64,000 nucleotides of DNA. It comes from Muscardinus avellanarius. Its lineage: Eukaryota; Chordata; Mammalia; Rodentia; Gliridae. Below are positions 1 to 64,000 of the stretch, piece after piece. The DNA is taken from assembly GCA_963383645.1 (NCBI GenBank), contig OY726571.1, positions 18,045,376 to 18,109,375 of the forward strand, read 5' to 3'. A model generated the notes under the pieces. It searched no databases. It was not told where the DNA came from and worked only from the letters and a program-made list of their open reading frames with translations. The translations under genes were made by a program, and so were the position numbers. Position 1 is the stretch's first letter; each line of letters starts with the position of its first letter.

Positions 1-49
1 GCAAGGGCCTAAGTAGTAGTTGAGGTTGCCCAACCACCACGCCTGGCTA
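1..49 (-). mobile_element. B1-dID-like SINE, cut by window edge
   Basis: GGGCCTAAGTAG and ACCACCACGCCTGGCT are the complement of the left (B1) half of the SINE family seen throughout the window; the rest lies outside. Confidence 0.7.
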
Positions 50-2843
50 AAATATTGGTGTGGCTTTATAAGGTTTTTTTGGACCAATATATTGAAAAGA
101 TTTCACCCAAGTTGAATTTGCTGTTAAATAAAAAGAGATTTTTCAGCACTTTCAAAAACATATACTTTAGGAAAATGTCATATTTTTTCTCACTTTGTAG
201 TGCCTCAATGGAACTAAAGATAAAATTAAGGTTCTGCATTCTCAGAGAGAAGATTACGTTCTTCAATCCAATGGCACAAAATAGTCATAATAACTAGTCA
301 TATTATGCTCTCAACAAAAGCACATTCTCTTATCATCACTTCATTTGCCAAATTCTCATTGACATGACTGCAGAGACTAAGGAAAGAATATTGTAACTTA
401 AGAATTTTTGTGCATTAAAAATAATACATAGTTATCAAGGATAAAAACTCTGGGTGCTGAAAGGGAAATATAGTTATTATGGATTTCTCAAAGGCAAATG
501 TCAATAGAGGTTTCTTCAATGTATTTGCTATAATTCTATAGTGTGATTCTAAACACTGTCTTGGCCATTGAAAATCATCTCCGTTATGATTGTGTATTCT
601 TTACTATTTTCCTTGATAGGAGTGAGATAAAAGAGGATATTATCACAATAAGTTACAAGTTGATATATTAAAAAATCAATCTTGTCAAATTTCCTATTTC
701 TATGAGTTTTAAAAAATTTGTGTTTGGTGTTCAATGATTTAGAAACTGATTACTTTGCTTAATAAAAATAATGGAGAAGGAAAAATTAATTAAAAACAAA
801 TGATATGCTTCCACAAAATAAAATTTTCCAAAATAATGTTGCTTTGGATGCTTTTAAATTTTGGAATTCCTAATATTAAAAGTTAAACATCATTAGTCCT
901 TGTTAGAAAAATTATGTTTATATTAAATATGCTTTTGTTTTTTCAAGTGTTGGTTCATGCACGTGTCTATTTCCCATATACAAGGTCACTATGTAAACTG
1001 TATAGTAATGGCCAAAAATGTACATTGCCACAGAGTAGGCTATGAATCTTATCAAAGGATTATTATTAGACAGACTGTATTATGATTTTCCTGAACTAAG
1101 TTTTGTTTCAAGATATGATACCATTTCTTTAATGACTATATAAATATCTAATAGTGACCATAGATACTTAATAAAATAAATTTCACAATTTGTCATAAAA
1201 TGTTCCATATGTTTCACTAATGAATACCAGTTATCGATAATGATAATATATAAATATTGAGTAGTAACCATATATTCTTAATTACCAAAGTAAATTTCAA
1301 AATTTGTCATGAAAAGTTCGATATTTTTACTAATAAACATCAGCTACTGTTAATGACATTTTTTAAATATTAATTTTGTATTGTTCATCACCTCACTGAA
1401 CTTTTTGATCTATTCATTTAACATTTTAAGGACCTAAATATTCAGAATATTGGCCACCTAGCTAAAACAGACAGAGTTGATATTCAAGTCCAGAAAATTC
1501 ACACTTTCTGCCTTTAACCAGTAAACCATACAATACATAAGATAAAGTACTAACTAGTGATGTTAACTATCACCAAATCCTCACAAATGGAGTCTGCTAA
1601 TAATGATTTCCCACATGGACATGAACAGAAATATTTTTATATAATTTTAAGAAGATGGATGCTGACATGAGATGAAGAAAGAACATCCCCAAAATGAATG
1701 AAGAGAAATAAGAAGAGCAAGGAAAATACCAAAAGGAAAAAATACTAAACTATCCCGTATAATGCCTTAAACTATAATATGTGCTTAATATATGTTTATT
1801 TATTATACACAGGATAAGTGGAGATGCCTTATTAATCAAGTTAAGTAGTTAGAAAAATTTGGTACCATGAGTTTGTCTCAGAAATGAGTGCATTTAATTC
1901 AGCAGACTGGATTTTGTGGATTTGGAAAATGTATTGACTTTTTTTCCTATTCTGCTAAAGATGTAGAATATTGGAATGGGGACAATCCTACAACCATTTT
2001 TCTGATTGGAGAAAGCATTTCTTCACCCCTCTCCATTAAGACTGGCTAGAACTATTTTCTGTTATGTGCAACAAAAATATTTTATAAATATTCCAAAGTA
2101 TGTCATATACATCAAGGATTAAAATCATACTAACAAAAAAGGTTTTAATCTTTTCAAAACGCAATTATAGAACATAAGGGTATAGAAGCATAGATAGGGG
2201 AGTGTAATATGCAAAATGTAAAATAGATGGTGATTTAAAGGGATTTATGTAAACTCTCAAAGTGCCCATCAGTTAAGTTTCATGCATGGATTAAAAATAG
2301 ATAAATACTTGGCTACAGCTGAAATTATTTAAGATGAAAAAGTGTTCTGCCCACAAGCAATCTACTCATTTGCCTATTCTGTGTCTTTACCAGGCTTCCA
2401 GCTGGATGAATACCAGCCTAGAAAAATGAAATTGTCTAATCTAGCACAAATTCAAGGGATTTTAGGCAAAACAGCTCTCTGGTTTCATCAAGAAACTGAA
2501 CAAATGATCACTGCATTTCATCACAGACAACTTTTCCAGGCTCTCCAAGCTAAAAGACATGAAACCTAATTGGGATGTGGGAAAATGTATGAGTCATGCT
2601 TTGCTCTCATCATTTGAATAATTGCAGACCTGGTATTGCCTTTGAAGGAAAAGATGACTGACACTGAAATATATCAGAGAGATAAACAGACATGGTGAGA
2701 TGAGACATAACCTAGAAATTGTCTTCAAACACATAAAGGACTAACAGTCCTTCATGACTATAAGTCAAGAATAAGAAGCTAATTTAGAAAAATGACAATA
2801 TGTCACTCTCCCTCTGAAGTAAATCTATGAGATAGACATTAGA
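50..2843. other. AT-rich intergenic sequence
   Basis: No recognisable gene. It contains a diverged tandem duplication at 1137-1360 (listed separately). A 75-codon open frame at 2342-2569 has no recognisable domain and no homologue I can name. The rest shows nothing. Confidence 0.5.
1137..1360. repeat. Diverged tandem duplication, about 110-bp unit
   Basis: 1137-1246 and 1247-1360 align along their length: TATAAATAT..., TAGTGACCATA/TAGTAACCATA, AATTTCACAATTTGTCAT/AATTTCAAAATTTGTCAT, CACTAATGAATACCAG/TACTAATAAACATCAG. Many substitutions indicate an old event. Confidence 0.75.
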
Positions 2844-3030
2844 GCTGGGTGGGATGGCTCAGGTTTGTAATCCCAGTACTTTGGAAGCTGAGACAGGACC
2901 GTAGGATTGTATCCAGCCTCAGTAATTTAGAGAGGCCCAGTTTCAAAATTTAAAAAATATACAATAGAGCTAGGGGTGTAGCTCAGAGGTAGAATGTCTC
3001 TGGGGTCAATCTCTCATCCTACAAAAAAAA
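2844..3030 (+). mobile_element. B1-dID-like SINE
   Basis: Both halves are present (GCTGGGTGGGATGGCTCA ... AGGGGTGTAGCTCAGAGGTA). The flanks AGACATTAGAG and AGATATTAGAG look like a target-site duplication with one change. Confidence 0.85.
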
Positions 3031-4074
3031 GTTAGATATTAGAGCTTTTTCAAAATTTTTTATTTATACTTTTATTGAAAATATGGATGTTTTCTCTACT
3101 TCAGGATAAGAGTATAGATTAATGGGCTTCCAACAATTTCTATGAATAAAGCTTGATATGTCTATAGGTAGAAATTAACATAAAATTGATTTCAATGATT
3201 TCCTTAATCAAGAGTATTCTGTATTTACACATGCTTAAAATAAGAGATAAATCTGGAGAAATAAAGTCTCGAAGGATATCTGCTTAAAATTTACAAATCT
3301 AAATGACAACTTGATAAGCTAATCATAAAACTACAGAGACAGCGTCTTAGGACAAGTAATCATACATTATACAATAGGGCTTATTTATTTTTAATTACAT
3401 GTAAGAAGGATTATATGCAAAGATGACAACGGGTTTGACTTATAAACATATGGATAATTTTTCTTTTAGAGGCAGTTTCAAAGGCAGAGTTTTAAGCTGG
3501 ATGAACACATATATCTGACTTAACATGATCCTTCATATCCTCCTAGAAGCATTATACCCACTATAGTCATGTAAATTGCAATTAATTATAAACTGTATTC
3601 TCCAAGGTATTATTATCCTTTTCTTGTAAAAACTAAATAGCATTCATTACAAAGAATTTTGTTTTTTTTTCCTTGAGAAATAATAAACTAAGTAACAAGA
3701 TATGACACTGAATATTCTCTATGCAGCCAAATGTTTTTGATAGCTTCTGGGAAAACATCCCCAACAATATGAAAGTTTTCTAGAAACAAAATTAAAATTA
3801 ATTTTATTTTCTTGCCTGTATTCATAAAAAATGAACCTAAGCTGATTAGATATATCATTTGCTAAAAAATTGTGCACTTCAATTTTTTTTAAGAGGTTAA
3901 GTCTCATATTAAGTGTTTTTACAGCAAAACAAAAACAAAAAGGAAAGGAAACAAGGTCATTTATCATGGAGAGCCTGAAAACCTACCAGTGATGAAATGC
4001 AATTTGTATGTGTCTACGCTCTAAATTTTACAAAAAAATATATTCAGTTCTTTGTTTTAAGCAAAAGAATATGA
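3031..4074. other. AT-rich intergenic sequence
   Basis: No gene or repeat family recognised. Confidence 0.5.
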
Positions 4075-4303
4075 AGCTTGGTGTGATGATGTATGCCCGT
4101 AATCCTAATACTTGGGAGGCTGAAACAGGAGGATTTCAGGTTCAAGGTCAGCCAGCCTCGGCAACTTAGTAAAGCCCTCTACAACCTATTGAGGTTTTGT
4201 TTCCAATTTTTAAAAATAAAATAGTGCTGCAGGTGTAGTTCAGAGGTAGAATGTTTCTGGGTTCAAGCCGTAGCCTTGCTAAAATAAATAAATGAATAAA
4301 TGA
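4075..4303 (+). mobile_element. B1-dID-like SINE, diverged
   Basis: GTAATCCTAATACTTGGGAGGCTGA on the left and GCAGGTGTAGTTCAGAGGTAG on the right; the tail is an AAATAAATG repeat. Confidence 0.8.
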
Positions 4304-4383
4304 AAATGATCTATAAATGGTGACATAGAAATTCAGTGGAACTTAAATCTACTAATATTTTATTTTAAAATATGGTTTGAATT

Positions 4384-4467
4384 TAGTGAGACCATTTTAA
4401 AATTTAAAAAAAATAGGGCTGGAGGTGTAGCTTAGAGGTAGAATGTCCCTGGGTTCAATCTTCGGTA
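4384..4467 (+). mobile_element. 5'-truncated B1-dID-like SINE (right half)
   Basis: Only the region from TTTAGTGAGACC through GGAGGTGTAGCTTAGAGGT and the TTCAATC box is present. Its tail runs into the CA microsatellite. Confidence 0.75.
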
Positions 4468-4478
4468 ACACACACACA

Positions 4479-4517
<39 letters not shown>

Positions 4518-4625
4518 TATATATATATATACTATATACTATATATAGTATGTATTATATATACATTTAAACATATTTTATATAATAATGTATAAAAATA
4601 AATGTACATATATATATACATATAT
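4468..4625. repeat. Compound (CA)n(TA)n microsatellite
   Basis: CA dinucleotides to about 4515, then TA-rich sequence with short palindromes. It begins at the SINE tail and probably grew from it. Confidence 0.9.
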
Positions 4626-5430
4626 ATATGGTTTCAGTAGATGAGAACTTACATTAAGCCATATCCTCAAGATTCAAGGAAAGCTATTTTGATTTAAGGA
4701 ACCATGATCTCTTTGAGAGTTCAGCTTTAGAGTTAACTAGAAAGACTGAGTACTTATGGGAAATTGAAAGGTTTTAAGGAATTCACTTGTGAATTTATCT
4801 CAGCAGGATTAAGGCATTTTGATGTATACCTCTTCCTCAACCTTTTTTATATTTTCTGTGAACATCAGTTTAGATTCTCTCTGCCCCCGAGGGTACATTT
4901 TAATAAATTCCGGTTTTGGGGACACAGAGGGAAATGCACAATGAATACTGTATGCACGTATATTTCTAACACTCTGAATCTCACTATGATATGCAATCAC
5001 AATCCACCAATTTAAAAAATTTAAATACATTTATATTTCCCACAAATGTTCTAAAATGATTCCTGGGATTTCATACCATGCTGAAATACTTATTGATAAG
5101 AAATATCCTAAAAGGGCAACAGATTAATAGACAAAGCACATTATCACACAATTTTCCAAGTGGAAACAAAGGGAACTAACAAAATATTTTAAATGCATTG
5201 ACATAACTAAGCAATTAAGTATTAATTAAATAACAAAATATCATTTTGTCATGTTCTTTGGGATAGAATTTCAATAAAAATGTTAACATTGAGAATTGTT
5301 GAAAGAAGAACTCTCAAGTGGCATTGATACAAGGAGTTCAAGTCATGTGGAAATAAGTTTGTCACTATCTATCAACACCATGAAGAAAGAAAGCATCCAG
5401 GCTAAGGGCAGAGAGAGATTCTAAAGAAAA
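4626..5430. other. Intergenic sequence
   Basis: Open frames of 73-83 codons on both strands near 4764-5030 overlap each other and show no family signature. Nothing else seen. Confidence 0.45.
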
Positions 5431-5600
5431 TGTGGTGGTGCAAGTCTGCAATCCCAGTATTTGGGAGACTGAGATAGGAAGACTGCAGGGTCATGACCAG
5501 AAGTGGAATAACTTAGTGAGACCCTGTTTAAAAATAAAATACAGAGCTGGAGCTGAACCTCAGATGTAAATGCCTACGGGCTCAATCCTCAGCACCAAAT
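5431..5600 (+). mobile_element. B1-dID-like SINE, diverged
   Basis: TGTGGTGGTGCAAGTCTGCAA, GAGACCCTGTTTAAAA and a decayed right half ending CAATCCTCAGCACC. Confidence 0.75.
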
Positions 5601-5895
5601 ATATGTTAAATTTCCTCCATAATCCTTGCTTTATTGAGTGTTCAAATTTGAGGGTAAAAGTCAAGGATATCAGCCTACTTCAGAACAACAGAGGGACATT
5701 GGGCAGGATTGTAGAACAGACAGCCAAGAGAAGCTCTGCCATCCTTCTGTACTCACGTGAGTACAGAGGAAGAAGAAGGAAGTAAGGCCATACCAAATAT
5801 CAGTTTGGTGGTAACGATCAGCTCTCGATAGAATGAGAAAATGTTCACGTGTCTGTCATTGGTACTTCTAGATTAAGCATAAGAAATAAAATCTA

Positions 5896-6093
5896 TCCAC
5901 GTGCGATAGTGCACATCTGTAACATGGGAAGCTGAGACAGAATGATCATGAGTTCCAGGCTGTCTTTAGCAATCTAGAGAGAGACCCTCAAAAACTTAGT
6001 GAGATATTGTTTAAGAAAAAAAGATTTTAAAGGACCAGGGGTGTAGCTCAGAGTTAGAATGCCCTGAGTCCAATTTCCAGTACCAATACAAAA
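5896..6093 (+). mobile_element. B1-dID-like SINE, diverged
   Basis: The left half has lost the TAATCCCAG core; the right half, CAGGGGTGTAGCTCAGAGTTAG, is clear. Confidence 0.78.
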
Positions 6094-6300
6094 ACAAACA
6101 CAAAAAACAAAAACAAAAATAAATACAAATATAAATATATATATATATATATGGGGTAATATAAACAAATACAAAATAAATACAAAACAAATACAAATAT
6201 ATACATATATAAATATATATATATACAAATACAAATATATACATATATGTATGCACATATATAGATATACATACACACACATATAGAAAGAGAGAGAAAA
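6094..6300. repeat. A-rich / TA-rich low-complexity tail
   Basis: Runs of AAAC, AAAT, TATA and ACAC continue from the SINE tail and end in a GA-rich stretch. The apparent minus-strand protein of 74-130 codons (I/Y/F/C-rich) is a translation of this repeat. Confidence 0.85.
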
Positions 6301-6590
6301 GGAAAGAGAGAGAATGCACAGATTCACTTTTTCTCTCCTTTTTTTGTTCTGCTTAGTCCTGAACACTTCCTCACAAATGCTCCCAGAATTAATGATTCAC
6401 CTGCTCTGAAGGCATTAACACTTAAAGTTAACCATTAGGCCATTACCACCATCAGGGTAACAGACATATCTGACACTCCTCAAATTTTCAAAATCAAATC
6501 CTTTAACTCATAAAGAAAATCTCAATAATTTTCAAGAAGAAGAAATGGAATGTCTTATTCTAAGAATACAGATTAATGTGAATAATTTAT

Positions 6591-6790
6591 TTTGTGGTAC
6601 AGGGGATTGAACCCAGAGGCATTGTACCTCTGAGCTATAATCCCAGCCCTATTTTATTTTTATTTTGAAACAGAGCCTCAGGGAGTTGGTAAGAATCACT
6701 GCACTTGCTGAGGCTATCCTCAAACCTGTGATCCTCCCATCTCAGTCTCCCGAGTGTTGGGATTACAGGTATGTGCCCCCATGCCTGGCA
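6591..6790 (-). mobile_element. B1-dID-like SINE
   Basis: Starts at TTTGTGGTACAGGGGATTGA and ends with CCCCCATGCCTGGCA; complete but diverged. Confidence 0.85.
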
Positions 6791-7007
6791 CTGAAAAGAA
6801 ATATTAACACCAAAGGTTCAGTAGACACACAGTAAAGCACAATCACTTGAAAATTCAAAACACATATGTTTCTAAATAATTCATAGTTTTAAAAATGCAA
6901 AATGAATGAGTTGCAATCACTCTCAACAAATACTGACATAAAGTGCTATGTCGCAAACAAGGACTATCAAACAAGGGTTATAAAACTAGAGATTTAAAAA
7001 CAAAGCA

Positions 7008-7065
7008 TGCTGGGTTCCATCCCCAGTACCACAAAAAATAAATAAATAAAAATAAAAATAAAGCA
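7008..7065 (+). mobile_element. SINE 3' fragment
   Basis: Only TGCTGGGTTCCATCCCCAGT, ACCAC and an AAATA tail remain. Confidence 0.65.
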
Positions 7066-7263
7066 TTATCCATCCGCAAATAGTTTCTTTTCATTAAGCT
7101 GGGAATACAACTTAAGAGGCAACCATAATATAGTGTAACAAATGTAATATTGCTAAATACTATATATAATGTGACACTAAAACAGTATGCAATTCTTGTG
7201 ATTTCAGGGAACCGTGTCTAGAAAAAATAGCATTAAGCAGAGCCATGAAGTGCTAACAAAATG

Positions 7264-7265
<2 letters not shown>

Positions 7266-7311
<46 letters not shown>
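7266..7311. repeat. (TG)n microsatellite
   Basis: Uninterrupted TG dinucleotides, about 23 units. Confidence 0.98.
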
Positions 7312-7312
<1 letters not shown>

Positions 7313-7855
7313 TAACTTGCTGGCAACAAAGACCACTAATTAGCGATCAATGGCTGCTTGAATGGCTAGCTGGAGAAACCATCCAGCCACTTGGCAGTTG
7401 ATTGGTCACACTGAATCCTTTCTATCATAATGAGAAGACTGCCAGACATTTATTCAAGATATACATTTGTCTTAACTGAACAAAAGGTTTCTATATCCTG
7501 TTAAGGTTAATCTGTGGACTCATGTAAGACTTAATTCACCACCATGTGCATATATACCATAAGAACAACATAAGCCTTGTATTGGGGCGCTCACTGCTTC
7601 TACTACAAACCCAATCCTTCAGTGACAGGTAACTTGACAGTACCTCCATTTCCCAGGACTTTTGTCTTTGGTGATAACCAGAGTTCCTGGTTACCAAAGG
7701 TTTAACACTTCTTTCAGGGGATAAGATAACTGGAATAAAATATTGTTATGAATTAATTAAATATTGAAACTGCCACCAAGCCACTACTTAGCGAATCAAT
7801 TGGCAAAGAAAATAATGCTTTACTGATTAAGTTGATTGAGAAGAAAATTTTTTAT
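7312..7855. other. Intergenic sequence
   Basis: Nothing recognised. Confidence 0.45.
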
Positions 7856-8264
7856 ATTTGTGGTACTGGGGATTAAACCTAGGGACATTCTACCTCTGAG
7901 CTATACCCCCAGGCCTATTTTATTTTATTTTTTGTTTATGTTTTTGTTTTGGTGGTCCTGGGGTTCCTGGAAACCCTTCTTCCTTCGGGCTATACTCCTA
8001 GACCTATTTAATATTTTTTTATTTGGAAGCAGAGTCTCTTAAGCCAGTGCACGGTTGGCTCCAAACCTGAGCGATCCTGCTGTCTCCGCCTCCCAAGCGC
8101 GGGGATTACAAGTGTGCGCCACCACGACCAGCTACTTTTTGTTTTGAAACAGGATCTCACTAAGTTGTAGAGGGCCTCACTAATCCAGGGCTGGCCTCAA
8201 GTCTGTGAGTCTCATGTCTCAGCCTCCCAAGTACTGGAATTTTGGGTTTATGCCACCCTGCTCA
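7856..8264 (-). mobile_element. B1-dID-like SINE split by a second SINE
   Basis: The right half is at 7856-7925 (complement of GGGGGTATAGCTCAGAGGTA) and the left half at 8133-8264 (TCTCACTAAGTTG ... AGCCTCCCAAGTACTGG). The gap is filled by a short-variant SINE in the same orientation. Confidence 0.82.
7945..8132 (-). mobile_element. Short-variant B1-dID SINE, nested
   Basis: Carries CCTGGAAACCCTTCTTCC, GGGCTATACTCCTAGACC and TCTCTTAAGCCAGTG, shared with the copies at 42,702 and 59,690. The direct-repeat region between TCT and the GGCTGGCT block is shortened. Confidence 0.85.
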
Positions 8265-9509
8265 TATAGTTTCTGTGAACTATATCATGGCAGGGATGAC
8301 TATATCTACATGCCAGGGAATGTTTTAGATCTTATCTGATTATTAAACATTCAATGGTAATAGTTGAAGGAAAACAGCAGCCACCCTATGAGTACAGGAC
8401 CCTAACTTGAGACCTTCTGGAAATGGAGGCTTGGGTCATGCTGCAGGACAAACACCATGACAATCTGTGGTTCTGTCAGACACAAGGGAAAAGGCCAAGC
8501 ATGGGGAACAAGGAAGGCTCTGCCACATGAGTGAGGCCATTAAAAGCATATTTTATAGTTACCTCCTTATTTACTTGCATATGTAAATTTATTTTTCTTT
8601 TTCCTCACCCTGTTATTTTATATAAGAATCATTGGAGGTAGGATACTTTAAAATGTGGCTTTAAGGTTACAGTAGATTCAGTGGGTATATTACTAAGTCA
8701 CAAGGGGAATTACCAGCCCTGGAGATGGCTATGGGAACTGAAAAGAACATATTTTTTCCTTTGGGGGAACGGGGTAGGAACCTCTTATTTTATAAAGATG
8801 ATTTCTGTCATAGAAGTCACGCACACGGAACTGACCATAGTGCTGTAGAAGTTACATATGAACAGAAAGTGGAGAAAGGACATTGAGACACTGAAGATAG
8901 AAACTAGCATGGATTTTTGTCCTTTTATTTTCAGCAAACTATCTTTCCCAGAGTTCCTTGGTTAAGCTCCCAAAAGGCACCTGTTGGAATTTAGAAAACA
9001 GGGAATTGGAAATGTGACTCCATTTGCTTCAAGATTGTAATGGCTGCCCAACCAGGACTGTGGACAGCGGTTTCAGCACTGAACAAGAGGACAGCGGCAG
9101 TCAGGGATCCAGAGTCCCTCTAAGTGGGGTAAAATCCGGGCGTCTGGACTCTGGCCACAGAAGTCCAGTGTCTTTAGTGGATGAGTAACATTTTTGCACC
9201 CCGGACCAATTCTTGATTTGTTTTATCTTTTTCATTGTTTTTCATCTAATAACTATTTTCTCTTCCTTTACCCCCATCACTTTTTCTAACACTGCTATAA
9301 CCACCACTGTATTAATATACTATTTCTCTATTTGAAATAGCCGGAGTGGTTTTCATCATATGACTCACAATATGTGCTTGTTTTATTTCTCTAGCACTTA
9401 GTTCAAATAAGGGCGGGGCATGCCCCATAGGTTGAGAGGAATACGTAAGGTCCTGAGTCTCCTTTCAAATCATTATTTGAGACTTTCTTTTATCTTCTGT
9501 GAGGGGGCA
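8265..9509. other. Intergenic sequence
   Basis: 8930-9230 is more GC- and CpG-rich (CAGCGG, TCCGGGCG) than its surroundings and might be a decayed LTR, but no diagnostic ends were found. Nothing else seen. Confidence 0.4.
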
Positions 9510-9625
9510 TGCCTATAAAGAGAGCAGTGGACCAGCATATTAAGAAAGGGCTGGACTGTGTAGTCAGACAAAGGAATGAAATAATTTGTGCTTTGAAGCC
9601 TCTCTCAGTTACTAAAAATGTGTAC
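9510..9625 (+). mobile_element. Possible MIR fragment
   Basis: AGAGAGCAGTGGACCAG ... CTGTGTAGTCAGACA ... TTGAAGCCTCTCTCAGTTACT follows the order of the MIR 5' half; heavily diverged. Confidence 0.35.
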
Positions 9626-10559
9626 ATGGGCTTTAGAGTCTCCAGCTTGCCACAAAAACAGGTTGGTGAGGAGATGATGCTGTAGTACAATATAGATATA
9701 GGACAACTGAATAAAGACTTATTGAGGTAAAATAAAAGATCACAGACTGCCCCAGTCCAAGGTGCAGCCAAATTGCTCAAAGTGGAGTCATTTGGGGCCC
9801 TAACAAATTCCAGGGACACAGAGTAAGATTCAAGCAGTGAATGCCAATTGCCTCATTCAGTAGTCATTAATGTAAGGCTGTGGCCTGCTTTGGGGATCAT
9901 GAGGTTATACGGGCCCTCTTACAAACCAGCCTTAGCTAAGACAGTAGGAGCATGGGCATAGCGACACATGTCTAAGTATCTCCAAAGATTTAGAATTATC
10001 CAACCTGATCTTGATATAAAACATAAAGCTACCTTAACTAAGAATATTAAGCAAAAAACCTCAAACAAATGAATTTAGAACCATGATCAAGTGCTATTTC
10101 CCACAAAATTTAAAAATCACCAAATTATTGTTATTAGAATGTTATCAATAAAATATATCTCCAACTCAAAGGAATGAGCATCTAAGGATATCTTGCTGTT
10201 GGAAGTCATTTGGCAGTATTCAAATACATTTCTGAGAAACACTGAGCTAAATAGAAATATAAGCACATATCTTTGTATTATGAAAGTTATCTTTATCATA
10301 ATACTATCACCAAAAAATCTTTAATAAACAAACCCAAAACAATCTCATTATGGCCTGTGTATACTCAAAGTCACCCATTATCATTACTAATGTATAATAA
10401 TATTTTAAAATTTTAGTTAATACAATTACGTATTAACTATTAATAAGTAACATTGATAGAAATGATAAAATGAAAGTTAGGTGTCATAAAATAAAATTTA
10501 AAATCTCATACTCCATGATTAGATAGCTCAGGTCATGATACTCTAGACCGTATTTCTCC
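9626..10559. other. AT-rich intergenic sequence
   Basis: Nothing recognised. Confidence 0.45.
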
Positions 10560-10690
10560 TAAGCCGTCACTCACTAGCTTTAAAGAACCTGAGATAGTTA
10601 TTTATTCTTAGTACTTAAATTTCTTCATCTCTAAAATAAAATAGTCCATAACATATAGAGTTACTGTGATACTAAGTGAGATCCTGTAAC
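10560..10690 (+). mobile_element. MIR fragment
   Basis: CACTAGCTTTA, AATTTCTTCATCTCTAAAAT and GTTACTGTGATACTAAGTGAG match the conserved MIR core and 3' half. Confidence 0.6.
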
Positions 10691-11400
10691 ACTTAAAAAA
10701 ATCTGGAAAACAATGTGGTAATTCCTCAAAATATCAAAATAGAAGTATCAGATGGTTCAACAAGTAAATCTAAGAAAATTAAATAAATCTCAAGGAAAAT
10801 GAAACCAGCACATGAAGAAGAAATCCATATGCCCATGTTCGCTGTGGCACTATTCACAATAACCAAGAATGAAAACAGCCAATGTGTTCATTAACTGATG
10901 AATGGATGAAGCAGATGTGGTGCATACACACGAGGAAACTGTATTCAGCCTTTTAAAAAATGTCTCATTTGTGGAAGCATTGATGGCATTGGAAAACGTT
11001 ACGCTAAGTGAAACAAGCAGCACAAAGAAAAGTCGAGCACCACATGAGTTCACTCAAATGTGGAATCTAAAACAATTGATCCCATGGAAGTGGGATGGTG
11101 GTCCAGAGGAGCTGTGATCGAGGGGGGACGGGCAGATGGGTGAACACCAGTCCACAGTTACACAGGAGCAAGAAGGGCTGGCATGCAAATGCACAGTGGA
11201 TGCCTATTGATAAAATAATGCACTGTACATTTTAAATAGCTGGAAGAAAGGAGGTCTAAAGGCCTCCACCAGAAGAAATGATAAATATTTGAGGATATAG
11301 GTTTAACCTGATTTAAACATTATTTAATCTATCGAAACATCACAATGTACTTTATTAATCCGTATAACTTTGTTCATCATTTAAAATATATTTAAGTTTT
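10691..11400 (+). mobile_element. Ancient L1 3' end (L1M type)
   Basis: Contains the typical ORF2-end/3'UTR string of old mammalian L1s: TGTTCGCTGTGGCACTATTC, TGAATGGATGAAGCAGATGT, TTCAGCC, CGTTACGCTAAGTGAAACAAG, GAGTTCACTCAAATGTGGAA, and near 11,330 ATCGAAACATCACAATGTAC. Two overlapping 67-71 codon frames here are shadows of this remnant. Confidence 0.85.
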
Positions 11401-12339
11401 AAAAGTGCCTGGGAGGTGGTAAATGTGTTTGCTACCTTTTGGGTACACACATACACATTTGTACACATGATTTTAGGCAAATCATTTTTCTCATTTCATT
11501 AGTAATTCTTTGGCATAAAATGAAATTAAAAACTGCCATCTCAGCATTAGAGTATCAAGATTACTAAATAAAATGATATATACTAAAGTGACTTTTAGAC
11601 ACAATGGTTAATATAATTTTAATAGGCGATAATTATTCATAGCTAATGATGACTGGTATCTGTTACTGCTAGCAATTTACCAAACTTTATCTCGGTCTCT
11701 GAAATTATTCTAGAAATAGAATTTTTAAATCCAGCAAAAATTAAACATTCTTTATTTAAAAATTATACCCTGGAGCCCTTCTCTTTCTCAGGGTGTGCAA
11801 GAATAAATAATGTTGAGCACAAAGGAAAAAAAACAGATTTAGAGAAAGTACAATTTAAAAAACAGAATGTAATAGGAATTTTGTATTCTATACTAATATT
11901 TAACACTATTTCACTTTGTACCCATCTGGCAATATTCGTATAATAAACTGTTCATTATTCTGAATCTCATTGCATGCTAAAAAGATCATTTTCCCTAAAA
12001 GTAGAATACAGATTGAAAGAAATTTATTTTAAAACATTGAAAGACTGCCATTTTAGGAAGGGCAATGGTGCTATTTTACTCTGTCTAAACTGTGGAGAAA
12101 TCAATAAAGGCTTCATAGCAAGAAGGAAAACCCCAGGGAACCTGTGAACAATTCAGCATTGCCAATTCGTGTGGTAATGTTAATTTTACTTTTCATAGGA
12201 AAAGTACTAAAATGCTGTTCATCATGGTGCAGACTTTAAAACTGTAGACACGTAAAGAAAAGTAACGTGAAGCTTATTATACTACAAATATCACTTAGCG
12301 TGGAGGAGATGCCACAGAGCATCTAGGCCTCAGAAGGAT
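11401..12339. other. AT-rich intergenic sequence
   Basis: Nothing recognised. Confidence 0.45.
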
Positions 12340-12625
12340 TTTTTTTTTATTTATAATGTTGAAAAATAAGTGCAGGTCAATAGTTGAATAGTGAAAGGGG
12401 TTTGGGTTTGGGGCTGCGGGGAGGGAGGAGGAAAAGGAGGATTGAGGAAGGAAATGGTACAAATAATGTCATGTTCCCCCCTATCCATAACTACCAGTCT
12501 CAAAATGTCCAGAGAGTGGGGAGAGGAGATGGAGCGGAAAATACATCAAATGATGTGTTCACTTATGCTTGCACTACTTTACATTTTACTATGATGTACA
12601 CTTAAAATGCACCAATAAAAGTGTA
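12340..12625 (+). mobile_element. L1 3' end with G-rich tract
   Basis: Ends AATGCACCAATAAAAGTG, the 3' signature shared by several L1 ends here. Near its start is GTGAAAGGGGTTTGGGTTTG with further G runs. 12,340-12,510 is duplicated at 15,010-15,180. Confidence 0.7.
12397..12425 (+). promoter_or_regulatory. G-quadruplex-type motif
   Basis: Five G tracts of 4, 3, 4, 4 and 3 separated by loops TTT, TTT, CTGC and A. G4-forming tracts are a known feature of mammalian L1 3'UTRs. Confidence 0.7.
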
Positions 12626-12934
12626 AAAAATGCATAGTTGTGTGTGGTAGCACAGCTTCAGATTTGGAATACCCTTTGGTCCAAACCCAACACAATATAT
12701 CAATTAATTAGTGAATTAACTTAAAATTGTAAAAAAAATAAATAAATAAAAAGTACAGGTCAAATCTTCTACCAAAAGAGGTTGTGACTCCAAAGAAGAG
12801 CTTCCAGGATTTGCACATCCCATCCACCTATCCACAAGGTCCATGATAGAATTCAGATACTGTGTGCGTGTGAAAGGAAAAAAAACAAGGAATCATTTTA
12901 TTGGTTTTACAAACATAACTGAAATTTACCATTT

Positions 12935-12945
12935 CTTTTTTTATT

Positions 12946-12984
<39 letters not shown>

Positions 12985-12988
12985 TTTT
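12935..12988. repeat. (TTTA)n microsatellite
   Basis: About 13 tetranucleotide units; complement of the A-rich tail of the adjacent minus-strand SINE. Confidence 0.95.
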
Positions 12989-13179
12989 TGCAGAACTGGG
13001 GATTGAACCCAGGAGTATTCTATCTCCGAGCTACACCTCCCACCCTATTTTTTTTTATTCTTTATTTTGAAACAGGGTCTCACTTAGCTGCAGAAGCTGA
13101 GCCTGGCCACAAACCTGCAACCATCCTGTTTTGTCCTCCTAAGTACTAGGATTACGAGCATGTGCCACCACACCAGGCT
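12989..13179 (-). mobile_element. B1-dID-like SINE
   Basis: TGGGGATTGAACCCAGGAGT through GCCACCACACCAGGCT; complete. Confidence 0.88.
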
Positions 13180-13439
13180 AAAGTTACCATTTCTTGAAAT
13201 GAATTTGAAAATTCAGAACTTAGTTAATAAACTACAATAGGATTATCAATACTTATGAATTTTTATCATAAAATTATTTTCATATATTTTGGTCATTACA
13301 AATATCATAAACAATTATATTTCATCCAAGTTACTATAAATATCATAAAATATAAATTACACTTATGACAACTTCAAAATTGCTGTTATTATTAAATGTA
13401 TAATGATGTGTAATGCTTAGGCTTTGTGAATTAATGCAT

Positions 13440-13978
13440 CATAAAGCATATAATCAAGCAATTCCACTTCTAAGGCTATCGAAAGAAATTAAATAGTGTG
13501 TTGAAAAGACATCTTCACCCTCATGGTCACTGCAGCACCGGTCACAATAGGCAGGAAACGGAAGCAGTTACGACAGGACTCTAGGCTGATACACAGATAA
13601 AGAAAACAAGGTCCACGTGGTCCAGTTATATAATCAAATGCTATTCAGCCATAAGGATGGTAGAAATCCTGTCAAGTATTACAACATCGAAGGAACTAGA
13701 GAGTATTATGTTAAGTGAAACAAGCCAGGCACAGAAAGACAAATACTGCATGATCTCACTTATAGGTGGAATCTGAAACAGTTGACCTCACAAGTTAAGA
13801 GCAAAATGTTGGTTACCAGAGGCTGAATGGGGGCAGGAGAGGGTAGAAGTAGGAATAAATTGGTGAATGAGTACTAAATTTTAGTTGGATAAGAGTAGGC
13901 AGCTCGGATGTGCTATTGCACAATAGGATAACTACAGTTAATGATAAATCAATGTATTTCAAAAAGCTTAAAGAAAAA
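13440..13978 (+). mobile_element. Ancient L1 3' end (L1M type)
   Basis: CTATTCAGCCATAAGGATGG, TATGTTAAGTGAAACAAGCC, AGGCACAGAAAGACAAATAC, TGGTTACCAGAGGCTGAATG: same region as the L1 at 10,691 but a different copy. Confidence 0.88.
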
Positions 13979-14006
13979 ATTTTATTTTATTTTATTTTAT
14001 TTTATT
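13979..14006. repeat. (TTTTA)n tract
   Basis: Six TTTTA units, the reverse-strand tail of the following SINE. Confidence 0.9.
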
Positions 14007-14209
14007 TTGTGGTGCTCGATATGAAATCCAGGAGCCTTCTACCTCCGGGCTATACTCCCAGACCTAATTTATATCTTATTTGGAAACAGGGTCTCACTAA
14101 GTTGCTGAGAGCCTCACTAAGTAGCTGAGGCTGGCTTCGAACCTGAGAGATCCTCCTGTCTCAGCCTCCCAAGTACTGAGATTAAAAGCGTGTACCACCA
14201 CGCCCAGCT
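14007..14209 (-). mobile_element. B1-dID-like SINE
   Basis: Complete copy with CCGGGCTATACTCCCAGACC, i.e. the 'GTCTGGGAGTATAGCCCGG' type of right half. Confidence 0.88.
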
Positions 14210-14244
14210 TGGATTTTAAATTTTAACCATAAAAAAATGATAAA

Positions 14245-14452
14245 GCTGGGCGTGGTGGCGCACGCTTGTAATCCCAGTACTTGGGAGGCTGAGACAGGAG
14301 GATCGTGGTTCACAAACAGCCTCGGCTACTTAGTGAGGCCCTTTGCAACTCAGTGAGACCCTGTTTCAAAATAAAAAAATAAAAAATATGACTGGGAGTG
14401 TAGCTCAGATGTAGAATGCTCCGGGTTCCATCCCCAGTAGTGCAAAAAAAAG
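14245..14452 (+). mobile_element. B1-dID-like SINE
   Basis: Well-preserved left half (GCTGGGCGTGGTGGCGCACG); the right half ends GGGTTCCATCCCCAGTAG. ATGATAA occurs at both flanks. Confidence 0.92.
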
Positions 14453-14583
14453 ATGATAATTATTTGAACAGATAGCTATATCTATGACAATTTAATCATC
14501 ATACAATATACACATATATCAAAAGTTACATATTACCATATTAGTATGTATAATTATTGTTTTTATGTATCAGTTAAAAAATA

Positions 14584-14784
14584 AGCTGGGTGTGGTAGCA
14601 CACACTTGTAATCCCAGTACTTGGGAGGCTGAGACAGGAGGATCACAGGTTCATGGCCAGCCTCAGCTACTTATTGAGGCCCTCCGCAACTTAGTGAGAC
14701 CCTGTTTTAAAATAAAAAACAAAATAGGGCTGAGGGTGTAGCTCAGAGGTAGAATATCCCTAGGTTTAGTCTCCAGTGAAACAA
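14584..14784 (+). mobile_element. B1-dID-like SINE
   Basis: Complete; right half GAGGGTGTAGCTCAGAGGTA with a decayed B box. Confidence 0.9.
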
Positions 14785-15009
14785 TAAATAGTTTAAACTC
14801 AAAAAGCCTGCATCTTTGCTAGCTCACAAGTTTGATTTCTTAACTTTATTTTAATATCATTTATTTTCAGTGTAGTGATCTGTGTTTTATTAAATGCAAT
14901 TAAATCATGATCATATATCCCATGGAGAGGGGATTAAACAAACGCTATCATACTTTCAAATAACTCCATGGCACTGTGCTGGCTACATAATGTGTCAGAT
15001 GGGCTAGGG

Positions 15010-15180
15010 TTTTTTTTTAGTTTATAATGTTGAAAAATAAGTGCAGGTCAATAGTTGAATAGTGTAAGGGGTTTGGGTTTGGGGCTGGGGTAAGGAGGAG
15101 GTAAAGGAGGATTGAGGAAGGAAATGATACAAATAATGGCATGTCCCCCCCTCTCCATAACTACCAGTTTCCCAGACTCT
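15010..15180 (+). repeat. Second copy of the G-rich L1 3'UTR block
   Basis: Aligns with 12,340-12,510 almost base for base (AATAAGTGCAGGTCAATAGT, GAGGATTGAGGAAGGAAATG class strings). It then diverges abruptly at ACTACCAGTTTC. G tracts at 15068-15090 (4-3-4-4, loops TTT, TTT, CT). Confidence 0.8.
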
Positions 15181-15620
15181 CCTTCCCGGTATGATTTTAC
15201 TTAGGGTGAACCACAATAACATTTTTCTAGGATTTGAAGGTACAGGTGAAATATTAGCCACATGGCTCTTAATTTGAAAGGCCAGGGCGGGGTTACCTGG
15301 TGCCTTTGCGGACTATGCACACCACAGTTCATCTCTGGCTCCCTGTTGATCAGATCCTGAAGCTGGACCCACAACTGTCCCACCTTTTCCTGCATCTTTC
15401 TTCCTTCCTTCAGCTTTTCCGGGGCTAGCTATGTAGGCATTCAGCTCTGTGAGGAGGGGCACCAGCTTCAACTGTAGGACATCTCTGTCATCAGTGCTGA
15501 CAGCAGTGACAAGTGGAAATCAACATCAGCTCCGAGTCATGTTCTTGACTTCAGCTCATGCTTGTGGGTCACAGTTGCCCCTTCACCTTTACATCTATCT
15601 TTTCTTCCCATCTGCCTGTC
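15181..15620 (-). pseudogene. Unidentified antisense segment, possible processed pseudogene
   Basis: More GC-rich than its flanks and not matching any L1 or SINE seen here. On the minus strand, parts read like coding sequence: LVPLLTELNAYIA near 15,430-15,470, and a 64-codon frame (15395-15201) starting MQEKVGQLWVQLQDLINREP. Frame changes would be needed to join them. It lies between L1-derived blocks, as a captured or retrocopied piece would. I do not recognise the parent gene. Confidence 0.35.
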
Positions 15621-15634
15621 TCATACGTCTCTAA

Positions 15635-15957
15635 CTCTGTCCTCATATACAAAGATAATAGCCATTGCTGTCATTTTATTTTTCTTTATTCCTGAGTAAA
15701 ATTCCATTGTGTGTATTTCCCATAATTTTGCAATCCATTCATCTGTTGATGGAGACCTAGGTCGGTTCCATATTTTGGCCATTGTGAATTGTGCTGCTAT
15801 GAACATGGGTATGCATATGTTGCTGTAGTTCTCTGGTTTCACCCCTTTGGATAGTAGGAGTGGTATAGCTGGATAGTAGGAGTGATATAGCCACTTTTCT
15901 AAGGACTCTCCACACTGATTTCCATAGTGGCTGGATTAGTTTGCAATTCGCTAAAAA
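15635..15957 (-). mobile_element. Inverted 5' portion of a twin-primed L1
   Basis: Read on the minus strand this is the L1 3' region: CCACTATGGAAATCAGTGTG, ATGCATACCCATGTTCATAG, TCCATCAACAGATGAATGGA, GGAATTTTACTCAGGAATAA. The sequence resumes on the plus strand at about 15,975, where the same L1 would continue. Confidence 0.8.
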
Positions 15958-16345
15958 AAAAAAAAAAAAAAAATGGAAGGACCTGGGGGAACATTACGTT
16001 AAGTGAGGTTAGTCAATCACAGAGAGCTAAGGGTCATATGTTTTCTTTAATATGTGCAGGATGGGGAGTAATTGGGATATAAGAGAAACTCCAGATGATG
16101 AGAAGAAATCTCAGGAGAGCCAGGGAGGGGTAGGGATGGGGGAAGACTTAAGTCCATTAATAGAAATACTCCATACATTATGTATATACATGTGAATATA
16201 TACCAGCATCAATCTGGGAACTCTGTATTGAGAGAGAGGGAAATGGGGAGGGGACACCAAGAGTGTATACATGTATGTCATTGTCAACATAATTTATATT
16301 ATGATGTGAGACTATAATGCACCAATAAAAGCACAAAAAATAGTA
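15958..16345 (+). mobile_element. 3' portion of the twin-primed L1
   Basis: After a 20-nt A run: ATGGAAGGACCTGGGGGAAC, TTACGTTAAGTGAGGTTAGT, then the 3'UTR to AATGCACCAATAAAAGC. It is collinear with the inverted piece in L1 coordinates. Confidence 0.82.
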
Positions 16346-16449
16346 GTCATTGCTTATCCAGATTCCTTAATTATTAAAACCCTTATGAAAAACTCTTACG
16401 ATATATAGATAAATCCTAATTTTTTAGTTTATCTAACTGGAATATTGAT

Positions 16450-16612
16450 GCAACACAAAACCACTAAGCCAAGCATGAGAGGGAGGGATGGGGAGGGAGT
16501 GGGGTGGGTACTGGGAGGGGGCCAGCTGGGTGATGTGTGCATTTATGTCTACACAAGATTTTTGCTTCATTATGATGTATGAATACAATGCACCAATAAA
16601 AAAAAATTTTAA
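16450..16612 (+). mobile_element. L1 3'-terminal fragment
   Basis: CCACTAAGCCAAGCATGAG, a G-rich stretch, TTATGTCTACACAAG and AATGCACCAATAAAAAAAAA: same terminal module as in chimeric elements A and B. Confidence 0.8.
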
Positions 16613-17703
16613 GGAATGATAACAAACTCACAAAAAAGTCATACAAAGAAGTCCTGCTCTAAACAAAGCCTCAGCTTATCATCAGATAATGATAATCACG
16701 AAGTCATTAAATTAGCCGGCGATTATTCTAATTTCAAAAGTAATTACCAAATGAGGTTTTCTGGCTCTGAGCATGTATGTAGGTTAACTTCACAATCAAA
16801 CAATTGAATCACGTATTTTTCTGTAGCTTATCAAAATTTAATAGCTCCAGACCAGATATATTTGGAAGACAACCTCGAAGTGGAGTACAGAAAGGATTGC
16901 CAGGAAGTGTTGGTTTCAAAATGTGAGAAGAAATTGTTAAAGAGAAGCCCTAACGTGTCATGATCAGTTTGAAGATAACTGATAGCTTAGTCGTTTAATT
17001 CTGATTCTGGTTGAGTTTATACCATACCGGAGTCTTATTTCCTCGTGTCTTACACTTTGGTATTTAAAGATTGTATGTGATTTGTTGTATGGTAACACTG
17101 ATTAAATAATATCACCAATAAATGAGGCTGTATTCATTAGCCATTTTAAGAAAGAACGGAGACTTTGACACTAGCTGTTCAATCACAAGGGAAATATGCA
17201 TTCAGATAAAGGAGGTAGACAATGTAAAATTCTTCTGGCAATGGCCAGGGCCCATGCTCTGTTTTTCTTGTTGTTGCCAGGATCAAGAACATGGCTACGG
17301 ATGTATTTAGACACATGACTTGTGCTTTGAGACTGGAAACACCGAGGAACTGTTCAATCCATCATATCAAAAAGTCATGTACCTAGCCTTGCATACCCTC
17401 TTTGATCACTACAGGACAGAATTTTATGTTCCCATTGCAAAATAGAAAAGATTGCCTTTTGCAGGTTCAATATTTAAGAGATGGCCCATGTTAGATGTGT
17501 GTGAAGAATGTAGACATCAAACTCCATTTAAATATTTGCCATTAGCAGCAATGGTTTGATTCAGGCTCCACAAAAGAGGACAGAGAGATTGAAATTGGTT
17601 GTCTCAGCTGTAAAAATAAAAGGTGCTGCGTGTTCAATCCACAAGAGACCCAAGAATGGCAAAGGTAGAATAATAGTGGATGGGTCAGAGTATTTTAGCA
17701 GAT

Positions 17704-17705
<2 letters not shown>
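16613..17705. other. Intergenic sequence
   Basis: Short open frames (60-63 codons) carry no family signature. Nothing recognised. Confidence 0.45.

Positions 17706-17749
<44 letters not shown>
17706..17749. repeat. (CA)n microsatellite
   Basis: Uninterrupted, 22 units. Confidence 0.98.
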
Positions 17750-17751
<2 letters not shown>

Positions 17752-18805
17752 TTTTGCTATGATGTAAACTTCTAGGAACACTTTTTCATTCGTTTAGTAA
17801 GAGTAAGTTGGAATGTTAGAACATATGATGTTAGGGAGATTTAGACCATATTATAAATACTTTGCCTGTCTATCTGACACCTTATAAAATTTCTGTAATT
17901 TTATAGGTTTCTTTTCAAAACATCTCTCATCTTGCTAATGACCTTACTGGGGAAATCCATTTGAGATAAACTCTATTTCCTAGAAAAGTATCTGTAGATG
18001 TCTCAGAAAAGTATTATATAAACTGCTGTAACAGAGCTAATTACCTGAAGCATATTAAGAAGCAATGGTGCATAAAACCTTTTTCAATACCAAGTTCAGA
18101 GCAGGACAAAAGGTGAATTCAATAATGTGAATGCACAGGCAAATGACACAGAAAGCCACAGTTGTTAATTGCGCTGGAGAAACAAATTACAGATGATCGT
18201 ACTTCAAGAAAACCTTTCTAAGAAAGAAATCAAAAGAAAAGAAATACTCACACTGTTCTCTAAAGATATCAAGAATATACATGACTTTTAAGCTGTGAAA
18301 ATAAAGAATCTAATGCTTTTTGGTTTTTTATACTTTTTCTCATGGATGCTCAGGAATTTCATTGATAGTAATCACAATCAAAATGGAAGAAATAAACATC
18401 TCTTTTCTAATCAGCAAGGGCCAGTGCTATACCTCATGAGATGAAGTAATGGACAAAGTTTTATCTTGGTAACTAATGCTTGTTATATTCACCTCTGTTC
18501 TGCATATGAATTTTCATGTAAAGAAAAGCTGAGAATTTTCCTTTCAGACACTTCTATTTTTTACAGTTACTTGTTTGTACTTAGGTTACCTAGCAATACG
18601 TTTCTACTTAGATATGATATGAGCTTTATTCCAGATAACAAAATTGCCATAATTCTGTAAAATAGAACATAGGTTTAAAAAGAGAGAAAGAAGGATTGAA
18701 GGCAATTGGGCACATTTCCCATGAACGTACTTGGAAACCATGTTTACCTAATAGATTAATTACAATGGAGTTTCAAACAAAATTCATTAAGAGAGTCGAC
18801 TTCAG
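17750..18805. other. AT-rich intergenic sequence
   Basis: Nothing recognised. Confidence 0.45.
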
Positions 18806-19003
18806 TCAGCTGCAATGTTAAATGCCTGTAATCCCAGTACTTGGGAAGCTGAAATAGGAGAATCATAGGATTGAGGCCAGTCTCAGCAACTTAGTGAGAT
18901 CCTGTCTCAAAAAATATTAAACAAATAAAAAAGAGCTAAAGGTATAGTTGAAATTAAAGTTGAGTTAGAATGAATCTGCACTGAATCTCCAGTACCACAA
19001 AAT
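18806..19003 (+). mobile_element. B1-dID-like SINE, diverged
   Basis: Left half clear (TGCCTGTAATCCCAGTACTT). The right half is disrupted by an insertion around AAATTAAAGTTGAG. Confidence 0.8.
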
Positions 19004-19080
19004 AAAGTCAACGTAAGTAGTTTCTGCTGTGTTAATCAAATACAGTACATCATTAAGCATCTGTCAAAATCTTTCAGCTA

Positions 19081-19299
19081 GCCAGGCGGGGTGGCGCACG
19101 TTCGTAATCCCTGAGCTTGGGAGGCTGAGACAGGAGGATCGCATAGGTTCGAAGCCAGCCTCAGCTACTTAGTGAGGCTCTCAGCAACTTAGTGAGACCC
19201 TGTTTCCAAATAAAATAGAAAATTGGTCTGGGAGTATAGCCCGGAGGTAGAAAGCCTCTGGGTTCCACCTCCAGTACCACAAAAAGAAAAAAAAAAATC
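19081..19299 (+). mobile_element. B1-dID-like SINE with intact target-site duplication
   Basis: High CpG content and both halves intact (GTCTGGGAGTATAGCCCGGA type). The perfect duplication AATCTTTCAGCTA lies at 19068-19080 and 19296-19308, so this is one of the younger copies. Confidence 0.95.
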
Positions 19300-19308
19300 T
19301 TTCAGCTA

Positions 19309-20616
19309 AGAGACACGCAAAATTGTTAGAGGTTTTTCATTACTCTTTTAAGCATTTAGAGAGCTTTCCTGATGACAATTTTTACCCCCAACAAAGATAC
19401 TTTAATTGTTGGTAATAGAATTAAATGACCAGCAACATATGCTAAACAAGTACACATCTTCCCTGAACAAATAAATAAAAACCTTTTTAACTTTCACAGT
19501 GAAATATCTTTGCTTTCAACATGGTAGGTATCTGTAGTGTAAAGGTACTTTACCAGTCGGGAATGAAAAATTCTTGCCCTTCAGATACTCGCTAAAATTT
19601 ACTTATGAGTGTTCTGCCATAAAATTCCTGTCTTCAGCCTACTAGGAGAGTTGATATTCAAGATGATTGGCTAAGGAATATGCTGCCCAGTGTTGACTCC
19701 AGGCTTTTTGCTTGTGTCCCCAGATAGTCAGAAAACTACACTCATCAGTCTGTTCCCTTGAATACTTGTATTTAATTTGTTTGGAGGCCAATACAAGAGA
19801 CAGCCATACACAGATCCCACACTTTACAAAGTTGCTGTTGAGAATGCAGGGCCTTTGTTCAAACATATCAGAATACTCAAGACACACAGAGAAAAATGTT
19901 AATGAGCTGCCATCCTTTAGACAAGGTGAACATAACAAATGCAAAGGAATAGACTGAACTGCTATTGGTTTCCCCAACACTTTTCTTTCTTTTGTTCATG
20001 TGTGTTTGATGTCAATAATCCCCTGTCTAATATTGTACGTTGCCTGTACCATTCATCCTATATCCGTGGCTTTTGGTTTGCAGTGTGCATTTTTTGTCAA
20101 CTACCAGAAGTGAATTTTAGATTAGATAATATCTTAAAAGTAAAAACATAAATACTGATATATGATAAAGGCATAATGATAAAGTAGACCCAAAGATCAA
20201 TAGTAGATCTCAGTCTAGTTTTTGTCACTGGTACTATCATTGTTCTTAGTTCTAATTCTCTGCAACTGGTTGCTGCAGCACCAAAAGTGTTCACCTCCAC
20301 AAATCTCATTGACCTTTATCATCACTACTCATAAATATTTTGATCTGGAGTAAAGTAATAACTTATAAAAATATACAATCCACAACTTGTAGCATCACTC
20401 ATTTTTATCTTTAATATACATTCTACCACAAGAAAAGTGTATTGTATTTCTTTCTTTTCAACTCAAAATTTTATTTGAAGAAAATTGATCTCTGGTACAT
20501 AGTAAATACTGATTCCAATTATTCTCAAAGGTAGTCTAAAACATCTGTTATACACTCCTGTGTAAATAAAAATAAGTTTTACTTTTACTGACATTTTAAA
20601 AATATTTTGTTCTACT
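19309..20616. other. AT-rich intergenic sequence
   Basis: A 112-codon minus-strand frame (19980-19642) and an overlapping plus frame show no domain and are not supported as genes. Nothing else seen. Confidence 0.45.
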
Positions 20617-20805
20617 AGGCATGGTGGCACATGCCTATAATCCCTGTATTTGGAAGATTGAGGCAAGAGGATCACAAGTTTGAGGACAATCTTAATAATG
20701 TGACTCTCAGCAACCTAGTGAGACCCTGTTTTACGACCAATAAATAATGAGGGCCAGGGTGGTGGGTAGAATGCCCTCTAAGTTTACTTCCCCATACCAC
20801 ACAAA
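20617..20805 (+). mobile_element. B1-dID-like SINE, diverged
   Basis: AGGCATGGTGGCACATGCCT on the left; the right half is decayed, with GGTAGAATGCCCTC and ATACCACAC left. Confidence 0.8.
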
Positions 20806-22575
20806 AAAAAATTCTAAATTACCATTTAGTAATGTTTAGAGGAGAATTGTTATTTTTCCTTCCTTTATGTCCACTTTTTAAGAGTTATATTCTATCATAC
20901 ATCTGTCATATATTCTATGCCTATTTTTACAACTATTACTTAACTAGTCTAAGTTGCCCTTGGCTACACTGTAAATAGATGACAGGAGTGCATGAGCAAA
21001 TCAGCAGCTGACGTGTCTAGATGACTACTTCATGATTAATTCTTATAACCATAACCGGGGCTGCTTTTGACCCTGGCATCTAACAGATGGCCTGATTCAT
21101 AGCTAAAATTTTTCTTCTCCTCTTTTGTCCTCACTCTCTTTCTTTATAAGAGCATGATAACATGTTCTTATCAGTTTACTGGCAAAGGGTTGAAGACCCG
21201 GCTCTTATGGGTCTGAGAAAGAACCAACTCAAGGATGATTTAGACATGAATCTCGTCCCTTCTGATAAGACACCAGATGATCCTGAAAAGCTAACACTTA
21301 AATGGAAATTGATTCCTTTGTGTAGGGAGAATCCAGGGCTTGTTCCTCCATGTTAAAGGTCACTTATTTCTCTGATTTGCTAGCAGATCAGTAAATTTTT
21401 CCTTCTTCTAAAACTCAAGTCATTATTTGACTTGACAGATGGAAGCAGGTACTGGAATTTGGTTACATAACCAAGTATATCTCTGTCTTTTCAAAAAGTA
21501 AAAAAAATATTTAAAAATAAGATGAAGAATCTAATTTTCTTGATATACAATGTTTGTGGTTATAAAACAGGCAATTTGGTGTCCTTAAGTGAGGCAAGCA
21601 ATTGATCCTAAATGTAAACACTATGCTTTATATGAGTAAAAACTGTTCCAAAATGAGTTACTATTTTCTCAGTATTTCAATAAGTTTATTCACTTAAAGT
21701 TTAATTTTAAGTTTACTCACTTAAAAGTACATTTTTAGATAAATTAGAGGTGCAACGAGTCTATAAAAACAGTAATGCTAATAAACTGAAAACAAATATA
21801 TAACAGCCATTGATTTTACTACCCCAAACTAGAATAATAATAATAATAAAGAAAAAATATAACTAAAAATATAAGCCAAAATATGAAAGCTCATAGAAAA
21901 TAAGTAAGTTCAAGATGTTTCAAAAGTTGAAAGATGTTATTCCATGTATCACTTATATATATTTCCCCCAACCCCTTCATCCTCTCAGTTAACGTATTTC
22001 TGTTTATCATCCATTTTCAGAGTTAATTAGAAATAGAAATTTAGCATGGTGGTTCATTATTTTCACTTTCTCTCCCCTATGTCATGTATTCAGGAATAGA
22101 ATAGTATTTCACTGAAACCTCTCTTGTGACTATTTCTCTAACTGAATAGAGCACAGGTTGCTCATAAAATTAGACCAACCTTATCTACTTAGATTTTCCT
22201 CCTCCAACTCTCCTGGTAAAGTCATCTCTCAAATATCTGTACAGTTGGTTTGTATCAGCATAGATAAAGTGAATTCCTGATCAAACTCTGGTTTGTATCA
22301 GCATAGATAAAGTGAATTCCTAAGAACTCCTTTGTTCTTAATCATATGCATGTATGGAAATTTCATAATGAAACCATTATCTTGTAGAATTAGTATGTGC
22401 AAATAGTTACCAAAAAAATTAAAAACAAGCCTATAGTTTTGCCTTTATTCTATCTATGATAATGTGCTTTCTGTATCCATCTAATTCATATCTATGTTTC
22501 ATTTCCCAAATATAATTAAACCAATTCTGTGAATACCTACAGCACTTCATTCATTAATTTATTATTTTATGTATG

Positions 22576-22579
<4 letters not shown>
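20806..22579. other. AT-rich intergenic sequence
   Basis: 21,000-21,440 is less AT-rich, has a TTTATAAG box and ends ATTTGACTTGACA; an old LTR is possible but unproven. A 33-bp sequence (TGGTTTGTATCAGCATAGAT...) occurs at 22246-22278 and 22289-22321, a small imperfect tandem duplication. Confidence 0.4.

Positions 22580-22612
<33 letters not shown>
22580..22612. repeat. (TA)n microsatellite
   Basis: Uninterrupted, about 16 units. Confidence 0.97.
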
Positions 22613-22617
<5 letters not shown>

Positions 22618-22694
22618 ACTAAGGATAGATGTAACATGTTGTGAGGAGAGCTGTAATATAGTCTTCAAATTTTTTTTACTGACTCAAAACATGT

Positions 22695-22813
22695 AAGCCA
22701 GGCATGGTGGCACACGTTTATAATCCCAGCATTTGGGAGGCTAAGTTGGGAGGATCACAATTCTCAGCCAGCCTCAGGTACTTAGTGAGACCCCCTGCAA
22801 CTTAGTGAGATAA
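22695..22813 (+). mobile_element. 3'-truncated B1-dID-like SINE (left half)
   Basis: GCCAGGCATGGTGGCACACG through CTTAGTGAGATAAC; the tRNA-like half is absent. Confidence 0.85.
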
Positions 22814-22867
22814 CTAATTATTCTTTATGTGTATGATACGATCTTATAGAAAAAAATCAATTCTTAA

Positions 22868-23064
22868 ACCGGGCATGGTGGCACATGCTTGTAATCCCAG
22901 TTCTTGGGAGGTTGAGACAGGAGGATGGCACAGGTTCGAAGCCAGACTCAGGTACGTAGTGAGGCTCTCAGCAACTTTTCCAAATAAAATATAAAATAGG
23001 TCTGGAATCATAGCCTGGAGGTAGAATGCCCCTGAGTTCCATCCCCAGTACCACACACACACAA
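22868..23064 (+). mobile_element. B1-dID-like SINE
   Basis: Complete, with a (CA)n then AAAGAAAA tail. CAATTCTT flanks both sides. Confidence 0.9.
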
Positions 23065-24227
23065 AAGAAAAAGACCAATTCTTTATTTTATTGTGATTAA
23101 AAACTCTCAAATATATTAAGTTGATTAGTTTAATCTATGTAAAAATATTACATGTAACATACATTTAGTGTATTGTTATATAGATTAAATCAATATAAGA
23201 GACATTTGTTGGTATAGATTTGCAAGTCGTGAGAATTTTTGAGGCTCTAGAATAAACAAAGATTTTATAAATTCTCCCTTTTGTAAAGCCTTTAAAGCAA
23301 AATGGATCCTATCTTTAAGGTACTATCTGGAGGATAAAGTATTAATTAATTCAGCATAAAATCTTCCATGCCTGAGAATATGTGATCATAAACTAGTTAC
23401 TGTTTTACATTCTGTAAATAGTCATTGACTTCATCTCTTCAGTCAACATTGGCTTTGTTTTATTTTTTTTTAACTCAGTGAAAAGAAAAAAGCAACTGGT
23501 TTGATGAAACATCTCAGTCAGTTGAATAATGGTCCTAATGGGGGATTAGGACAGCTTTCTCCAAAGCTTTAAAGGTTGATCAAAGTAGACACTTTGCTTT
23601 TGGAATGGGAACTGCTCGGGGAGCGACATTAACTTCATCTGGTTAGAATTCATGTAGACAAATGCCTTAATGAGCACATTTCAACACAATTACATTTATC
23701 TTTTTTTCCCATTTATGTTTTCTTTTCCAAATGGTATCATTCTATTTCCTCTGATTTTTTGTCAGGGGCACCATTACTGAGAATTTTTAACCATAATGTT
23801 TGTGTCTCCTTGTACTCTTATCAGTATCTGTTTACCTGTTTCAGAGTCTTCTTTACTGGACCAGACCACATGGGCTCACAGTAATCAGACTGTGACCAAA
23901 GCCAAGCCTAGTCTCCACTGGGAAAGAGTGTAAATTTAAGATGAGGACTGTTTTTAAATCTTTGTGTATAATTTTCCTCTTCTTTATATAATTTTTTACT
24001 AATTTCAATATTTTTAACTGATTGATGGCCCTCAAAATTACAGGTAGGTTTTTAAAATCTATCCTGACCTTTATACATGCTATATTAGTAATCATACTCA
24101 GCACTAGTTGTTCAAAAATACTGGGATATGAAAATACTCCAATGAAGGGCACTTGGAATGAGCAGTGTCTGAATTAAGAATTAAGATACATCTTTTCACC
24201 TAGTTGATTCCTCAGTTCGTTTATTAT
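23065..24227. other. AT-rich intergenic sequence
   Basis: Nothing recognised. Confidence 0.45.
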
Positions 24228-24734
24228 TGAGGCAGGACAGATAATCTGAAAACAAGGGTTAAAAGAAATTATCTATATGAGGAACAAAAAGTAGGATGGT
24301 TAATTAGATATAAGAGCAATGACCAGGTAAAAACTATGGAAATCAAAATAAAACTGCAGCCCCTTCTGTGGGCCACAGTCTGACAGCCTGTATAAATAAG
24401 GAGGGGTCTGACAAGTGCTACCAAAGTTAAAACCTGAACCACACACCCACCCACACACACAAAATTTAAATTAAGGATTGAAACTGGACAAAAGACATTG
24501 CATGCCCAAGATCCAATTCTGACTGGTAACAAAAGGACAGTCGAGGAACACAAGAACTCTCAAGAATGTCAGCAGCTACTGGATTTTGAGAGCTCCTCCC
24601 CTATTTGGGAGCTATTTTTCCTTTTTCTATCTTTTCTTTGGCTTACAAATAAATTTTCCTATTCCTATACCCTTCATTAGTTCTTGGACTTCATTCATTG
24701 GGGTCCATTGGACCAGAGCCCCATAAGAGGAGAC
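24228..24734 (+). mobile_element. Possible solo LTR of an old endogenous retrovirus
   Basis: Begins TGAGGCAGGACAGA and ends near AGGAGACA. It has a TATAAATA box at 24391 and an AATAAA signal at 24648-24653, about 255 bp apart, followed by a short U5-like stretch, which is a plausible U3-R-U5 layout of about 0.5 kb. No flanking duplication was convincing and I cannot name the family. Confidence 0.4.
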
Positions 24735-26106
24735 ACCCTGTATTATTATGAGACAATAAAACATAATATCTTCTCCTGTTTAGTGGTAATTGTCTGCATG
24801 AATGAAAAGCCAAAAAAATTTTGCAAATGTTAACATGAATGACACGTATGACATTCTCTCAATTTACTGGGTCTGTCATAGAAAACTAATGCGGGACAAA
24901 AGGACTGTTTTATCTCAATGTCAGAAGACACTTTATAAAGGAGGGGAACATCATTACATTACACTGCATTTCAGAAACTGAAACAGCTAAATCTCAACTT
25001 TAAAATAGTAGAGGGTTTGTAAATGTGAAGGTTTAGGAAACATTTAATTTAATGTTATTCATGAATCTCCACTCAATAGCTCTTGTCTGCTTTGTGTCTA
25101 GAATCTAATGAATGTTTAATTCTAATGCACAAAAGTCATATAGTACATGCTTTATCATGATGAATACTATAATCCTTGAATGTAAAATCTAAAGATTAGT
25201 AACAAGACAAAATCACTCTGTTTGCTAAAGATGGTCAGTAATTATCTACCTTTATAAAGCCAAGTAGGGCAGTTTCTACAGATAAAATTGAATATGTGTG
25301 TTCGCTGATACTGAGGACATTATAATCACCAATATATCTGCCTAGGCCAAAATATCATTACTGACAGCAGTATTGCTTTAGACTACTTCACAAACTGATA
25401 AGTTTCTTATCACAAGTCATTAAAATATTGGCTAATAGATAAACAGAGTTAATCTAACAAAGAAATGTCTTTTTTGTTATTTACTGAAGGTGAATAAAAT
25501 GAAGTGAAACAAAGCTTGGAAATATAAAATCAATTAAATCTCCCATTAAAATAAAATTCAACTCTAATCCCAAATATAAAAAGGGTTCTCTGCAGCAGAG
25601 AGTCTTCTTTAGCCAAAGTAAAAACAGATGAACTTACACAATGCAGCAGGGTCTTGCTTCACACCAGGACAACTGAATTTATCTTCTCAGAATTCTTCTT
25701 GGGTACATTCCCTGAAAAAGAAAACTATAATAAATAAACTTAAAAGGTTAGGCTTAAAAATACTTTGAAGAAATCATGGTTTACCAATTGGAAAAACTAC
25801 ATAAATATTACAGAAATTGTGGGCTTTTCTAATAGTTTCTAAGATATTATAATGGCTGTTTCTAATTTTTGCCAATATTGAGGTCATATGTTAGAATTTT
25901 ATCAATTTCTCTATGGTTTTAAAACATCTGCTTATTTTTTTATATTATGAAGGTGTCAACTAAAGTTAAACTTTCTAATAAAGACTTACAAAATGATCTT
26001 TTTGGGTAAAAGAAAGAAGGTTGTTTATCTCACGTGTGAACTGCTGAACAGAAAGACACTCAAAATAGCCCCCCAAATAAAAAATAAAATAAAATATCAG
26101 ACTACA
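24735..26106. other. AT-rich intergenic sequence
   Basis: Nothing recognised. Confidence 0.45.
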
Positions 26107-26300
26107 TTGGGTGTGATGACCCATGTCTATAATCTTACCTACTCAAGAGACTAAGGCAAGAGAATTCCAACTTTGAGTCCAGCCTTGGCAACTTAGCAAG
26201 ATTCTATCTCAAAATAAAAGAAAAATGGCTGGAAATGTCCCTCAGTTGTAGAGTGGTGACTAACGTGAGCATGACCCTAAACTCAATTCTCAGTGCTGCA
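26107..26300 (+). mobile_element. B1-dID-like SINE, old
   Basis: TTGGGTGTGATGACCCATGT, AACTTAGCAAGATTCTATCT and a decayed right half. Confidence 0.7.
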
Positions 26301-26689
26301 ATCAGTCAAAAATCAGAATAGAATATCTGGACTCCTTTCAGTCCAGATGATTCATAGAAAGTTTGATGGCACGTTTTAAACATAATGAAAATGAAAATAA
26401 AAACAAAGCACTTGAAGAATAAATTGAACATTTATGTGAAGCTAACCAACAATGTTGTAATTGTATATCTATACAGTCTAATCAGTATGTAAGGAGGAAA
26501 TATTCGTAGACCATGTACCTCACTGTTTCCAATATTCCTACGTATAAAACAAAACAACACCGACTCTTCTGCCCTTGTGTCTTTTGTATACTCTTATTTG
26601 GTGTACTGTAATTATACATCATATTGGGGTATAGAGTGATAGAACACATGTGAACATAACTCTTCCAGCACATTGTTCTAATCACTATG

Positions 26690-26830
26690 GCGATCACTAT
26701 GAAAATTTCTCAGAAGATTGGGAATGGAACCACTATATGATCCAGCAATAGAACTCCTGAGCAGGTCCAAAGAAACTGAAATCAGAATATCATAGCAATA
26801 CTTGAGGATCCATGTTCTTATTTCTTGTTT
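26690..26830 (+). mobile_element. L1 ORF2 3' fragment
   Basis: GAACCACTATATGATCCAGC followed by AATAGAACTCCTGAGCAG: the 'CCATATGATCCAGCAATCCC' region of mammalian L1. Confidence 0.65.
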
Positions 26831-28659
26831 CTTTTATTATGTACTCCAACAGAAACAAACACAGCTATAATATTGAATTGATTGTTTAGTTAAAAGGGCT
26901 AAAAGTGGCCAATTATCTGTACATTAAACAGGCACCAATATCTCCATATTCTCTTATTGTATGTAGAAAGATAAAAAATTATATTTTAACAAACTGAACT
27001 AAGGGGGATACCATTAACAATGTTTAAAAAATATGTAAAGCAGCATTGTAGTTACCAAGAAAAACAAGATCCTTTTATATCAGAGCTGTGTCTATTTTCA
27101 GAATCAATGTGTATAGAGCAAAAATTTTGTAATAGTTACTTAAAAATGAACTTGCCTATGGAATTAAAGTAGAACTGTAAAAGTCAAACTGTTGACATTA
27201 GAAACTCATTGTAACCATATGAGATGGAGAAATGAAACCCAAAACTAAATACAGGAAGTTACAAGTCAAGTAAATAAGAAAAACAATAAAGGCGGAAACA
27301 AAATTGTCTTAAGAAGAAAATAATAAAATGTATAGAACTATAAAAATTTTGACTAGTTTAAAAATTATTTGAATACAATTTCAAAAATAAATCATTGTTA
27401 TTTTTACTTCAATTAAACACATTATTTATAAATTGTGTATTTTCAAATATCTAAAGGGGGCATTAACAATACTGTACTCATTAAATAATTTAAAGTAAAT
27501 TATTATACAAATTTAATAATAATATCCTTCTTTGGCTCAGAACAGTCCAACAGCTATCACCCAGTTACTTCTATCTTTAGTTTTTCTTAAGTTCAATTGA
27601 ATTACTTAGAAATTTTTCAATTTAAAGAACTCATTTTTACAAATTATATAATTTGTATGGCATTTCGATATTCAGATCTAAGTACCCAGTATGAACTATT
27701 GTTAACAAACAATGGGTTACTAGCATAATGAAAACAAACAGAAATCCTAACAAACTATGCAAAATTTGTGGTTGAGTGAGAGAGAGGAAGATTCTGCCTT
27801 CTAGTGCTTCCTCGTTTTACGTTCTCTATCTGGCCTTTTCAAAGATTAATTCTTTCCCTCTAAGATGTACCTGTTTAATATTGTCTTTTTTATGTTTGTT
27901 TTTGTTTTTGTTTTATGGTCTGAATGACAAATACAGAAACAAAATGAAGAAAAAGGTGGGGAAAAGGGAAGGTCTAAGAGAGAAAAGAGGAAGGATGCTG
28001 ATGTAATGAGGTATCTCAAGAAAAGAGGAATTTCAATATTTAATAGTGGTCACCCCTGATATTCCTAAATTTTTAGGCATTTGTTGAAGTGGGTGACAAA
28101 AATCATCACACTGAATGACTGACAAGAATCTTGAAGAAAAACTAAGTTCATAGAAAACTGCATAGAAACATTTATCCCTGAAATAAATTGTTCCTGCAGG
28201 AATAGGGAGGGATATCAAGATTTAAACAACAGATGGTAAATAATGATTAGACATGAGATTTATCTTTCAACTCAATCTCCAATGGCTCACTGCAGATTGT
28301 CTTGGAAAACATGTAAGTAAAAAGGGAAATCATTTTTCCTAAAACTGTTGGATGGTTTTGGTTATTTGAATTAAACACAGCACATTGAATGGTACTCCAC
28401 TCATTTTAAATGATTTTATATTTTATTATAATAAAAATAGATGGCTTGTATTTATACTTATGATGACAAACTGGAGTAGATGGGCTAGTGTTTGAAGATA
28501 GTACTTAGGATGGAGAAACAAGTTTGGTAAACTAAATATTTAATAATCAGAGACAGTACAGATTTTATAACACAAATATGGTAATCTCTGCTTCTGACCA
28601 AGTAGTTACACTTTAAACTGATGTATCCAAACTATCAATACAGCCTATTTATATATTTG

Positions 28660-28661
<2 letters not shown>
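26831..28661. other. AT-rich intergenic sequence
   Basis: Nothing recognised. Confidence 0.45.
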
Positions 28662-28709
<48 letters not shown>

Positions 28710-28734
28710 TGAGATAGATAGATGATAGATAGAT
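28662..28734. repeat. (TA)n and (GATA)n microsatellite
   Basis: TA repeats to about 28704, then GATA units, ending at the start of the minus-strand SINE. Confidence 0.95.
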
Positions 28735-28934
28735 ACTGGAGATTGAGCCTAGGGATATTCTGCCTCTGAGTTGCAACCCCAGCCCTTTTTATTTTTAAGC
28801 TTTATTTATTTACTTGAAACAGCATTTTGCTAGGTTATTGAGTCTTGCTAAATTGCTAAGTCTGATCTCTTGAACTTATGATCCTCCTTACTCAGTCTCC
28901 CAAGTACTGGGATTATAGGAATACATCACCTAGT
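28735..28934 (-). mobile_element. B1-dID-like SINE, diverged
   Basis: ACTGGAGATTGAGCCTAGGG through CAAGTACTGGGATTATAGGA. Confidence 0.82.
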
Positions 28935-29160
28935 GTTCAAGTATATTTTTATGAGAGTTCATATAATCTAATTGTTTTATTATAAAATGAAAGTATTGCT
29001 GAGCTCCTTATATAAGTAAAAGATGCTTTCAGTATAATACAAATCGTAAGTACAATTATTTACTATCCATTAATGATAAAAAAGCAAATATTAATATAAG
29101 CTTAAATTATAAAATAATTCACTCATTCTATCACTGGAATTGCTTGTAGTTTTTTTGGGG

Positions 29161-29341
29161 GGTATTGGGGATGGAATCCAGGGGTATTCTTTCTCAGATC
29201 GACACCCCCACTCCTATTTTTTAGTCCTTTTATTTTTTAAACAGGGGCTCACTAAGTAGCTAAGGCTGTCCGCAAACCACGATCCTCCTGTCTCTGCCTC
29301 CTGAATGCTGGGATTACAAGTGTACACCACCATGCCCGGCT
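29161..29341 (-). mobile_element. B1-dID-like SINE
   Basis: GGTATTGGGGATGGAATCCA through CACCACCATGCCCGGCTA. One of the two GCCTCACTAAGT repeats is missing. Confidence 0.87.
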
Positions 29342-30089
29342 AGGAATTGCTCATTTTTAATGTGTAAATATTTATCAGTACAAAAATTAAAAGCAATAAG
29401 CTTATTTATTTTAACAAATATTATTGAGACAAGAAAAAATGGAAAACTTTCATATGTAAAAATAAAATTATTGAAACGTTTTTAAAATCCTGAATGAAAC
29501 ACCAAAAATAAAGACAGAGGAGACTTCAGAACTATTATCATCACTAATGGGACAGGGCAGGAAATTATTTCCCATATCAACTACTGAATTGCAAGAAAAT
29601 TTAACTAATAAAAAAATTTCTGAAGAATAAAAAAGTAAAAAATTCCTGAAGAATTCATCAAGCCAAATATATTCCCTTAGAATCCCAGAAAAATGTGAAC
29701 ATATATTTAAATATTCAGTAATGAGCTCCTCTTCCTGAAGTGATCCATCTGACAAAAGACAGTCTGACTTTGTAAAAGGAAGAGAAGAAAGTTTTAGAAC
29801 ATTTATTACGTTCCGATTATTTTTTCAAATAAAATAGAAGCATACATTCCAATTGCTTAATGTAAAGGATCTTATATTTAGATTTAATTTCTTCAGGGGT
29901 AAAAAAAAATTAAGCAATACTTGAGGATGAGCAAATATTGGTTGTAAGACGTGATTAAACATGAATTTGTGAGCTAGACAGCAATCACAATGTTAGATAT
30001 TTAAAATTAAAATTCAATTTGGAAAAACCAATAACGATATTTGTTCAAGAACAGACTAAATGAAGAGATGGCATATTGTTGAACATACA
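29342..30089. other. AT-rich intergenic sequence
   Basis: A 95-codon minus frame (29755-29468) has no recognisable domain. Nothing else seen. Confidence 0.45.
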
Positions 30090-30640
30090 ATATACATCAT
30101 TGTGGTTTTGGCAAGGCGAACGTCTGCAGAAGACGATCAAGAAAGTTTGTGAGAGTGATAATGAAAATTTCCTGCTTTTGGCAGAGACTGTAGAAAAACT
30201 TGATAATATTGTGAAAGAATATTTATTCAGAATACAAACATTGGCATCAAGTAATAGTACACATAATTTAAAAATTATATACAAAATCGAATAGTTCTAC
30301 TACAGAAATAATGTCTCAAGTCATTTGGAAGAAAAGAAATGTTAAATATCGTTCGGATTATTTTAGATACAGCTCAAGATGTCAGTTTGGAAAATCCAAT
30401 GATCGTTAATGTAATTTGATGATTCATGCTTTCCAATATTTTTCTGTGAACACTTTGGAGAATACTTTTCCAGCAGATGAAACAAGATACAATTGCTAGA
30501 GATTCTTAAAATTCAGAATCTAGGGAAAAAAAGATTTACAGACTTGAACGATGTCAGAACCACCACCAAGGTTAACAGAAAACATAATAGATTTCAGTAG
30601 AGGGTACTCAACAGAAAGTTTTAAGGAATTCCATATTTGT
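30090..30640 (+). pseudogene. Degenerate hAT-type transposase fossil (DUF4371-like)
   Basis: A 72-codon frame (30076-30294) contains SDNENFLLLAETVEKLDNIV followed by KEYLFRIQ and a TH residue pair. This resembles the 'NFL.LlellakYD.vL.EHL' start of the DUF4371 region in hAT transposases and ZMYM-type host genes. After a stop and frame change, about 30,353-30,400 reads IILDTAQDVSLENPM, comparable to the 'SIIlDeT.DvS..EQ' motif. There are several stops and frameshifts; no zinc-finger N-terminus or hAT dimerisation C-terminus was found. Family call is by motif memory only. Confidence 0.45.
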
Positions 30641-30971
30641 AATTTTACTTTTCAGACTCTATGAATGAATATTAATGATAGAGAAAAAAATTTCTTTGGG
30701 CATCACTGATTTTGTTCTGTTGGGTTAAAAATCTATATAACTTTTATGCCTTTATTAAATTTTAGATGATCTTGATAGTTTATCAACCATAAATATAAAA
30801 TGATTATTAAGTATTTGATGGGACAATTACATTGATGCTTTTATACCACCAAGGTCTCAAAAATGGCATGGAATTATTTTACAAATTTCTTACTAATATT
30901 ATTGACTTCTACTAAGTATGTGAATTCTAGAATATTAGTAAATAGAATACTTTCAAAAATATCTACTTTTT

Positions 30972-31164
30972 GCCGGGCGTGGTGGCGCACGCTTGTAATC
31001 CCCGCGCTTGGGAGGCTGAGACAGGAGGATCGCACGGGTTCGAAGCCAGCCTCAGCTACTTAGTGAGGCTCTCAGCAACTTAGTGAGATCCTGTTTCCAA
31101 ATAGAGTATAAAATAGGTCTGGGAGTGTAGCCCGGAGGCCCTGGGTTTTACCCCCAGTACTGCA
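30972..31164 (+). mobile_element. B1-dID-like SINE, CpG-rich (young)
   Basis: GCCGGGCGTGGTGGCGCACG is intact and CpGs are largely preserved. The right half (GTCTGGGAGTGTAGCCCGGA) lacks the GGTAGAATGCC stretch. The tail is (TA)n. Confidence 0.95.
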
Positions 31165-31249
31165 ATATATATATATTTATACTTTTAAATTTATTTCCTA
31201 ATTCTGTATGCTGTGCTAAGTGAGGTTCACATTGTAGGGCAGGATGATG

Positions 31250-31330
31250 TAAATTTTTTTAATAAAGGGCCAGGTCATAAGCATTTTAGTCTTTGCAGGC
31301 TTAGAGTACCTGTTACTACATATCTTTCCT
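31250..31330 (+). mobile_element. hAT-Charlie (MER1-like) fragment
   Basis: AATAAAGGGCCAGGTCATAA, GCATTTTAGTCTTTGCAGG matches the 'TAAAGGGCCAGATAGTAAATATTTTAGGCTTTG' core of MER1-type elements. A possible far terminus, TTGACCACTG, occurs near 31,720. Confidence 0.55.
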
Positions 31331-31447
31331 TGCATGTCTATGTGCACACACACCAATATGTGCTTAGGTTTACAATCATTTAAAAACAAAAAAAATTATT
31401 CTTAGTTCTTGAACCACAGAAGATCAGGGCATTGTTTATTCATATTT

Positions 31448-31640
31448 GCTATCAAGTTGTGTTGTCTAATACAGAGCCACTAACGCTATGCAAATATTAA
31501 TACAAGTAATTAAATTAAATCAAGTGAAAATTCCGTTTCTTAAGTGTACCAGCTACATTCTAAGCTCTTAAGAACTATGTGTGAGTTTAAATTTAAATTT
31601 AAGTAGCTACCATTAAATAAATTAAAAATTCTCCATTTCT
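31448..31640. mobile_element. hAT-type MER short repeat
   Basis: TTGTCTAATACAGAGCCACTA, TTAAATTAAATCAAGTG, CCGTTTCTTAAGTG and a second TTTAAATTTAAATTTAAG block resemble a palindromic MER element with GTCCAATA...GCCACTAGCC ends. The exact family is unsure. Confidence 0.4.
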
Positions 31641-31761
31641 TATTGATTACTAGTACTTGGTAGGCACATGTGTTCCTGTGTTGTACACTATAGGCAGAAT
31701 ACAATTCCTCAAAGGTTTATTGACCACTGCTGTTTTAGAGAAAACACACTCAAGAACCAAA

Positions 31762-31767
31762 TGTGTG

Positions 31768-31820
<53 letters not shown>
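31762..31820. repeat. (TG)n microsatellite
   Basis: About 29 units with one C interruption. Confidence 0.98.
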
Positions 31821-31887
31821 ATCTCTTAAACACAGTAGGAAAAATCAAAGCAAGGGGGCTGAATTACTTGACAACCATGGATTTTTT

Positions 31888-32062
31888 TTATGGTACTAGG
31901 AATGGAACCTCTGGGTTCTATTTCTGAGCTATACTCCCAGTCCTTTTTGTGGTTGTTTTGTTCTTGTTTTATTTTGTTTTTACTTTTTGAAACAGGGCCT
32001 TGCTAAGTTATGGTGTGCTGGTGACCTTGAAACTACAGTCCTTCTGTCTTAGTTTCCCAGTA
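31888..32062 (-). mobile_element. B1-dID-like SINE, diverged
   Basis: TATGGTACTAGGAATGGAAC through GTCTTAGTTTCCCAGTAA; the left end has decayed. Confidence 0.78.
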
Positions 32063-32122
32063 ATATATTTAACAATGAATTTCCTTGGTAATCCATTCCT
32101 TTTTAGTTTTTATTTTTATTTT

Positions 32123-32318
32123 TTGATACTGAGGATTGAACCCTGGAGCATTCTACCTCCCTGCTAAACCCCCAGCCCCATTTAATTTTTTTTTTGAAGC
32201 AAGGTCTCATTCATTTGATAAAGGCCTCACTAAGGTGTTGAAGCTGGCCTCAAGCCTGCAATCCTCCTGTCTCAGCCCCCTAAATACAAAAATCACAGGT
32301 ATGTGCCACCACACCCAG
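32123..32318 (-). mobile_element. B1-dID-like SINE
   Basis: TTTTTGATACTGAGGATTGA through GTGCCACCACACCCAGAT. Confidence 0.87.
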
Positions 32319-34194
32319 ATCGTCTATGTCTTACACAAAATTAAAATCCATATCAAAATGCCCAATTAATATGTCTTTTAAATAACAAAATGCGTTTGCT
32401 TGAAGAGAAATAATACTAAATGTGAGAATATTTTATAATAACAAACATAACTTTTTCACTACTTAAGATGAATGCCAATCCCATTTTAATGTTCATACAG
32501 TCATCGAGGATACTCATCCATAAATATGAAATAGCTTGCCTATTTGCCATCTGCTTCCTTTTGTCTTCTCTCTCTACTGGGCTCCAGACAACCACATAAT
32601 GAGGGTGACCCCCTCATTAGAGTCACCCTGGCCACCTCTCAGACCCGCTGGCCCTTGCTGGGCCAAGGCGCCCGCATGCCCACTCCCTCTTTACTCTTCT
32701 GACCTGTAACACTGTCTCTTACCCAGGTACAAGTGTCAGCCCTGTTCATCCCAATATGTGGCTTTTGAACTGTTTTTTTTTTTATAAAGTATAGACAAGT
32801 AAAGTCAAAGAAAAAAAGATAGAGGGTACAAATCTTGATTTTAAATCAATCTCTTGGAGAAATTGTTAGAGCAGAGAAGATAAAAGCATTGTTTTTTTTT
32901 TCTTTTTTTTTAGCAATATCCACCTGGAAATACAGATTTGGGGTGATTTTTTGCTAAGTCATTGAATAATAATGAAGATGAGGGAAGAGAGAACTTTTGC
33001 CACTTCAATACAATTTTTTTTATTTGGAAATACAGTCTCATAATTGTAAATCTAATGTATTTTAAACTTGTTTTATAATGGTTTGGTAATGCTCCTTTTA
33101 AAAAATGTAATTTGAAGAACTGCTACTGAAATTTGAATTAACATAATATTATCCTAGCATGAATTTGTGCTGGACTAATTTTCATGGTTTTAATTAAGCA
33201 AAAGTTGGAAACTGTTTGAGATCCTCCTTCTAATATTTAAGCCGAATGAATTGAGAGTAAATTAATGAAAGGGACAGCACAGTCACAGAGAACTGGTCAC
33301 TGAAAAGCACAGTGATGAGTATTTTCCACTACTTAGATTAAATCATTTTTAATTAGTTGATTATATGATTTTATCATGCACATTAGTTCAACAGGAATTA
33401 TTGGCTCTAAATTTTTCCACATGCTCTCTTCCATATAAGTGAACATGACCAAGTATTATATGTGTTTCAGTTGATATTATTGTTGTAAATAAATTCCTAT
33501 TTGAAATTTTTTTCCGAAGCCACTACATTCACCTTTGAAAGTAAATCCCCATAGCACTGAATTTTAGCCAAGCATATTTATAATTTATGATTTATAAAGG
33601 AATATGAAACAGATTAAAATACTTGGATAAGATGCATTAGGATGCAAAACTAACACAGTGATAAATGTTATTTATTGACAATAAATTTGAGACATAATGA
33701 TAACATCTAGAGGAAGAAAGGTATAAAATATTTAAAATTTAACATACAAAAGCTCATATGAATTTTAGTTTCTTCCTGTCAGTTTATCATAAGAGAAAGC
33801 TAATGCACTCTTCAAGATAATTATGCTTAAAATGGTTATGAAAATGTGGATGTATCTTCAAAGGTACACTAACACAATTTTAAATGAAGATAATGTGGTA
33901 AGGTAGTGAGCTTTGGTTCCTGAAGAAAGGATTATGCAGAGAGCAGGTTCCTATTTCTTCCTCCTGCCTCAAGAATCCAAACACCAACAGTGATTTCATT
34001 TAGCAGTTTCTTTCATTGTTTTGAATAGATGTACTTAAGGCTACAATCTCATTTTGTGTTCATTGTGTAGAAATGACTTTTGCAATAATAAGATGATGAG
34101 GTAGCCTAACAATAGGTTTTGTATTAAACAGGCCTTTGTCATTAACAAAGAGTTTTTTCAAGAATCATATATTATCTCCACAAAGCCCAGGGAA
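32319..34194. other. Intergenic sequence
   Basis: A GC-richer patch at 32,570-32,760 (CGCCCGCATGCCC) is unassigned. About 32,990-33,230 is a diverged paralogue of 34,950-35,220. Nothing else recognised. Confidence 0.45.
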
Positions 34195-34256
34195 GTTTCA
34201 CCCATTTGCCGAATTGGGAAATCAAGGTCTACAGAGAGGCAAGAACTCTGTTCAAT
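34195..34256 (-). mobile_element. MIR core fragment
   Basis: CACCCATTTGCCGAATTGGG, AAATCAAGGTCTACAGAGAG resembles the complement of the MIR core. Confidence 0.5.
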
Positions 34257-34290
34257 GCCAAGGCTGTACGTAAGCCAAGGCTGTACGTGG
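34257..34290. repeat. 17-bp tandem duplication
   Basis: GCCAAGGCTGTACGTAA followed directly by GCCAAGGCTGTACGTGG. Confidence 0.95.
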
Positions 34291-34407
34291 TCCCCATGGG
34301 AACAGGTCCCCACCGCGCAGGCTTGGCCTCCTGATTCTTTCTAGCACAGTTCAGGTCCTTCAGCATAAATTAATAACTTAGTTGATGCAGTTATGCGTTA
34401 CAGATAT

Positions 34408-34503
34408 GAAGTAAATGGACCCGAATTTTCCTCTTCCCACTAAAATTCTAAATTACGAAGTAAATGGACCCAAACTTTTTTCTTCTCACTCAAATTCTAA
34501 ATC
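34408..34503. repeat. 49-bp imperfect tandem duplication
   Basis: GAAGTAAATGGACCC begins at 34408 and 34457; both units run to AAATTCTAAAT with a few changes. Confidence 0.9.
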
Positions 34504-35849
34504 TTGCAAGTTTTTATTTCAAGTAACTTTCTGAGGGTAGGAGACTTCCTCTAAATTGATAAAATCGCTTATCTGTCACGTATCTGTAGATAAAAGTGAT
34601 TTTGTGAAATAACCTCTTGTCCTCTTGAAGACATGATCCACACATCCTGTGAAAATCAAGCATGCCCGTGTAAGTATGCAGGGATGTAATATCTATATCC
34701 CATGATGAAAATTGTGAAGGATGTCTACCTTCCAAATTAATGAACACTGATTTCCTTAAAGTGCTAAGGTAGTTGGCCTGGGAGAAATGAGCTCAGTTGG
34801 GAGACTTGGAGTTAAAATACCATTGGGGGTTGCCATGGGATACAGTTTTATAAGATCATGTGGCTGGCAGATGGAATAAAGCTAAATAAAGTATATGCAG
34901 GTACGAGATGAGAAGTTTTCTATTTAATTTGCCATAAACAATAGAAGAAGTTGCACATTTGTCTAAAATAAAAAATATTCTTCCTGTCAGAACAAATTCC
35001 ATTTGGCATTTGGAAATACAAGCCCATAATTGTAAACCTCATTTGTTTTAAAACTTGAGGGAGCGGTATTTTTATAGTGGCATCCTAATGCTCTTCATGG
35101 AAACAATTTCTAAGAACTTATTAAGAAAAACAAATTAATATCATATTTTACTAATAGGAATGTATACTTCCTTTTTATGATTATGGGTAAATAAAAGTAG
35201 GAAAGTATTGTGAATGCTGCAAGAGCTGAGCTAGGAGCTATAACCGTGAATCACAGGGAACAGCAAACGTTTTAAAATGCCAGGGCCGCGGTTTGGTTCC
35301 GATTGCAAACTTGTATTCTGTGCCTGATACTCCTAATAGCTCATGGGCATGCTATAAACCAGTCATCATTTTAATTAGGGTAGATCCTGAGAGGCCCTCT
35401 GTGCATTAAACAGCTTTACATAAAAATTCAATTTCTTACATGAGATCTATATACCAAATACATGTGATATATGTCATATAAATTTCCATTAGGTAAAGCA
35501 AATGCAATTTATAAGGATGCATTAAAATGATATGAGCATATTCACTTGTGAATCATAGGTATAAAGAGAAAAATTTTGAATTACTATTTGAGAAAGATTG
35601 ACTTCTAACAGGAAGAAATCCTTCATAGCAAAGTCAATAGAATAAAATAAACAAATCTCAAAATGACCTGTGGATTAGCAATATCAATGTGATAAAGAAA
35701 TAGAATGATAAAATAATCCTCCTTTCCTTTCTCTTTCTTTTTTTCCATGGGAACTGATCAAGGTTTATATCTTGCATTTGTTTGCTATGAATTTAATCTT
35801 TTTTAATTTAGAAAAATTTGCCTCAATTGTTTTGTGTGTGTGTGGGGGG
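34504..35849. other. AT-rich intergenic sequence
   Basis: Holds the second member (about 34,950-35,220) of the paralogous pair noted above. Otherwise nothing recognised. Confidence 0.45.
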
Positions 35850-36041
35850 GGGTCTAGGGATGGAACCCAGAGGCATTCAACCTCTGAGCTACACCCCATG
35901 CCCTATTTTTTATTCTTTATTTTAAAACAGGGTCTCACTGAGTTGCGGAGGGCCTAAGTAGCTGAGGCTGTTTGCGAACCAAGATCCTCCGGTCTCAGCC
36001 TCCCAAATGCTGGGATTACAAGCATGCGCTACCACGCCCGG
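35850..36041 (-). mobile_element. B1-dID-like SINE
   Basis: GGGATGGAACCCAGAGGCAT through CTACCACGCCCGGTTTG. A short (TG)n(G)n run precedes it at 35837. Confidence 0.87.
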
Positions 36042-38541
36042 TTTGCCCTAATTGTTTTTAAACATTGGCTTTTTCAAAGAACCCTGTCCTGTTTTCGTGT
36101 AGAATGTCCCCTATTTTGAATTTTTCTTTCTTTTTAAACATGGGCTCATTTAATTCCTTCCATCTACAATTTCTACAAACTGAAATTAGAGACATTGTTC
36201 AAGCATAGTTAACACTTTGTAATAATAGATGTGATTTTCTACATATTACATATTAAAAGGTAAAAGAGTACCACCTCACCCTATTAGTGGCATCAACTAT
36301 AAACAGACATGATTAAGATGGCCAACGCCAGTACCAACTATTGTGTGTATTTTTGCCTGTTGCAATGTGTGCCAGATTTCTTTGCCAACATCTGAAGATC
36401 CTGCTCCCCAGACACCATTAATATAAAGGTCTTAGCATTCATCAATGAGTCTTAACTGAATTAATGAAAAATGTTGAGTTTCTGATTCTATTCTTCCATG
36501 TATCTTTATATGCGAACGTATCTTTCGATTAACAGCTTTCTTTTCTTCCTGCTTGATTATTTGGACACTCGATATGTCACAAATATATCTAGTCAAAACA
36601 TCTTCAAGTTGCATAATCATTTTCCTTTTTGATGTGATACCATTAGTCCTTAAGTGTCCTTGCTTTGTGGAAGGATAAGGAATCCCAGACACTACTTATA
36701 TTACATCATCTTCAGATCTGAAATAAACTTTGTAAGGAAAAATAGGAGTAAATTAATCAGAAGGAGAAAGAAAAGAAACAGAGCCCAATTTCTTTTTTTG
36801 TTCACTTTTTAAATACTTATTTGGGTGTGTTATAGCCTCACACGAAGTGCTGCATGGATGTTTATCATTATCTCTATGAAATATGGGGCTCTACTTCTAA
36901 GCAGGTCTCAAGAGGATGCATGTATACTTAGGTGTTCTCACCTGTGCCTGTCAGAAAGCCTGTGTCTGCCCAGCTGCCCCAGTGACTGGGGAAATTTGCC
37001 TAGTTTAGGGTTAAAGGAGAAGCTCATGACAAGTGTGGTTTTAAGCTGAATATTCCAACCTAGCTTTTATCAAGAGTGTAACTAGTATTTTGATCTCTAG
37101 GCATCATGATTCTTATCTCTTGTTCTCTTAGTTGATTGTGAACTTGGACAAGGAAGATAAGCATTATTTATTTCATTAGGGTCAAAACAATTATAGAATT
37201 TGCTGAAAATAAGTCTCATCAGATTAAAATGTGAACACGAACATAGAGACATGTGACAGAAAGTGAATAATACATTTGTGACCTGGATGAATTCAAGTAT
37301 CTAAAGATTAAAAAAACCACTGGTAACTTTATTAAAAATATATTCCCTAAGCTGTTGGTAAGAGCTATAGAAGCAAAGCCCAAGAGAAAACTAAATTTTT
37401 AAATGAGATAGGTTTGTGCATATATGAAAGTCTCACAAATAAATCCATTAATTTTTATAATTAATACATGTTAATAAAAAATGATATGTTCTAACAAAGT
37501 AACAGGCTCATCGTGGCAGTAGTCATCACCCATCCACGTAGACATTCTGATCCTCTTGTTAACACAGATGAGATGTTGTACTTTGCAAAAGAGGCAAAGA
37601 ATAGCATAGGTTTAAAGAGAATGTGATGATTCACAATGTCTACTTAACATTTTCTCATTTTCTAAATGGACATTGTACTAAATATTTATATATATATATA
37701 TACATATATATATATAATTTTCTAACTATACTGAGATTTCTCAAAAGATGTTTTATAACCCTAGCCTAGCATATTTCAAAGTCATTTCTATTCAGTAATC
37801 AGAGATGACATTTATCCTTCTGGGGCTCTTATTTATTTATATTTTTAAAACCCTTTGAGTTATGTATTACAATGAAATTTCATGAACAGGTCCAAGGAAG
37901 CAGTTTCTCTATTTACCTCCCAATTGCTTTCCACACACATTTTACAAAGGCGTACTCATTGATTTTTCTCTGCCAGAACAATTGATTGGCTGTATGTTTC
38001 CCAAATCTCAAGGGTTATCTTAAAACTCGGGTAATTTTCATTATGCTAAAGTACATTCTCATTCAAATTTCTGTTGGCTGCTGAAAGCAGTGCTTGCTAA
38101 TAAAAATCTTATTTGTTTTCCTGAGAGAACAAATATTGACTTGAAGAGGTAACTATGCTGCTTAGTGGCACTAACTTATTTGGGCCACTGTCGTATTTTG
38201 TTGTGTATCTTCTGATAATTTGAAGTCAAGAGAATTCCCTGATCTGCATTTAATTACATTCTTCCTCACCACCACCACCACACACATATCCACACCCCAA
38301 TCTTTAGTATATTCTAGAAAAATACATAGGAAATAGAAATTCCTAATGGCTGCTGCAAGTTAGGAAGGGAATCAGAGGATTGTGAACAGGGGGAAAACAA
38401 AGAATTGCTTTCACTGTTTTCCGTTTTCTTTTTTTTTTTTTTCTAACTCTTTGGACTTTTTTTGGCATATGCGCATATTACCAACTAAAATCAACAAGAG
38501 ATTCAAGGCACAAGCGCAAATTATGGAGTGTCCTCTGGTTT
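36042..38541. other. Intergenic sequence
   Basis: (TA)n at 37686-37717. Open frames of 74-86 codons show no family signature. Nothing else recognised. Confidence 0.45.
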
Positions 38542-39062
38542 ATGTGTGTTCCTCAAAGTTCCCGGCTCCAAGTTTGGTCTCAGTGTGGCTCTCTTGAGAG
38601 GCGGTGGACTTTTAGGAAGAGGAGCTTGTAGAGGTCATTGGGAGGGAGCCCAGGCCTCAGAAGAGATCAGTGTAGTTCTTCCAGTCCCCAATTAAACTGA
38701 GCAAGAATGGTGGTTGTAAAAAGAGCAGGCCTGGCCCTTGGGTCTTTCTGGCTTCCTGTCTTTTCATGTGATCTCTTCTGGATGTGCCCACCCCCATTAT
38801 GAAGCCAATATCCACAAGGCCAAACCCAGAAGCTGAACAAATGGAGCTTCCTGCCAGAGGTGATGGCACACCTTGTAATCCCAACAATTGGGAGGCTGAG
38901 ACAGGAGGATCAATAGCAATTCGAGGCCAGCCTCAGCTACTTAGTAAGGCCCTCTGCAATGCAGTGAGACCCTGTTTCAAATTAAGAATAAACAACAAAA
39001 AAAATAGGGCTGGGGATATATCTCAGATGTAGAATGCCCCTGGGTTCCATCCCCAGTACCAC

Positions 39063-39094
<32 letters not shown>

Positions 39095-39205
39095 AGTCTC
39101 CAAATCTTGGCCTTCTGGCTTAAAAAACTATGGCTAAATGAATCTCTTTTCTTTATAAAGTGGGCAGCTTCAGTATTTTATTATAGCACAGAAAATAGAC
39201 TAACA
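38542..39205 (+). mobile_element. ERVL-MaLR (MLT1/MST-type) LTR, split by a SINE
   Basis: Old solo LTR of a non-infectious retroelement family. It starts TGTGTGTTCCTCAAAGTT and CAGTGTGGCTCTCTTG, then GGTGGACTTTTAGGAAGAGG. After the SINE it ends with CTTTATAAAGTGGGCAGC, TATTTTATTATAGCACAGAA and AATAGACTAACA, the typical MaLR 3' signature. No internal genes are present. Confidence 0.75.
38853..39091 (+). mobile_element. B1-dID-like SINE inside the MaLR LTR
   Basis: Complete, with an uninterrupted A run of about 30 nt (39062-39091). The short flank ATGGAG is repeated on both sides. The long A tail suggests a fairly recent copy. Confidence 0.9.
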
Positions 39206-39355
39206 TGGAGTCTGGCAGTGCATTATTTTTTGAAAAGCATTAATTTCCCCAGGCATCTAATGCTTTCAGCAAGTCAACCTGCATCTGAAAAGTAACTGTC
39301 AAGTTTAGGCAGGGTAATGAGCATCCTTGATATATAATCATCCTTGATAAATAAT

Positions 39356-39463
39356 CCTTCCTTCCTTCCTTCCTTCCTTCCTCCCTCCCTCCCTCCCTCC
39401 CTCCCTCCCTTCTTTTCTTTTCTTTCTTGATTTCTTTTTTCTTTCTTTCTTTTTTTCTCTTTC
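39356..39463. repeat. (TTCC)n(CTCC)n(TTTC)n pyrimidine tract
   Basis: Three tetranucleotide pyrimidine blocks in succession, next to the tail end of the following minus-strand SINE. Confidence 0.95.
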
Positions 39464-39475
39464 ATGTTTTATGTG

Positions 39476-39655
39476 TTGTACAGGGGCTTAAACCCAGGGG
39501 CATTCTACCTTTGAGCTATACATCAAGGCCTATTTTTGTTTTTTGTTTTGAAGCAGGATCTCACTAAGTTCCTATGGTTGGCCTTGAAACTGCAAATCTC
39601 CTGTCTCAGCCTTCCAAGTACTGAGATTACAGACATGCACCACCATGGCCGGCCT
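39476..39655 (-). mobile_element. B1-dID-like SINE
   Basis: TTGTACAGGGGCTTAAACCC through CACCACCATGGCCGGCCT. Confidence 0.85.
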
Positions 39656-40049
39656 ACACTACATTTTTTTTAAGTCCTATTTAATTTTGATCATTACCTT
39701 TAACATTTTCTTATTCAAATAAAAGAACCCAGTCCTCTGGGTGTGTTATTAGCATTCTTTTTGCTATGTTTCTTCTGTGCAGTCTCCTTAAGCTTCATGC
39801 AAATTAGAAATACTATGCTTGAGTTAAAACTATGAAGTTTTTTCACTTAGAAACACAGCCCACAGCAATAAGTATAGTTTATATGACAATATAGATTACT
39901 GAGCCTTATTTTAAAAAATGTTAGAATTGTCTTAGAGCCAGAAAACAATTTGGTGAATCTTTTTAAGTTAATCAAAATCATCATGAAAATAATTTACTTA
40001 CTGCATAACTGCATTTAACACCGATCTTAGTGATTGTTATATAGACTAG

Positions 40050-40190
40050 AATGCTCAAATATGTGGTCCAGGAAATATCAGCATCAAAATCACTTGAGAT
40101 TGCTTGTTAAAAAATATAGATGCTTGAGGGTTCCTTCAGTCCCACCACATCTGAGTATTTAGAGGTCCACTCTAAGCATCTAACATCTCT
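40050..40190. mobile_element. MER5-like hAT fragment
   Basis: GGTCCAGGAAATATCAGCAT, CAAAATCACTTGAGATTGCT, TGTTAAAAAATATAGATGC and CCACCACATCTGAG follow the MER5A order. Confidence 0.7.
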
Positions 40191-41042
40191 TAAATATCCA
40201 TGCATAGAACCCTTTTAATGTCTTTTACTCTTTAGAATAATGACTTTGGAATCCTTAATAGAAGAAAGACTGCATTTGTAAGTACATAAAAAATATAAAC
40301 ACTCGCTAGTATACTTAAAACTTTACAATATATTTTATAGTGCCAAAATATAAATGAAATTCAAGAAAAATATTCTTCATCATTGAAATAATTATATTTT
40401 CTATTATATACATGCAAATGAATACACACATAGTACAATATATTATATACATATTTGACTACATATTTTAATACATAACATATTAGTATAGTATAAACTT
40501 AAATCTGTAGAAGGTTAATAAGTACTGTACAGGAACATATAAACTTATATGTTCAGACACAATACAACAGTTCTATAATTTTATGCAAGCTAATATAGTT
40601 CTGAGTAAGTAAAAATTACTTGGGGACTTAAGAAATAAATCATGGCAATTTCTTAAATAGAAACAAATAAGAACATTATTTTTAATAAAGATAAACTTTT
40701 AGAGGTGTACTCTATCTTAGTAGTCATTTGTTTGAGTGAAGGGGGTTTCTGAGAAAATTTAAATAGCTGGATAGTCACTCTAATAAGTGGCTATTTTTAT
40801 AAGGTATTGCAGCAGATAGGGAAATAGAGAAAGAAAATATCATTAAAAAAGATATTCTGAAACAGATGGGCTAAAAACAGAAAAGCAAGTTTATAAGACA
40901 GAGTTAAAGTGACTGAAGATAGTTTTGTGACTTCAATTTACTTGTATGTTTTCATTGCAATATCTTAGTGATTTATCACCTACAGAGGTATCACTAACAT
41001 TTCCACAAATACTATTAAATTGAAGATAAGAAACAAGCCCAA
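40191..41042. other. AT-rich intergenic sequence
   Basis: Nothing recognised. Confidence 0.45.
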
Positions 41043-41252
41043 GCCGGGTGTGGTGGTACATGCTTGTAATCCCAGCATTTGGTAGGCTGAGACAGTTGGA
41101 TCTTGGTTCCTGGACAGCCTCATCTACTTAGTGAGATGACTCTCAGTGAGATGCTGTTTCAAAATAAAGAATAAAAAAATAGGCCTGGGGTGTAGCTCCA
41201 AGGTAGAATGCCCATGGGTTCCACCCCCAGTACCAAAAAAAAAAAAAAAAAA
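41043..41252 (+). mobile_element. B1-dID-like SINE
   Basis: GCCGGGTGTGGTGGTACATG; the right half is complete, followed by a 17-nt A tail. Confidence 0.9.
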
Positions 41253-41385
41253 GATAAACATATAACTATTCTATTTGCAATAAAACAAGTTTTTTATTAC
41301 TCAATAGTCTCTGGAACATAAAGCAATTCCAAGTTAAGCATATTTTTTCAAAATATTAAAAATTTTCAAATATAGATATATTAAA

Positions 41386-41587
41386 GCTGGGCACGATGGT
41401 GCATGCTTGTAATCCCAGCATTCAGGAGGCAGAGACAGGAGGATCTCTGTTCCTGGACAGCCTTAGCTACTTAGTGAGGCCCTTTGCAACTTAGTGAGAC
41501 CCTGTTTCAAAATACAGAATAAAAATAGGGCTGGGGGTGTAGCTCGGAGGTAGAATGCCCCTGGGTTCCATCCCTAGTACTAAAAAA
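41386..41587 (+). mobile_element. B1-dID-like SINE
   Basis: Complete. ATAGATATATTAA and ATAGACATATTAA flank it as a near-perfect target-site duplication. Confidence 0.92.
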
Positions 41588-42151
41588 ATAGACATATTAA
41601 TATTACCTATAACATTAAAGTAGAGCAGAAATGATATATTCACCTAAAAAGAAGTGATGAAGTTAAGAATAAAGTGTAGTATATATTTCTATTCCTATAC
41701 ATCTTTGGACCATAAAAACATTTTATCTCATTATAAATTAAATTATTTTCCACTTTTTCAGTGTTTCATTTGAGCTTTTCCCTCTAAACCTTATCTCCTT
41801 CATGTTTCAATTTGTTCTATTAGTAAGCCATTGAAGCTGTTTCTAAATGTGAAACTAAAACTAATAACATCATCTATTTCTTCCTAAAACTTTTTTCAAT
41901 TCTTATGTTATACTATAAGATAAACTCAAATAATTAGTGTTTCTGATGCTGAGTTTAACTTTCACAATTCTTTGTTTTATGTGTAGAATCCTCACATAGG
42001 GCAATACATGTCTTTTAAAGTATTTAGTTGTCTTGCTATCATCAACAGAATACAATTTCTGAGAAATGAAATTATATTGTGACTTTGGAGATTTTTAGAG
42101 ATATTACCAGTCTCTCATAGCCAAAGAGTGACTGTTTAGAAACTTGAGTTT

Positions 42152-42376
42152 CATTTTTTTTATTTGTGCACTGTAGTCATACATCTAAATGAGGTACAAG
42201 ATGATAGAGGCATACATGCACACATCACTCATTTAGCCCTTCCCCAATTCATACCCCTTTCCCTCCCCCTCCCTCCTTCTCATGCTTGGCTTAGTGAATG
42301 ATTTTGATATGTTTGTGAACATGCATCATGTACACTAGATTTTGATATGTTTGTGAACATGCATCATGTACACTAA
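42152..42376 (-). mobile_element. L1 3'-terminal fragment with internal duplication
   Basis: Complement of the common L1 terminal module (CATGCTTGGCTTAGTGAATG). The segment just beyond, ATTTTGATATGTTTGTGAAC, is a perfect 38-bp tandem duplication at 42300-42337 and 42338-42375. Confidence 0.8.
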
Positions 42377-42701
42377 GGAATTCATTTTTAAAATGTCTCT
42401 AATTATTGAAAATAAAACTCTGCCCATGGACCACAGCTTCAGCTCAGGCCTATGAGTTCCAAACTGTCTTTCTTTTCTAGCTTGACCTCTAGATTTTGGA
42501 CTTGCCCAGCCAACTCCCATGACTGCATAAACACATCCTTGCAATAAATTCTTTATTTTTTGTCATTCTCTTCTTTTTCTTTCTCTGGTCAAACCCTGAT
42601 TGACACATCACCCTTTGGAAAAAATTCCCAATTGCGCAAGTTACCCAAACAGCTGGATTTTTACTTAGCAAATGGGTGACCCAGTTTATACTGCCATTTT
42701 T

Positions 42702-42885
42702 TTGTGTGTGGTACTAGGATTCCTAGAAACCCTTCTACCTCCAGGCTACACTCCCAGACCTATTTTTATACTTTTATTTGGAAACAGGGTCTCTTAAGCC
42801 AGCGAGGCTGGCTTTGAACCTGGACAATCCTCCTGTCTCTGCCTCCCAAGCGTGGGGATTACAAGTGTGCACCACCACACCTGGC
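42702..42885 (-). mobile_element. Short-variant B1-dID SINE
   Basis: GATTCCTAGAAACCCTTCTA, GGCTACACTCCCAGACC, TCTCTTAAGCCAGCGAGGC. The perfect 15-bp duplication TATACTGCCATTTTT lies at 42687-42701 and 42886-42900, showing that this variant moves in its own right. Confidence 0.95.
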
Positions 42886-42996
42886 TATACTGCCATTTTT
42901 AAATAGCACTGTAATGTCTCCAAGAAAACATAACCAAAAGCAATTAGACATGACCTAAACATGTAAAGAGTAAAAGTTGTATTTAAAATAAATAAA

Positions 42997-43206
42997 GCCA
43001 GGAACAATTACAAGTACACACGTGTAATCCCAGTTCTTAGGAGGCAAATATAGGAGGATTTAGCTCAAGGTCAGCCTCAGCAACTTAATGAAACTTCAAT
43101 TACTTAGCAAGACCCTGTATCAAAATTAAAAAAAAAAATAGAAAGGTCTGGGAGCATAACTTGTAGTAGAGTACATTTGGGTTCAATCCCCAGCACCAAG
43201 AAAAGA
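42997..43206 (+). mobile_element. B1-dID-like SINE, diverged
   Basis: ACGTGTAATCCCAGTTCTTA, GTCTGGGAGCATAACTTG, GGTTCAATCCCCAGCACC. Confidence 0.83.
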
Positions 43207-44257
43207 AAAAAGAAAAGTTTTCTATTGTTAAATTGATCCCCTCAAAGAGTGGCCTCTTATTTTTAGTGGGGATCTTTTTGTACCTACATCTACCATCTAG
43301 ACTCTTCATTTTTCAGTTATTGAGCTTCCATTTATTTTTCCTGTGCCGATTACTCTGAGTTTATGTGTATCATGAGCAGGAGAGTGATGTCAGCAAGACT
43401 GCAGAATAGGAATGGTCCACCTCCTTCCCACAGTGCACCAATTGGCATAATAACCCACTGATGAAGGTTCTTTTATGGGAGTTGGAGCAAAATGTCCCAA
43501 ATAGGTTCACTGCAGAGATAAGAAGGGCAGTTTCACTTCCCTGCATTACCCCTCCTCCACAGTGGCTCACAGGAATGCCAAGGGCGCCCACGTGACCTGC
43601 AATTTCTCCCTTCAGAGAGAGTAGGGAGAACCCAGATTTCAGATGTGGGAATGCTGATGGAAAGGTCTAACAAGAATACTAAGGGTTCAGATAGCCTGAG
43701 TAGCTGGAAACAGGAAAGACACAGGGTGACTCACAGCGATCAGGCCTTGAATTTAACAAAGAGCTCTGTATCTGGATAATCCTTTAGGAGGTTGTGTGGG
43801 AGTCCTCACCTATGTATCCCCTTCAATGGGCCCACGGGTTCCCATGAAATTTCTGGTGCTTCACTCCCCATCTTTGCTGTGGCTGGCTTCCCACACATAT
43901 GCCCCAGATGCTCAGTGTGAGACAGTTCAGTTGGCTCTTGGGCATCCACAGTCAACCAACTTAACTCTGCAGGACCAGCCAAAGGCACACAAATTTGAGC
44001 ATTTCAAAGCCCTATTCTAAGCAAGTCAAACAGGAGATTCTTAGCACATGGCCAGGCTTTGTGGGAATGACAGAATGCATTAGGAGTTCCTCTCTCCAGA
44101 GAGAACAGAGGAGTGCAACAGATACACAGGGAGAAACTATCTAAGGGAGCCCCAGAACCCTGGAGCAGGCTGCATGGGGAATCCAGATGACAGGTGGTGA
44201 TTACTTCTTCAAGTGTGAACACAAAAATCCAAGACTTCAAGGTACGTCAAAAATTAA

Positions 44258-44446
44258 GTCAGGCATGGTGGTGCACACTTGTAATCCCAGCATTCAGGAG
44301 GCCGGGACCAGAGGATCGTGGTTCACAGACAGCCTCAGCTACTTAGTGAGGCCCTCCGCAACTTAGTGAGACGCTGTTGGAAAATAAAGAATAAAAAAAA
44401 AAAATAGGGCAGGGGGCTTCATCCCTAGACCCTCAAAAAAAAAAAC
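44258..44446 (+). mobile_element. B1-dID-like SINE, right half shortened
   Basis: Left half intact. The right half jumps from GGGCAGGGGG to CTTCATCCCTAGACCC, losing the A-box region. Confidence 0.88.
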
Positions 44447-44560
44447 CCTAAGAAAACAGGATGCCACCCAAGGAATATAATTTTTCAGGCAGCAACACCA
44501 AAGAAGTACAGATCTATAAATTATCTGACAAAGAATTCAAAAATATTTGTTTATCTGCAA

Positions 44561-44754
44561 AACTGGGTATTCAGTCTCAGGACATTGTCCTCTGAGCTAT
44601 CTTCCCAGCCCTATTTTTTATATTTATATTGAAACAGGATCTCACTAAGTTGTGGAGGGCCTCACTATGTAGCTGAGGCTGGTCATGAACCCACAATCAT
44701 CCTGTCTCAGCCTCCCAAGTACTGGAATTACAAACATACACCACCATGCCCTGG
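44561..44754 (-). mobile_element. B1-dID-like SINE
   Basis: GGTATTCAGTCTCAGGACAT through ACACCACCATGCCCTGG. Confidence 0.85.
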
Positions 44755-44772
44755 GTTAAAAGACTTGGTTCA

Positions 44773-44880
44773 GCTGGGGTGTGGTAATGCATGCTTGTAA
44801 TTCCAGCATTTTGGGAGGCTGAGACCAGAGGATTAAGGTCCTGGACAGCCTCAGCTACTTAGGGAAGCCCTTGGCAAAAG
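44773..44880 (+). mobile_element. 3'-truncated B1-dID-like SINE
   Basis: AGCTGGGGTGTGGTAATGCA through CTTAGGGAAGCCCTTGGCA; no tRNA-like half. Confidence 0.82.
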
Positions 44881-44930
44881 GAGTTCAAAGCAGTATAAGA
44901 AAACACAAACACAGATAGACAACTCATCAT

Positions 44931-46823
44931 CTATTGGATGGTGTGTGGTCCACCATCCCCATAAACCTAAAGCAGAAAGCAAACTCATCTTCATCAATGA
45001 ATGAAGAGAAGCTAGGCAAAACAAAAGTCAATCGAAGTGTAAAACAATTCAAATTTTATATTAATATAATCAAAGAAAAGTCATCCTGGGTTTTTAGGAA
45101 ACTAGATGAAAATGCTCTGGATTAGATAATGCCTATGATTATGCAAGTTTCTGAATATACTATAATTGGTAAATTAAATAGTGAAGAGAGGAGAATTGTA
45201 TGGTATGTGAATTTATATCACAGTAAAAATTAGCTAAGCATTGAAATTAAAATCATAATGCCGTGGCTCAGGGAAATGCCGAACTTCCTCATACTAAATA
45301 TTAATACTCATTTAGAAGCACAATATCATGATACAATGAAATGCACAGGTTAATCCTTGAGCATAGTTTCAAGGCAAGACCAACAATAAAGAGAAATTAC
45401 TCTGCTTAGAAAAGTCAGAACACGATGACCAGTGGTCAATCTGGGAACATAGGTATTTCTATGAGAGGACTCCTAGTTTAGAGACCACTTTTTAACATTC
45501 CTGATTGTTTGCAACTTAACATCACCTTCTAATTTTTTATTATTCCTTTTTCTGAGGTTGTAACTCATCCCGTCAATTCTAAACATGAAGCCCTCAGCAT
45601 CCTGGAATTAAAAGAAGAAGTGTTTAGGAGAAGAAGGGACCGTGCAGTGCTCAATCTGGGCACTACTAGAGCAGTTACTGAACCCCAGGGTCAAGGAAGG
45701 GGATGCAGTGATCAGGAAGGATGCTGTATGCCCAAGTCAGACAGATCTGAAAAGTTTGTTCTCACTTTCAGGAGTCAAACGCACTTACTTGTATGCAACA
45801 TGCATACAGTGCTTATTCACTCCACACTAATCCTCCACAGAAAAACATTACCCAAACTTTTTAAAGCTACATATACTTCTGAATACAATTATTGTCAAAG
45901 AAAGTCATCCATAAGCCATAGAAAAGAAGGGTATGGGGCACTCAGTTTTGTGATGGGGGGCTGGATATGTTTTAAAATAAATGCCACTGAACAACTTGGG
46001 GACAGAAATGCAGACCTTTGACATATCATGTCCCTAATTACTCATATATATGTAATTATATATAATTATATATGTACTATATAATATATATTATATATGG
46101 GAAAAAGAGTTAATACAAGGTCTTATGTTAAAATTTTGTTGGGCCCCCATGGAATTAAAGGAACTAATTTGTTTGACCAACTTGTTAATCTATTGGGGGA
46201 AAAAAAACTGTATTTTGAATGTAAGCCACATGATAAATTACACAAGTCAAAAATATTGCTATTTTAATGCTTTCTTCCCCTTCAATTTAGATTTCACAGC
46301 TCTCATTATTTGATTAAGTACTATTATAAATTTTGAAACTGGCATCTACTTTATATTAATTATGATACCTTTTCTAACTTTAAAACTGTCAGGGCTTCCC
46401 TTTAGACTTCTCTTCTTCCTAATAGACAACCTTGTTGCTTACTAGACTGAAACTACAGGATATGTCAAGAGAAGAACAATTCTGAGTAAAATAATTATGT
46501 TAATGTATCTCTATAATATTAGAATAATAGAACATGACAGACAGAACTTGATGCTAAAATACATGGTAATATCTTTCATGCAACAGTGATTTTTTTAATA
46601 GAAGCAAGAAAAATTCAGCTATCAACATGCTTTCAAAATATTAACTGGCAGTAAGTTTCAGAATTTTGAGTCAAATAATATGGATTAGGCTCATTGGATG
46701 CTCTCTAATAATTATAGCTCCTGTTGCTTTTAAAAATACATAAAATTGTATCTTTTTGGTAAAACATGTCACATGCAAAAATTTAAAACTGCAATATCTT
46801 AATTTTGAGAATTACATTTAAAG
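44931..46823. other. AT-rich intergenic sequence
   Basis: A 133-codon plus frame (45620-46021) and an overlapping frame show no recognisable domain. A TA-rich near-palindrome lies at 46044-46098. Nothing else recognised. Confidence 0.4.
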
Positions 46824-46990
46824 GTGGGTGTGGTTTTGCACACCTGTAATAACAGTGCTTGAGAGGCCAAGATAGGATGAATGTAGGTTCAGGGCCAACC
46901 TCATCAACCTAATGAGACCCTGTTTCAAAATAAAAAATTAAGGTCTGGGAAGTGGAATGTTCATGGGTTCAATTCTAAGTACTAAAAAAA
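46824..46990 (+). mobile_element. B1-dID-like SINE, diverged
   Basis: GTGGGTGTGGTTTTGCACAC; the right half lacks the A-box and reads GTCTGGGAAGTGGAATG. Confidence 0.75.
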
Positions 46991-47464
46991 TTACATTTAC
47001 TAAAAGGCACCATTAATAATAATGCAGGGTTAACTTCCAGCCTTGTATCTAATCAAGTGCACTGTTTCCAAGTCTCTGAAGGACATTTGCCCTTGTATAA
47101 TAGAACCAACATCTTTAAGGCACCAAAAAAAGAAAACAGAAAAGACATACTGGTGGTTAAAAAAAAAAGTTGATAAGAACTAATCACAGCTGAATCCTTT
47201 TAGAGTGCTTTTAGAAGGTAAATGTGAAGCAAGCACAGATAACGGAGTTGAACGTGCCCTGCACTTATCCCTGGAGGTTAGTTCTAAACTGGATGGTTAT
47301 GGTTTTACTCCTTTATTACTTGGTTCTTTCTCACTCAAAGCCAAAAAAGAACACTTGGGATCCAGTAAGCATATGGGCTGTAAGTAGCCAGTACACTGTG
47401 GATAGGAGTGTTGACTGCCGGACCAAAGATAAAACTTTTATAGTTATTTTTCATCTAATTGTGT
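46991..47464. other. Intergenic sequence
   Basis: Nothing recognised. Confidence 0.45.
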
Positions 47465-47600
47465 TTCCTCCTCCTCCTCCTCCTCCTCCTCCTCCTCCTC
47501 CTCCTCCTCCTCCTCCTCCTCCTCCTCTGCCACCTCAGCTGCCTCCTTCTCTTCCTTTTCTCCCTCTCCCCCCACTTTCCCTCCCCTCCCCTCATCCTTC
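47465..47600. repeat. (CCT)n microsatellite and pyrimidine-rich flank
   Basis: About 20 CCT units to 47527, then irregular C/T-rich sequence. The polyproline and polyarginine reading frames here are translations of the repeat. Confidence 0.97.
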
Positions 47601-47889
47601 TCCTTTCCGCCCCCTGATCCCTGACATGATCTAGCTTTTTTCTCTTTCTCCTGTAATTAAAGCCTCCAATTTCTTTAATCCTAGAAACCAGAAACCTACA
47701 TCTTATCATCTGAGCCAGTATCGGCATATATTGTAGGCTACTGAGGTCTAGCAGTCCCCATACCCAAAAGCTGAAGAGTTTCCAGGAGCACTGGCAGGAA
47801 ATGGTAGATACTGAAAATGTTTAGTTCTCCTTCAGTTTGTTCTAAAATATTGATCTTTCTGATTGTCGAGAACAATGTTACTAACAGCT

Positions 47890-48060
47890 AACCTCTCCTG
47901 TTATGAACCTGGTGTCAGACACTGTTATAAAAGCTTTACATCAATTCATTTTTTACCAGACACTATTCAGAATGTTCCACTAATACCCTCATTTCATGGG
48001 TGAGAAAACTATGTTGCATAGAAACAAGTAACTTACTCAGCATCTGATGACATTGCCTTG
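47890..48060 (-). mobile_element. MIR element
   Basis: GTGTCAGACACTGTTATAAA, AGCTTTACATCAATTCATT, CCTCATTTCATGGGTGAGAA and CAAGTAACTTACTCAGC reproduce the complement of MIR in order over 170 bp. Confidence 0.7.
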
Positions 48061-48184
48061 GTACCTCTCGAACAGTGATCATGGGTTTTGAAGGTAGTAA
48101 TATACCAACAGCTTTAATACTGTGTCACTATTTTTGTATAGTACCTATACAAATTAAATTACAGTCCATCATTTAAGACCCAGA

Positions 48185-48374
48185 TCTCCTCTCTCTCCCC
48201 TCTCCCCTAATCCTACTCCTTGTCCTCGTCCTCCTCCTCGTCTTCCTCGTCCTCCTCCTCGTCCTCCTCCTCCTCCTCCTCCTCCTCCTCCTCCTCCTCC
48301 TCCTCCTCCTCCTCCTCCTCCTCCTCCTTCTTCTTCTTCTTCTTCTTCTTCTTCTTCTTCTTCTTCTTCTTTTC

Positions 48375-48450
<76 letters not shown>

Positions 48451-48456
48451 CCCCCC
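48185..48456. repeat. Long compound pyrimidine tract: (TCC)n(TTC)n(TC)n C9
   Basis: About 270 bp with nearly every plus-strand base C or T: TCC/TCG triplets, pure TCC, TTC to about 48371, TC to 48447, and a C run at 48448-48456. It adjoins the 3' side of a minus-strand SINE. Confidence 0.98.
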
Positions 48457-48459
48457 TCA

Positions 48460-48667
48460 CTGGAGATTGAATTGAAACTAGAAACATTCTACCTCCAATC
48501 CACTACACTACTACATCACCAGCCCTTTTTGTTTTATTTTTTGAAACAGGAATTCACAAGGTTGCTGAGAGTCTCACTAATTGCTGAGGGTAACCTCAAA
48601 ACCGTGATCCACCTGTTTCAGCCTCCCAAGTTACTAGGCTTATAGGCATGTGTCACCACACCTGGCT
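48460..48667 (-). mobile_element. B1-dID-like SINE, diverged
   Basis: CTGGAGATTGAATTGAAACT through GTGTCACCACACCTGGCT. Confidence 0.8.
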
Positions 48668-49255
48668 AAAACCATTACTTTTAAGGCACAATTACATAAA
48701 AGGATGACTGTTTATAAAAAATGCTGGTGCATTTTCTAAACACAAAAGAGAGTGGTGTGGAGAATGTCACAAAGATAATAATGTTGGTCTATGTCCTCAT
48801 GATCTTGCAATATAGAATTGAAACAGTTACCCAAATGATAAAAATCCAGCCACAAGATAAAAGGTCAAAATGCTACGTGGAATGTATAGGGAAGAAAAGA
48901 TTACTTCTGGATGAAGAGATCAGGTAAAGTCTATATATTCTTATTAAGAGATGAATTAACAACCCCCCCAAAAAAACAAGTGTAAAAGGATACTTTACAT
49001 TTTTTATGGTTTGCATGTTACCAACATGAAGGGCAGAATTTGTAGAGCAGCAATTGTTTTAAAATTGTAATGAGCTTGGGCTATACTTTTAGTTAGCTCT
49101 GTGAAATGAGTTTCTTCTGTTCTGGAAAAATAATTGGGAAAGCTCTTTATTTTATAAAAATAAAGACAGACATCTCCATTGTTCCTAGAGAAAACATTAA
49201 CCTGAGTGCTCCTTTGGGAGAAGTCTTTCTTAGTTCTGTGCTAACTTAGCATTTA

Positions 49256-49258
<3 letters not shown>
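48668..49258. other. AT-rich intergenic sequence
   Basis: Nothing recognised. Confidence 0.45.

Positions 49259-49345
<87 letters not shown>
49259..49345. repeat. Compound (TG)n(AG)n microsatellite
   Basis: TG to about 49300, then AG to 49345, both uninterrupted. Confidence 0.98.
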
Positions 49346-49347
<2 letters not shown>

Positions 49348-49400
49348 TTTTCACAAAAGCCACCCCAAATCCACAGCTTTGAGAAGAAAGGTAATCTTGT

Positions 49401-49620
49401 AGCTGGGCATGGTGGCACAAGCTTGTAATCCCAGCATTCGGGAGGCTGACACCAGAGGATCGTGGTTCGCGGACAGCCTCAGCTACTTAGTAAGGCCCTC
49501 TGCAACTTAGTGAGACCCAGTTTCAAATTAAAGAATAAAATAACTAGGGCAGGGGGTATAGCTCAGAGGTCAAATGCTCCTGGGTTCCACCCCCAGATCC
49601 GCAAAAAAAAAAAAAGAAAT
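49401..49620 (+). mobile_element. B1-dID-like SINE with target-site duplication
   Basis: Complete. AGAAAGGTAATCTTGT precedes it and AGAAATGTAATCTTGT follows (one difference). Confidence 0.93.
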
Positions 49621-49981
49621 GTAATCTTGTTAAATTTTGAGATATAACTTAAGAAGCTAAATAGTGATATGTACAAATTGAGATTAAATTCAACAGTAGA
49701 TATTGGTTCATCCAATAGGAGCAGAGAGGGTTATTTGGGCTTGAATATATGTTGAATAATGAATCACTCCATTTTTCTTTTCATTTTTTAAATTGTTTCT
49801 TTTTTGAATACATTTATTGGTGCATTATATTCTCACATTATAATGTAGTTCACAGAGATAGTGACATACATGGACACAGCACTGACGGGCTTCCATGGCT
49901 CTCTCCCCATTCATTCTCCTTTCCAATACAGGATATTGAGTCTGACATTGGCATTCTCACATATGAACACACTGCCAATGG

Positions 49982-49997
49982 AAGTTTTGCCTTTACT
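49982..49997. repeat. Target-site duplication of copy A, left
   Basis: AAGTTTTGCCTTTACT, repeated exactly at 52757-52772 on the far side of the element and adjoining its A tail. Confidence 0.93.
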
Positions 49998-51055
49998 TTT
50001 TTTTTTTTAAATTTTATTTTACTGGTGCACTGTATTCATACATCATAGTGGGATACAAACTTTTGTAGACATAAATGCACACATCGCCCAGTCAGCCCCC
50101 ACCCGATCCCCACCCCATTCTCTCCCCATCCCTCCTTCCCATGCTTGGCTTAGTGGTTGACATCTAGTATTATAGCAATTTATCCAAAATTAAAAATGAT
50201 AATCTCACATAACAGTTTCATACCAAGCGTTTGATGATTTAAAGATAGCATTTCAATATTTCTTTTTGCTTTCTTTCTTACTAGAGCATATTTTTTTCTG
50301 TTTTTTTAGGTGAAACTATCATATATTTATATATTTATTTTTCAGAAAAAAATCTATCCTAATATGGAATATGAATTCTAGATACCCAAAACGATCTTGA
50401 AAAAGAACAAAGCTAGCAGATATATATTTTCTGATTTCAAACCATATAAAGCTACAATAATTGAAACAGTGTAGTACTGTTCTAAAGGCAGATATATAGA
50501 CCATTGGAGTTAAATACAAGCCTAGAGCTAAATTCTTCCCTATATTGTCAAGTTATTTTTGACAAGGTTTCCACGAACATTTGGTGGTGGAAATAATAAT
50601 CTTTTAACTAAATATTGTTGAAAAATAATAATTACATGGAAAAGAATAAAATTGGACCCTTACCTAATCCCATATACAAGTATTAACTCAAAATAGATAA
50701 AAGACCTAAATATAAATCTTAAGACTATAAACTTTTAGGAGAAAATCTGGGTCATAAAACCTCACAACATTGAAATTGGCAGTGATTTCTTGGATATGAT
50801 TTCAATGGCACAGGCAACAGAAGAATATACAAACTCCCTAAAAAATAAAAGAAAATATTGTATATCCAAAGACAATGTAAACAGAGTTAAAAGTTACTAA
50901 TAGAATTGGATAAAATATTTCCAAATGCTATATCTGAAGGTATATTAATATTCCAACTAGACATCCTAAAAACTGACAACAATAAAGGCAAACAATACAA
51001 CTTAGAGATAGGTAAAAGACTAACATAAATAATGAATCTCCACAGATAACCAATC

Positions 51056-52018
51056 TTAGTTGTCTGTTGGATGGAAACTCTTGTTTCTCTGGTTCTGGTG
51101 AGTGTTACCTATTTCTTCTTTGTAGTTAATCTCTTTGAGTATTTTCTCTAGCGCTGTTTTTGAAGACATAAATTCCTTCCGTTTCTGTTTGTCATGGAAG
51201 CTTCTTATTTCTCCATCTAATTTGATAGAAAGTTTTGCTGGGTAGGAAATTTTTGGCTGGAAGTTGTTTTCTTTCAGAGTTTGGAATATGTTACTCCAAG
51301 CCCTTCTGGCTCTCATGACTTGGTTTGGGAAGTCTGGAGTGATTCTAATTGGTTTGCCTCTGAATGTCAGTTGGCCCTTTGTTTTTATTGCCTTTAAGAT
51401 TCTCTGCTTGGCTTCCACATTGGTCATTTTGACAATTATATGGCGTGGGGATCCTCTTCTCCGATCCTGTCTAAAGGGAGTTCTATAAGTTTCCTGGATC
51501 TGTGTATCAACCTCTTGCTCTATATTTGGAAAATTTTCTGCTATTACTTCCTTGAAGAGATTGTTGATCCCTTTGGTATCACTTTCTTTTCCCTCCTCTA
51601 TTCCAATTATTCTTAGGTTAGCTCTCTTAAGATGGGCCCATATTTCTTCAATGTCAGATTCCTGCTGTTGGATATTTTTTTCTAGATTAGAAACTATGCA
51701 TTCATTTTTGGATTGCTCCTCTTCTAAGAGCGAGATTCTATTCCCCATGTGGTCTAATCGGTTGTTTGTGCTTTGAATTGAGGCCTTTACTTCATTAATT
51801 GCATCCTTTATCTCTTTTTGGCTCTCTCTGAGTTCTTTTCGAAGCACCTCTATTATTTCTACAGTTATTTTCCTGATTTGATCTTCTAGAAATCTCTGAT
51901 TTTCTGTTTTATCAGGTTCTGATGTTGTGGGGTTGTGCACATTCATTACTCCAGTGTTATTCCTCTTTCCCATGATTTCGGAAGTTTGTGCCTTCTCTGG
52001 GTTCTTCCCTTGGGTCAC
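51056..52018 (-). CDS. LINE-1 ORF1 protein (intact, 320 codons)
   Basis: ORF1p is the trimeric RNA-binding chaperone that coats L1 RNA in the cytoplasmic ribonucleoprotein used for retrotransposition. The order seen is a polar N-terminus (1-44), a heptad-rich coiled coil (about 45-130) containing RISLLE at 94-99, which fits the RhxxhE trimerisation motif, an RRM-like segment (about 133-210, with LRIIGI and PRHIIVKM strands), and a C-terminal domain (about 215-305) with LTFRGKPIRI, ARR at 237-239 (equivalent to the nucleic-acid-binding ARR of human ORF1p) and FQPKISYPAKLS. At 320 residues it is close to the usual length (338 in human). The first ATG is at 52018. A second, MGKRNN, at 51973 matches the usual MGK-type start of mammalian ORF1 and may be the true one. 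No ORF2 follows: antisense ORF2 sequence begins about 15 nt past the stop. Whether it is expressed is unknown. Confidence 0.9.
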   Translation of the reverse strand: MTQGKNPEKAQTSEIMGKRNNTGVMNVHNPTTSEPDKTENQRFLEDQIRKITVEIIEVLRKELRESQKEIKDAINEVKASIQSTNNRLDHMGNRISLLEEEQSKNECIVSNLEKNIQQQESDIEEIWAHLKRANLRIIGIEEGKESDTKGINNLFKEVIAENFPNIEQEVDTQIQETYRTPFRQDRRRGSPRHIIVKMTNVEAKQRILKAIKTKGQLTFRGKPIRITPDFPNQVMRARRAWSNIFQTLKENNFQPKISYPAKLSIKLDGEIRSFHDKQKRKEFMSSKTALEKILKEINYKEEIGNTHQNQRNKSFHPTDN

Positions 52019-52756
52019 TATGGCTTCACTTAAGGTGCTCTGGATCTCGAGTCTGTATTATCTCAGACCCCACTACTCCTTTACTGGGTTGTATCACAGA
52101 GTCTCCGACCCAGGGAGTCGATAGAGGCTGCTTTAAACTATGGGGGGTGCCAGGTTGCACGTTCTCCTATGGTGTGATATCTCTGCCACCACCACTCCCT
52201 CACTGGGTCAAGTCCCAGGAGGCCCAATACTGCGATTTCTCCTCTGTGACCCGCAATTTGACTCACTGTTCTTGAGTACGCAGATGTAGCTGTACTGGAC
52301 TCGGTGAATTCACTGCTGCTGCCGCCGCCGGTGGCAATATGGCGCCTCTGCCACGCCCTCGGCCATGAGGCTGGCGTATTTTTTCTTCTCTGGTTTTGAT
52401 TTCCACTCTGAATCCCTGCAGCGTGTGCTGAGCTCAGCCACTGAGAGCTTTAAATGCTGTCTGCGCCGAAAGATTCCGCCTGGCTGTTCCGCAGCGGCTC
52501 TCCTGGCTTGCTGTAGCCGTCCGTTGAGTTCGCCGCTGCCGCCGGCAGTATGGTGCTGCTGCCGCGTCCTCGGGCGCGTGTGTCTCCTCTGTGGCCCTGA
52601 GCTCTGTTCTCAGTCCGCTCTCTCTCTGGAGCCTGGTGGTTTCTTTTGTTTTTCTGGTGATGGTGTTTTCTGGCTATGAAAGGTGCTCTTTTTGTGGTAA
52701 TGGAGATTGGTTGTTAGCGGGACTCTTAAGCCCCGCTTTTCTCGGTCGCCATCTTC
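52019..52756 (-). promoter_or_regulatory. L1 5'UTR / internal promoter region of copy A
   Basis: Counterpart of the copy B 5'UTR. The element starts with GAAGATGGCGACC (52756 leftward). The terminal hairpin at 52716-52737 has one mismatch in a 9-bp arm. The internal block with the GCCGGCAGTATGG / GTGGCAATATGG signature occurs twice (near 52540 and 52325), about 215 bp apart, as in copy B. A 104-codon frame antisense to the element (52365-52679, plus strand) shares a stretch of similar residues with an antisense frame in copy B. Confidence 0.65.
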
Positions 52757-52772
52757 AAGTTTTGCCTTTACT
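52757..52772. repeat. Target-site duplication of copy A, right
   Basis: Exact 16-bp match to 49982-49997, directly next to the 5' end of the element. Confidence 0.93.
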
Positions 52773-52930
52773 GATCCTCCCTCTCCTCTTCCCTTTCCCC
52801 TAGACAACCTTCCTGACTCCACTGGAATTTCTCCTCCATTTTCTGAAGTCCTTTTGGTATTTCGATTACTTCCTAGCTTCTGCATATGAAGGAGAAAATA
52901 CATTAAAAGTATTGTCTGGACTTGAATGAG

Positions 52931-53843
52931 ACTAATCTACACCATAAAATAAATGTCGTGTTTGTTTAAGAGTGACCAAGCTACATTGAGTGCTATTTAA
53001 GAGTGACCAAGCTATATTTTGATGAATGTGTGGCTGTGCTTGTCCTACAAGAGACACAACTCAAGATGTTCTAATATGAGCATCAGCTTCATCAGTGAGC
53101 CAACAAGTTTAATGCAGCACTTGTGCTCAGAAGTAAGAACGAGGGGCACAGGCTGCCCCTGATGATTAGGATCCGTCCCAAGAAGTAGGGTCTGGACTTT
53201 GTAAGTATCCTTGGACAACTTGTAGTTAATGTGATTTGGGGATACTTACAATATGGCAATATGACAGGTGCTAAACAGAAGCACTGAAAACAGACTTCAT
53301 TGACAGAAGACTTATATTTTCTGTGGGAACCAATTTTACTGCAGATACATGTGGTCACTACATTGCACTTCTTTTTCTAATAAATGATCAGTTTTATCTT
53401 CCTTGGTATTTGGGGAAATTAGGGAATGGATATAGTGACAGAGAAAATGGACTGTTGGGGGAGAACTAAGTGTTACAGTCAGTGGAGAGAAGAGGAATGA
53501 GACAGTCACTATGCCAGGGAGTCCACCATGGTCATCCCGTGAGGTCAGGAGCTGAGAAGACACAAGCACAATCTCACTGGAACCCCTCTTGAACACACTA
53601 ACAACTTCCTCCTGAGATGTTCTCAGGATAAGTACGACTGACCGTCTGGATGGTCTTGTTTACACAAGACATGATTCTTACGTAAACAAGTAGAAATTGA
53701 AAGTTTACCATTGCTGGATGATTTGAGATATTTTTTTTCAAATAAGTGTGATCTGAAATCCTGAGTTTTTAAGTCTTCGATTTAGCCACTAAACAAATTA
53801 TAACCAAGAGAAGTCATAATTTATTCATTTATTTATTCATTTA
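52931..53843. other. Intergenic spacer between the inverted chimeric elements
   Basis: TTTAAGAGTGACCAAGCTA occurs twice near 52,970 and 53,000. Frames of 86-88 codons on the minus strand are unsupported. Nothing else recognised. Confidence 0.4.
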
Positions 53844-54039
53844 TCGGTACTGGGGATTGAAGCCAGGGGCATTCTCCCTCCAAGCTACACCCCACCAGCC
53901 CTATTTTTTATTCTTTATTTTAAAATAAGATCTCACTAAGTTGCAAAGGGCCTCACTAAGTAGGCTGGCTGCAAACCTGTGATCCTGTCTCAGCCTACCA
54001 AATACTGGGATTACAAACATGTGCCACCATGCCCGGCTT
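53844..54039 (-). mobile_element. B1-dID-like SINE
   Basis: CGGTACTGGGGATTGAAGCC through GCCACCATGCCCGGCTT. Confidence 0.9.
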
Positions 54040-54884
54040 AATTCTTATGTTTCACTGTAACTAATTATTTGATTTCTCTAAAATTAAATGCTACATCTGC
54101 AAAAGTAAGTATTAAAGTGATGCATGTGTTTTTTTCTTTTTCTTTTTCTCTAGTAAATGAAAACATATTCAAGAGCTATATGGAAATATTAAGTTCTATA
54201 GTAAGATAAGCATGAGATTTTACAAAATTGTGAATACATCAAAAGTCTTAGAGAACCTGATAATATGAAACAAGAAAAAAAAATACACATGAACATCCCA
54301 CTCCAGAGAAAATGCTGTTTTCCTAACTTTTTAAAATCTATATTGGGAAGAGCCAGAGAGTGTCATTCTTTCATCTCCCTGTGTCTAAACTTAGTAGAAA
54401 GCATTGATCTTTAATTTTTTTTTAAAAAATCTCATATTCATTAACCTAGTCCTTTTCATGTAAAAAAAAAAAAAACACTGCGTTCTAACAGTAAGTGACT
54501 TTTTTCTGCAAAAAAACAAAGACATAGGATAAAACCTCTCAAATCCTGATTTGTAGCGGCTGAGCTGACAAGGGCCCAGAGAAAGAGAAAGAGAGAAAAA
54601 GAAGGAGAGGGAGGGAGAGGGAGAGGGAGAGGGGGTATAACATGATGCCTACCTCCTGTCAGCAAGGGGCTGGGAGAGTCCTGGAAGTGCTGGAGTGACA
54701 GAAAGGACTGACCTCTGGTATTTATACAAGAGAGAAACGGACCTGAGAGAAAGAGTTGCTTGTCCTTTTCCAGACAGTGGCTTATTTAGAACAGGAAATA
54801 GATGTTTTTTAAAAAAAATTAAATACCTTATAGCAGAATGGAAAAAAGTTCTACGGGACTACAATATAAAGAATAACAATGTAA
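54040..54884. other. AT-rich intergenic sequence
   Basis: A purine-rich (GGGAGA)n patch lies at 54575-54635. Nothing else recognised. Confidence 0.45.
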
Positions 54885-54898
54885 AGAATACAAAACAC
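54885..54898. repeat. Target-site duplication of copy B, left
   Basis: AGAATACAAAACAC directly before the 5' end of the element; exact match at 57662-57675. Confidence 0.92.
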
Positions 54899-55646
54899 GA
54901 GACTTCCGGGAAGATGGCGACCGAGAAAAGCGGGGCTTAAGAGCCCCGCTAACAACCAATCTCCATTACCACAAAATCAGCGCCTTTCATAGCCAGAAAA
55001 CACCATCACCAGAGAAACAAAAAAATCACCAGGCTCCAGAGAGAAAGCGGACTGAGAACAGAGCTCAGAGCCACAGAGGAGATACACCAGCCTCACGCCC
55101 AAGGACGCGGCAGCAGCGCCATACTGCCGGCGGCAGCGGCGAATTCACCGGACGGCCACAGCAAACCGAGGTGAGCCGCTGCGGAACAGCCATGTGGGAT
55201 CTTTCGGCGCAGGGAGCATCTAAAGCTCCCAGTGGCTGAGCTCAGCACACGCTGCATGGCCTCAGAGTGGAACTCAAAACCAGAGAAGGGAAAATGCGCC
55301 TCACAGCCAAGGGCATGGCAGCAGCGCCATATTGCCACCAGTGGCAGCAGCAGTGAATTCACCGAGTCCAGTACAGCTACATCTGTGTACTCAAGAACAG
55401 TGAGTCAAATTGTGGGTTCCAGAGGAAAAATCCCAGTACTGTACTCCCTGGGACTTGACCCAGTGGGGGAGTGGCGGTGGCAGAGATATCACACCATAGG
55501 AGAACGTGCAACCTGGCACCCACATAGTCTAAAGCAGCCTCTATCGACTCCCTGGGTCAGAGACTCTGTGATAAAACCCAGTAAAGGAGTAGTGGGGTCA
55601 GAGATACTACAGACTCGAGATCCAGAGCACCTTAAGCGAAGTCATA
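54899..55646 (+). promoter_or_regulatory. L1 5'UTR / internal promoter region of copy B
   Basis: GC- and CpG-rich, unlike the surrounding AT-rich DNA. AAGATGGCGA at 54911-54920 matches the YY1-type motif that sits near +13 in human L1 and positions transcription start (known for that family, inferred here). Just downstream is a perfect hairpin with 9-bp arms (AGCGGGGCT/AGCCCCGCT, 54929-54937 and 54942-54950) and a TAAG loop. A block starting CCTCAC...GCAGCAGCGCCATA occurs at 55091 and again at 55299, a 208-bp period that suggests a monomer-like duplication within the 5'UTR. Confidence 0.7.
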
Positions 55647-56585
55647 GTGACCCAAGGGAAGAACCCAGAGAAGGCACAAACTTCCGAAATCATGGGAAAG
55701 AGGAATAACACTGGAGCAATGAATGCCCACAACCCCACAACATCAGAACCCGATAAAACAGAAAATCAGAGATTTCTAGAAGATCAAATCAGGAAAATAA
55801 CTGTAGAAATAATAGAGGTGCTTCGAAAAGAATTCAGAGAGAGCCAAAAAGAGATAAAGGATGCAATTAATGAAGTAAAGGCCTCAATTCAAAGCATGAA
55901 CAACCGATTAGACCACATGGAGAACAGAATCTCGCTCTTAGAAGATGATCATTCCAAAAATGAACGCATAGTTTCTAATCTAGAAAAAAATATCCAACAG
56001 CAGGAATCTGACATTGAAGAAATATGGGCCCATTTTAAGAGAGCTAACCTAAGAATAATTGGAATAGAGGAGGGAAAAGAAAGTGAAACCAAAGAGATCA
56101 ACCATCTCTTCAAGGAAGTAATAGCAGAAAATTTTCCAAACATAGAGCAAGAGGTTGATACACAAGTCCAGGAAACTTATAGAACTCCCTTTAGACAGGA
56201 TCGATTGTCAAAATGACCAATGTGGAAGCCAAGCAGAGAATCTTAAAGGCAACAAAAACAAAGGACCAACTGACATTCAGAGGCAAACCAATTAGAATCA
56301 CTCCAGACTTCCCAAACCAAGTCATGAGAGCCAGAAGGACTTGGAGTAACATATTCCAAACTCTGAAAGAAAACAACTTCCAGCCAAAAATTTCCTACCC
56401 AGCAAAACTTTCTATCAAATTAGATGAAGAAATAAAGAAGCTTCCATGACAAACAGAAACTGAAGGAATTTATGTCTTCAAAACCAGCGCTAGAGAAAAT
56501 ACTCAAAGAGATTAACTACAAAGAAGAAATAGGTAGCACACACCAGAACCAGAGAAACAAGATTTTCCATCCAACAGACAACTAA
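55647..56585 (+). pseudogene. LINE-1 ORF1 pseudogene (copy B)
   Basis: Collinear with the intact ORF1 of copy A. The reading frame is open for 189 codons, through coiled coil and RRM start, with about 14 amino-acid differences from A by eye. Two lesions break it. Near 56205, 25 nt present in copy A are missing, which shifts the frame and causes a stop at 56214-56216. The RRM tail and C-terminal domain then continue in another frame from ATG 56213. Near 56435 an extra A in an A-rich run shifts the frame again, with a stop at 56447-56449. RISLLE, ARR and the C-terminal strand sequences are still recognisable across the frames. The ancestral stop (TAA) is at 56583-56585. No functional full-length product is expected. 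Confidence 0.88.
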
Positions 56586-57661
56586 GATTGGTTATCTGTG
56601 GAGATTCATTATTTATCTTAGTCTTTTACCTATCTCTAAATTGTATTTTTTGCCTTTATTGTTGTCAGTTTTTAGGATGTCTAGTTGGAATATTAATATA
56701 CCTTCAGATATAGCATTTGGAAATATTTTATCCAATTCTATTAGTAACTTTTAACTCTGTTTACATTGTCTTTGGATATACAATATTTTTTTATTTTTTA
56801 GGGAGTTTGTATACTCTTCTGTTGCCTGTGCCATTGAAATCATAACCAAGAAATCACTGCCAATTTCAATGTTGTGAGGTTTTATGACCCAGATTTTCTT
56901 CTAAAAGTTTATAGTCTTAAGATTTATATTTAGGTCTTTTATCTATTTTGAGTTAATACTTGTATATGGGATTAGGTAAGGGTCCAATTTTATTCTTTTC
57001 CATGTAATTATTATTTTTCAACAATATTTAGTTAAAATATTATTATTTCCACCACCAAATGTTCGTGGAAACCTTGTCAAAAATAACTTGACAATATAGG
57101 GAAGAATTTAGCTCTAGGCTTTTATTTAACTCCAATGGTTACATATCTGCCTTTAGAACAGTACTACACTGGTTCAATTATTGTAGCTTTATATGGTTTG
57201 AAATCAGAAAATATATATCTTCTAGCTTTGTTCTTTTTCAAGATCGTTTTGGGTATCTAGAGTCCATATTCCATATTAGGATAGATTTTTTTTCTGAAAA
57301 ATAAATATATAAATATATGACAGTTTCACCTTAAAAAAATAGAAAAAAAATATTCTCTGGTAAGAAAGAAAGCAAAAAGAAATATTGAAATATTATCTTT
57401 AAGTTATCAAAAGCTTGGTATCAGACAAATGAAACTGTTATGTGAAATTATCATTTTTAATTTTGGATAAGTTGCTATAATACTAGATGTCAACCACTAA
57501 GCCAAGCATGGGAAGGAGGGATGGGGAGAGAATGGGGTGGGGATCGGGTGGGGGCTGACTGGGCGTTGTGTATTTATGTCTACAAAAGTTTGTATCCCAC
57601 TAAGATGTTGAATACAGCGCACCAATAAAAAAATAAATAAAATAAAATAAAATATAAAAAT

Positions 57662-57675
57662 AGAATACAAAACAC
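57662..57675. repeat. Target-site duplication of copy B, right
   Basis: Exact 14-bp match to 54885-54898, directly after the A-rich tail. Confidence 0.92.
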
Positions 57676-57716
57676 AAAAATGTGTACTAAATGGCTGTTA
57701 TAAATGCTAAAAATAA

Positions 57717-57904
57717 GCAGGGCGTGGTGGCACACATTTGTAATACAAGCATTTGGGGGACTGAGACCGGAGGATCACGGTTTGAGGACAGCCTCAACTA
57801 CTTAGTGAGACCCTGTTTAAAAAAATAAAGAATAAAAATAGGGCAGAGGCTGTAGCTCAGAGGTAGAATGCCCCTGGGTTCCATCCCCAGACCCACAAAA
57901 AAAG
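57717..57904 (+). mobile_element. B1-dID-like SINE
   Basis: GCAGGGCGTGGTGGCACACA; right half CAGAGGCTGTAGCTCAGAGG. AAATGCTAAAA flanks both sides. It lies just past the copy B target-site duplication. Confidence 0.92.
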
Positions 57905-58248
57905 AAAATGCTAAAATAATGTACAATATGTATCATGAAGAATATCAACTACCAGGAAAATAGACATACTAAGTGCAATTCAGACCCACTTAAATTTCTG
58001 GACAATTGATGCTTTTCAATTCATTTTTTTCTTCCAAACCTAATAATGAAGGATTGTTAATTATTTATTTTTTCAGATTTAACCTATGTCATTAACCTAA
58101 GGGCCTAAGTTAACAAATTAAGTTAACCAATTAAAATTCCCATTTCTGCACTAAGCTTTTAGATTTCAAATAGCACCCACATTTTTTATTCTTATTGAGG
58201 TAGGACATACACTTAGATATTAAAGACACACACATGCACATACAACAT

Positions 58249-58249
<1 letters not shown>
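57905..58249. other. AT-rich intergenic sequence
   Basis: Nothing recognised. Confidence 0.45.

Positions 58250-58291
<42 letters not shown>
58250..58291. repeat. (CA)n microsatellite
   Basis: About 21 units, preceded by imperfect CA-rich sequence from 58226. Confidence 0.97.
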
Positions 58292-58292
<1 letters not shown>

Positions 58293-59343
58293 GAACTCTG
58301 TCAACAGTGACCGGTAGTCCTACGCTAATAGTACCATACCTTTTCCCGATACCTTCATCCACAAAAGACATCTCTAAATAACCATGATATCTTTACTCAA
58401 TAAGCCTGATAAGCATGCTCTAGAAACTGCTCTAACCAGTCCCTAACAAACCAGAAAATTTAGCATAAGTATTGAAACCTACTTGCTATCCCAATATGGA
58501 GGGGTCCTCTGAGTAGGGATCCTATGTCACTATAACCTGATAATATATTCTCAGTAGAATCTTCTGAAATTGGCTTATCAGTAGGTCACCTGTTATGTTT
58601 TCAAGTAAAAGGGAAAATTGGGGAGAACTAATCAACAAGTATTCTTCCTGGTTTTAGTAATAGCAACGGTGACTTCCGTGGGAAATACTCTCCATTCTAG
58701 AAGTAAGGGGCTTCTAGCTTTTGCTCTTCATTTCTGTTTTAAGGTCTCCAATGTGTTTTTGAATAAATTTTTTAAAAGCCACTGGCTTTTTTTTTTCCTA
58801 TGTAATAAACCTGTGTCCATTTCTATTTATTTCACCTAGAAAAGAGGCAGAGCGACTTTCTTTTTAGCCTACTTTTGGCCACTGCTTCCAAAGAAGAGCC
58901 TCATAAATCAGCTTAATTTAAATCATGACTCGATCATCTCCTTTAAAGTTAAGCCTGCACCATAGCACACCAAACACACTGCTGTTTCTTCCAACACATT
59001 TCGTCAAGTTTTCACAGACTGTGTTACAAAGCAAGATTAGCTTTCTTATACACAATACAAAACATCCCTACTACTTGCAACATAAAGCTCATCCCTTCAT
59101 CCGCCAGTGAACAAACATTAAGAAAGATGGCAATTTGATAAAGGTGTAAATTCTCCACATATCCTTCCGAAGATACGTTGCAAAAATAACTACTTACAAT
59201 CACCTTTGGGAATAATGCTGTTTGTTTGATTATATTATTCAATAAATGTAAATTAAATTTAAAAAATTTTAAATGTGCATGCTCATTAGCTAGATTGAGC
59301 CATTCTACAATGTATAGATATTTTTGTTTTAGTTTAGTTTTGC
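58292..59343. other. Intergenic sequence
   Basis: Open frames of 61-73 codons have no domain signature. Nothing recognised. Confidence 0.45.
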
Positions 59344-59536
59344 TATTGGTGCTGGGATTAAATCCAGGAGCATTCTATCTCTGAGCTACACTTCCAGCCC
59401 TGTTTTATTTTTGAAACAGGGTTTCAGTAAGTTGCTGAGACCCTCACAGAGTTGCTGAGGCTGGTCATAAACCTGCTTTTCTCCTGTCTCAGCCTTGCTA
59501 GTACTTGGATTACAAGCATGTGCCACCACAACCAGT
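59344..59536 (-). mobile_element. B1-dID-like SINE
   Basis: ATTGGTGCTGGGATTAAATC through GCCACCACAACCAGTCG. Confidence 0.87.
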
Positions 59537-59689
59537 CGTTATAGATATTTTGAAGAAACATGTTGTACATAATAAATATTTTTAAAAGTCAAGATTTTAG
59601 CTAAATACACAAAAGATTAATCTATAAAACACCCCAAATTGATAAAGCAAAATTAATGAACTCATTTAGATTTGTTAATAAATTCATTT

Positions 59690-59876
59690 TGTGTGTGTGT
59701 GATACTGGGATTCCTGGAAACCCTTCTACCTCCGGGCTGCACTCCCAGACCCATTTTTATATTTTTATTTGAAAACAGGCTTTCTTAAGCCAGCGTGGCT
59801 GGCTTCGAACCTGCGTGATTCTCCTGTCTCCACCTCTCAAGCGTAGGGATTATAAGTGTGCACCACCATGCCTAGC
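59690..59876 (-). mobile_element. Short-variant B1-dID SINE
   Basis: GGATTCCTGGAAACCCTTCT, GGGCTGCACTCCCAGACCC, TTTCTTAAGCCAGCGTGG. The perfect duplication AATAAATTCATTT is at 59677-59689 and 59877-59889. The tail side starts with (TG)n. Confidence 0.95.
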
Positions 59877-60039
59877 AATAAATTCATTTCAAATACTAGA
59901 AAATAGTCATGATCTAAGGATTAGCACTCTGTCTTATTCATTTCCTATAACCAAAAATAGGTGGTGGTAATAACTCTCAGTTGTGATACTCATGAATCAA
60001 AGAGGGAAAAAAAGCACATGCGATATGCATCTAACTAAG

Positions 60040-60785
60040 AGAGTCTAATGCTGGCGAGGATGTGGAAGGTGGAAACTAATACATTGTTGGTGGGATTGCA
60101 AATTATTGCAACCACTTTGGACAACAGTATGAAGGATCCTCATAAGAATGGGAAATAACTGACCATACAATCCAGCAATACTACTTCTGGGTATCTACCC
60201 AAAAGAATGGAAACCAAACTACCAAATTAATGCATGCATATCTATGTTCATGGCTGCATAATTCACCATTGTCAAACTATGAAACCAGCCAAGATGTCCA
60301 TCAACAGATGAATAGATTACAAAACTATGGGATATGTACATGATGGAATTTTACTCAACCTAAAGAGGAACAAAATTACGTCATTTACAGGGAAATGGAG
60401 GGAACTGGAGAACATTATGCTAAGTGAGATTAATCAGTCACAAAAAAATAAGAAATAAGATGCTCTCTTTAATATGCTGAAGTTAGGGAGAAAATTAGTC
60501 ACAGGACAAACTCTAGACAAAGGAGATACTATAGATGAGCAAATAAGGCAACCTAACTGAGGGAGACTGGGGGGAAAAAGAGGGAAATTCCCTGATCTGC
60601 AGTATATACATTAACAAACATATCAAAGTCCATCACTAAGCCAAACATGAGTAGGACAGAGGTGGAGAGAATGGAGTATGAATTGGGTAAGAGCTAATGG
60701 GGTGATGTGTACATGTATGTTGCCACCATCTTATACTCCATTAAGATGTACGACTGCAATGCACCAATTTAAAAAGATTTAACAA
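60040..60785 (+). mobile_element. L1 ORF2 end plus 3'UTR
   Basis: The most complete uninterrupted L1 3' end here: GCTGGCGAGGATGTGGAAGG, CATACAATCCAGCAATACTA, ATGTCCATCAACAGATGAAT, GGAACTGGAGAACATTATGC, CCATCACTAAGCCAAACATG and TGCAATGCACCAATTTAAAA. It gives the reference order for the broken copies at 15,635-16,345 and 42,152. Confidence 0.88.
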
Positions 60786-62694
60786 AAGAAAGTCTATACA
60801 TCATAGGACCAAGAAGATACTAGAACTGTAACTACCAGCAAGGTATATTGACATGATGATTCCAGTTCACTAGATTTCAATCAATTCTTGAATATAATTC
60901 TCAAATTAGCCAGTGTTATAATAGATAACTACTTAACTACTGACAGCAGATAATACAGACTGCTGAGGGAAACGCAATGCCCCATAGATCCTGCTTAGGT
61001 GATCTGTTACTGCTAACCATGGCCAGCCACCTCCTACTCAATGGTATCCACATTCTACCACTTAACCACTTTTCTATTTCATTATTCATTATTTATTTTC
61101 CTATAAGTTCCCAGCCTTTAGAAATCTTCAGGTGATCAGGATTATGTCTATATCATTTTTATTTTAGCTGTTAACTGAAGTCCCTATAACACTAATGCCC
61201 TCAAATCCAAATAAATTTGTCATTATTTATCCAGCAGATTATGACTGAGCCTAGTTCAAGCCCTGTAAAAAAATTCTGGCTCACTGACCACTATGACATT
61301 GCAAATAATTCTTTTTTTAAGTATAAATTGATTCCTACAGATAATTCTAAAATATTCTAGCAAATACTGCTTTCTGTGTTTTAGGACCATCCTAGTAATT
61401 AACATGGACAAAGACACCAAAGTAATTACTTCACATATATATGTGTGTGTTATCTCCTAACATGGCATTTAATTTCCTGTAGGCAAAGATTATGCCTATG
61501 CTGTGCTGAGTATTGCCTGTGAACTCAAGACTCTCTCTAGGATCTTTGCATTTGAAGAGTGAATTTTTATTAAATCCAACATATAACATTTCAGGAAGTA
61601 TTGGAAGATAGAATATATCGTTCAGAGAGTAGAGCAAGATATCTTTGTGGCACAACAACCAGTAGATGGACTAACCCTGGAAAAGCTTATCACATATGAG
61701 CTTTCATGAGAAATGGCTGCTTTTCAGAGCTTCTCTCCTTTATAACCAATAGATTTTCATTATAGTTTGCCCTTGTTTTCTAAAGCTGGTTCCTTAGCAA
61801 CAGCTGCAAGGACTCCTTAAGTTAAAAAAAAAAACAGCCATTTTTAGATTTAGATTAGTAGTAAAAAATGCATGGTTTTGAACAGGAACACCCTGAGTTT
61901 ATATAGTTTAGGACATATTTAAAGCAAGATAAATCAGATTTCTCTGTGTAGTAGATATTAGAGGAGTGATATAAAGAAATTAAAATCACTTGTCTGAGAT
62001 GCAGATTACTTTAGAGATCTTAGGATATTTAGTAAACCTATGTCACATATTCAAACTCCTCACATTCAACCAGCATTAATCATAGCTTTTATTGGAGTTA
62101 CAAGTGTTTCACTTGGTCCTGGTCCTAGCGAAATTTTATTTCCTGATTAATTCATCAGAATCTCTTTGTGAGTCAATAGGATAAATTATTTGTGCCCTGA
62201 GTTTTCCTACTTAGACGATGTATTATTGCTTCATAAAACAATGTGATGGAATAGTTACTAGAAAAAAAGAGTAAAAGTAAATAAATGAATAAGCAATCAT
62301 CGGTTTTTATTGCACACAATTAAAACATGAAATTTTATTATAAGTTATAAGTTAACTATATTATCCTTCATTATAAGTTAATTATAGAGATTAATTTTTA
62401 TTTAGAATCTGTCACAGAGGTCAGCCATATAAACTGCATAATTAAATTTCACCTGGATAGATTCTAATAAATTTCAAGTGCTTTATTATTAACTTTACTT
62501 TCTAGACACTTTGGAGGAAGTGGTTTGAGTTTAGCGTGTTGTTTTTAAATGGAAAGCACTGCATTTAAGTATTCTTCAGGGTTCAAAGTTTTCCACTAAC
62601 CCTGGAGAGAATACAGAAAGATGCTGCATGTAAAGTCTCATGTGAGATGTCTGTATCCACAAACAGAAGTTATTCAGTTATTCTTCTTTCCTAG
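60786..62694. other. AT-rich intergenic sequence
   Basis: Nothing recognised. Confidence 0.45.
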
Positions 62695-62750
62695 TCTTGA
62701 ACTTTGTCTCTTGAACTTTGGCTCTTGAACTTTGTCTCTTGAACTTTGGC
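62695..62750. repeat. 14-bp minisatellite, four units in a 28-bp alternation
   Basis: TCTTGAACTTTGTC and TCTTGAACTTTGGC alternate exactly, twice. Confidence 0.95.
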
Positions 62751-62763
62751 TCTTTTCATTGAT

Positions 62764-62830
62764 GTTGTTGTTGTTTTTTTGTTGTTGTTGTTATTGATGT
62801 TGTTGTTGTTGTGTTGTGTGTGTGTGTGTG
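62764..62830. repeat. (GTT)n(GT)n microsatellite
   Basis: Interrupted GTT units followed by GT, leading into the minus-strand SINE. Confidence 0.95.
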
Positions 62831-63006
62831 TTTACAGAGGATTGAACCCAAGGGTGTTCTACCTTTGAGCTACACCTCCAGTCCTATTTTGAAACAAACA
62901 AGATCTCAATAAGTTGCTGAAAGTCTCACTAGATTGCAGAGACTGGCCTCAAACCTGTCTCCACTTCCCAAGTACTGGGTTTACAAGTGCTTGCCACCAC
63001 ACCTGG
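62831..63006 (-). mobile_element. B1-dID-like SINE, diverged
   Basis: GAGGATTGAACCCAAGGGTG through GCCACCACACCTGGATGA; short deletions in the middle. Confidence 0.82.
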
Positions 63007-63218
63007 ATGAGCTCGGTCTTCTTCAAGCTTGGCTCTGCTCCAGAAATACTCTGTGCTGTGTCCTGCCAGAGGAAAATACTCAGAAGTAACCAGAAGTGTA
63101 GATTTTCCTCTAGTCTAGATTTAGAAGTGTCCCAACCAGACATGAAGGTGAAGGGTTCCCTTCTAGAAATATGTTGATTTTCAGAAAAAAATCAAAATTT
63201 TATTTTATACAAAAATAC

Positions 63219-63738
63219 ACAGCAGGCAAAAAAAGTTTCCCAATGATGTTCACTTCCTAATGCCCCAAATTTAAGAATAGCAGAGAAGAATTAATGTAAC
63301 AGAATCATGGGCATTAACAATCTCTAACTATGACCGTATCACTTATCATGGACCATCCATAACCTAGACCATCCATATTCTGGGCCTTATACATAGCCTT
63401 TTCCTAGACCGTCTTGGTGGGTCCATTGTAATCTGAAGGTCCTTGAATGGAATAAGAGGACACAGTTTCAGTGTCAGTATGATGTGAGGTGACAAGGACT
63501 GGGTCAGCCACTGCCAGCTCTGGAGATGCAAAGGGGTCATATCCCAGGGATGGAGTTGGACTTTGGAAGCTGGAAAAGGCAAGGGAACCCAGCTTCTCCT
63601 GGGCTGACACAACACTTGATTTCAGCCCAGTGAGGCACTCGGAACATCTCACCCCCAGGATGTGAGAAAATAAATGTTGTTTGTGTTAAGCCAATAAGTC
63701 TCTAATAATTTGTCACAGCAACATAGAAACTAAGACCA
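63219..63738 (+). mobile_element. ERVL-MaLR (MLT1-type) LTR
   Basis: Old solo LTR. CAATGATGTTCACTTCCTAA at the start; AGCTGGAAAAGGCAAGGGAA, TGATTTCAGCCCAGTGAGGC, AAATAAATGTTGTTTGTGTT, AAGCCAATAAGTCTCTAATA and TTTGTCACAGCAACATAGAA near the 3' end match MLT1. The two 82-83 codon minus-strand frames inside are shadows. Confidence 0.82.
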
Positions 63739-64000
63739 TGATGAATAGAGCTAAGGCAGTTTCCAAGTGCAAAGAACTATTGGAGTTCCTCTATTTGGAT
63801 CTTGAAAGATTCGTTATAAGTCAATTTTGGTCTGGTGTCAGAGAGAACATCCTTTGTTCTCAGGCAGAACTCTATTCTTACCTATGAAATTTTATAGGCT
63901 TGAAAGATGGGAAGCAGAGGTACTTTTTATGCTATGCACACCAGTTCTTTGCCTGAAGAAATACTTCCTATGTGGAAAATGTCATAATGGAAGCCCTGAG
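63739..64000. other. Intergenic sequence to window end
   Basis: Nothing recognised. Confidence 0.45.

Follow-up and report, generated by a model that had tools for sequence, protein, structure and literature searches.

Copies A and B, two L1 insertions in the window (the whole stretch of 64,000 nucleotides of Muscardinus avellanarius DNA analysed here), are best explained as members of a large L1 family, non-autonomous and recently active, that operates in the manner of HAL1, and we give this explanation as a whole a probability of about 0.8. Both copies have the module order L1 5'UTR, ORF1, antisense ORF2 segment, AT-rich stretch and L1 3' tail, as an earlier note on this DNA had described. 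Copy A lies at 49998-52756 on the minus strand and copy B at 54899-57661 on the plus strand, with the following features.

49982-49997: target-site duplication (TSD) of A, element's 3' side, 16 bp, exact
49998-50166, minus strand: A-rich tail of copy A and L1 3' end of about 150 nt (G-rich tract, near-AATAAA), matching L1 3' ends in the window and ordinary autonomous L1
50167-50342, minus strand: AT-rich stretch of copy A between fossil and tail, also in full-length copies
50343-51055, plus strand: fossil L1 ORF2 segment of copy A, antisense to the element (protein match at about 50379-51035, with stops)
51056-51973, minus strand: ORF1 of copy A, open, 305 aa
51974-52756, minus strand: assigned L1 5'UTR of copy A, GC-rich, first bases GAAGATGGCGACC
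52757-52772: TSD of A, element's 5' side, exact
54885-54898: TSD of B, 5' side, 14 bp, exact
54899-55691, plus strand: assigned L1 5'UTR of copy B
55692-56585, plus strand: ORF1 of copy B, reading frame disrupted near 56204 by a deletion of 25 nt
56577-56603, plus strand: 27-nt ORF1/fossil junction in B (51038-51064, minus strand, in A)
56586-57298, minus strand: fossil L1 ORF2 segment of copy B, antisense to the element, borders from alignment to copy A
57299-57493, plus strand: AT-rich stretch of copy B
57494-57661, plus strand: L1 3' end and A-rich tail of copy B
57662-57675: TSD of B, 3' side, exact

The perfect duplication claimed for each copy is present, with the sequence AAGTTTTGCCTTTACT on either side of A and AGAATACAAAACAC on either side of B. 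The copies are identical at 2593 of 2719 aligned bases (95.4%), and the 5' end of B extends eleven bases beyond that of A. Counted along copy A, the module borders fall at positions 1702, 1856, 2415 and 2591. A flank comparison found no sequence shared between their 5' flanks; elsewhere in the flanks, the similarities are a SINE-like repeat and a (CA)n run. Short matches of about 80% (41-46 bp) also occur between the 3' flank of A and the 5' flank of B. The 5' module is assigned as an L1 5'UTR from its position and composition, and (GA)GACTTCCGG precedes its start in many other full-length copies. ORF1 of copy A carries Pfam PF02994 and PF17490 and matches LINE-1 ORF1p structures (E = 2.8e-57). 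Neither A nor B has any sense ORF2 in its 2.75 kb, and 32 copies share this length and content; the sole ORF2 sequence found in the element is the antisense, stop-ridden segment.

The ORF1/antisense junction is found throughout the 2.5 Gb genome, where its 27-nt pattern, allowing at most 2 mismatches, occurs at 19,703 sites (9827 + 9876) and a reversed-pattern control gave 0. The possibility that there are no other copies, which the earlier note had named as fatal to its proposal, is thus refuted. Twenty copies with the exact junction were taken in chromosome order from the start of C1; all 20 run into the fossil and 18 reach the tail. Among the 41 copies examined (39 fetched, plus A and B), 32 span the element from position 60 or earlier to 2735 or later, and these full-length copies comprise A, B and 30 from a best-match list of 40 matches. 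Scans of viral and genome contig collections with the ORF1 protein and the junction pattern found no relative, as expected for a mammal.

Marks of L1-type insertion accompany most of these copies. A TSD with at most 1 mismatch exceeds all 31 mismatched-flank controls in 24 of the 32 full-length copies (in the other 8 it does not), and a T(T/C)/AAAA-like target is seen at 23 sites. Together with the junction count, this bears out the central proposal that the rearranged L1 was itself repeatedly transcribed and reverse-transcribed. There are also 3' transductions: the 3' flanks of L016, L023 and L027 are identical for 250-261 bp before they diverge, their 5' flanks being unrelated at the insertion, and L014 and L019 have about 59 bp in common. 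Given that L014 and L019 are identical over 2,762 bp and yet occupy different sites, activity must have been recent; the mean difference within a nine-copy cluster is 0.30%.

ORF1 is open in 22 of the 32 full-length copies. Changes in ORF1 shared between recent copies number 34 (26 nonsynonymous, 8 synonymous; dN/dS about 0.99), and the 142 singleton changes give a dN/dS of about 0.70. For the middle of the element the densities of variants are underestimates, because the copies were drawn from the best matches to element positions 1556-1857; this bias affects neither the chromosome-order sample nor the comparison of A with B. Purifying selection on ORF1 is a criterion for HAL1. Given that ORF1 is without clear purifying selection between recent copies, the family's own ORF1p may not be needed.

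Two simpler accounts of the pair have to be weighed. It is very improbable that the second copy in the window arose from one local inverted duplication or by gene conversion from its neighbour. The copies do face opposite ways with 2.1 kb between them, and divergence varies along their length, with 45 differences at 1800 sites (2.5%) over positions 565-2428 of A against 55 at 777 (7.1%) outside, a contrast equalled in none of 200 permutations. However, each has its own exact TSD, there are thousands of other copies, and since the 5' flanks are unrelated and the remaining flank similarities are short or repetitive, the pair is not the product of one local inverted duplication. Conversion may have touched A and B, yet it would leave the family unexplained. 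More remote still is ordinary twin priming, with an independent inversion at the insertion of each copy. Twin priming does occur in the family, as L022 and L036 have an inverted 5' part. Against it as the origin of the antisense piece, the same junction recurs in all 20 sampled copies and at thousands of sites, these common breakpoints refuting separate inversions, and the piece is flanked by sense ORF1 and a sense tail; nor does the fossil derive from the element's present ORF2, as set out below.

The antisense segment matches residues 855-1080 of the 1275 of human LINE-1 ORF2p (E = 1.7e-24), with stops. The earlier note was therefore right in seeing antisense ORF2, but the segment is not from the 3' end of ORF2. 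In copy A the fossil is 28.9% identical to the ORF2 of this genome and 36.0% to human ORF2p, and the two stretches of the fossil in an old copy of the chimera give 32.2% and 44.0% against 45.9% and 46.7%, although the ORF2 of this genome and human ORF2p are 65.0% identical to each other. Given that it is stop-ridden and closer to human ORF2p than to this genome's ORF2, the segment was most likely captured as a decayed fossil from an older L1, whereas the earlier note had implied that the element had inverted its own ORF2. Those two observations rule out a recent inversion; the fossil could still derive from the element's own ORF2 through an inversion old enough for decay to have followed. Nothing matching the AT-rich stretch occurs in L069, L070 or L073 or among the window's other L1 3' ends. 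Identity of the 3' tail is 70-82% to the 3' ends of three further L1s in the window and 76-78% to those of autonomous L1.

The antisense segment is indeed present in an ORF1-only element, but it is not exclusive to it. An autonomous L1 lineage (L068, L071, L072) has the fossil segment as its 3'UTR, and the autonomous-type junction occurs at 785 sites genome-wide. The module is present in 17 of the 36 listed ORF2 matches on C1, 9 of the 17 having an open frame of at least 1270 aa, and some autonomous copies with the module have an intact 1278-aa ORF2. Examples of autonomous copies carrying the module are at C10:6738366 and C1:67642758. The junctions themselves differ: GACAACTAAG is followed by CAAAGAAGAATAAACAG in ordinary L1 and by ATTGG in the young chimeras, and GACAACTAAGCAAAGAAGAATA by TATTCATG in the old chimera, which retains 12 nt of the ORF1/ORF2 spacer.

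Because the old chimera copy falls outside the young chimeras and the autonomous copies, the autonomous L1 probably acquired the fossil, AT stretch and tail from the chimera, a direction of transfer drawn from a single old copy of the chimera and from three autonomous copies. At sites polarised by ORF2, 17 derived states are common to young chimera and autonomous copies, whereas the alternative groupings have 4 and 3. At 37 fixed differences between young chimera and autonomous copies, the old chimera agrees with the young at 19 and with the autonomous at 16, with one other state and one gap. A tree with the old chimera as root places the autonomous clade within the chimera copies (local supports 0.91-0.92). 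The sequences in this tree are A, B, L009, the one old copy, the three autonomous copies, the chromosome-order sample less L052 and L063, which were too short (18 of 20 copies), and 9 full-length copies from the 30 fetched (10 had been chosen, and one lacking the exact junction was skipped).

The opposite order, in which an autonomous L1 first had the fossil as its 3'UTR, a later deletion of ORF2 gave rise to the chimera, and the present autonomous forms are direct heirs of that L1, seems unlikely to us. It is economical in that a single deletion would yield the chimera, whose 5' part is that of an ordinary L1 (L029, ORF1 88.8%), and autonomous copies with the module, some with intact ORF2, do exist. 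However, it sits poorly with the outside position of the old chimera at the polarised sites, and junctions of the autonomous type are about 25 times less common, in counts where the patterns differ slightly and the 2-mismatch limit misses old copies of both. The three autonomous copies, read in their 3' half, are also only 1-2.4% apart. Their fossil is shorter than that of the chimera, beginning about 150 nt later, which tells against this order but would be compatible with loss from an unseen ancestral autonomous L1.

In the explanation we favour, the RNA of the chimera has an L1 5'UTR and ORF1, and about 0.9 kb of captured DNA (the antisense piece of a decayed L1, then the AT-rich stretch) takes the place of ORF2 and most of the 3'UTR, with an L1 3' end of about 150 nt at the close. 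The capture point is the ORF1/ORF2 spacer, of which the old copy still has 12 nt. Transcription would start from its own 5'UTR, and the open frame suggests that ORF1p is made. Given the TSDs, A-tails, TT/AAAA-like target sites and intact ORF2 copies, we suspect that copying proceeds by target-primed reverse transcription with ORF2p of autonomous L1s in the same genome. Later, the autonomous lineage would have gained the module as its 3'UTR, most likely from the chimera, for example by template switching during reverse transcription. We put at even odds the full proposal that an ORF1-only parasite made a new 3' end from an antisense L1 fossil, reached some twenty thousand copies and passed that end to a recently active autonomous L1. 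If this is true, a replacement of an L1 3'UTR came from a parasite, and the module perhaps aids ORF2p recruitment or escape from host silencing.

The origin of new L1 untranslated regions is an open question, and one genome here seemingly keeps a series of ordinary L1, old chimera with its spacer remnant, young chimera and autonomous L1 with the chimera's 3' end. An ORF1-only family with very recent insertions also offers a system for testing whether it needs its own ORF1p and whether ORF2p is supplied in trans. In the titles and abstract openings found in open-licence PMC literature, no family joining ORF1 to antisense ORF2 is described. SVA and LAVA, unlike the chimera family, encode no ORF1. 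They resemble it in being composite and non-autonomous and in relying on L1 for movement in trans, as outlined in PMC7353768. Law and Burns (2026, PMC13174262), in the portion consulted, report L1 chimeric insertions with other RNAs in the human lineage and speculate that RNA swaps drove 5'UTR replacement; those chimeras are likewise made by the L1 machinery, but there the partner is 5' of L1, whereas here it is internal and the chimera is a large family. Mouse L1 families, in the account of PMC3600994, exchange modules too, with strand switching by reverse transcriptase among the models, but in the present case an ORF1-only derivative was probably the donor. The closest likeness is to HAL1, described in PMC5753468 as an ORF1-only, non-autonomous L1 derivative with several origins in mammals and in PMC8535693 as active in rat with a retained internal promoter; by these descriptions the chimera family is also an ORF1-only, non-autonomous L1 derivative. 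As the earlier note had suggested, the family is HAL1-like, with an ORF1p frame and no ORF2p, an L1 5'UTR and 3' end, and many copies with TSD, A-tail and EN site, and it differs in having a new 3' module, in which an antisense L1 fossil and an AT stretch replace ORF2 and which it shares with an autonomous L1.

The chimeric L1 of the window belongs to a large family. Its two copies there, A and B, have in common the module order that the earlier note had described (a GC-rich L1 5'UTR, ORF1, an antisense L1 ORF2 segment, an AT-rich stretch, an L1 3' end of ~150 nt and an A-rich tail), and each carries its own exact target-site duplication (TSD; 16 bp in A, 14 bp in B), also as described. Their identity over 2719 aligned bases is 95.4%. 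Comparison of their 5' flanks revealed nothing in common; the longer 3'-flank similarities come from a SINE-like repeat and a (CA)n run, and A's 3' flank has short ~80% matches to B's 5' flank. In copy A the ORF1 frame is open over 305 aa and holds both domains of L1 ORF1p; in copy B it carries a 25-nt deletion.

L1 features of the window (element positions in the text follow copy A; the three separate L1 3' ends are 70-82% like the A/B tail)
49998-52756, minus strand, copy A, chimeric L1 element
54899-57661, plus strand, copy B, chimeric L1 element
16459-16604, L1 3' end
42155-42296, L1 3' end
60628-60775, L1 3' end

Divergence between A and B is uneven, at 2.5% in positions 565-2428 and 7.1% outside them (CpG sites excluded), possibly because the inverted neighbours underwent gene conversion or because they stem from different source subfamilies. 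By eye against the autonomous loci L068-L073, a decayed ORF2 end lies upstream of the L1 3' end at 60628-60775.

The 27-nt junction between ORF1 and the antisense segment, predicted to recur elsewhere in the genome, was found at 9827 + 9876 sites with at most two mismatches (reversed-pattern control 0 + 0). Among the first 20 exact sites along one genomic sequence, C1, the antisense segment follows in 20 and the tail is reached in 18; if all sites were full length, they would amount to at most ~54 Mb (2.2% of the genome). A 301-bp junction query returned 1333 first-look candidates; all 40 that were scored are at least 97% identical. Thirty-nine of these were fetched (the fortieth being copy A) and, with A and B, form a set of 41 copies, of which 32 cover element positions from ≤60 to ≥2735. 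Repeated independent insertion, also proposed earlier, is borne out by 24 of these 32, in which the TSD (up to one mismatch) beats all 31 mismatched-flank controls. The remaining eight are L016, L019, L023 and L027, treated below, and L030, L040, L046 and L047, in which no convincing TSD was seen. Target sites are T(T/C)|AAAA-like, as the L1 endonuclease predicts (23 sites; TSD starts within A-runs are partly ambiguous).

Three copies (L016, L023 and L027) have identical 3' flanks for 250-261 bp that then diverge, and unrelated 5' flanks at the insertion, which is the pattern that 3' transduction gives; the shared stretch ends in an A-run in L016 and L023, and the L027 flank continues without one. 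L014 and L019, inserted at different sites, show no difference over 2,762 bp; the TSD of L019 (9 bp, beyond a transduced stretch) is equalled or bettered by 1 of 31 controls. The 3' transductions of L014/L019 and L016/L023/L027 mark two source lineages. Two members, L022 and L036, went through twin priming of their own and have inverted 5' parts, and L009, which matches at only 75-80% over its first ~600 nt, combines the chimera with another 5'UTR.

ORF1 is open in 22 of the 32 full-length copies, and nine copies differ by a mean of 0.30%. Divergence runs from none, in identical pairs, to 16-18% (an old copy in locus L020), and thus the family is, judged from these sequences, both old and very recently active.

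The antisense segment is riddled with stops in both A and B, and was translated with X at stops before protein comparison. It does derive from ORF2, as the earlier note had it (LINE-1 ORF2p residues 855-1080, E 1.7e-24); the part represented belongs to what follows the reverse transcriptase and lies short of the ORF2 3' end. In copy A this fossil is 36.0% identical to human ORF2p and 28.9% to the genome's own modern ORF2; two stretches in the old chimera give 45.9% and 46.7% against human and 32.2% and 44.0% against own ORF2. Human and own ORF2 share 65.0% identity. Because the fossil is nearer to the human protein, it is most likely the remnant of another, older L1 rather than the element's own ORF2 inverted. 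Decay is partly post-capture, given that the old copy is 46% identical to human ORF2p (130 aa) and copy A 36% (186 aa). At the DNA level the old chimera is only slightly closer to modern ORF2 (401/712 sites) than the young copies (384/697).

An old ordinary L1 lies in L029 (1-1445). Its ORF1 end shares 88.8% identity with that of the chimera, the sequence running through its ORF1 stop to the spacer is GACAACTAAGCAAAGAAGAATAAACAG, and a match to the ORF2 endonuclease follows downstream. The old chimera, 16-18% from copy A and split by the insertion of a young family member, reads GACAACTAAGCAAAGAAGAATATATTCATG and then fossil, keeping part of the ordinary ORF1/ORF2 spacer; the young junction is GACAACTAAGATTGG. 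Together these reads place the original breakpoint in the inter-ORF spacer, ~12 nt beyond the shared ORF1 end, and the chimera junction later lost ~28 nt, an alignment-dependent figure. At its other border the fossil ends near residue 855, where the AT stretch takes over, which may point to capture of genomic DNA with a 5'-truncated fossil L1 and its flank.

The 3' part of the chimera also occurs in autonomous L1. The six best-scoring ORF2 loci have 3'UTRs of two kinds: in L069, L070 and L073 it is short and ordinary, with the last ~165 nt alone matching the element tail (76-78%); in L068, L071 and L072, element positions 1856-2717 begin 39 nt past the ORF2 stop at 90% identity and supply the fossil, the AT stretch and the greater part of the tail, as far as the fetched DNA extends. 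L068 loses frame near its ORF2 end. The own ORF2 of all six weakly matches positions 2237-2326 (70-72%), which is the fossil's homology.

Autonomous L1 with the module as 3'UTR
G000:C9:82125681, L068
C10:6727905, L071
C10:6738366, L072

L071 and L072 share an orientation and are separated by 10 kb. Genome-wide, the ORF2/fossil junction occurs 402 + 383 = 785 times (control 0). It is exact in 17 of 36 ORF2 matches listed on C1, which were taken for their top scores among 127,706 first-look candidates and are not a random sample; within that list, frames of at least 1270 aa are open in 9 of 17 with the junction versus 13 of 19 without. Intact ORF2 is present elsewhere in the genome.

The module could have arisen first in an autonomous L1, with the chimera formed by later deletion of ORF2, or have passed the other way. 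A FastTree phylogeny of the shared region places the 3'UTRs of the three autonomous copies among the chimeras, as sister to L058 + L066 (local support 0.91); L051 and the old chimera branch outside them (0.92). Since this tree was rooted with the old chimera, polarisation by modern ORF2 was added: young chimeras and autonomous copies share 17 sites, young and old chimeras 4, and autonomous copies and the old chimera 3. At 37 fixed differences between young-chimera and autonomous 3'UTRs, the old chimera agrees with the young chimeras at 19 and with the autonomous copies at 16, and has another state at one and a gap at one. The tree and polarised sites, together with an autonomous junction that is rare and little diverged, favour transfer from chimera to autonomous L1, based on one old and three autonomous copies; the reverse order, with the module in autonomous L1 first, we consider unlikely.

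We suspect that the chimera would be transcribed from its own 5'UTR and its ORF1p made, with ORF2p supplied in trans, and that template switching may be the route of module exchange. The ORF1 changes common to at least three copies (26 nonsynonymous, 8 synonymous; ratio 3.25 versus 3.29 expected) show no synonymous excess, a point against a strict HAL1 reading; singletons number 99 and 43 (ratio 2.30).

As PMC5753468 describes it, HAL1 is a non-autonomous L1 derivative of several origins with ORF1 only, a description that the chimera fits, in keeping with the likeness drawn earlier. It goes beyond HAL1 in its captured antisense fossil and in a 3' module common to autonomous L1. L1 activity in the present genome looks recent; PMC5872511 lists among its references a paper on a retroelement extinction in Spermophilus tridecemlineatus. 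The nearest processes are those described in PMC3600994, where mouse L1 families exchange modules, and in PMC13174262, where L1 forms chimeras with other RNAs in the human lineage.
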